Shown: in pieces, positions 1 to 34,755 of the stretch
Layout: each line of letters begins with the position of its first letter
Position numbering within the stretch: position 1 is the first letter of the stretch
Source: Bacteroidota bacterium
GTDB taxonomy: Bacteria > Bacteroidota > Bacteroidia > Bacteroidales > JAIFNC01
Length of the DNA: 34,755 nt
Direction: 5' to 3'
NCBI GenBank assembly: GCA_020047935.1
Contig: JAIFNC010000284.1
Coordinates: 1-34,755, forward strand
The notes under the pieces: generated by a model
The model's input: only the letters and a program-made list of their open reading frames with translations
Database searches by the model: none
Told to the model about the DNA's origin: nothing
Translations under genes and position numbers: made by a program

Positions 1-2
1 AA

Positions 3-215
3 GCCGGCGAATTAAAAATAACTGCATTTGACGTTTTGCAAGCAAACGAAAGCGTAAGCCGAAGTGTAACTCAGTCATACATTGAAGACTCTATAAACAG
101 TGTTTTGCAGCGTTATTATATGCTAACTTTTACCTACAATCTGCGCACTTTTCAGCAAGGAAACCGCATGGAAATGGAGCGAGGCAGAAATTTTGAACGC
201 ATGCACGACCATTAA
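3..215 (+). CDS. C-terminal end of a TonB-dependent-receptor-like outer membrane beta-barrel protein (partial)
   Basis: The first 71 codons are the end of a gene that begins outside the window; frame 3 is open from base 3 to a TAA at 213-215. The translation contains alternating polar/aromatic strands ending in YYMLTFTYNLRTF, followed by a polar tail rich in Arg, Glu and Met. This strand pattern is typical of the last barrel strands of Bacteroidota outer-membrane proteins of the OMP_b-brl_3 type (TonB receptor relatives), where the motif LTFTYNLR recurs near the C-terminus. The substrate cannot be told from this fragment. The charged extension after the final aromatic strand is a little unusual, because barrels commonly end on an aromatic residue. 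Family assignment is by recognition of the end motif only. Confidence 0.6.
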   Translation, partial: AGELKITAFDVLQANESVSRSVTQSYIEDSINSVLQRYYMLTFTYNLRTFQQGNRMEMERGRNFERMHDH

Positions 216-225
216 TTTTATTTTT

Positions 226-297
226 TGTTGAAAAAAGGCGACAATTTACCAATTGGTTTTTAAACTTAAGCCGGTTATTGAGCCTTTTTATTCAACA
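226..297 (+). terminator. Possible terminator-like inverted repeat after the barrel gene
   Basis: Arms at about 226-239 (TGTTGAAAAAAGGC) and 282-297 (GCCTTTTTATTCAACA) are complementary except for one bulged or mismatched base. The loop is long (about 42 bases) and itself holds the palindrome ACCAATTGGT at 248-257. The stem lies 11 bases after the stop of the partial gene. A strong uridine tract is missing outside the second arm, so this is a weak terminator candidate. Confidence 0.35.
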
Positions 298-444
298 TAA
301 ATGCATACAAAAAAAGTTAATAATTATCTGATTTTAAATGACTAACAACCTAATGATATAATTTTTTGTTAAATAAAAATTATTATTTGTTAAAGTCGGT
401 AAGTAGGTTTAATTTTAGCCGGTCAAATTAAAACAAAAAAAATA

Positions 445-1053
445 ATGACAATAACAAAGGATAAAGTAGTTTCAGTTTCGTATCAATTACGAGCTACTGA
501 CGGTGAGTTGATTGAAAGTGTAGATACCAGCCGCCCATTTATGTTTTTATATGGTGTTGGAAATATGATTCCGAAATTCGAAGAAAATTTGGCAGGAATG
601 AAAGAAGGTTCGAAATTCGATTTCGTTATTGTTGCCAATGAGGCATATGGTCCGGTAAATGACGATGCAATTGTTGAATTGCCTACCGATATTTTTAAAG
701 TTGACGGTGTTATTGACGAAGATTTGCTAATTATTGGCAATACAGTTCCGATGCAAGACCCTCAAGGACACAAATTTAACGGAATAGTGAAAGCCTTGGG
801 CGAAAATTCGGTAACTATGGATTTTAACCACCCGTTGGCAGGTGTAGATTTGCATTTTACCGGCGAGGTTTTCGGTATTCGCGAGGCTACCGAAGAAGAA
901 TTGAGCCACGGTCATATTCACGGTGCAGGCGGACACGACCATGGTCATGACCACGGCGGTTGCGGTTGCGGCGATGGCGGTTGTAACGACGACAGCTGCG
1001 GTTGCGAAGATGAAAAAGAAGAATCGTGCGGTTCGGGTTGCGGTTGCCACTAA
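445..1053 (+). CDS. slyD: SlyD-type FKBP peptidyl-prolyl cis-trans isomerase with metal-binding tail
   Basis: Cytoplasmic FKBP-type prolyl isomerase and chaperone. The 202 residues are close to the E. coli SlyD length (196). Residues 1-70 form the FKBP part (DGELIESVDTSRPFMFLYG, then the GMKEG segment), with the insert-in-flap chaperone domain at about 70-125 beginning near AYGPVNDDA, and the FKBP part resuming with MDFNHPLAG. From about residue 154 the protein becomes a His/Cys/Gly-rich tail with 8 His and 8 Cys. In SlyD such a tail binds nickel and related metals and helps hydrogenase maturation; no hydrogenase or urease gene is seen here. ATG at 445 is the first start in frame and gives the canonical N-terminus. 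The gene is followed after a few bases by a glycosyltransferase, probably on the same transcript. Confidence 0.93.
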   Translation: MTITKDKVVSVSYQLRATDGELIESVDTSRPFMFLYGVGNMIPKFEENLAGMKEGSKFDFVIVANEAYGPVNDDAIVELPTDIFKVDGVIDEDLLIIGNTVPMQDPQGHKFNGIVKALGENSVTMDFNHPLAGVDLHFTGEVFGIREATEEELSHGHIHGAGGHDHGHDHGGCGCGDGGCNDDSCGCEDEKEESCGSGCGCH

Positions 1054-1077
1054 ATTGTGCTTAACTTACCCCAACAA

Positions 1078-1869
1078 ATGAACCTTACGGTGGTTGTTTC
1101 GTATTATAAGGCCTTGGAGAATTTAAAAATTATTCTTCAAGCGCTTAATAACCAAAGTGCAGCTAACTTTGAAGTAATAGTTTCGGAAGACGATTTTAAT
1201 GAGCAAACGGTTTTATTTTTAAACGAAAATAGGACAAACTATAAATTCGAAATTTTGCATCTTCATCAAACGGAAGATCATGGTTTCAGAAAAAATAAAA
1301 TGCTCAATAAATGTTTGCTTGCCTGCCGAACCGATTATATAGCTTTTATTGATGGCGATTGCATTCCGCATACCCATTTTGTAAAAGAATATATTCGAAA
1401 CGCAGAACCGGGATATTACATTTCGGGGCGAGCAGTGCTACTTGGCGAAAAAACAACCGAAGCATTCAAACGACACCAAAACTTGGCTAAATTGAGCTTT
1501 TGTAAGCTTATTTTTACCGATTCCGAAAAAATAAAGGACGGAATTTATAGTCCCGTGCTGCCGTTTTCGGCAAAAAGTCGTGGTTTGGTGGGCAGAAATT
1601 GGGGTATACATAAAAAACATTTGTTCGAAATTAATGGTTTCGACGAAGATTATCAAGAAGCCGGAGTAGGAGAGGACACCGATGTTGAATGGCGATTAAG
1701 TGCCAATGGAATAAAACGCAAAAGCGTTAAAAACAAAGCTATTGTGTATCATTTATTCCACAAAAGAGGCTACTCCGACGAAGGTGTTCAGCGTAATTAC
1801 CAAAAAATGTTTGCTAAGCAAAAAGCAAATACGGTTAAATGCCATAATGGAATCGAAAAACTAAAATAA
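1078..1869 (+). CDS. Family 2 glycosyltransferase
   Basis: Inverting GT-A glycosyltransferase that should move a sugar from a nucleotide-sugar donor to a surface polysaccharide or other acceptor; donor and acceptor are unknown. From ATG 1078 it is 263 residues. It has the N-terminal TVVVSYYKALENL strand-helix, the DxD-like metal site in FIDGDC (Asp92, Asp94) and a C-terminal galactosyltransferase-type segment (INGFDEDYQEAGVGEDTDVEW) carrying the acidic pair Glu199-Asp200, as in the GT2/GT7 C-terminal family. No membrane segment or signal peptide is visible, so it is cytosolic or membrane-associated. A GTG at 1057 would add seven residues; ATG 1078 is preferred because the family begins directly at the first beta strand. 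It lies 24 bases after slyD and is closed by a strong terminator. Confidence 0.88.
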   Translation: MNLTVVVSYYKALENLKIILQALNNQSAANFEVIVSEDDFNEQTVLFLNENRTNYKFEILHLHQTEDHGFRKNKMLNKCLLACRTDYIAFIDGDCIPHTHFVKEYIRNAEPGYYISGRAVLLGEKTTEAFKRHQNLAKLSFCKLIFTDSEKIKDGIYSPVLPFSAKSRGLVGRNWGIHKKHLFEINGFDEDYQEAGVGEDTDVEWRLSANGIKRKSVKNKAIVYHLFHKRGYSDEGVQRNYQKMFAKQKANTVKCHNGIEKLK

Positions 1870-1914
1870 TTCACAGGTTAGTTGAATTAATACTGTTGAA
1901 AAATTCAAATAAAT

Positions 1915-1947
1915 AAAACCTGATAGATTCGTCTGTCAGGTTTTTTT
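1915..1947 (+). terminator. Rho-independent terminator of the slyD-glycosyltransferase unit
   Basis: AACCTGATAGA (1917-1927) pairs with TCTGTCAGGTT (1932-1942), with one G-U pair, around a TTCG tetraloop. A run of seven T follows (1941-1947). It lies about 45 bases after the glycosyltransferase stop. Confidence 0.85.
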
Positions 1948-1980
1948 GTTAGTGGTTAGAATTAGTAAATTGTGGATTTC

Positions 1981-2022
1981 AAAAAAATACCCGACATGCA
2001 TTTACGGTCGGGTACTTTTTTT
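1981..2022. terminator. Bidirectional terminator downstream of DPP IV
   Basis: TACCCGAC (1988-1995) and GTCGGGTA (2007-2014) form a perfect 8-bp stem, with seven A before it and seven T after it, so it can work on both strands. It ends the minus-strand DPP IV gene (stop at 2029) and backs up the plus-strand terminator just before it. Confidence 0.8.
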
Positions 2023-2028
2023 AGTTGG

Positions 2029-4158
2029 TTACAAAAAATCGTCGAAAAATTGGGTAATTTTACGCATTAAGTTCACGCGGTCTTTTCCGCGCACATTATG
2101 TTCGTGTCCCGGGTAAACATAGTAATCGGCTATAACATCCGCTTTTACACATTCTTTCAAAAACTGCAAGCTGTGTTGCCAAACTACGGTATTGTCAATA
2201 TCGCCATGTATGAGCAATAAACGTCCTTTTAAATTAGCAGCCTTGGTAAGCAACGAATTGTTGGCATACCCGGCAGGGTTTTCTTGCGGAGTGTCCATGT
2301 AACGTTCGCCATACATAACTTCGTAGTATTTCCAATCAATTACCGGACCGCCGGCAGCACCAACTTTAAACACCGTGGCATGGTTTAGCATAAGCGAAGT
2401 CGTCATATAACCACCATAGCTCCAACCGTGTACTCCAATTCTGTCCATATCGGCATAGCCTAAGCTTTTCAAGTATTCAATACCTTTAAGTTGGTCGGCC
2501 ATTTCTGCGGTTCCTATATTTCGGTGTATTATGCTTTCAAATTCGAAACCTCTGCCAGCCGAGCCTCGGTTGTCAATAGTTAGCATAATATAACCTTTTT
2601 GCGCCATAAACAAATCCCAGCCCGGAACACTCCATGTGTTTTTAACTAACTGAGCATGAGGACCGCCATAAACGTACACAATTACCGGATATTTCTTTTT
2701 TGGGTCAAAATTCAACGGCAAAATTAACCGTCCGTACAAATCGGTTTTACCGTCGGCAGATTTTATGGTAATCATTTTTACTTCGCCCGTTTTAATATCT
2801 TTAAGCGGATTTACTGCTTCGAGCATTTTTTTTCTGAGTTTACCTTCCGAATCCATTACCTGCATAATTCGCGGAGTTTCGCGGTTGGTAAAATTATCGA
2901 CAAAGTAGCCGGTCGAATTATTGAATGTTATCGAGTGTACTCCACTGCCTTCGGTAAGCTTGGTTATAGTTCCGGTGCTTAGTTCAATGCGGTACAAATC
3001 GGCATTGCGAGGGTCTTCTTTGGTTGCAGTTATAAACACATGAAAACCGGCAGCATCAAAGCCCAAAACCTCGTTTACTACCCAAGCACCCGAAGTTAAT
3101 TGTTTGAGCATTTGCCCGCTGTTGTCGTACAAATATAAATGGTTGTAACCGTCGCGTTCGCTTTGCCAAATAAATTTGGTATTGTCTTTCGGTAAAAATA
3201 AAGCAGGATTTTCCGGTTCAACATACCGCGAATTTTCCTCGGTAAATAAGGTTGCAATAAAATTACCGTTGTCGGCATTATAGGCATTAAATTGCATTTT
3301 GTTTTGCTCGCGGTTAAGCACAGCTATATATACAATGGTGCTTTCGGGGTTCCAAGCAATGTTGGTTAAATATTGCTCACTTTTATCGCCGGTTTTTAAC
3401 ACTATCGATTTTCCGGTTGCCGGCGAATAAACCATTAGTTTAACTTCTTCGCTTTTTTCGCCCGCCATTGGGTATTTAATGTTTTCGAGCTTTGCTATTC
3501 GCTCTTCAACATGCACCAGCGGGTAATCGGCTACAAAAGTTTCATCTTTTTTATAGAAAGCCAATTTACTGCCGTCGGGCGACCAAAAAGTACCTTTGCT
3601 TATTCCAAATTCATTTCGGTGAACTGTTTGACCGTTTACAATTCCCGAATTTACATCGGTAGTTACCGGTACACTGTTGCCATTGGGCGAGGCAATATAC
3701 AAATTGTTCAACACAGTGTAAGCCAGTAAGTTTTGTTTTGGGTTGAAATCGAAATTGGCTGCATTTTCCGGATATTCGAACACACTTTCAAATTGTTTTG
3801 CTTTCAAGTTAAAAACAAAATGGGTCGAATTTGCAGCAAAAAGCAAGGTGTTTCTGTCTATCCATTCAAAAGGCGGAATTGTTTTCAATTCTTTCATCTG
3901 TTTAGCCTGAAACGCAAGGTTTAATTGCGCAAGGGTTAGCGCATCGGTTTCGGTGCCGCCCGAAGCATTCAGAAAAACCAAACTGCTGCCTTTATGAATG
4001 CATAAATTATTCGCATCGGGCTGCCAGCCGTTTAATCGAATGTTTTCAGCATACGAATACCATCCGCTAATTGCATTTTCCAAGGTCAGTCCGGTGTTCT
4101 GAGCCATAGTAGGAAACACAAAAAGCGTTGATAACAAAATAGTTAAAATTTTTTTCAT
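2029..4158 (-). CDS. Secreted dipeptidyl peptidase IV (S9B family serine peptidase)
   Basis: Removes X-Pro (and X-Ala) dipeptides from the N-termini of peptides in the periplasm or outside the cell. It is 709 residues, the usual length for bacterial DPP IV. A Sec signal peptide (MKKILTILLSTLFVFPTMAQ) is followed by an eight-blade beta-propeller (about 25-460) and an alpha/beta hydrolase domain (about 465-709). The catalytic triad is visible: Ser579 in GWSYGG, Asp655 in HGDIDN, and His687 in the GHEHNV segment. The propeller carries the HRNEFG motif with a Glu that in this family anchors the substrate amino terminus. The gene is transcribed alone; a bidirectional terminator follows, and a 228-base AT-rich spacer separates it from the divergent lipoprotein gene. 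It probably feeds peptide catabolism together with the M18 aminopeptidase at 21.6 kb. Confidence 0.93.
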   Translation of the reverse strand: MKKILTILLSTLFVFPTMAQNTGLTLENAISGWYSYAENIRLNGWQPDANNLCIHKGSSLVFLNASGGTETDALTLAQLNLAFQAKQMKELKTIPPFEWIDRNTLLFAANSTHFVFNLKAKQFESVFEYPENAANFDFNPKQNLLAYTVLNNLYIASPNGNSVPVTTDVNSGIVNGQTVHRNEFGISKGTFWSPDGSKLAFYKKDETFVADYPLVHVEERIAKLENIKYPMAGEKSEEVKLMVYSPATGKSIVLKTGDKSEQYLTNIAWNPESTIVYIAVLNREQNKMQFNAYNADNGNFIATLFTEENSRYVEPENPALFLPKDNTKFIWQSERDGYNHLYLYDNSGQMLKQLTSGAWVVNEVLGFDAAGFHVFITATKEDPRNADLYRIELSTGTITKLTEGSGVHSITFNNSTGYFVDNFTNRETPRIMQVMDSEGKLRKKMLEAVNPLKDIKTGEVKMITIKSADGKTDLYGRLILPLNFDPKKKYPVIVYVYGGPHAQLVKNTWSVPGWDLFMAQKGYIMLTIDNRGSAGRGFEFESIIHRNIGTAEMADQLKGIEYLKSLGYADMDRIGVHGWSYGGYMTTSLMLNHATVFKVGAAGGPVIDWKYYEVMYGERYMDTPQENPAGYANNSLLTKAANLKGRLLLIHGDIDNTVVWQHSLQFLKECVKADVIADYYVYPGHEHNVRGKDRVNLMRKITQFFDDFL

Positions 4159-4410
4159 AAATTATCTTTTTTTTGTATATTTTAATGCAAATTAAATTAA
4201 ATTTACACAAACCTTAGCATGGTTTTTAAATTTTGGTAATATTCCGAAAATTAGCTTTTTTTGTAATTATTTTAACAAAAAAAACAGGTAAATTTTAAAA
4301 TTATAGTTGAACAGAAAATTATTATAAACAAACAAAATTAAAATCGTTATAAACTTTGACGATTCAATTTTTTTTCATTACTTGCAATGCATAAAAACTA
4401 CAGTCAAAAA

Positions 4411-5319
4411 ATGAGCATACGAATTAAAAGCTTACTGATAGTTCCTGCTTTAGTGGGACTAATTTTGTTTACCGGCGGCTGTAAAAATGAGCCAAAAACC
4501 GACAACGACGAACTAAACAGTTTAATTCAGCCCGATGCCGAGTCCAGTCCGGTAATAAAAATAAATAACCGACTTTTCAGCGTGCCTTCGCCTGTGCAAA
4601 TTTCGCAATTGGTAAAATCGGTTAATCAGCCCTTCAACTCCGATATGTTGAATCCGGCTGAAAAGGTTTCTAATTATACCGAAACCATGAAACGCGCACT
4701 TAATTTGGGCGCTTACGGTGCCGATTTAAGCTATTTGAACATTTACGAGCGCTTGCCCGAAGCGGCTGCCTACTTTGCGGTGGTTAAGCAACTGTCCGAC
4801 GAATTAGGTATTACCGCCACTTTCGACAAAGAAACCATGAAACGAATTGAAAACAACAATTCGAATAAAGATTCGCTGCTTCGTATTTTTTCTACTATTT
4901 ACCGCGATGCCGATGCTTTTTTAATGAATAACGAACGCAACGAAGTTGCCGTGCTTATTCTTACCGGCGGATGGATTGAAAGTTTGTACTTTTTAACACA
5001 AATGGTTACCACAAACAAAAACCAAGATATTATTAATCGAATTGGCGAACAAAAATATCCGCTCGACAATTTGAACAGTATTATTACTCCGTATTACGGA
5101 AATTATTCGGAGGAGTTTGATGCACTCATTGAACAAATGGTTGAACTGGCTTATGTTTTTGATGGCGTTCAAATTGATTATACCTACGAACCACCTACAA
5201 TTGATGTGGCAAATAAAATAACGGTTATCAATAGTACCTCAAAAACAACGATTTCCGATTATCAATTGAAAAAAATTTCGGAACTTACCCAAATTTTGCG
5301 AAATAAAATTGTAAATTAA
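4411..5319 (+). CDS. Lipoprotein of unknown function
   Basis: From ATG 4411 the product is 302 residues and starts with a lipoprotein signal ending in LFTGGC, with the lipidated Cys at residue 24. An in-frame ATG at 4387 would add eight residues (Cys32); the internal start is preferred because it gives a normal signal length. The mature part is mostly helical and charged, with the segment LGAYGADLSYLNIYERLPEA near residue 100 and an ILTGGWIESLYFL segment near 190. I recall similar uncharacterised Bacteroidota lipoproteins with a GAYGADLSY-like segment, but know no function. No catalytic motif is evident. It sits 55 bases upstream of another secreted unknown and the two probably form one transcription unit ending in the terminator at 5834. 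Confidence 0.75.
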   Translation: MSIRIKSLLIVPALVGLILFTGGCKNEPKTDNDELNSLIQPDAESSPVIKINNRLFSVPSPVQISQLVKSVNQPFNSDMLNPAEKVSNYTETMKRALNLGAYGADLSYLNIYERLPEAAAYFAVVKQLSDELGITATFDKETMKRIENNNSNKDSLLRIFSTIYRDADAFLMNNERNEVAVLILTGGWIESLYFLTQMVTTNKNQDIINRIGEQKYPLDNLNSIITPYYGNYSEEFDALIEQMVELAYVFDGVQIDYTYEPPTIDVANKITVINSTSKTTISDYQLKKISELTQILRNKIVN

Positions 5320-5374
5320 CGTATAAGGTAAAGCAGCTCTTTTTAAAAACAGGTATTAACTAAAATTAAATAGA

Positions 5375-5815
5375 ATGAAACGTTTTCATTTATCGATATT
5401 TACGGAATTCAAATTGCTTATGGTTGCTGCCGTTTTGTTATTCGCAAATTCGGCTTTTGCCCAAGAGCAAAATATTATAAAACTTTGCGATAAGTATTTG
5501 CAAGCGCCCTACATTTCCGATGGGCAACAGTACAAAGCCCTGCTTGCCGACGACGAATTGGCAGAGTTTCGCGCTACTTTTTACGGCGGAAGTGTATACC
5601 GCATTGTTAGTTGTTCGAGTTTAAAAGAAGGCAATATTGTGTTTGCTGTGTACGATAAAGAACGTAACTTGTTGTTTTCGAGCAAAGATTACCAAAATGC
5701 ACCCTATTGGGATTTTAAATTTAAAACCACTACCGATTGTATAATTGAAGCTGAAATTAATTCGAAAACCGAAAAATCGGGCTACGCAATTTTACTCATA
5801 GGGTTCAAGCAATAA
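5375..5815 (+). CDS. Small secreted protein of unknown function
   Basis: 146 residues with a clear Sec signal peptide (hydrophobic MVAAVLLFANSAFAQ, cleavage expected near residue 30). The mature part of about 116 residues is predicted by eye to be beta-rich, with FRATFYGGSVYRIV, NIVFAVYDKERNLLFSS and a final AILLIGFKQ strand, giving a compact beta-sandwich appearance. Two Cys (CDKYL, CSSLKEG) remain after cleavage and a third lies in the TTTDCIIEAE segment. I do not recognise a characterised family; such short beta proteins are common in Bacteroidota periplasms. It is co-directional with the lipoprotein gene 55 bases upstream and followed directly by a strong terminator, so the pair forms a small operon. 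Confidence 0.72.
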   Translation: MKRFHLSIFTEFKLLMVAAVLLFANSAFAQEQNIIKLCDKYLQAPYISDGQQYKALLADDELAEFRATFYGGSVYRIVSCSSLKEGNIVFAVYDKERNLLFSSKDYQNAPYWDFKFKTTTDCIIEAEINSKTEKSGYAILLIGFKQ

Positions 5816-5833
5816 CCAAAGGTAAAAACCGGT

Positions 5834-5882
5834 AAAATATCAAGTACTGATTTTTTGAACTATGTACTTGATATTTTTTTTT
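5834..5882 (+). terminator. Rho-independent terminator of the secreted-protein pair
   Basis: AAAATATCAAGTAC (5834-5847) pairs with GTACTTGATATTTT (5864-5877), a perfect 14-bp stem, followed by a T tract. It starts 18 bases after the stop at 5815 and separates that operon from the ABC transporter gene at 5913. Confidence 0.85.
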
Positions 5883-5912
5883 GAAGTTTTATTCTAATTT
5901 CAACGTAGAACA

Positions 5913-8900
5913 ATGAGCGAACGAATTCTGAAAGCTTTGATGCAATTATTTGCAATTATTGCCGACCCTGAGAACGATACGGTTGACAGGAGAAGCGTTG
6001 TTGAAAATTTTTTGCAGCAACAGCTTAATACCGAATTGGTTAAGCTCTATATGGATTTGTTCGACGGTTTTTTGGAATCAAATCAGGAAAAGCAAGTTAA
6101 GCGTTCAAAAAAGAAAGTATATTCGTCGAATTCGGTTCGTGTACTTAAACTTTGTACCGAAATTAACCAAGAACTTACCAAAAAGCAAAAAATAGTTTTA
6201 ATCATTCGGCTCCTCGAATTTATCAGAACCGATTCGGGAGAGGTTACCGAAAATGAAATTGATTTTGTTAATACCGTGGCTTCAACTTTTAATATTATCG
6301 ACCATGAATACAACAATTTACGGTCGTTTATTATAAAACATACCATTGAAGACATTTCGGGCAACGAAATTTTGCTTATCGACGATAATAGATACAACGA
6401 TGCGGATAATAGAATTTATACCGAATCGTTGCGCGGGCAAATTAGAATTTTAAACATTGCCTCGGTAGGCAGTTACATTATGCGGTACTTGGGCGACGAT
6501 GAGTTGTACCTAAACGGGCAACTTTTAAACCACGGGCGGTCGTATATTATTAATGTAGGCTCTTCGCTTCGAAATTCGAAAATCAAACCAATTTACTATT
6601 CCGATATTGTAAGCGTATTTAATACAAACGACAGCGGTGTCGGAATCGATTTCGAAGTCCATCATATCACTCATCGGTTTTCCAACGGCAAAATAGGTAT
6701 TCACGATATAAGCTTTAGTGAAGAGGAAGGCAAATTGGTTGGTATAATGGGCGTTAGCGGTTCAGGTAAAACTACCTTGCTTAGCGTTTTGAACGGTTCC
6801 GAAAAGCCGGCTGAAGGGCATGTATTAATTAACGGTAAAGATATTCACTCAAAAAACGACGAAATTAACGGATTAATTGGCTATGTGTCGCAAGACGATT
6901 TGCTGATTGAGGAACTTACCGTTTTTCAGAACTTATATTATAATGCAAAACTTTGTTTCGGCAATTATTCCGAACGCAGAATAATTCGTTCGGTACTACT
7001 AATGTTGCATAGTCTTGGTTTGTACGAAATTAAAGATATTATGGTTGGTTCGCCCCTCATTAAACGAATAAGCGGAGGGCAACGCAAACGATTAAATATA
7101 GCCCTTGAACTTATTCGCGAGCCGGCGGTACTTTTTTTAGACGAACCTACTTCCGGTCTTTCTTCGCGCGATTCGGAGAATATTTTGGATTTGCTCAAAG
7201 AGCTAACTTTGCGCGGAAAGCTGGTGTTTGTAGTTATTCACCAGCCATCGTCGGATATTTTTAAAATGTTCGATAAGCTTTTACTGCTCGATACCGGCGG
7301 ACATTTAATTTACAACGGCGACCCGGTTGATTCGATAGTTTATTTCAAATCGCGCGTTAAGCAAGCCGACTGGAACGAAAGCGAATGCCATGCATGCGGT
7401 AATGTGAACCCCGAACAATTATTTAACATTGTAGAGTCAAGGGTAATTGATGAATATGGTAATTTTACACGCACACGCAAAACATCGCCCTTAGAGTGGG
7501 CTAAATTTTTTAAGCAATTTGTGGGCGACCAGCATGGCGATGAAAAACAATATGGAAGCTTGCCAAAAATTTCCTTTAATATTCCTAACGGTCTAAAGCA
7601 GTTCTTTGTTTTTACCATTCGCGATGTGTTGTCGAAACTTGCCAACAAACAATATCTTGCATTAAATTTGCTGTTATCGCCTATTTTGGCTATAGCGCTT
7701 AGTTTTATTATAAAATACTACCAAGAAGGCGAGGATTACGAGTTTATCGACAATAGCAACCTGCCGGTTTATATATTTATGTCGGTTATTGTAGCGCTAT
7801 TTATTGGTCTTACGGTAAGTGCCGAGGAAATTATAAAAGACCGAAAAATACGAAAACGCGAAAAATTTCTGAATCTGAGTCGGAATAGTTATTTACTCTC
7901 GAAAGTGTTTATTTTAATCGGCATTTCAGCATTGCAATCGTTTTTGTTTGTTGTGTTGGGAAATTCAATTATCGAAATAAAAGGCATGTATTTAGAATAT
8001 TGGCTTATGCTTTTTACCGTTTGGATAAGTGCCAATTTGGTGGGTCTAAATGTTTCAGATACGTTTAAAACTACGGTTAACATTTATATACTTATTCCGT
8101 TTTTAATTATACCGCAAATTATTTTAAGTGGTGTTTTAGTGCAGTTCGATAAGCTAAACCCAATAATTTCGCGACCCGGAACCATTCCATGGTACGGCGA
8201 ATTTATAACCGCTCGTTGGGCGTATGAAGGTTTGGCGGTTAATCAGTTTGTTAATAATAGCTACGAAAAAGATTTATATGTTTTCGATAAAATTAAAGCT
8301 CGATGCGAGATAATGAATAATGTGCTTATAGGCAGATTGCAATTGCATGCCGATGAGGTACTTGCGCAAATAAACAAGCCGGAAAAAGACGAAAAGTTCG
8401 AAAAATCGTTGGCTATTTTGCGAAATGAAGTGGTTAAAGAATTAAAAGTAAATAAGTTTTTTAGCTTGGAAGCAGTAGATAATTTGTATTTGGACAAAGT
8501 GCAGGAAGTTGATATTGACATGGTTAAGATTTACCTCGATCAAATAAACAATTACTATAAGCAGTTGTATGTACGTGCCGAACGTTCGAGTGACGAAACA
8601 GTGTCCAAAAGGCAGAAAACGGCGGAAGAAAAAAACGCCTTTATTAAGTTAAAACGCGATAATTATAACCAATCGTTGTACGAAATAGTTACCAATTCAA
8701 AAGATTATACAAGAATAGTTGAGCATGGTAACGAAATTATTGTCAAAACCAATGCGGTATACTTGGAGCCTAAACCGGGAATTTTTGGTGCTCATTTTTA
8801 TGCACCGGTTAAAAAGGTAGGAAATTTGGAAATTGAAACCTATTGGTATAACTTAATGGTTATATGGGCAATGTCAATTGTTTTGTATGCTACCTTGTAC

Positions 8901-8966
8901 TTTAGAGTATTGGCGCGAATTCTCGATTTTCGTGAGCGTATTGATAAAAACGAACCTGCCGATTAG
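5913..8966 (+). CDS. ABCG-type ABC transporter, fused ATPase and permease with TerB-like N-terminal region
   Basis: Inner-membrane ABC half transporter of 1017 residues, presumably an exporter working as a dimer; substrate unknown. Residues about 1-150 are helical and acidic and resemble a TerB-like domain (LFAIIADPENDTVDRRS, then LEFIRTDSGEVTENE). Residues about 170-250 look like a small beta domain (YLNGQLLNHGRSYIINVG), perhaps a degenerate FHA-like fold. The ATPase domain has Walker A GVSGSGKTT (280-288), signature ISGGQ (386-390) and Walker B LFLDEP with Asp410-Glu411, then the H-loop VVIHQPSSD. A CHAC motif (Cys492, Cys495) lies between ATPase and membrane domain. Five membrane segments are visible between about 580 and 746, then a roughly 220-residue charged insert and a last segment at about 980-1003. 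The gene appears to be a single transcription unit. The N-terminal assignments are inference from sequence feel, the ABC call is firm. Confidence 0.88.
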   Translation: MSERILKALMQLFAIIADPENDTVDRRSVVENFLQQQLNTELVKLYMDLFDGFLESNQEKQVKRSKKKVYSSNSVRVLKLCTEINQELTKKQKIVLIIRLLEFIRTDSGEVTENEIDFVNTVASTFNIIDHEYNNLRSFIIKHTIEDISGNEILLIDDNRYNDADNRIYTESLRGQIRILNIASVGSYIMRYLGDDELYLNGQLLNHGRSYIINVGSSLRNSKIKPIYYSDIVSVFNTNDSGVGIDFEVHHITHRFSNGKIGIHDISFSEEEGKLVGIMGVSGSGKTTLLSVLNGSEKPAEGHVLINGKDIHSKNDEINGLIGYVSQDDLLIEELTVFQNLYYNAKLCFGNYSERRIIRSVLLMLHSLGLYEIKDIMVGSPLIKRISGGQRKRLNIALELIREPAVLFLDEPTSGLSSRDSENILDLLKELTLRGKLVFVVIHQPSSDIFKMFDKLLLLDTGGHLIYNGDPVDSIVYFKSRVKQADWNESECHACGNVNPEQLFNIVESRVIDEYGNFTRTRKTSPLEWAKFFKQFVGDQHGDEKQYGSLPKISFNIPNGLKQFFVFTIRDVLSKLANKQYLALNLLLSPILAIALSFIIKYYQEGEDYEFIDNSNLPVYIFMSVIVALFIGLTVSAEEIIKDRKIRKREKFLNLSRNSYLLSKVFILIGISALQSFLFVVLGNSIIEIKGMYLEYWLMLFTVWISANLVGLNVSDTFKTTVNIYILIPFLIIPQIILSGVLVQFDKLNPIISRPGTIPWYGEFITARWAYEGLAVNQFVNNSYEKDLYVFDKIKARCEIMNNVLIGRLQLHADEVLAQINKPEKDEKFEKSLAILRNEVVKELKVNKFFSLEAVDNLYLDKVQEVDIDMVKIYLDQINNYYKQLYVRAERSSDETVSKRQKTAEEKNAFIKLKRDNYNQSLYEIVTNSKDYTRIVEHGNEIIVKTNAVYLEPKPGIFGAHFYAPVKKVGNLEIETYWYNLMVIWAMSIVLYATLYFRVLARILDFRERIDKNEPAD

Positions 8967-9010
8967 GGCAATGCGCTCATGGTTTCAATAATTGTACTTG
9001 CGAAATCAAA

Positions 9011-9043
9011 CATTTACAACTATTGTAAAAACAGTTGTAAATG
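9011..9043. repeat. Perfect 11-bp inverted repeat downstream of the ABC transporter
   Basis: CATTTACAACT (9011-9021) and AGTTGTAAATG (9033-9043) are exact reverse complements separated by 11 bases. No T run follows on either side, so this is a hairpin or protein-binding palindrome rather than a textbook terminator. It lies 44 bases after the ABC gene stop. Confidence 0.5.
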
Positions 9044-9052
9044 GCTATCTAA

Positions 9053-9091
9053 TAAAATAAAAACTTAGCGCTTGCATAGTGCAAACGCTAA
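9053..9091 (-). terminator. Terminator of the siaBC-like operon
   Basis: TTAGCG/CGCTAA plus TTGCA/TGCAA form an 11-bp stem with one bulge or mismatch (9065-9076 with 9080-9091) and a 3-base loop. On the minus strand the stem is followed by GTTTTTATTTTATT, a uridine-rich tail, so it ends transcription coming from the SiaC gene whose stop is at 9128. Confidence 0.7.
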
Positions 9092-9127
9092 ATTCCTTTG
9101 TTTTAAACTATATAAACCACCTGACCA

Positions 9128-9517
9128 CTAATTATCTTCGTCAATAATTTCAATCATTTTAAAAGGTATTTTTAAAATCGACTGATAGTCTTCGCCGGCT
9201 TCCAGCATATCTTCGTCGTCTTCTTCGTAATACCAATTAATAAGCACACTTTCGGTTGAGCGCTGTACTGCTTCCAATTTTTTGAAAACATCCAATATAC
9301 ATTTCGACGAACTTGTATTGAAGTATTCTAACTGAATTTTAACCGTTGTTTTAGAGGCTGGAGTAGCAGCATACTTATCTAACCAATCGACAAGCGGTTT
9401 ATAAAATTCAATTGAATTTTCCGGTATCGAACGTCCTTTTATTTCAATTAGACCTTCTTCGGCATTGAAATTAACTGTTGGGGTTTTACCCGTTCCTTTT
9501 AATGCAATAGATTCCAT
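9128..9517 (-). CDS. SiaC family regulatory phosphoprotein (DUF1987)
   Basis: Small acidic cytosolic protein of 129 residues, the normal family length. In Pseudomonas aeruginosa SiaC is phosphorylated by SiaB, dephosphorylated by SiaA, and in its free form activates the diguanylate cyclase SiaD. Here the family hallmarks are TPTVNF near the N-terminus, GRSIPENSIEFYKPLVDWL (29-46), the beta strand with LEYFNTSSSK (63-72) in which Thr68 matches the phosphorylation position known from SiaC, and the acidic EEDDEDMLEAGEDYQ stretch. It follows the SiaB-type kinase gene after 16 bases, and the two are cotranscribed and closed by a terminator. No SiaD or other cyclase lies nearby, so the output of the switch is unknown. 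It is paralogous to the protein at 28222-28608. Confidence 0.9.
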   Translation of the reverse strand: MESIALKGTGKTPTVNFNAEEGLIEIKGRSIPENSIEFYKPLVDWLDKYAATPASKTTVKIQLEYFNTSSSKCILDVFKKLEAVQRSTESVLINWYYEEDDEDMLEAGEDYQSILKIPFKMIEIIDEDN

Positions 9518-9533
9518 TTTTCGATGTTAATTT

Positions 9534-10079
9534 TTAAGTTACTACAGCTTCCAAACAAAAAAAGCAATAATCATTTTTCATCGGATTAAAAGAATAGTTA
9601 AGCTTGTTTCCGGTTCGCTTTGCTATGTCTATAATGCCTAATCCGCCGCCGCCTTTTTCTGAAAACTCTTCGTTACCAAGTATTATTCTGTATAGTTCTT
9701 TTAATTCTTCAGTCGATAAAAAGTTTATTTGGTCTATTCTATCGCGAAGTACTTTTATTCGATTATTTTTAATAAAGTTACCTGTTGAAAGCAAATAGCC
9801 CGTTTCTAATTTTCGAATTACAAATATAATAAATTTTCCGCCATTTTCCGCTGTATTTCCCGGGGTTAAATCTACGTGGTGAAATAAGTTTTGAATAGCT
9901 TCTACCGATATATTGTACAATTTTTTCGAAACCCCCGGTTTCTCATCAATAACGTGCAATTGGTGCTCAATGGTATTAAGAACCTGATCTATAACGTTGG
10001 ATGAAATATCGCCTTTGTAGCTAAATATCACATTGCCTTTTATCTGTTCGTCGTACCACACATTGATATCGAATTCCAT
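9534..10079 (-). CDS. SiaB family protein kinase (GHKL fold)
   Basis: Cytosolic kinase expected to phosphorylate the SiaC protein encoded 16 bases downstream. From the chosen start it is 181 residues (MEFDINVWYDEQ...), matching the family. The GHKL ATP-binding elements are visible: an N-box with SVEAIQNLFHH (Glu60, Asn64) and a glycine-rich GGGGLGIIDIAKRTG near residues 143-157. In P. aeruginosa SiaB is the antagonist of the phosphatase SiaA. An upstream GTG at 10106 keeps the frame open, but it lies on the last base of a TATATTTG promoter box, so ATG 10079 is the sensible start. No sensor or membrane domain is present, therefore its input must come from a partner. Confidence 0.87.
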   Translation of the reverse strand: MEFDINVWYDEQIKGNVIFSYKGDISSNVIDQVLNTIEHQLHVIDEKPGVSKKLYNISVEAIQNLFHHVDLTPGNTAENGGKFIIFVIRKLETGYLLSTGNFIKNNRIKVLRDRIDQINFLSTEELKELYRIILGNEEFSEKGGGGLGIIDIAKRTGNKLNYSFNPMKNDYCFFCLEAVVT

Positions 10080-10105
10080 TGAATTTTTCTGTTTAATCCT
10101 TTGCA

Positions 10106-10113
10106 CAAATATA
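10106..10113 (-). promoter_or_regulatory. Promoter -7 box for siaB-siaC
   Basis: Read on the minus strand this is TATATTTG followed by TGCA, a full match to the Bacteroidota TAnnTTTG box, located 27 bases upstream of ATG 10079. A transcript starting a few bases downstream would exclude the GTG at 10106 and so decides the start. No clear TTTG -33 box was identified. Confidence 0.55.
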
Positions 10114-10158
10114 AGCTTTTTTTTATATAAAACCTAAAAGTACAATATTTGCGCCAAA

Positions 10159-11316
10159 TTAATTTTCGGAAGTTTTGTATTCTTTATGAGAACCTTTAAA
10201 AACACGAAATTCACGGAACTTGCATTCTATTTTGCCGTTCAGTAAACTGTAGGTTTTGGTGTGTTTTAGTTCTAAATGCTTAAATGCATACTCGTTACCC
10301 GACAAAATCCAAGCGGTATAATTGGTATATTTATGTTTTAATGTATCGCCTATTTCTTTGTACAATGCGTTTATGTCGTCGGTCGTAATTCGCTCGCCAT
10401 AAGGCGGATTGGTAATTATAAAGCCGTTTTCGGTGGGTGCTGTGGTATTTTCGAATTTTTCTTTTTTAATTTCTATTCGTTTGCTAAAACTTGCGTTGGC
10501 AATGTTTACTTTTGTTGCTTGCAATGCCTTGCTGTCCGAATCGGACCCAAAAATCATTATATTACCGTCGTATTTAATTTCGTTTTCTTGCGCGTGGTCC
10601 AACACTTTTTCCCAAATATCTTTGTCAAAGGTTATCCATCGTTCAAAACCAAATTCGGGGCGGTATATTCCGGGCGCAATATTATATGCCATCATGGCAG
10701 CTTCAATAAGCAAAGTGCCCGAACCGCACATAGGGTCGTAAAGCGGAGTTTTTTTGTCCCAGCCCGAAAGCGACAACATGCCGGCAGCAAGTACTTCATT
10801 GAGCGGTGCGGCAAATGCATCGGTACGGTAACCGCGTCGGTTAAGCGATTCGCCTGAACTGTCGAGCGATACGGTACAAACATTTTCGGCTATGTGCACA
10901 TTTATTCGTACATCGGGGTGTTTGATATCTACATTGGGGCGTATACGATGAATTTCGCGCATTTTATCAACAATGGCATCTTTGGTTTTAAGTGCCACAT
11001 AACCCGAATGATTAAAAAGTTTCGAAAAAACAATACTGTCAACCGAGATTGTCTGCAATCGGCCAATATAATCTTGCCAATTCATGGCAAAAAGTTTTTT
11101 GTATAAGTCTTCAACGCCCGAAATTTTAAATGTTTCGAGTTCTACCAAAACACGTATTGCGGTTCGCAAATTTAAATTCGCTTTGTACATTATTTCGGTA
11201 TCGCCTTCAAATGAAACGGCTCGGTTTAACTGCGTTACATTCGATGCGCCAATAGCATTTATTTCTTCTGCCAACACATTTTCAAGACCCAAAAGGGTTT
11301 TTGCCAACAACTTCAT
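10159..11316 (-). CDS. THUMP-domain SAM-dependent rRNA methyltransferase, RlmL-like
   Basis: RNA guanine-N2 methyltransferase of the RlmL N-terminal type, predicted to modify 23S rRNA (G2445 in E. coli). It has 385 residues and lacks the second RlmK-like methyltransferase domain of E. coli RlmL, as is usual outside gammaproteobacteria. Residues 1-60 are the ferredoxin-like start, about 60-160 the THUMP domain, and 165-375 the Rossmann methyltransferase domain with SAM-binding DPMCGSGTLLIEAA (194-207) and catalytic NPPYGER (303-309). No signal peptide is seen, so it is cytosolic. ATG at 11316 gives the typical MKLLAKTLLGLE start. It is transcribed toward the siaBC promoter and has about 80 bases between its stop and the SiaB start. 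Exact target nucleotide is inferred from the family only. Confidence 0.88.
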   Translation of the reverse strand: MKLLAKTLLGLENVLAEEINAIGASNVTQLNRAVSFEGDTEIMYKANLNLRTAIRVLVELETFKISGVEDLYKKLFAMNWQDYIGRLQTISVDSIVFSKLFNHSGYVALKTKDAIVDKMREIHRIRPNVDIKHPDVRINVHIAENVCTVSLDSSGESLNRRGYRTDAFAAPLNEVLAAGMLSLSGWDKKTPLYDPMCGSGTLLIEAAMMAYNIAPGIYRPEFGFERWITFDKDIWEKVLDHAQENEIKYDGNIMIFGSDSDSKALQATKVNIANASFSKRIEIKKEKFENTTAPTENGFIITNPPYGERITTDDINALYKEIGDTLKHKYTNYTAWILSGNEYAFKHLELKHTKTYSLLNGKIECKFREFRVFKGSHKEYKTSEN

Positions 11317-11492
11317 ATTCGGGAATTTGGTTACTTTCTTGCAATTAGAATAATGAAAAACCCTAATTGTTTTGCAAACTTTACCAATTGGTTAGAACAA
11401 AACAAGTAGGAATAAATTTTCTTTTTCAGAAATGCAAAAGTACAGTTTTAAAACGGAAAAACCTTAATTTCATTCGTAAATACTTGATTTTC

Positions 11493-12515
11493 TTATTTGA
11501 AAATTTCCGCAAGTTTTTTATCCAGTTCTTCGCCTCTTAGTCCTACGGCTAAAACATTGCCTTGCGGGTCGATGAGCACCGTGAATGGAATGCCTTCAAT
11601 TTGGTATTTTTCAACTACTTCCGAGTCCCAATATTTTAAATCGCTTACATGTATCCACGCTAATTTATCGGCAATAATGGCATTTTTCCAAGCTGCTTCT
11701 TCGCGGTCCAGCGAAACACCAAAAATTTCAAATCCTTTCGATTTGTATTTTTGATACAAAGCTACCAAATTTGGCGCTTCCTTTCGGCATGGTCCGCACC
11801 ACGATGCCCAAAAATCGATAAGTACGTATTTGCCTTTAAGCGATGAAAGCTTAACTTCCGTTTTGCTTGTATCGAGCAAAGCAATTTCCGGGGCAGGGGT
11901 ACCGGGGCTTAAAAAACTTGTTTTATCGAGTTTCGAATTTAATTCCATAACCAGCATATTATCGGAATACTTGGGGCTCAGGCTTGCCGAAAGTTTTTTC
12001 AACAATTCGGCATCGGTTTCCGGATTTAATTGGTCGATAAAAAATAAAGCACTAAGCGAATTGAGGTTGCCCGACAAGGTAGTTCGCAAATAGTTTTGTT
12101 TTTCGGTTTCAATCTGCTTTTGTAATTGTTCGAGTTTTTCCGAATATTTATCGAGTTCCGAAAAGGTTTTATAAATAAACTGAGTACCCGGCGAACCCTT
12201 AACGGTTGGTTTGTAAATGGCATTGGCATCGGCTGCAATTTCAAGTTGCTCTCCAATTTCCGGAACTATTATTAAATATAAATCTTCGGTAAAGCGAACC
12301 CTGAAATAGTCCGATTTATCTATTTTAAATTCAACTTTGAACTCGCCTTTGTCGTTAATAGGTGCTTTTGCATGCTCAAAGCCGGAAATTACGTGGTCTA
12401 TAACTACTTCTGTAAAACTTCCGCCGGTTATGGTACCTTTAATTTTTACATTTGCTTGGCTATATGCAAGTGTGGCAAGCAATGCTACGGCAATGCCGGT
12501 AAACAATTTTTTCAT
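11493..12515 (-). CDS. TlpA-like thiol-disulfide oxidoreductase with DUF4369-type N-terminal domain
   Basis: Secreted thioredoxin-fold protein of 340 residues. A signal peptide (MKKLFTGIAVALLATLAYSQ) is followed by a beta-rich DUF4369-like domain (about 22-110, KIKGTITGGSFTEVVID), a helical linker (115-195) and a TlpA/AhpC-type thioredoxin domain (205-340). The active site is WASWCGPC with Cys240 and Cys243, and the cis-proline is Pro310 in EGIPFT. In Bacteroidota these proteins reduce or exchange disulfides in the periplasm; the N-terminal domain may bind a partner. There is no Cys directly after the signal, so it appears soluble periplasmic rather than lipidated. It is expressed apart from the methyltransferase gene 176 bases downstream, which starts its own reading frame. 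Confidence 0.9.
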   Translation of the reverse strand: MKKLFTGIAVALLATLAYSQANVKIKGTITGGSFTEVVIDHVISGFEHAKAPINDKGEFKVEFKIDKSDYFRVRFTEDLYLIIVPEIGEQLEIAADANAIYKPTVKGSPGTQFIYKTFSELDKYSEKLEQLQKQIETEKQNYLRTTLSGNLNSLSALFFIDQLNPETDAELLKKLSASLSPKYSDNMLVMELNSKLDKTSFLSPGTPAPEIALLDTSKTEVKLSSLKGKYVLIDFWASWCGPCRKEAPNLVALYQKYKSKGFEIFGVSLDREEAAWKNAIIADKLAWIHVSDLKYWDSEVVEKYQIEGIPFTVLIDPQGNVLAVGLRGEELDKKLAEIFK

Positions 12516-12626
12516 TCGGGTCGTAATTAATTTGTAAAAAGTGTATAACCAATATTAGCTTATAACGAAATTGATGCTTGTTTAGTATAGCTGCCGCAAA
12601 ATTGTACTGTATGCTTGTAATAAATA

Positions 12627-12875
12627 CTAAAATGGCAATTTCGATTGGTATACTTTGTATTTAAGATAACTGCTAAGTTGTTCTTGAAGAATTAGTTGAT
12701 TTGCTAAACGACAATAACCGATTGAATAAAACTCCCGACCGTTATAAAACAAGTGGTAACCGTCTGCGAATACACTTTCTTGTATGGCAAATGCTTTGTG
12801 CGGTTCTTTTTTTAGTCTGTATTGAATTCTTTTTTTGAAGCTTTCGTTGTCGTCTCTTAACTGCTTAATTGCCAT
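12627..12875 (-). CDS. Small hypothetical protein, 82 residues
   Basis: A short basic protein beginning MAIKQLRDDNESFKKRIQYR and carrying the segments EPHKAFAIQESVFADGYHLF and FYSIGYCRLANQLI. The composition is protein-like (balanced charge, no low complexity) and there is no competing gene on either strand of this 575-base interval between the TlpA-like gene and the permease. No signal peptide, membrane segment or known motif is seen, and no convincing promoter box upstream. It may be a small housekeeping unknown or a chance frame; the ATG start and the absence of overlap favour a real gene only moderately. Confidence 0.45.
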   Translation of the reverse strand: MAIKQLRDDNESFKKRIQYRLKKEPHKAFAIQESVFADGYHLFYNGREFYSIGYCRLANQLILQEQLSSYLKYKVYQSKLPF

Positions 12876-13091
12876 AGCGTTTTAAATTTTGTTTTGGCAT
12901 TTTTAGTGCAAAGCCTTAATTTTACTACCTTATATAGGCATTTTCATTTGCAATTGTACAAAAAATACTACAAATTCTAAAGAAAACACCGGTAAAAAGT
13001 TGAAAAGTTATTAACAAATTTTGCTATGCTATTTAAATTCAATAATTTATTATTTCAATAAAGAAACGAGGCTTTTTCCGGTTGGTGTTAG

Positions 13092-14114
13092 CTAAAAAAT
13101 GAAATTAAAGATAAAGCCTACCATTAAAATTCCGGTGGCTACAATTCCAACAAAGGTAAAAATTAAAGGCATTTTTAGCACTTTCTTCAGAATAATAATT
13201 TCGGGCAACGATAAGCCTATGGTGGACATCATAAACGCCAATGCGGTGCCCAACGGAACGCCTTTTTCAATTAAAACGCTTACAATTGGAATAATTCCGG
13301 CGGCGTTGGAATAGAGCGGAACCCCAATTAATACCGACAACGGAACCGAATACCAATTGGCTTTGTCCATAATCGAAACCATAAAGTTTTCGGGTACAAA
13401 ACCGTGCATTCCTGCGCCAATGCCTACCCCAATGGTTATGTAAATCCATACTTTACCAACAATTTCTTTTACTGCAATAAATCCGAATTGTATGCGATTT
13501 TCTATGGTCAGCTTCTCTTCAATTGCTTCGTTTTTTCCGAAGCGGGTTTTGTAAACCCAATCGGCAACCCACTTTTCAAGTTTTAGTCTTCCGATTAGCC
13601 AACCCGAAAATATGGCAATTATTAAACCGGTGGAAACGTAAATTGCGGCAACCTTCCAACCGAACATGCCGAATAGCAGTATGATAGCCACTTCGTTTAT
13701 CATTGGGGCGGCAATTAAAAACGAAAATGTTACGCCCAACGGAACACCGCTTTCAACAAAACCTAAGAATAAGGGTATGGCAGAGCACGAACAAAACGGG
13801 GTTACTATACCCAGCAAGCTTGCCAAAACATTTCCGGTAAATAACGACTTGCCTTCGAGTGCTTTGCGGGTGCGTTCGGGGGTAAAATAGGTGCGAATTA
13901 TTCCTACAAAGAAAATTATTAGCGCAAGCAACAACAGCACTTTCGGAACTTCAAAAATAAAAAATCGGACGCTTTCGGTAAAATGTGCGCCTTGTTCCAT
14001 TTTTAGCACCTTATCTATCAGCAAATCGGTTAATAACTGAAGATTTTTATAAATCAAAAACCAAATTGGCAGTAGTATTGCCGGTATTAAAAAGGCTTTT
14101 TGTTTAGCATTCAT
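13092..14114 (-). CDS. ArsP-like/DUF318 family membrane permease
   Basis: Inner-membrane permease of 340 residues with about eight hydrophobic segments in two groups (residues 8-30, 50-75, 93-150, 150-172, then after a charged cytosolic loop at about 175-210, the segments 215-340). The hallmark is TPFCSCSAIPLF with Cys108 and Cys110, found in the ArsP_1/YraQ permease family; the second half repeats a similar GVPLYSNAAGIIP motif. Some members export trivalent organoarsenicals, others have no known substrate. Here the gene is the last of a minus-strand set with a membrane-anchored thioredoxin 60 bases upstream, a ProC-like oxidoreductase and, beyond an inverted repeat, an ArsG-like protein. That context supports a thiol-linked metalloid function, but no ArsR or arsenate reductase is present, so the substrate stays open. 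Confidence 0.85.
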   Translation of the reverse strand: MNAKQKAFLIPAILLPIWFLIYKNLQLLTDLLIDKVLKMEQGAHFTESVRFFIFEVPKVLLLLALIIFFVGIIRTYFTPERTRKALEGKSLFTGNVLASLLGIVTPFCSCSAIPLFLGFVESGVPLGVTFSFLIAAPMINEVAIILLFGMFGWKVAAIYVSTGLIIAIFSGWLIGRLKLEKWVADWVYKTRFGKNEAIEEKLTIENRIQFGFIAVKEIVGKVWIYITIGVGIGAGMHGFVPENFMVSIMDKANWYSVPLSVLIGVPLYSNAAGIIPIVSVLIEKGVPLGTALAFMMSTIGLSLPEIIILKKVLKMPLIFTFVGIVATGILMVGFIFNFIF

Positions 14115-14174
14115 GGTAATTTTGTTTAATTTTTTATTTGTTGTAAGGTAATTAATCAGAAATAAAAAGTTGAA

Positions 14175-14681
14175 TTATTCTGAGTTTATAGTATTTTTCA
14201 ATAGTTCTTTTTCCAAATCGTAGGCAGATAAAAAACCGGTATGCCTAAAAAATTCTTTGCCGGTTTTATTTAGCAATATTTGAGTTGGAATAGCAGAAAT
14301 TCCATAATACTTAGCAAAATCGACATTTTCGGGCAGAGTAACGTTTATAAACAGTACATTTACCTTGTCCGAATAATTTGCAGTTATTTCTTCCAACACT
14401 TTTTCCATACGTTTGCAGGCAGCACAGTTCAGTGCGCCAAATTCCAAAAACGTGGTTTCGTATTGTTGTCCGTTTTTGATATAATTGAATTGCTTTTGAA
14501 TGTTATTTTCAACCTTGTTTTTCGTTTCGCCGGTAGTTTGTTGTTGTATAAGTTTTGAAGAATAGGCAGTTAGCCGGTTTTTAAAAACAAACAGCGAAAC
14601 AATAAAGGCAAGCGAAAACACGAGAAAAAATATTGAAAAAGCAAGACTAATCTTGCTTTTTTTGGGTTCCTGCTTGGTCAT
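14175..14681 (-). CDS. Membrane-anchored thioredoxin-like protein
   Basis: 168 residues. A basic N-terminus is followed by one membrane segment (about 13-33), a linker (40-75) and a thioredoxin fold (76-165). The active site is GALNCAACKRMEKV, a CxxC with Cys86 and Cys89, and the cis-proline is Pro132 in AIPTQ. The positive N-terminus predicts that the thioredoxin domain faces the periplasm. The gene begins 9 bases after the stop of the ProC-like gene and ends 60 bases before the permease start, a tight operon. It could reduce the paired cysteines of the permease, or pass electrons from the CcdA/ArsG-like membrane protein encoded at 15839-16558; both are inference from context. Confidence 0.85.
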   Translation of the reverse strand: MTKQEPKKSKISLAFSIFFLVFSLAFIVSLFVFKNRLTAYSSKLIQQQTTGETKNKVENNIQKQFNYIKNGQQYETTFLEFGALNCAACKRMEKVLEEITANYSDKVNVLFINVTLPENVDFAKYYGISAIPTQILLNKTGKEFFRHTGFLSAYDLEKELLKNTINSE

Positions 14682-14690
14682 TTCTGCAAT

Positions 14691-15452
14691 TTAGGGTTTA
14701 ATTTTTTCGAACAAACCCATTAGTTTGGTTTGCAGTATGTTTTTAATTTCCTGTTCGTGCTCGCTTATAGGTTTCACCGGAATTAAATCGGTAACTTCCG
14801 CCGGTTGCAAATTGGAACTAAACGCTGTATGTATAGCCCCCAATAAACTATGGGCAACAGTTTCTTTGCTTTCGGCTTCGGTTAGCCCCATTTGTTTGCC
14901 AATTTCGACCATTTCGAACCACTGAAACCAAAAATACGTAGGCAACATTGCCGATGCAATGGCGTAGGCTTCCAGCTTATTTTCGGCAGTTTCAAAAGTT
15001 TTACCTAAAGTGCCCAAAATAGAAATTAACTCGTCTTTTTGCTCAAAACCTTCGGCAAAACTTATTGGGTTATAGCCTTGGTTTATAAACGATGTAGCGT
15101 TGGGTATTAAGCGAGCAACTTTTTTGGTACCGAGTGTGGTGCTTATTTTTTCGATATTAATTTTGGGTGCCAACGAAACAAAGGTACTTTCCGGACGAAC
15201 AAAAGGCTGAATTTTGCCCAACGTTTCCATCATTACCGGCGGATGAAGGGCTATAAAAACAAGTCCCTGTTCGGATACCGTTTTTAAATCGGTAACGGTA
15301 ATTTCCGGAAACAAGGTTTTAAGGTTTTCTGTTACTTGGTTGTTGGTATCAAACACCGAAACATTTGCCAACGAAATGTGCTTGTTTTGAAAAGCTTGCA
15401 AAAATATTTTGGTTATTCTGCCGGCACCGATAAAGCTGATGGTATTTTTCAT
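14691..15452 (-). CDS. ProC-like NAD(P)-dependent oxidoreductase (pyrroline-5-carboxylate reductase family, divergent)
   Basis: 253 residues, close to the pyrroline-5-carboxylate reductase length. An N-terminal Rossmann fold begins ISFIGAGRITKIFLQAF, with Gly9 and Gly11 of the dinucleotide site; FIALHPPVMMETL corresponds to the second cofactor-binding strand (usually AVKPQ in ProC), and VARLIPNATSFINQG matches the RxMPNxP region but with Ala-Thr where ProC has Thr-Pro. The C-terminal helical dimer domain has GLTEAESKETVAHSLLGA. The changed motifs suggest a substrate other than pyrroline-5-carboxylate. It is the upstream partner of the anchored thioredoxin with 9 bases between them, so a redox role within the transport cluster is plausible but unproven. 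Confidence 0.75.
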   Translation of the reverse strand: MKNTISFIGAGRITKIFLQAFQNKHISLANVSVFDTNNQVTENLKTLFPEITVTDLKTVSEQGLVFIALHPPVMMETLGKIQPFVRPESTFVSLAPKINIEKISTTLGTKKVARLIPNATSFINQGYNPISFAEGFEQKDELISILGTLGKTFETAENKLEAYAIASAMLPTYFWFQWFEMVEIGKQMGLTEAESKETVAHSLLGAIHTAFSSNLQPAEVTDLIPVKPISEHEQEIKNILQTKLMGLFEKIKP

Positions 15453-15838
15453 TTGTGTAAATTATTTGGATATTAAACTTGGTTCTTTACTGTCAATTTT
15501 TGTTTTTATTAAATTTTCTATTTGTTATTTTGTTAAATATCGAAATAGAATAATAAAAAAAATGTATATCCGTAATCACTGACGGTTATGTTTTGTTCTT
15601 ACTAGTATTGACCCCCAACCCCCTGAAAGTGGGCTTTTTAGAGCAGTTTAAATTTTCAATATTCATCTTCAATTTGACACTCTGAATCTATAAATTTGCA
15701 ATAATCTTAGTGAATGTTCGAAAAAGCCCCTCTCAGGGGGTTGGGGGTCGATTTGACACATTTCAGGAAAGAGTTCTGCCATATGCTTGTCATTATTTAA
15801 AAACAATTTGAGCCATAGCGAATACACATTAAAAAAAA
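15453..15838. other. Gene-free spacer holding the inverted repeat
   Basis: The 386-base stretch between the ProC-like gene and the ArsG-like gene has no credible frame. It holds the paired repeat (15610-15749), AT-rich flanks, and the word ATTTGACAC twice (around 15673 and 15750), once between the arms and once just outside the right arm. It may split what was formerly one operon. Confidence 0.6.
15610..15749. repeat. Paired REP-type inverted repeat (small mobile or BIME-like element)
   Basis: The left arm at 15610-15639 reads GACCCCCAACCCCCTGAAAG followed by TGGGCTTTTT; the right arm at 15721-15749 is its near-exact reverse complement, beginning AAAAAGCCCCTCTCAGGGGG and ending TTGGGGGTC. 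Each arm can itself fold by its C and G runs, and the two could form one large hairpin around an 81-base AT-rich centre. The arms are far richer in GC than the surroundings. It sits between the ArsG-like gene and the ProC-like gene of the same strand. C-rich repeats of this kind are common as dispersed REP or MITE-like elements in Bacteroidota genomes. No transposase is encoded. Confidence 0.75.
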
Positions 15839-16558
15839 TTAGTTCAGTAAAAGCTTCTGAATATAGAAAATATACACATAATACAAGCCCACCAAAATAA
15901 ATATTGCAGCTACCACGCGGTTAAACCATTTTTGAAACACTTGTATTTTGTTGTAGAAACCGCCAATGCTCGACACACTGAATGCCAACAGATAGGCAAT
16001 TATGATTACAGGTAAGCCGGTTGCAAAGGCAAAAGCAATGGGTAAATATAAGCCCGAAGCACTTGCAATGGTTAGCGGAATTAGCATTCCGAAAAACAAC
16101 ACACCACCGTATGGGCAAAATGCCAGCGCAAACAACATTCCCAGCAGCAGGGCACTTAAACTGCTTCCGTTCTTGGATTTTATTTGCATTTTTTCGGTTA
16201 GCTTATTAAACGACGGAAAATTGATTGTAAAAATATCGAGCATAAAAATGCCAATTATAATGAGCAGCGGGCCTAATATTTTTTCGCCGTTTGCCTGAAA
16301 AAGCTTGGCAACTTCGAATTTACTTGCCCCGAAATACAAAATTAGCCCCAATGAAGTGTACGAAATAGCCCTTCCTAAGGTATAAATAATTCCGTTCAGG
16401 AAAATTTTGCGTTTATTGGTCAGTTCTTTGCTAATGTAGGCAATAGCGGTAATGTTGGTAGCTAAAGTACATGGGCTAATGGAGGACATTAAGCCTAAGA
16501 TAAATGCGTATAATAGCGGAGCTTGTGCGCCGTCGGCCAGGTTTTGTAATAATTCCAT
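15839..16558 (-). CDS. ArsG/CcdA-like membrane protein (LysE/DsbD superfamily)
   Basis: 239 residues with six membrane segments (about 13-40, 50-75, 90-112, 133-163, 170-200, 212-236). Two Cys-Pro sites are conserved: SISPCTLATN with Cys30, and FALAFCPYGG with Cys148. These are the paired positions that form the redox-active disulfide in DsbD/CcdA transmembrane electron carriers. The overall sequence, including the FNRVVAAIFILVGLYY end, also resembles proteins annotated as ArsG, aromatic-arsenical efflux permeases. Membrane electron carrier and efflux permease are the two readings, and the neighbouring CxxC thioredoxin favours a thiol relay. It is followed by a 386-base spacer with an inverted repeat and preceded by a palindromic operator-like site at 16708-16727. 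Confidence 0.8.
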   Translation of the reverse strand: MELLQNLADGAQAPLLYAFILGLMSSISPCTLATNITAIAYISKELTNKRKIFLNGIIYTLGRAISYTSLGLILYFGASKFEVAKLFQANGEKILGPLLIIIGIFMLDIFTINFPSFNKLTEKMQIKSKNGSSLSALLLGMLFALAFCPYGGVLFFGMLIPLTIASASGLYLPIAFAFATGLPVIIIAYLLAFSVSSIGGFYNKIQVFQKWFNRVVAAIFILVGLYYVYIFYIQKLLLN

Positions 16559-16707
16559 TTATTATTTCTTATTTGGTTTTAGCGGTTTTAGTTTTTGATT
16601 AGAAACCTTAGCTGCTTTTGCTAATGTTTTGCATTTTATTCAACTAATTTGAAGTTTTATTGAAATGATTTTCAATATGTTATCGTTTCTGAAATTTTCG
16701 TTTCGAT

Positions 16708-16727
16708 ATTTCGTAAAATTACGAAAT
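16708..16727. promoter_or_regulatory. Perfect 20-base palindrome, possible repressor operator
   Basis: ATTTCGTAA-AA-TTACGAAAT has two exact 9-bp arms and a 2-base centre. This size and spacing suit a dimeric winged-helix repressor of the ArsR/SmtB or MarR kind. It lies 150 bases upstream of the ArsG-like gene start and 318 bases from glyA. No ArsR-family gene is in the window, so the regulator would act from elsewhere. Assignment is inference. Confidence 0.45.
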
Positions 16728-16988
16728 GATTTTGAGGAAAAAAATGCTTTACAACATGTTTTTGTGAAATTTGTTATTGAATTTTTCAAATAAAAATCAG
16801 AAAAAAGAATTTTAATCCGAAAAATATGGCGAATCTGAACAGTAATTTGTTAAATTTCAAGGTATTTTAATTCGTTTAATTAGCTGTATTTATAGTTCGT
16901 TTTTTAATTAAATTAGAGGTGGTGCAGAAAAATAATTTTTATTTTGAATTAATTGATTAAAATCAGCATTAAAACGAATGTTTGTATT

Positions 16989-16996
16989 TATTTTTG
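16989..16996 (+). promoter_or_regulatory. Promoter -7 box for glyA
   Basis: TATTTTTG followed by TGCC matches the Bacteroidota TAnnTTTG box and sits 49 bases upstream of the glyA ATG at 17045. No convincing TTTG box was found at the expected distance upstream. Confidence 0.5.
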
Positions 16997-17044
16997 TGCC
17001 GAAATTTTTAGCATTGAAAAACCAACTAATTCAAAATAAAAAGA

Positions 17045-18325
17045 ATGAAAAGAGACACCGTAATTTTTGATTTAATTCAGCAGGAATACAACAGACAACT
17101 TCATGGAATAGAGCTTATTGCATCGGAAAACTTCGCAAGCCCGCAAGTTATTGAAGCCATGGGGTCGGTTATGAATAATAAATATGCCGAAGGTTACCCC
17201 GGACGTCGTTATTACGGTGGTTGCGAGGTGGTAGATATTTCTGAAAATTTTGCTATCAATCGTTTAAAAGAATTGTTTGGTGCTGCCTATGCAAATGTTC
17301 AACCGCATTCAGGTGCTTCGGCAAATGCTGCCGTATTTTTGGCTTGTATGCGCCCGGGCGACAAATTCATGGGTTTAGACCTTTCACATGGTGGACACCT
17401 TACCCACGGTTCTGCCGTAAATTTTTCGGGTATTTTATACCAACCGGTTGCTTACCAAGTAAATGAGCAAACAGGAAGAGTTGATTACGACGAAATGGAA
17501 AAAATAGCCTTGCGCGAAAAACCTCGAATGATTATTGGTGGAGCTTCAGCTTATTCGCGCGATTGGGACTACAAACGCATGCGCGAAATTGCCGACAAAG
17601 TTGGCGCTATTCTTTTTTTCGATATTGCTCACCCTGCCGGTTTAATAGCTAAAGGCTTGCTTAACAATCCGTTTCCGCATTGTCATATAGTAACTTCAAC
17701 TACGCATAAAACCTTGCGCGGGCCGCGTGGTGGTATTATTATGTTAGGCGAAGATTTCGAAAATCCGTGGGGCTTCAAAACGCCAAAAGGCGAAACCAAA
17801 CTGATGTCGGCTATGCTCGATTCGGCTGTTTTCCCCGGTATGCAAGGCGGACCGCTTGAACATATTATTGCTGCTAAAGCAATTGCTTTTGGCGAAGCGT
17901 TAACCGACGATTTCAAAAACTACCAAATTCAGGTAATGAAAAATGCCAAAATAATGGCAGAACAATTTATAAATCGCGGTTACAAGGTAATTTCAAACGG
18001 CACCGACAATCACTCGATGCTTATCGATTTGCGTACTAAAGTTGCCGATATTCATGGTAAACAAGTAGAACAAACCTTGGTTAAAGCAGATATTACCATT
18101 AATAAAAATATGGTTCCGTTCGATTCGCGTTCGCCGTTTACCACTTCAGGTTTCAGGGTTGGTACACCGGCTGTTACCACACGCGGTTTAACCGAAGTAC
18201 ATATTCCGCAAATTGTTGAGTTCATCGACCGGGTAATTACCAATATTAACGACGAAGCAGCGATTGCTAAAGTTAAAAACGAAGTAAACGAAATGATGAC
18301 GCAATTTCCGCTTTTTGCATGGTAA
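17045..18325 (+). CDS. glyA: Serine hydroxymethyltransferase
   Basis: PLP-dependent cytosolic enzyme that converts serine and tetrahydrofolate to glycine and 5,10-methylene-tetrahydrofolate, the main source of one-carbon units. At 426 residues it is full length. Landmarks are [11 protein letters not shown] (22-32), the [12 protein letters not shown] cofactor segment (83-94), FFDIAHPAG with Asp193 and His196 (cofactor ring), and [13 protein letters not shown] with the Schiff-base Lys222. The C-terminus has [18 protein letters not shown] 17045 gives the standard start. The gene has its own promoter and a strong terminator at 18357, so it is monocistronic. No sign of truncation or transfer. Confidence 0.97.
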
Positions 18326-18356
18326 TTCTTAAATAAATATAAGGATATTTTATTGT

Positions 18357-18400
18357 ATATGCCTGAATACTATTATATTCAGGCATATTAATTTTATTTT
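18357..18400 (+). terminator. Rho-independent terminator of glyA
   Basis: ATATGCCTGAATA (18357-18369) and TATTCAGGCATAT (18376-18388) form a perfect 13-bp stem with a 6-base loop, followed by the T-rich TAATTTTATTTTT. It starts 31 bases after the glyA stop. Confidence 0.87.
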
Positions 18401-18432
18401 TGGTTTATGCTTTTTTTTCGACTTAAAAAATG

Positions 18433-18440
18433 TAATTTTG
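18433..18440 (+). promoter_or_regulatory. Candidate promoter -7 box for the histidine kinase gene
   Basis: TAATTTTG matches TAnnTTTG and lies 30 bases before the ATG at 18471, just after the glyA terminator. The same octamer recurs at 18459-18466, too close to the start codon to serve well. No -33 box was confirmed. Confidence 0.4.
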
Positions 18441-18470
18441 TTTCTTTTGTATGGTCGTTAATTTTGAAAA

Positions 18471-19835
18471 ATGCGAATAAATAAATTACTCGAAAGATAC
18501 GTTGAATTTTTCCGAAGAAAAATGTTTAATAGCCCAAGCAGCCTATTGGATACGGTTGATTTGTGGAGAAACTTATTTTTTTTCCGGATTGTATTGGTAA
18601 TTCTGCCCGTTTCGGTGGTAGTATATATATTGGGTGCTACTGCCGGTATTTTGGCAAAAATGTATGGGCTTATTTTTTTCGATACCGTGGGTATGCTTAT
18701 TATCATATTTATTGCCTTCGATTCAAGTTTTTCAATTTTATTCAAAAAAATTCTGTTTCTGTTTACTATCTATTTTTTAGGTATTATGCTGTTTTATTAT
18801 TTAGGTTTTTTTGGTCCGGCGTTAATATACCTAATGGCTGTTTCAATTTTAAGTGCGTTAATTATTAACGAAAAAGTAGCTGTTGCTACCTTTGTTTTAA
18901 ATTTAGTGCTTTTTATATATTTTATTATTTCAGTAACATTAAATGTTGAATATAAGCCACTTATGATGAATGCTTCGGCTTTTTTGGCAGTGGGTATAAA
19001 TTTTATGGCATTTAACCTAATACTAATTATTGCGGTAATTTCATTAATCACCCATTTGCGCGAAGCGCTTACTTTACAGGGTAATATAAAAGCCAAATTA
19101 CTCGAAGAAAGTGCAAAACTGCAAATTGCAAAGCAACGTGCCGAACAAAGCGATTCGTTTAAGACCGGATTTATTCAGGATGTTTCGCACGGTATTCAAA
19201 TTCCGTTGAAAGCTATTAAAAGCTTTTCCGATTTGGTAAATAACGAAAATATTGAAATTGAAAAAAGACGCTATTTTATCGATATAATTTCGAGCAATGC
19301 CAAATTATTACAAAACATAGTTCACGATTTACAAATTCTTTCGACCATTGAAAACAACCAAGTAATAGTTACAAAAAGCACGATCGAACTTAATAAAGTT
19401 ATTGGTGAACTAATTACTGTTTTTTCTGAAGAATATAAAGATAAAAACATAGGAATTATTTTCAAACAAAAAATTGCCGACGGTCGCGACAACATTGAAA
19501 CCGACGAAGCGCTGCTTAAAAAAATTATCATAAATTTACTTTCCAATGCATTGAAATATACCGAATTGGGTTTTGTTGAAATTGGATATGTTTTCAGAAA
19601 TGAATGTATTGAAATTTTTGTCAAAGATACCGGTATAGGAATTGCACCTGAACAACTGAAAAATTTGTTTAACAGGTTTTATCGAGTTGAAAATGCAATA
19701 AACAGCCGACATGCCGGAACCGGTTTAGGCTTAAGCTTAGCACGAGCAAATGCGCAAGCCCTTGGTGGCGAGCTAACTTGTAATTCGATGTTGCATGTTG
19801 GTACTACATTTTACCTTAGCGTTCCGATTAAATAA
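18471..19835 (+). CDS. Membrane sensor histidine kinase with atypical H-box
   Basis: 454 residues. After a basic N-terminus, six hydrophobic segments (about 35-60, 63-85, 90-130, 135-160, 165-190) form a compact membrane sensor with almost no periplasmic domain. A coiled coil (195-235) leads to the HisKA dimerisation helix and a HATPase_c domain (about 335-454). The ATP-binding boxes look intact: N-box Asn359 in NLLSNALKY, G1 VKDTGIGIAPEQ, F-box FNRFYRVENA, G2 GTGLGLSLARANA. The H-box reads DVSHGIQIPLKAI: His240 and Pro245 are kept, but the acidic residue normally at H+1 is Gly241. No response regulator gene is adjacent, so this is an orphan kinase; its output and whether it autophosphorylates normally are uncertain. 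Confidence 0.9.
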   Translation: MRINKLLERYVEFFRRKMFNSPSSLLDTVDLWRNLFFFRIVLVILPVSVVVYILGATAGILAKMYGLIFFDTVGMLIIIFIAFDSSFSILFKKILFLFTIYFLGIMLFYYLGFFGPALIYLMAVSILSALIINEKVAVATFVLNLVLFIYFIISVTLNVEYKPLMMNASAFLAVGINFMAFNLILIIAVISLITHLREALTLQGNIKAKLLEESAKLQIAKQRAEQSDSFKTGFIQDVSHGIQIPLKAIKSFSDLVNNENIEIEKRRYFIDIISSNAKLLQNIVHDLQILSTIENNQVIVTKSTIELNKVIGELITVFSEEYKDKNIGIIFKQKIADGRDNIETDEALLKKIIINLLSNALKYTELGFVEIGYVFRNECIEIFVKDTGIGIAPEQLKNLFNRFYRVENAINSRHAGTGLGLSLARANAQALGGELTCNSMLHVGTTFYLSVPIK

Positions 19836-19924
19836 CGTTTTTTTAGCCAAATTTTAAAATAAATTGAAGAAAAAAAAGTTTAACTATAAAAATTGATGTA
19901 TTGTTTAATTTTAAAATTCGTAAT

Positions 19925-21508
19925 ATGAAAAAATTTCTCGTAAGCGCGCTTTCATTGTGTGTGCTTTTTTTGGGGATGAATGCGCAAAACAAATCGCCTG
20001 AAAATTGGTTTAATTTAGATAAAAATGCCGATAATATTCGAGGTATAAGCACGGAAAAAGTGTATGCTGAAATTTTAAAAAACAGAAAATCAAGTCCGGT
20101 AGTGGTTGCAGTGCTTGATTCGGGCGTTGATATTTACCACGAAGATTTGAAAGATAATATTTGGGTAAATGAAGATGAAATTGCAGGAAACGGTATGGAT
20201 GACGATAAAAACGGCTATATTGACGATGTAAACGGTTGGAGTTTTTTAGGCAACGCTAAAGGCGAAAATGTGAGCCAAGATAATTTGGAGCTGGCTCGTT
20301 TGTATAAAACTTATGCCGCAAAATTTGGAACCAAAGTTGCCACCGAAGTGCCAAAAGAAGAGCAAAAAGAATTTGGTAAATGGCAGATTGTTAAAGCCGA
20401 TTTTGAAACACAACGTAAAGAATATCAGGATAATTATGATGGATTTTTGGGATTTTCAGAACGCTTTTTGGCTGCAAAAAAGGCAGTTGAATCGTTTTTG
20501 GGTAAAGAAAACCCAAGTGCCGAAGAAGTAAAAGCTATTACCACAGACGATAAAGAATTGGCAGGTATTGTAACTTTTTATTATAATTCGCTAATGCGTG
20601 GTTTGAGTACCGATTATATAACTGAAGTAATTAACTATTATGGTGGTTATATAAAATATAAACTAAACCCCGATTTAAATAGCCGTGCCATTGTGGGTGA
20701 TAATTACGACAATGTAAACGAACGTATTTATGGAAACAGCGATGTAAAAGGGCCGGATGCCGACCACGGAACGCATGTTGCCGGAATTATTGCTGCTACC
20801 AGAACCAATAATTTAGGAATGAAAGGCATTGCCGATAATGTTAAAATTATGTCGGTTCGTGTAGTGCCGGATGGCGACGAACGTGATAAAGACGTTGCCA
20901 ATGCTATTTATTATGCAGTTGATAACGGTGCGCGCATTATAAATATGAGCTTTGGTAAAGACTATAGTGCGAATCCGGAAATTGTAGCGAAAGCATTTGC
21001 ATACGCTTCAAAAAAAGGTGTTCTTTTGGTTCATGCTGCCGGCAACGATGCTAAAAATGTAGATGTTACCGATAACTTCCCAACACGAAGTTACGAGGGT
21101 TTTAAAGAATTTTCGACATGGATTGAAGTTGGCGCTTCTGATTACGGTACCAATTCAAGTTTTGTTGGTAATTTTTCTAATTATGGCAAAAAGATGGTCG
21201 ATTTATTTGCACCTGGTGTTCAAATTTATTCTACCACGCCTGAAAACAATTACGAAAGATTCGATGGTACCAGCATGGCATCGCCGGTTGTAGCAGGTGC
21301 TGCAGCGTTAGTTTTAAGCTATTATCCGCAACTAACTGCAGTTCAAGTTCGAAGTATACTTTTAAAATCGGTTGAAAGCTATAAAAAAGAATTGGTTAAC
21401 AAACCGGGAAGCAAAGATGAATTGGTTAAATTTGCACAACTTTGCAAAACCGGCGGAATTGTTAATGTGTATAATGCTATACTGCTTGCCGATAAAATGG
21501 CAAAATAA
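19925..21508 (+). CDS. Secreted subtilisin-like serine peptidase (S8 family)
   Basis: 527 residues from ATG 19925; the frame is open upstream to a TTG at 19901, but ATG 19925 directly starts a typical signal peptide (MKKFLVSALSLCVLFLGMNAQ). The catalytic triad is complete: Asp65 in AVLDSGVDIYHEDL, His281 in DHGTHVAGI, Ser450 in GTSMASPVVAG, with oxyanion Asn374 in HAAGND. About 215 residues separate Asp and His, far more than the roughly 30 in subtilisin; the insert (about 95-270) is helical and charged and may serve as an internal regulatory or propeptide-like domain. No N-terminal propeptide of usual size and no type IX secretion C-terminal domain are seen, so a periplasmic location is likely. 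It is followed by a bidirectional terminator. Confidence 0.92.
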   Translation: MKKFLVSALSLCVLFLGMNAQNKSPENWFNLDKNADNIRGISTEKVYAEILKNRKSSPVVVAVLDSGVDIYHEDLKDNIWVNEDEIAGNGMDDDKNGYIDDVNGWSFLGNAKGENVSQDNLELARLYKTYAAKFGTKVATEVPKEEQKEFGKWQIVKADFETQRKEYQDNYDGFLGFSERFLAAKKAVESFLGKENPSAEEVKAITTDDKELAGIVTFYYNSLMRGLSTDYITEVINYYGGYIKYKLNPDLNSRAIVGDNYDNVNERIYGNSDVKGPDADHGTHVAGIIAATRTNNLGMKGIADNVKIMSVRVVPDGDERDKDVANAIYYAVDNGARIINMSFGKDYSANPEIVAKAFAYASKKGVLLVHAAGNDAKNVDVTDNFPTRSYEGFKEFSTWIEVGASDYGTNSSFVGNFSNYGKKMVDLFAPGVQIYSTTPENNYERFDGTSMASPVVAGAAALVLSYYPQLTAVQVRSILLKSVESYKKELVNKPGSKDELVKFAQLCKTGGIVNVYNAILLADKMAK

Positions 21509-21533
21509 CAGTTGGAAATATTTTTAAATAGCC

Positions 21534-21571
21534 AAAAAAGACCCGATTCAAATTTGTAACGGGTCTTTTTT
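21534..21571. terminator. Bidirectional terminator between the subtilase and M18 genes
   Basis: AAAAAGACCCG (21535-21545) and CGGGTCTTTTT (21560-21570) are an exact 11-bp pair with a 14-base loop. The A run on one side and the T run on the other allow function for both convergent genes (stops at 21508 and 21600). Confidence 0.85.
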
Positions 21572-21599
21572 ATTGTGTCAAATGCTTTACCGTAGATGG

Positions 21600-22904
21600 C
21601 TACAATTCATAAAAAGCATCAAAAACTTCTTTCATATACAAGTGGTCGGTTACACCCGAAAGTTCGCGAATTGAGTGCATGGCAAACATAGGGTTGCCAA
21701 CGTCAACGGTTGCTATATCGAGTTGCGATGTAGAAATATTGCCTAAGGTACTTCCGCCCGCAACATCCGACCTGTTTACAAACTTCTGAAACGGAATGCC
21801 TTTACTTTCGCACAATTGTGCAAAAACGGCTCCGGTAACGCCATCGGTAGTGTACTTTTGTCCGTTGTGTATTTTAATAACCGGTCCTTTGTTCATAATT
21901 GGTCGGTTCAACGGGTCGTATTTGTGTTCGTAGTTTGGGTGCAAGGCATGTGCCATATCGGCCGAAATCATAAATGATTGCGAAACAGCGCGGTAAAAAT
22001 CGTCCGTATCGCCACCCAAGGCTAATACTACCCGTTCTATAATGGTTTTAAGCACCGGTGCGGCTGCGCCTTGTTTTGTCTGGCTACCAACTTCTTCGTT
22101 ATCGAAAAATGCGGCAACACACGTAGCTTTTGCAGGCTCGGCATTTGCCAATGCAATTGCACTTGCATGAACCATAGCCAAATTATCGAGTTTTCCCGAC
22201 GAAATAAATTCTTCGTTTAATCCAACAAACGAACCTTTTTCAAACTCGAACAAGAAAAGCTCAAAATCCAAAATATCGGTCTGAGCCACGCCTGCTTCTT
22301 TTGCCAATAATGAAATAAGGTAATTCTCTTTTTCAAACGTGCTGTTAATCATACCTAAAATAGGCAAAACATCGGTTTGGGCATTAATAGGAGTTCCGTT
22401 GTTTACTTCGCGGTTCATATGTATTGCCAAGTTCGGAATATAGGCAATGGGTCGGTCGATGCGAATGTTTTTAACCGTGGGTTTTAAGGTGTTGTTTGAG
22501 CGCAACGAAATTCGACCTGCCAACGAAAGCGGACGGTCGAACCAAGTACTCATAATTATTCCGCCGTAGGGTTCGGTATTAAGCTTTAAGTAATTGCCGG
22601 CCACAACCCATTCGGGCGACGGCTTAATTTTAAACACCGGCGAGTCGGTATGTGCTGCAATTATCTTAAAACCATGTTCTTGTGGCTTACCGGTTCCGGC
22701 TATAAAACCAAACATTGCCGAACCGTTTTTGGTTACAAAATATTTTCCGCCCGGTGCAATGTGCCATTTGTCTTCAAATTTAAGTTCTTTAAATTCCTTG
22801 TAGCCCCAAATTTTTTCAAGGTTTTCAACTGCGTGAAAAGGAGTAGGGCTTGAGTAAATAAAGTTGATTAAATTCTGAGCAAGGTCTTTTTCCTTTTGTT
22901 TCAT
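21600..22904 (-). CDS. apeB: M18 family aminopeptidase
   Basis: Cytosolic dinuclear-zinc aminopeptidase of the aspartyl aminopeptidase family, about 434 residues as expected. It trims N-terminal residues (acidic ones in the best studied members) from peptides. Family landmarks are the N-terminal FIYSSPTPFHAVENL, the first metal ligands in IIAAHTDSPVFKIKP (His85, Asp87), the catalytic and metal pair FFDNEEVGSQT (near Glu270-271), SADMAHALHPNY with an Asp ligand, and the terminal MHSIRE with the last His ligand. No signal peptide. A TATATTTA sequence at 22943-22950 on the minus strand may be its -7 box with one mismatch. It could complete peptide breakdown begun by the secreted DPP IV and subtilase of this window. 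Confidence 0.92.
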   Translation of the reverse strand: MKQKEKDLAQNLINFIYSSPTPFHAVENLEKIWGYKEFKELKFEDKWHIAPGGKYFVTKNGSAMFGFIAGTGKPQEHGFKIIAAHTDSPVFKIKPSPEWVVAGNYLKLNTEPYGGIIMSTWFDRPLSLAGRISLRSNNTLKPTVKNIRIDRPIAYIPNLAIHMNREVNNGTPINAQTDVLPILGMINSTFEKENYLISLLAKEAGVAQTDILDFELFLFEFEKGSFVGLNEEFISSGKLDNLAMVHASAIALANAEPAKATCVAAFFDNEEVGSQTKQGAAAPVLKTIIERVVLALGGDTDDFYRAVSQSFMISADMAHALHPNYEHKYDPLNRPIMNKGPVIKIHNGQKYTTDGVTGAVFAQLCESKGIPFQKFVNRSDVAGGSTLGNISTSQLDIATVDVGNPMFAMHSIRELSGVTDHLYMKEVFDAFYEL

Positions 22905-23040
22905 ATGGTAGTGTTTTATGGTATGAGTGCATGAATTTTTCGTAAATATAGAAAAAAGTACGAAAGTTTAACTTCAAAAATTCGAAATACATTAAATTTG
23001 GCATTGTAAATTTGCAAATGCCTGAATTTCAGCAAAAAAA

Positions 23041-23075
23041 AATAAACCGAATTGATTGAATTCGGTTTATTTTTT
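23041..23075. terminator. Terminator downstream of the Kelch lipoprotein gene
   Basis: AATAAACCGAATT (23041-23053) and AATTCGGTTTATT (23059-23071) are exact 13-bp complements with a 5-base loop; the A run to the left becomes the uridine tail on the minus strand. It ends transcription of the gene whose stop is at 23103. Confidence 0.83.
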
Positions 23076-23102
23076 TAATTGAAAGTATGTTGGGCAACCG
23101 GT

Positions 23103-24623
23103 TTAACGCTTATATTGCCAAATATCGGTTTTTTCCAAGTAGGTTTTGCCGCCAATTATGTAGCCATAGGCACCAACCGAAAAGGCAACTGCTGAATGTC
23201 GTGCAACGGAAGGCAAGGATGAAAGGGTAGTCCATGAATCGGTTCCCGGGTTGTACCGATACCAATCGGTTTTCGATTCAACACCATCGGTACCCAACCC
23301 TACATATGCCTCGGTTGAAAGTACCAGTATGCTTGCTTTGCTTCGTTTTCCGCCTTTAAATGCATTTAATTTCGACCATTCGTCGGTAGCGGGATCGTAG
23401 CGCCAAAAATCGTCGAATAGTTCGGTTTCCGATTCGCCCAAACCTACAAAACCATGTTCCGATGTGCTGTAGCCAACAGCAAAAGCGCGAGCGCCGCCTA
23501 CAAAATTTTTCTTTTTGCTCCACGAATTAATTTCGGGGTCGTAGCTGTAAACTGAACTTAATGCGCTGCCAAACTGACCGCAAACTACGTAGCCTTTGCC
23601 TTTCAGGCTAAAAGAAGCAGCATTTTTAACCGCATTTTGATTGTAAAAAACGGCTCTTGAAGCCCAAATGTTTTTAGCATAGTCGTATTCGTAAAAGTCT
23701 GAATACATATCTAAACCGCTTTCGCCACCACCGGCAAATACTCTTTTATCAACCACAAACGCAAATGCACCGTTTCTGCTTCCTTTAAAATTAGCCATTT
23801 GTGTCCATCCGTTCAAACGAGGGTCGAACCTCCAAATGTCGTTTTTTGAACCTTGTCCGTCGTCGCCTGTGCCGTAATAACCATAATCGTTTACCGAAAA
23901 AGCTATTGCACCAACTCGCGGGCGCAAAGAATTTGACGCTTTTTCAACCCAAATATTTTCGGATGCCAATGTTTTAAACGTTACATTGCGGTCGTAATCG
24001 AGTTTTTTGTTGTAAATTATAAATCCGCGAATATTATAATTTGTTTGTGCATCGAGGTTTGAGATTGGAATAACAAACGATTGACTGGTTGCCGACCGAC
24101 CCATGGCTATATTATTGTCTTGTGTAGTAGGGTCGGCATTATGCGACCAGCAAATGCCAAAATTTTCAGCTTCGCCTTTGGTTATTATCAGTTGTCCGGC
24201 AACTAAGGCACCGGAAGGCGAAATTTGATATACCGAATCGATATAAACCGTTGGAAATTCATATTTCAGGTTAAGTGTTTTTACCTCGCCGTATATTGTT
24301 TCAGTTGTCGAAGAACCATAGGCACGATAATAATAAGTGGTAGCTTTTAGACCGGTTACTGCCGATGAATAGTCGCCGCTTGTAACGAGTGCACCATGAG
24401 CCGTAAATGATGAATTTTCGAGGTTCGGTTCAGTTTCGGTAATTGACCAACAGTGCCCATGCTCAATTATTTGCGCACCGGAGGTTTCAATATGACCTTT
24501 TAAGGTAGTAATGGTTCCGGAAACTGAGTATTCTTCGGTTGAAACGGTAAAGAGCGAATCGCCCTCGGTACATGAATTACTTAGTATACCTATGAGCAGT
24601 ATAAAAATTAAATAACGTTGCAT
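23103..24623 (-). CDS. Lipoprotein with fibronectin-like region and Kelch-type beta-propeller
   Basis: 506 residues. The signal MQRYLIFILLIGILSNSC places the lipidated Cys at residue 18, with no long charged linker. Residues about 28-215 hold two beta-sandwich-like units (ISVSGTITTLKGHI style, with HGHCWSITETEPNLEN and FGICWSHNADPTTQDN repeats), typical of secreted Bacteroidota proteins. From about 225 to the end come five to six Kelch-like blades, each with a pattern such as NDIWRFDPRLNGWTQMANFKG and DFWRYDPATDEWSKL. Kelch propellers usually bind proteins or glycans, but no catalytic residues (for example of sialidases or galactose oxidase) are evident. It is monocistronic, with an upstream 237-base spacer shared with the divergent propeller-phosphatase gene. 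Confidence 0.85.
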   Translation of the reverse strand: MQRYLIFILLIGILSNSCTEGDSLFTVSTEEYSVSGTITTLKGHIETSGAQIIEHGHCWSITETEPNLENSSFTAHGALVTSGDYSSAVTGLKATTYYYRAYGSSTTETIYGEVKTLNLKYEFPTVYIDSVYQISPSGALVAGQLIITKGEAENFGICWSHNADPTTQDNNIAMGRSATSQSFVIPISNLDAQTNYNIRGFIIYNKKLDYDRNVTFKTLASENIWVEKASNSLRPRVGAIAFSVNDYGYYGTGDDGQGSKNDIWRFDPRLNGWTQMANFKGSRNGAFAFVVDKRVFAGGGESGLDMYSDFYEYDYAKNIWASRAVFYNQNAVKNAASFSLKGKGYVVCGQFGSALSSVYSYDPEINSWSKKKNFVGGARAFAVGYSTSEHGFVGLGESETELFDDFWRYDPATDEWSKLNAFKGGKRSKASILVLSTEAYVGLGTDGVESKTDWYRYNPGTDSWTTLSSLPSVARHSAVAFSVGAYGYIIGGKTYLEKTDIWQYKR

Positions 24624-24860
24624 GGTTAAATGTTTTTCAAATATTTTCGTAAATTTACTGCAATTTTAATACCTTTCAGTAATCTTTCCTATATTTAAAC
24701 GATTTTTTTTTAATTTTTGTTCGAATAATTCCTTGAATTTACGCTTGAGAATAAAATATTTAAAAAAGTTCGGTTCATTTTTTTTATTTTAAAAGAATTA
24801 CGTATCTTGTTTCGAGTTTTAGAATAAAAAACATTGGCTAAATTCTAATGTATAAGTTTT

Positions 24861-27800
24861 ATGCAATATAATAAAAGTTATTTATTTATAGCTATTAGTA
24901 TTTTAATGTTTACGAACAATATTTTTTCTCAAAATATTGTTTTCTCTAAACTTTCAATTGACGATGGCTTATCGCACAGTGTAGTATATAATGTTTGTCA
25001 GGATAACAATGGTTTTTTGTGGTTTAGCACGCAAGACGGAGGGTTGAACAGGTACGATGGTTATAGGTTTAACTCGTTTTTTACCAATCGGCGCGATTCA
25101 GGCTCTATTTCGAGCAACAATTTAAATAAATTGGTATTAGATGCCGATGGCAATTTATGGATAGGTACTTGGGGCGGAGGTGTTAATAGGTATAACTCGC
25201 GAACCGACCTTTTTACTAATTTCAAAAACGATCCGCTTAACTCCAATAGTTTGTCGGGCGATAAAATTCAAGCATTGGCTTTGGATGCCGCCGGAATAAT
25301 TTGGATAGGAACCGCCGGTACCGGTTTAAACAGCTTAGACCCCAAAACAAAAAAAGTTGTTAGGTATTTAAATAATCCGAATGACAATACCAGTATTGTA
25401 AACGATAGAATTTGGTCTATTTTGCCCGATGATAAAAATGGTGTATGGGTAGGGACTGAGCAAGGGTTGAATTATTTGGAAAAAAACAAGTCGAACTTTA
25501 AACAAATAACTTTTGAAATAGGAATCAATGAAGTTGGATTTCAAATTAGAAGTTTAGCTTACGATGCATCAGGTAATTTGTGGGTAGGTACTTCAAAAGG
25601 TATTGTAATTATAGATAAAGCCGGCAAACATTCGGTCTTATATCCTTATCCTGCTGATATTAGCGATAATCAGAAAAATAACATAAACGTTGTTTATAAA
25701 GATGCATTAAACAATATGTGGGTAGGAACCCAGTCGGGCGGACTTTCGCTGTACAATACGAAAACCAAAACCTTTAGCAATTATTTGAATGATTTAAACG
25801 ACCCTAATTCAATAAGTTTTAACGATGTACGCGATATAATACAAGATAAATCCGGAATTTATTGGGTTGGTACACGCGGAGGTGGGGTAAATAAGTTCGA
25901 TTTACGACCAAAAAAATTCAGCGCCATATATCCGAGCAAAGAAAAAGGGCTTTCGGGCAACCGAGTTAGAGCAATTCTGGCAACTCCCGAAGGCGATTTG
26001 TGGCTGGGAACCGATTTTAGCGGGTTGAATCGATACAATAAAAAAACCGGTGAATACACCTATTATAACGTGTCGCAGAGCAGGGGCTTTAAACTTAGCA
26101 GTAATCGCATCCGTTCGTTAGCGCGCGACCACGAAGGCAAAATTTGGGTAGGAACAGACGAAGGCGGATTGAATGTTATTGATTTGAAAAAAAATGAAGT
26201 ACTGGTTTATCAGCAAGAAAATACCCGATTAGCATCGAATGAAGTTTCTTGTTTATATTTCGATTCCAAGCACCGAATGTGGGCAGGAACAAAAAACGGC
26301 ATTTCGCTTTTTGACCTAAACAATAGAAAAATAAGAACTTATAAGCATTCGCCCTCAAATATGGGCAGTTTAAGCGATAACAGAGTACTTAGCATAATTG
26401 AAGATAAACAAGGGTTTATTTGGGTAGGTACCGATAATGGCTTGAACAGATACGATTCGGAATATGGTTTATTTGTTAAATATTATCAGCAAATTGATAA
26501 CGAACATTCGATATTAGATAACGATATTTATTCAATGACTATTGATAATTTAGGCCAATTATGGATAGGAACAGCGGGCGGATTAAATTTATATAATCCT
26601 AAAAAAGACCATTTTACGAACTTTGTAAATAACGAAATTTCATTTGGTGGCATAGTATATGGCTTGTTGCCCGACAATAATAACAATTTATGGCTTGGTA
26701 CCCTAAACGGATTGGCGCGTTTTTCAATTGATAATCATACGTTTAGAATGTTCGATGTGTCGGATGGTTTGCAGAGCCGCGAATTTTTGCAAGGTTCTTA
26801 TGCAAAAGACAGCATCGGATATTTGTATTTTGGTGGCATCCGCGGATTCAACTCTTTCCATCCCGACAGCATTTTTGAAAGCATGTTTAAACCCCAAGTT
26901 ATGATTACCGAATTTAAGGTGCTCAACAAATTGGTTCGTCCGGGCGTTACGTCTGTTATAACAGATGGTTTACCTTATGTAAAAGATATTTACTTAAGCT
27001 ACGAAGATAAAATCTTTTCGTTCGAATTTGCTGCTTTAGACTATACTTCTTCAGAAAAAAACAAGTACGCCTATATAATGGAAGGTTACGACAAAGAATG
27101 GACCCAGGCAGGAACCCGACGTTTTGTCATGTACTCCTCGTTGCCTTCCGGTACTTATACTTTTAAAGTGAAGGCAACAAATTCCGATGGTATTTGGAAC
27201 GAAACTCCGATTGAAATCAACATTCATGTTAAACCCCCGTTTTGGCAAACATGGTGGTTTTATTTGTTTGTTTTCGTTTTTATTGTAGGCAGTTTTTTCC
27301 TTTATTTGAATATTAAAATAAGAACACTTACCGAACAGAGGCGCCAGCTCGAAATTGCTGTGGCGAACAGAACTAAAGAAATACGCCGAGCAAAAGAGCA
27401 AATTGAAATTCAGCATGAATTGGTTACTGCACAAAACATTAAAATAAAAGACAGCATTCATTATGCAAAACGTATACAAAATGCAATGCTGCCTACAACC
27501 GAAGCATTCGAAAAAAACTTCGCCGATTATTTTATTCTTAATAAACCACGCGACATTGTAAGTGGCGATTATTATTGGATAAAAGAAATGGATGGCAGAG
27601 TTTATTTTGCCGTTGCCGATTGCACCGGACATGGAGTGCCGGGAGCTTTCTTAAGTTTGTTGGGCATGGCTTTTATGAATGAAATTATTAATAACCGCAA
27701 AATTCGAAATGCTGCCGAAATGCTTAATATTCTGCGCGATAATATTAAAAATGCACTGCATCAGAGTGGTAAGTCAGGCGAATCGTCCGATGGAATGGAT

Positions 27801-28196
27801 GTAGCGGTATGTATTATTGATATTGAAATGAATACCTTGAATTTTGCAGGTGCCTATAATCCGGTATATATATTCCGTAACAATGAACTTATTTCGTTAG
27901 TAGCTGACAAAATGCCAATCGGAATTTATTATAAAAGTGAAAGACCATTTACAGCAAGAGAAATTGAACTGAAAGAAGATGATACAATTTACATATTTTC
28001 AGACGGATACGCTGACCAATTTAGCGAAACTACCGGACGAAAAATGCTTAGAAGCGGATTTAAAAATTTGCTCCAAAGTGTACATAAACTGCCAATGAAA
28101 GAACAAAAAGAAAATTTGGAACGTGTTTTGTTAGAATGGCAAGGTAGCTTGCACCAAATTGATGACATATTAGTTATCGGTTTAAGGTATTTTTAA
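24861..28196 (+). CDS. Periplasmic propeller sensor fused to a SpoIIE/PP2C phosphatase
   Basis: 1111-residue transmembrane receptor. A signal peptide (to about residue 23) precedes about 14 regulator-propeller repeats of the type GNLWIGTWGGGVNRY (30-700), folding into two seven-blade propellers, then a Y_Y_Y beta-sandwich (about 707-790), one membrane segment (about 795-817), a coiled coil (820-870) and a PP2C-type SpoIIE domain (about 885-1111). Metal-binding acids are in VSGDYYW (Asp903), VADCTGHGVPGAF (Asp920), FSDGYADQF (Asp1048) and DDILVIG (Asp1101-1102). The outer half resembles that of hybrid two-component systems which sense glycans in Bacteroidota, but the output is a Ser/Thr phosphatase. 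The SiaC-type gene begins 25 bases after its stop, so this should be the SiaA-like phosphatase acting on it. Confidence 0.93.
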   Translation: MQYNKSYLFIAISILMFTNNIFSQNIVFSKLSIDDGLSHSVVYNVCQDNNGFLWFSTQDGGLNRYDGYRFNSFFTNRRDSGSISSNNLNKLVLDADGNLWIGTWGGGVNRYNSRTDLFTNFKNDPLNSNSLSGDKIQALALDAAGIIWIGTAGTGLNSLDPKTKKVVRYLNNPNDNTSIVNDRIWSILPDDKNGVWVGTEQGLNYLEKNKSNFKQITFEIGINEVGFQIRSLAYDASGNLWVGTSKGIVIIDKAGKHSVLYPYPADISDNQKNNINVVYKDALNNMWVGTQSGGLSLYNTKTKTFSNYLNDLNDPNSISFNDVRDIIQDKSGIYWVGTRGGGVNKFDLRPKKFSAIYPSKEKGLSGNRVRAILATPEGDLWLGTDFSGLNRYNKKTGEYTYYNVSQSRGFKLSSNRIRSLARDHEGKIWVGTDEGGLNVIDLKKNEVLVYQQENTRLASNEVSCLYFDSKHRMWAGTKNGISLFDLNNRKIRTYKHSPSNMGSLSDNRVLSIIEDKQGFIWVGTDNGLNRYDSEYGLFVKYYQQIDNEHSILDNDIYSMTIDNLGQLWIGTAGGLNLYNPKKDHFTNFVNNEISFGGIVYGLLPDNNNNLWLGTLNGLARFSIDNHTFRMFDVSDGLQSREFLQGSYAKDSIGYLYFGGIRGFNSFHPDSIFESMFKPQVMITEFKVLNKLVRPGVTSVITDGLPYVKDIYLSYEDKIFSFEFAALDYTSSEKNKYAYIMEGYDKEWTQAGTRRFVMYSSLPSGTYTFKVKATNSDGIWNETPIEINIHVKPPFWQTWWFYLFVFVFIVGSFFLYLNIKIRTLTEQRRQLEIAVANRTKEIRRAKEQIEIQHELVTAQNIKIKDSIHYAKRIQNAMLPTTEAFEKNFADYFILNKPRDIVSGDYYWIKEMDGRVYFAVADCTGHGVPGAFLSLLGMAFMNEIINNRKIRNAAEMLNILRDNIKNALHQSGKSGESSDGMDVAVCIIDIEMNTLNFAGAYNPVYIFRNNELISLVADKMPIGIYYKSERPFTAREIELKEDDTIYIFSDGYADQFSETTGRKMLRSGFKNLLQSVHKLPMKEQKENLERVLLEWQGSLHQIDDILVIGLRYF

Positions 28197-28221
28197 AATT
28201 TAATATTCGATTAATTTATTT

Positions 28222-28608
28222 ATGGAAACTATTAAAATAGCCGGAAATAGAGTGCTTCCCGATATTTATTTCGATGCGGTCAAGAATTCATTTCTGGTGG
28301 CCGGACGCTCATGCCCCGAAGATGTATCGAAATTTTACATGCCTCTAATTGAATGGTTGGAGGAATACGGAAAAAATCCGAACCCTAAAACCGTATTTGA
28401 TTTCAAACTTACTTACTACAATACGGCTTCGGCTAAAATGCTGCTTTCGCTTATGCAAAAAATAGAAGAAATGCATACCGAGGGTAAAGATGTTTTGATT
28501 CGTTGGTATTTTCCGGACGATGATGAAGATTTGGAAGAAGCCGGTGAAGATTTTAAGGATATTTTGGAAGTTCCTTTCGAACTTATAAGCTACGAATACG
28601 AAGATTAA
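28222..28608 (+). CDS. SiaC family regulatory phosphoprotein (DUF1987), second copy
   Basis: 128 residues, paralogous to the protein encoded at 9128-9517. Shared hallmarks are VLPDIYFD near the start, AGRSCPEDVSKFYMPLIEWL (27-46), the strand LTYYNTASAK (63-72) with Thr68 at the same position as SiaC's phosphorylated residue, and a C-terminal acidic stretch DDDEDLEEAGEDFKDILEVPFE. Cytosolic. The gene follows the propeller-phosphatase gene by 25 bases, so the pair is cotranscribed and the phosphatase probably dephosphorylates this protein. Its kinase may be the SiaB-type enzyme at 9.5 kb, since none is encoded beside it. The downstream partner is unknown. Confidence 0.9.
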   Translation: METIKIAGNRVLPDIYFDAVKNSFLVAGRSCPEDVSKFYMPLIEWLEEYGKNPNPKTVFDFKLTYYNTASAKMLLSLMQKIEEMHTEGKDVLIRWYFPDDDEDLEEAGEDFKDILEVPFELISYEYED

Positions 28609-28657
28609 ACCCGAGATTTTAAAAACTAAAATATTTTAAAAAAAGTACTGAAAATAT

Positions 28658-28688
28658 TTTGTAATTAAAATTAAATTCCGTACTTTTG
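28658..28688 (+). promoter_or_regulatory. Promoter of the tRNA-Lys gene
   Basis: TTTG at 28658-28661 and TACTTTTG at 28681-28688 are separated by 19 bases, a full match to the Bacteroidota TTTG-N19-21-TAnnTTTG promoter. It ends 13 bases before the mature tRNA. Confidence 0.78.
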
Positions 28689-28701
28689 CACTCCGAAAAA
28701 C

Positions 28702-28774
28702 GATACGTTAGCTCAGTCGGTAGAGCATTTGCCTTTTAAGCAAGGGGTCCCGAGTTCGAATCTCGGACGTGTCA
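28702..28774 (+). tRNA. tRNA-Lys (anticodon UUU)
   Basis: A 73-base cloverleaf: acceptor GATACGT pairs with ACGTGTC (one G-U), D stem GCTC/GAGC, anticodon stem TTTGC/GCAAG around the loop CTTTTAA (anticodon TTT at 28735-28737), 5-base variable loop, and T arm CCGAG-TTCGAAT-CTCGG. The discriminator base is A. CCA is not encoded, as is common in this phylum. It has its own promoter and terminator. Confidence 0.95.
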
Positions 28775-28775
28775 C

Positions 28776-28806
28776 AAAAAAGCGAACTTCACGGTTCGCT
28801 TTTTTT
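28776..28806 (+). terminator. Rho-independent terminator of tRNA-Lys
   Basis: AAAAAAGCGAAC (28776-28787) pairs with GTTCGCTTTTTT (28794-28805) around a 6-base loop, followed by a further T and GTTT. It starts two bases after the tRNA. Confidence 0.88.
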
Positions 28807-28945
28807 GTTTCTATTGCCACCAAAATGTGCAAATCAAATTTATTGCTTTTTGAATGCTTAAATGGAAAAATTGCCGTTTACTATTTTACTGAAAAAGGAT
28901 TTCTATTGAAGAAAAATCTGTTTTTTAATCAATAAAAAGAATAGT

Positions 28946-31180
28946 ATGAAAACACGATTAGCAATTTTAGCATTTTCTCTCTTTTTTTCCGGTCTTGCAA
29001 CAATTTTTGCGCAAGAAAGGGTGTACTTATATTTCAGAATTGAAAATGAAAAGCGAATTCCGCTTTCGGGCATAAAAATAAGTGTAACTGAAGACCCCGG
29101 AGGAAAAGAAAGTTACGCTTTTTCCAACAGTTCGGGTATGGCTGAGTTTTTTGTGCCACGAGGCAAACTCTATAAAGTTACCGCCAATAATATTGAGCAA
29201 ACATCGGTTCAAGCACCCGATGAAGGATTAAGTTACGTAAACAGAACCATTGTGCTGCCGGGTATGTTGGCCGATGTAACCATGTTGCCCGATACCATCG
29301 TACAAAAGCTGCCGTATAATGCAAAAAAAACGACAACCGAAGTGCTTTGCAAGTTTAATTTGGTAACCTTAAACAATGTTCGGTTGCCCAATGTTTCCAT
29401 GAGCTTGTATTCGGTGCGAAACCGAAAAGTGTATAAAGCTTTTTCCGACGACCAAGGCATTGTACGACTGCTTGTTGAGCCCGGTGATTATAGCGTTAGC
29501 GTTGAACAATTACGCGACTACATGAATTATACCGTGCAATTTACCGAAGAAATGGGTTTTACCAAAATTTTACGTTTCGAACTGACAAATGTTAAAGAAA
29601 CCATGAATAACGATACCATTACGCAGCAATTGCCCGAATATCCTAAGCCATCGTCGGCAAGGGTTATGCTCGGAATTACGGTTCGCGACCGACAAGAGCG
29701 TTTGCTGCCCAACGAAAACGTGTTTTTGAATGTTATTGAAACCGGCAAAGTTTACAAATCGGTTACCGACCGGTACGGGAAAGTGAACTTTTTGCTGCCC
29801 AAAGGGTTCCGATATCAATTGAATTTAACTTACGAACGCGATTTGTATGTGTATGATTGGCCGCGTATACAAAGTATGCATACCACCCGTTCGGATGTTG
29901 CCTATATGGGTACCGAAAATATTCGAACTTTTTACACCACTACAAAACGCGATAGCAAAGGCTTTTTGACCGAATTTATGCAAGTGCCCATAAAACCTGC
30001 CAAAAATAATTCGAAAAAGGTAACTAAAAGTTATGGTTACGACCTTGAGTTTAGCTCGCAGTCGCCGGTTTGCACGCCGTTGGTTACCGAAACCAATATA
30101 TTTAGCGGCGGCGGGTTTTATTCCAGCGAATTTTATTGTTTCGATAAAGCCGGCGCATTTAAGTGGGCTGTAAACTTGGGCGAAAACGGCCCGTCGGCTG
30201 CTATGTTCGAAGGGGGCATTGTGTTGGTTATTTCGCAATCGTGCACCCTATACGCAATTGATGCCGAAACCGGAGTTTTGGCTTGGTCTAAATGGTTGGG
30301 GCCTAATATTTACCATTCGCCCAGTGTTGCCAACGGTAAAGTGTATGTAGTTTACCCCAACGACCTGAGGTCGCATAATACACGCAGTCCGAACGCTTAT
30401 GTAGCGGCTTGTTTCGACCTTAAAACCGGCAATGTGGTGTGGCAAAACAGTATAGATTCCGAAGTATTGGCGGCACCGGTAATTGCTAAAAATGGGGTGT
30501 TTTATACGACTCATTCCGGCATGTTGTACCATTTTAATGCAACCGATGGCACACTAATAACAAGTGCAAATGCCAAAGCAATTTGTCCGCCAACCATAAA
30601 TGGAAATAGTTTGTACGTTTCGATACGCGGCATAACCAACGAAAGCCGACTAATTGCCCGATACGATATCAAGGATTTTAGCAAAGCACCGTTTATTTAT
30701 TCGAATTTCAAAGGAAAGGCCTATTTTGGGGCTTCTACCGATATGGGAGCACATCAGTTAATGAGTGCCAACGACGCTTCGATTTTAAACATTAGTAACC
30801 AAAATGTAACTGTAATAGGAGGCAGGCTGGTGTGTTTTGATGCTACTACCGGTGCCGAAAAATGGGCGCATAAGTTTGAAACTGAAACCGGCGAAGGTAT
30901 TGCTTTGGCTTCCGCTGCCATGCCTGCCTATGCCGGCGGACACATAATTACTGCCGGACGATTAGGCAAAGTGCTAATTCATAATGTTGCCACCGGGAAA
31001 TTAATTAAAGAATTTATTACCAATCAGGCACTCAACTTTCAGCCGGTGGTAAACGATGGTAAAATTTACGTTTCAGGCGCCGATGGCAGACTGGTTTGCA
31101 TAAATACTTTCGATAAAAAACTTACCGGCTGGTCCGGTATGGGGGGCAATAATGGCAGGAATGCAGCTATTGAAAATTAA
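28946..31180 (+). CDS. Secreted protein with three regulatory beta-domains and a PQQ-like beta-propeller
   Basis: 744 residues with a signal peptide (MKTRLAILAFSLFFSGLATIFAQ). Three carboxypeptidase-regulatory-like beta-sandwich repeats follow at about 25-85, 131-190 and 238-300, each with an YKAFSDDQGIVRLLVEPGDY kind of pattern. Residues about 375-744 form a PQQ-like propeller of seven or eight blades (GAFKWAVNLGENGPS, LYAIDAETGVLAWSKWLG, CFDLKTGNVVWQNSIDSE). The conserved residues of PQQ dehydrogenases are not visible, so this is probably a non-enzymatic binding or scaffolding propeller as in BamB-like proteins. No lipobox or type IX sorting domain is seen. It follows the tRNA terminator and appears monocistronic; a possible terminator lies at 31205-31277. 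Confidence 0.82.
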   Translation: MKTRLAILAFSLFFSGLATIFAQERVYLYFRIENEKRIPLSGIKISVTEDPGGKESYAFSNSSGMAEFFVPRGKLYKVTANNIEQTSVQAPDEGLSYVNRTIVLPGMLADVTMLPDTIVQKLPYNAKKTTTEVLCKFNLVTLNNVRLPNVSMSLYSVRNRKVYKAFSDDQGIVRLLVEPGDYSVSVEQLRDYMNYTVQFTEEMGFTKILRFELTNVKETMNNDTITQQLPEYPKPSSARVMLGITVRDRQERLLPNENVFLNVIETGKVYKSVTDRYGKVNFLLPKGFRYQLNLTYERDLYVYDWPRIQSMHTTRSDVAYMGTENIRTFYTTTKRDSKGFLTEFMQVPIKPAKNNSKKVTKSYGYDLEFSSQSPVCTPLVTETNIFSGGGFYSSEFYCFDKAGAFKWAVNLGENGPSAAMFEGGIVLVISQSCTLYAIDAETGVLAWSKWLGPNIYHSPSVANGKVYVVYPNDLRSHNTRSPNAYVAACFDLKTGNVVWQNSIDSEVLAAPVIAKNGVFYTTHSGMLYHFNATDGTLITSANAKAICPPTINGNSLYVSIRGITNESRLIARYDIKDFSKAPFIYSNFKGKAYFGASTDMGAHQLMSANDASILNISNQNVTVIGGRLVCFDATTGAEKWAHKFETETGEGIALASAAMPAYAGGHIITAGRLGKVLIHNVATGKLIKEFITNQALNFQPVVNDGKIYVSGADGRLVCINTFDKKLTGWSGMGGNNGRNAAIEN

Positions 31181-31204
31181 ACGTAAGTATAATATTTAAT
31201 AATT

Positions 31205-31277
31205 GAAGTTTTGCTGTAAAAAGTTAAATTTAGCTTTACTAAAATAACCGTATTTGCAGCAAAATTTCTTTTTTATT
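31205..31277 (+). terminator. Possible terminator of the PQQ-like propeller gene
   Basis: GAAGTTTTGCTG (31205-31216) and CAGCAAAATTTC (31257-31268) pair with one mismatch; the T-rich TTTTTTATTGTT follows. The loop is long at about 40 bases, so confidence is moderate. Confidence 0.45.
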
Positions 31278-31447
31278 GTTCAATTTGTATTTGTTTTAAC
31301 TTAAATAATTACTTTCAATAAGTTATGTATATATTTAAAATACAATAAGTTGTGAATTTAGTTTATTAAAATAAAGAAAAAGACTTTCATGTCTTTATTT
31401 AATTGTAATTCAAAGTTGCTAATAGGAATGTTATAATTTAAAATAAG

Positions 31448-31476
31448 TTGAAAGTTCGGTTATTTTTGTAAATTTG
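31448..31476 (+). promoter_or_regulatory. Orphan promoter-like sequence in the gene-poor region
   Basis: TTG at 31448-31450, 18 bases, then TAAATTTG at 31469-31476, preceded by an overlapping TATTTTTG at 31461-31468. This fits the Bacteroidota promoter pattern, yet no gene follows on this strand. In such AT-rich DNA a chance match is quite possible. Confidence 0.3.
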
Positions 31477-31818
31477 ATTCTTTACTTGATATGAAGTACT
31501 TTAAATAGTTGAAAAACAATATATTGTAGCTTTGTGTTGGTGTTATATTACAAACTGTATAATATTTTTAATTGATTATATATTAGTAAGTTAATAGATT
31601 TTGAGTCCAATAAGAGGACTGTAGTATATTTTATGTAAATTAGGGTACATCAAACGGTGTAAATCTTTGATTTAAAATGCGTTTTGTATTGAAAAGAAAT
31701 GCAATGCATGCTTTGCAATATATCGAAGAAATGTGTGCATCCTTAAATTCACTCTTTCTTTTTAAAGCCTTATTCAACCAATTAATGGTATAAATCATAC
31801 TAATTCAGTTATTACCAT

Positions 31819-31870
31819 ATAGGCACCAAGTAAACGTAATTTTTCAATTATTTGTTTACTAAGTGCCTAT
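31819..31870. repeat. Inverted repeat between the gene-poor region and the DUF3352-like gene
   Basis: ATAGGCAC-CA-AGTAAAC (31819-31835) pairs with GTTTACT-AA-GTGCCTAT (31854-31870): 15 paired bases around a 2-base mismatch with an 18-base loop. It lies 39 bases beyond the stop of the minus-strand gene at 31910 and probably protects or ends that transcript, although a uridine run is lacking. Confidence 0.55.
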
Positions 31871-31909
31871 GTGTTATTTTATAAATGAAAACAGAAGTGC
31901 TTTCTCAAA

Positions 31910-34129
31910 TTATATTGCAGCGTTTTCTTTACCTCCTTTAAGCTCTCCTTTACGCCATCGTTCCGTTTCTATTTTGTTGCCATTTTCATCAAAATACTTC
32001 CATCTGCCGGTTTTCATTCCGTTTCTATATTCGGCTTCAATTTTTACGGCGCCGGTTTCAAAATAGAAAAATCCTTCCTTGTGTTTTGCGCCGTCCTTGT
32101 AGTTAAATTCGGCTTTGCGTGCACCGGCAGGATAAAATTCTTTGTAAGCTCCTTCCAATACGCCTTTGCTGTAAGTGGCAGTTGCTAAGCGTTTTTCGCT
32201 TGGATCGTCGTAATAAAATACGGTTTCGCCTTCTGCAAGGTCGTTTTCGAAATTAACGGTATAAAATAATACCCCCGACGGATAGTAGCCGCGCGCCAAA
32301 CCGCTCAATTTGCCTGCTTTAACAAACCCTTCGAACCGTGTAAACCCTTCTGTGTATTTAATTTCGAAGCGTCCGTCGGTTTTAACCGAATCGGTATAAA
32401 CGTTTAATCCTAAATTTTCCACCGTATCGGCAAATAGGGCTGCCGATGCACTGTCGGTATAGTTTTCAATACTTTCCAGTACTAAGGCTTCTTCATTAAA
32501 TCCGGCTGCCAAAGTATTGGTAAAACTGCCTTTTTTAGCTTTAAGTGAAAAACCTATTTGCGAAAAACTTAGAATAGTTTCTTTATTTTTTTCAAGTGCC
32601 AATTTATTTTCTAAATTCATGAAATTCTGCATATTATCGTACATTTTAGGCATCTGTACAAAAAAACAAATATTGGTTTCGGGTTCAAAATTTTCCTTAA
32701 ATTGAAGAAACGATTCCTTTTTTGCCAAGGTTTTGCCTTTTATATAATCGTCCAAAAAGTTTTCCAACGCCAATTGCGAATTGCTGAAAACCATAAAGTC
32801 TTCAACCGAAGTAAAATACGGTTTTTCAAGTTTATCGAACAGTTTTCCGAAAAACATACGGAAAAATCCTTTAATTTCCAAATATTTTATGTCGAAGTTG
32901 TTGTAGGTTACCGTTTTGAATTTAACCGGCGTGCGCTTGTTTACCTGCGAAGTTAAATGGTCGAGTCCTTGCATTGCCGTATCGATGTTTTTGGTATGAA
33001 TAATAGCAATAACGTCTTCAATTCTGGCTTTTTCGTTGGGTTGAAGTTTAACAAATGCAATTTCGTTGCCTATCCAACTAAAAAAGTCTTTCTGCAAATC
33101 GACTCCCAAAAGGCTTTCTAATTTGGTAATATTTTTGGCATAATCCGAAAAATCATCGCCCATACTGTTAGATGCTTGAGCCAGCAGAATTTCCTGAAAA
33201 TCGCTGTAATTCTTGAAACATATAGCATTATAAAACGCTGCTTTGTCCGAAATTATATTGTACGCCGTAAATTCGGCAGGTTCGGTATGTGCCAAAGCTT
33301 TTATAAATGAAGATGTACTGTCGATGCTCGAAATACCCGAAAAATTTAGGGTTTCGTCGGTAATATCTATCATAAAACCCGAAACCATAAGTGCCGATGC
33401 AATGGTTTGCGCCATTTCAACATCCGAACCGGTAAAGGTGCGAATAAATTTGGGCAATTCTTTATAGTTGAAGTAGAAATTGAATAATCGTTTATCTCTT
33501 ACTTCTTCGGTAATTTGGGTAAAGTTTTTGTTCGAATTCCAAACATCGTTGGTTTTTCCGTCAATTATATTTTCGAGCAGGCTGCCATTTAGGCTACCCG
33601 CCAGCAAATTATCGATAATGGTAAGGTAAATTACGGTTGACCGGTCGGCTTTGTCGGTAAGCTGAAGTACTACATTGCCATTATAATCCGATTCTTGAAC
33701 CTCGTAGCCTGCCATGCCGGCAAATTCGGAAAGAAATGGCATATTTGCAATTTCTTCAACATCAATAACAAAGGCAAAATCCCAATCGACACCCGAAATC
33801 ATATGAGTTGATACAAGCAATCGGCGGTTTTTTAATAAGATATCGGCAGCCGCATTGTTTTTCAAAAAGCTGTTCACTGTTTCCAAGGTGCTGTTTAAGT
33901 CTTTGAAATATTCGTTTTTAACCAAGCCTTTCCAAATCTTGTTTTCGCTTAACGACGACCAAGCTTGCGTTAAATTTTCGGTTTCGATAATAAAAATAGC
34001 ATTTTCGGGTATGATGCTAAAAGCATCGCGTTTATTTGTGCTTTTAATTTTGGTATAGGCATAATAACCGCCGGCGCCGAGCCCGCCCAAAATTGCAATG
34101 CCGAGTAAAATTTTAAGAAATAATTTCAT
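31910..34129 (-). CDS. Membrane-anchored DUF3352-like protein with C-terminal YwqK/MORN repeats
   Basis: 739 residues from ATG 34129; the frame extends to a TTG at 34153, but the ATG directly starts the N-terminal membrane anchor (MKLFLKILLGIAILGGLGAG, about 1-25), so it is preferred. Residues about 30-560 resemble DUF3352-like secreted proteins (FSIIPENAIFIIETENLTQAW, many alternating beta strands and helices), with the domain outside the inner membrane. The last 150 residues are MORN-type repeats of the YwqK kind, each with patterns such as GAYKEFYPAGARKAEFNYKDG and GRWKYFDENGN. Neither part has a known activity. It is transcribed alone; divergent murB starts 268 bases away. The fusion of a DUF3352-like region with YwqK repeats is inferred from pattern recognition. 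Confidence 0.78.
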   Translation of the reverse strand: MKLFLKILLGIAILGGLGAGGYYAYTKIKSTNKRDAFSIIPENAIFIIETENLTQAWSSLSENKIWKGLVKNEYFKDLNSTLETVNSFLKNNAAADILLKNRRLLVSTHMISGVDWDFAFVIDVEEIANMPFLSEFAGMAGYEVQESDYNGNVVLQLTDKADRSTVIYLTIIDNLLAGSLNGSLLENIIDGKTNDVWNSNKNFTQITEEVRDKRLFNFYFNYKELPKFIRTFTGSDVEMAQTIASALMVSGFMIDITDETLNFSGISSIDSTSSFIKALAHTEPAEFTAYNIISDKAAFYNAICFKNYSDFQEILLAQASNSMGDDFSDYAKNITKLESLLGVDLQKDFFSWIGNEIAFVKLQPNEKARIEDVIAIIHTKNIDTAMQGLDHLTSQVNKRTPVKFKTVTYNNFDIKYLEIKGFFRMFFGKLFDKLEKPYFTSVEDFMVFSNSQLALENFLDDYIKGKTLAKKESFLQFKENFEPETNICFFVQMPKMYDNMQNFMNLENKLALEKNKETILSFSQIGFSLKAKKGSFTNTLAAGFNEEALVLESIENYTDSASAALFADTVENLGLNVYTDSVKTDGRFEIKYTEGFTRFEGFVKAGKLSGLARGYYPSGVLFYTVNFENDLAEGETVFYYDDPSEKRLATATYSKGVLEGAYKEFYPAGARKAEFNYKDGAKHKEGFFYFETGAVKIEAEYRNGMKTGRWKYFDENGNKIETERWRKGELKGGKENAAI

Positions 34130-34306
34130 TATTATAGGTATTAATGTTGGCAAAATGAACCGTTTAAAGGTAGTTTTCAGAAATAATTACCGGGTATTAG
34201 CATTTATTTCAAATTAAAAAACATCCCAAAACTGGTATTCAGACTTTAAAAGTACTAAATTTTCTGCAAAATCGAAAAATATTTTACAAACTTATTAAAA
34301 AAATGA

Positions 34307-34314
34307 TATTTTTG
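34307..34314 (+). promoter_or_regulatory. Candidate promoter -7 box for murB
   Basis: TATTTTTG followed by TGC matches TAnnTTTG and lies 83 bases upstream of the murB ATG. A weak -33 counterpart, TTTA at 34283-34286, is 20 bases upstream. Confidence 0.5.
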
Positions 34315-34397
34315 TGCTTTTTTCAAATTCATGAGTTTTCTCACAAAATTTAAGTTTGAAAAGATTTATATTTACCATTATTTAAAATGCCCAAATC

Positions 34398-34755
34398 ATG
34401 AACATTATAAGCAACTATAATTTGAAGGAGCTTACAAGCTTTAACGTTGATTGTAACGCTGCTAAGTATATTGAATTTAACAACGAATTTGAACTAAGAA
34501 CTACGCTGGCAACCGAAGAATTTCAGGATTTTTTTCATACCAACTCGCATTTTGTTTTGGGCGATGGGAGTAATGTATTGTTTACTAAGGATTTTCCCGG
34601 TTTGGTAATTAGAGCTAATATTAAGCACATAAATGTAGTAAAAACCACAGACAAGCATGTGTACGTTGAAGCCGGTGCCGGAGTTTTATGGGACGATTTT
34701 GTTGCCTTTGTGGTAGGAAAAGGTTGGTTTGGTGCCGAAAATTTATCGCTAATTC
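34398..34755 (+). CDS. murB: UDP-N-acetylenolpyruvoylglucosamine reductase, N-terminal part (partial)
   Basis: The window ends inside this gene; 119 codons are present from ATG 34398. MurB is the cytosolic FAD- and NADPH-dependent reductase that turns UDP-GlcNAc-enolpyruvate into UDP-MurNAc in peptidoglycan synthesis. The visible part is the FAD-binding domain: NYNLKELTSFNVDCNAAKYI at the start, the flavin-binding LGDGSNVLF (about 54-62), the strand VYVEAGAGVLWDDFV (about 90-104), and GWFGAENLSLI at the window end, where family members read GLxGLExLxxIPG. MurB of the E. coli type begins in the same way (LKxxNTFGI-like). Only the N-terminal third can be judged; it shows no defect. It is too short on the window to appear as a complete frame but the match is strong. 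Confidence 0.92.
   Translation, partial: MNIISNYNLKELTSFNVDCNAAKYIEFNNEFELRTTLATEEFQDFFHTNSHFVLGDGSNVLFTKDFPGLVIRANIKHINVVKTTDKHVYVEAGAGVLWDDFVAFVVGKGWFGAENLSLI

Follow-up and report, generated by a model that had tools for sequence, protein, structure and literature searches.

A propeller-type receptor with a SiaA-like phosphatase domain is encoded next to a SiaC gene in a Bacteroidales genome

A gene in a Bacteroidales genome encodes a protein in which the periplasmic half of the hybrid two-component propeller sensors is joined through one membrane helix to a SiaA-like Ser/Thr phosphatase domain, and the next gene on the same strand encodes a SiaC family phosphoprotein (SiaC-2). The two genes lie in the window analyzed here, which is the whole stretch of 34,755 nucleotides (positions 1–34,755, forward strand) of contig JAIFNC010000284.1 from Bacteroidota bacterium (Bacteroidales; JAIFNC01; GCA_020047935.1). 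We think that the protein is probably a one-protein transmembrane receptor-phosphatase, in which a periplasmic signal would control the dephosphorylation of SiaC-2, with SiaB acting against it in trans and an effector other than a diguanylate cyclase. Propeller-SpoIIE proteins and SiaC belong to a widespread and apparently undescribed form of the SiaABC partner switch in Bacteroidia; a literature search, with most subscription journals outside its reach, found no publication naming such receptors. Roughly one in two of the sampled Bacteroidia has receptors of this type, and their link to SiaB and SiaC opens their function to established assays.

Anatomy of the receptor and the gene pair

The receptor gave Pfam matches to Reg_prop (7e-63), Y_Y_Y (4e-19), and SpoIIE (2e-19), and its propeller region contained 14 blade motifs, 13 of the LWxGT type and one LYFGG. 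Residues 22–797, i.e., the entire periplasmic half, matched BT4663 of Bacteroides thetaiotaomicron by sequence (4a2l, E = 1.6e-114), and BT4663 also ranked first when the AlphaFold2 model was searched with Foldseek. These matches support the assignment of the ectodomain to the hybrid-two-component propeller family, whereas the Pfam scan of the receptor found no histidine kinase, receiver, or DNA-binding output domain, all of which BT4663 carries. The AlphaFold2 model, which was of moderate confidence (mean pLDDT 68.9, pTM 0.41), contained the membrane helix, a continuous 57-residue helix after it, and a confident PP2C domain; because some ectodomain regions and the relations between domains were modeled with low confidence, we used the match of each domain by itself and not the placement of the domains.

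Table 1. Positions of the receptor, its parts, and the SiaC-associated genes in the window
Feature	Nucleotides	Residues	Strand	Remarks
ABC transporter	5913..8966		+	1017 aa; ABC_tran and ABC2_membrane; convergent with SiaC-1; candidate SiaC-switch output
SiaC-1	9128..9517		-	129 aa; orthologous to the order's widespread SiaB-SiaC pair
SiaB family protein kinase (DUF6272)	9534..10106		-	Candidate opposing kinase in trans; ~15 kb from the receptor/SiaC-2 pair
Propeller receptor-phosphatase	24861..28196		+	1111 aa; Pfam, sequence matches, AlphaFold2, Foldseek
Signal peptide/N-terminal helix				Part of receptor
Reg_prop blades		~28-690		Part of receptor; 14 blades
Y_Y_Y domain		727-791		Part of receptor
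Membrane helix		794-816		Part of receptor
Long coiled coil		820-876		Part of receptor
SpoIIE/PP2C phosphatase domain	27489..28193	about 881-1110	+	Six SiaA active-site residues all present; closest solved structure SiaA-PP2C 6k4e
Intergenic gap, receptor/SiaC-2	28197..28221		+	25 bases; both genes on the same strand
SiaC-2, SiaC family phosphoprotein	28222..28608		+	128 aa; SiaC PF09345, 6e-37; Thr68 in YYNTASAK

The nearest solved phosphatase was SiaA both by sequence (E = 2e-31) and by fold (TM 0.92, rmsd 2.0, 256 columns), and the NCBIfam SiaA model (NF038263) matched the phosphatase part only (182.6 bits, 1e-53), below its cut-off of 700 bits. The active site of SiaA consists of D457, D474, G477, D600, G601, and D653 (PMC7647112), and all six residues have identical counterparts in the window receptor and in every propeller-SpoIIE protein examined. 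This supports, at the level of the amino acid sequence, a SiaA-like phosphatase with all metal ligands in place, and makes it highly improbable that the SpoIIE domain lacks catalytic activity or is a mere SiaC-binding scaffold, for which no supporting point was found.

The phosphosite of SiaC is Thr68 (PMC7647112), and its context in SiaC-2 resembles that of the SiaC phosphopeptide (...YLNTSSIK); position 68 was Thr or Ser in 165 of 166 SiaC sequences. SiaC is the plausible substrate of the receptor phosphatase. The original prediction had described about 14 propeller repeats and a Y_Y_Y domain as in the hybrid sensors, a coiled coil followed by a SpoIIE domain with all metal-binding Asp residues, and a SiaC gene 25 bases downstream, and these points were confirmed by the motif count, the Pfam and BT4663 matches, the predicted helix, the identity of the six SiaA residues, the ORF positions, and the PF09345 match. 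Co-transcription of the two genes may be inferred from their arrangement. There was no terminator-like site on the plus strand in the gap, and the first strong one, a hairpin, occurred at 28776–28805, past a tRNA-Lys gene (ttt; 28702–28775) that lies right behind SiaC-2. A search for the Bacteroidetes promoter pattern yielded matches at chance level only.

Proposed mechanism

The mechanism that we favor is modeled on the demonstrated chemistry of SiaA, SiaB, and SiaC (PMC7647112, PMC7278518). The two seven-bladed propellers and the Y_Y_Y domain would bind a ligand in the periplasm, and the resulting closure or twist of the propellers would be transmitted through the single membrane helix and a putatively dimeric coiled coil, changing the activity of the PP2C domain in one direction or the other. 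The PP2C domain would then remove the phosphate from Thr68 of SiaC-2, presumably its specific substrate and probably encoded on the same transcript, whereas SiaB kinases from other loci, among them the window SiaB at a distance of 15 kb, would re-phosphorylate it. Unphosphorylated SiaC would bind an effector that is presumably not a diguanylate cyclase. The mechanism is favored by the full-length match of the ectodomain to BT4663, the closeness to SiaA-PP2C, the complete active site, and the phosphosite, together with the genomic associations described below; the points against it are the lack of conservation of the window pair, the excess of SpoIIE over SiaC in the genome, and the fact that no kinase gene was found beside the receptor/SiaC-2 pair.

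Like the SiaABCD system of Pseudomonas aeruginosa (PMC7647112, PMC7278518), the window has a membrane sensor joined to a SiaA-like PP2C domain, a SiaC with Thr68, and a SiaB-family kinase, but it differs in the propeller/Y_Y_Y ectodomain, in the scattering of the genes, and in the location of the kinase outside the operon of the pair. BT4663 shares the whole periplasmic half with the receptor, both having two propellers and a Y_Y_Y domain, but the output is a Ser/Thr phosphatase in the receptor and a histidine kinase with receiver and DNA-binding domains in BT4663.

This resemblance raises the possibility that the receptor controls polysaccharide use as the hybrid two-component sensors do, with SiaC relaying the signal to polysaccharide genes. 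BT4663, the role of which is also described in PMC5121618, binds heparin-type disaccharides, which is in line with such a function. On the other hand, no SusD or other polysaccharide-use gene was detected in the window, all five SusD matches of the genome being on other contigs, and related propellers do other jobs: the receptor propellers also matched PorZ of type IX secretion (NCBIfam and Foldseek), which is reported to deliver anionic lipopolysaccharide (PMC8545088). We therefore consider control of polysaccharide use improbable, and the designation "glycan sensor" originally given to the protein reflects a resemblance of fold only.

Distribution of propeller-SpoIIE proteins and SiaC in Bacteroidia

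To survey the class, the Y_Y_Y-to-SpoIIE part of the receptor was searched against 395 Bacteroidia genomes (E = 1e-40). The query matched 213 genomes, SiaC was likewise found in 213, and both were present together in 207, leaving six genomes with the propeller-SpoIIE match only and six with SiaC only; these counts are used alone, since the Fisher value is raised by common descent among the genomes and the query can also pick up some SpoIIE proteins that lack a propeller. Among the 149 listed propeller matches, at least 26 (in 26 genomes of 10 family-level groups) were followed by SiaC on the same strand within 5 kb. Both the co-occurrence and these operons argue for the proposed mechanism. The usual gene order at these loci was propeller-SpoIIE, a lipoprotein of ~270 amino acids, SiaB, and SiaC, and a few loci lacked the lipoprotein. 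That propeller-SpoIIE proteins adjoin SiaC in the source genome only was considered and rejected, because a second case came from locus L231, which belongs to a different family within the order, and many more from the class survey.

The lipoprotein separates propeller-SpoIIE from SiaB in most of the operons (e.g., L211, 4301–5119; L229, 4285–5121; L212, 4391–5227). Its start resembles SCKKxExDTETQSATDNSICExEF, and the lipoproteins tested had no significant Pfam or NCBIfam match. Fused forms of the partners were also observed: SiaB-SiaB-SiaC proteins of 505–519 amino acids (L143, L160, and L163), a SiaB-SiaC protein of 291 amino acids (L073), and a SiaC domain inside a 740-amino-acid protein (L158). 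Double-SiaB proteins of ~380 amino acids were common.

The window receptor has the same architecture as the receptors of these operons and is likewise associated with SiaC, but the operons insert the lipoprotein and SiaB between the two genes, and the window phosphatase falls outside their clade. Orthology of the window pair with the lipoprotein operon was accordingly rejected, SiaC-2 also grouping with other SiaC proteins. Among the 29 nearest relatives of the window phosphatase in the order (~43–50% identity), three of which run into a contig end, none had SiaC within 1.5 kb downstream, and no other member of the SiaC-2 clade follows a propeller-SpoIIE gene. The SiaC closest to SiaC-2 came from a MAG labeled "Acetofilamentum" (61%). 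The SiaC-2 clade also contains L206 (4351–10387), where a HAMP-SpoIIE gene, a propeller-Y_Y_Y histidine kinase gene, and a SiaC-2-like gene stand in a row on one strand. The predicted conservation of the propeller-SpoIIE/SiaC neighborhood thus held at the level of the class but not for the window pair: parts of this kind recur together, whereas the exact pair is local.

A shared SiaC network as an alternative

The source genome (3.3 Mb, 70% complete) contained 33 SpoIIE matches, nine SiaC, and seven SiaB domains. The 33 SpoIIE matches constitute a large phosphatase network, and most of these phosphatases, outnumbering SiaC as they do, must work in trans or have other substrates. The receptor could accordingly belong to a common SiaC network whose many phosphatases are interchangeable; it would act on several SiaC proteins in trans, and its adjacency to SiaC-2 would be recent, fortuitous, and unspecific. 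Besides the numbers of domains, this reading fits the failure of the pair to recur among the 29 relatives and the SpoIIE tree, on which adjacency to SiaC switches 17 times.

Several gene arrangements point the other way. Contig C36 of the same genome carries, on one strand, a propeller-SpoIIE gene cut by the contig end, SiaC, a second propeller-SpoIIE gene, SiaB, and SiaC, so that a propeller-SpoIIE gene other than that of the window also directly precedes SiaC; by a rough estimate from gene counts, two direct SpoIIE-SiaC neighbors among nine SiaC would arise by chance with a probability of ~0.001. Direct SpoIIE-SiaC pairs without SiaB were found not only on C36 but also at L130, L137, and L146, with other sensors at L137 (YfiR-like) and L146 (TPR), and the window pair is separated by 25 bases only. 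The C36 arrangement and the chance estimate also count in favor of the receptor-phosphatase mechanism, and we regard the shared network as the less likely explanation, though a serious one. The genome also contains a row of GAF/PAS-SpoIIE, SiaB, SiaC, and ABC transporter genes on contig C178.

Candidate output of the SiaC switch

The SiaC target of P. aeruginosa, the diguanylate cyclase SiaD, was not found in the source genome, and neither was any GGDEF match, although absence from a 70% complete genome is not proof. Among the 213 SiaC-positive Bacteroidia genomes, GGDEF exceeded the cut-off in only four, two of them fragments. Action of SiaC on a diguanylate cyclase was therefore rejected, and the output must be something else. 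This raises the question of what SiaC targets in organisms without diguanylate cyclases, for which a conserved ABC transporter neighbor is the first candidate.

In the window, the original prediction of a SiaC switch had overlooked the opposing SiaB, which is encoded with a second SiaC (SiaC-1), although the choice of SiaC as substrate remains plausible. This SiaB scored 142.8 bits against the NCBIfam SiaB_fam_kinase model (cut-off, 85) and matched the SiaB chain of 6kko. The ABC transporter faces SiaC-1 at a distance of 162 bases, and a TerB domain was assigned to the N-terminal end of the transporter homolog L204. Of 163 distinct SiaC loci, 33 had a transporter homolog no more than 1.5 kb from SiaC. 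The homolog was downstream in convergent orientation at 17 of these loci, downstream on the same strand at 15 (mostly at 4–140 bases), and upstream at one, and SiaB directly preceded SiaC at all 33; 188 genomes had both transporter and SiaC, nine the transporter only, and 25 SiaC only. This association is one of linkage, which is no evidence of binding, and the SiaC involved is SiaC-1, not SiaC-2. The TerB-ABC2 transporter adjoining SiaB-SiaC is a candidate output of the SiaC switch. More speculatively, and in our estimation doubtfully, Bacteroidia may possess a c-di-GMP-free SiaABC switch in which propeller receptor-phosphatases, modulated by the lipoprotein, determine how far SiaC is phosphorylated, and in which the unphosphorylated form exerts direct control over the TerB-ABC2 transporter, not a diguanylate cyclase.

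On the strand of SiaB, the gene immediately upstream of it encodes an RlmL-like rRNA methyltransferase (10159–11316), and several relatives in the order have a gene of similar length at this place. The window also encodes a MASE11 membrane histidine kinase (18471–19835), followed by a subtilase (19901–21508).
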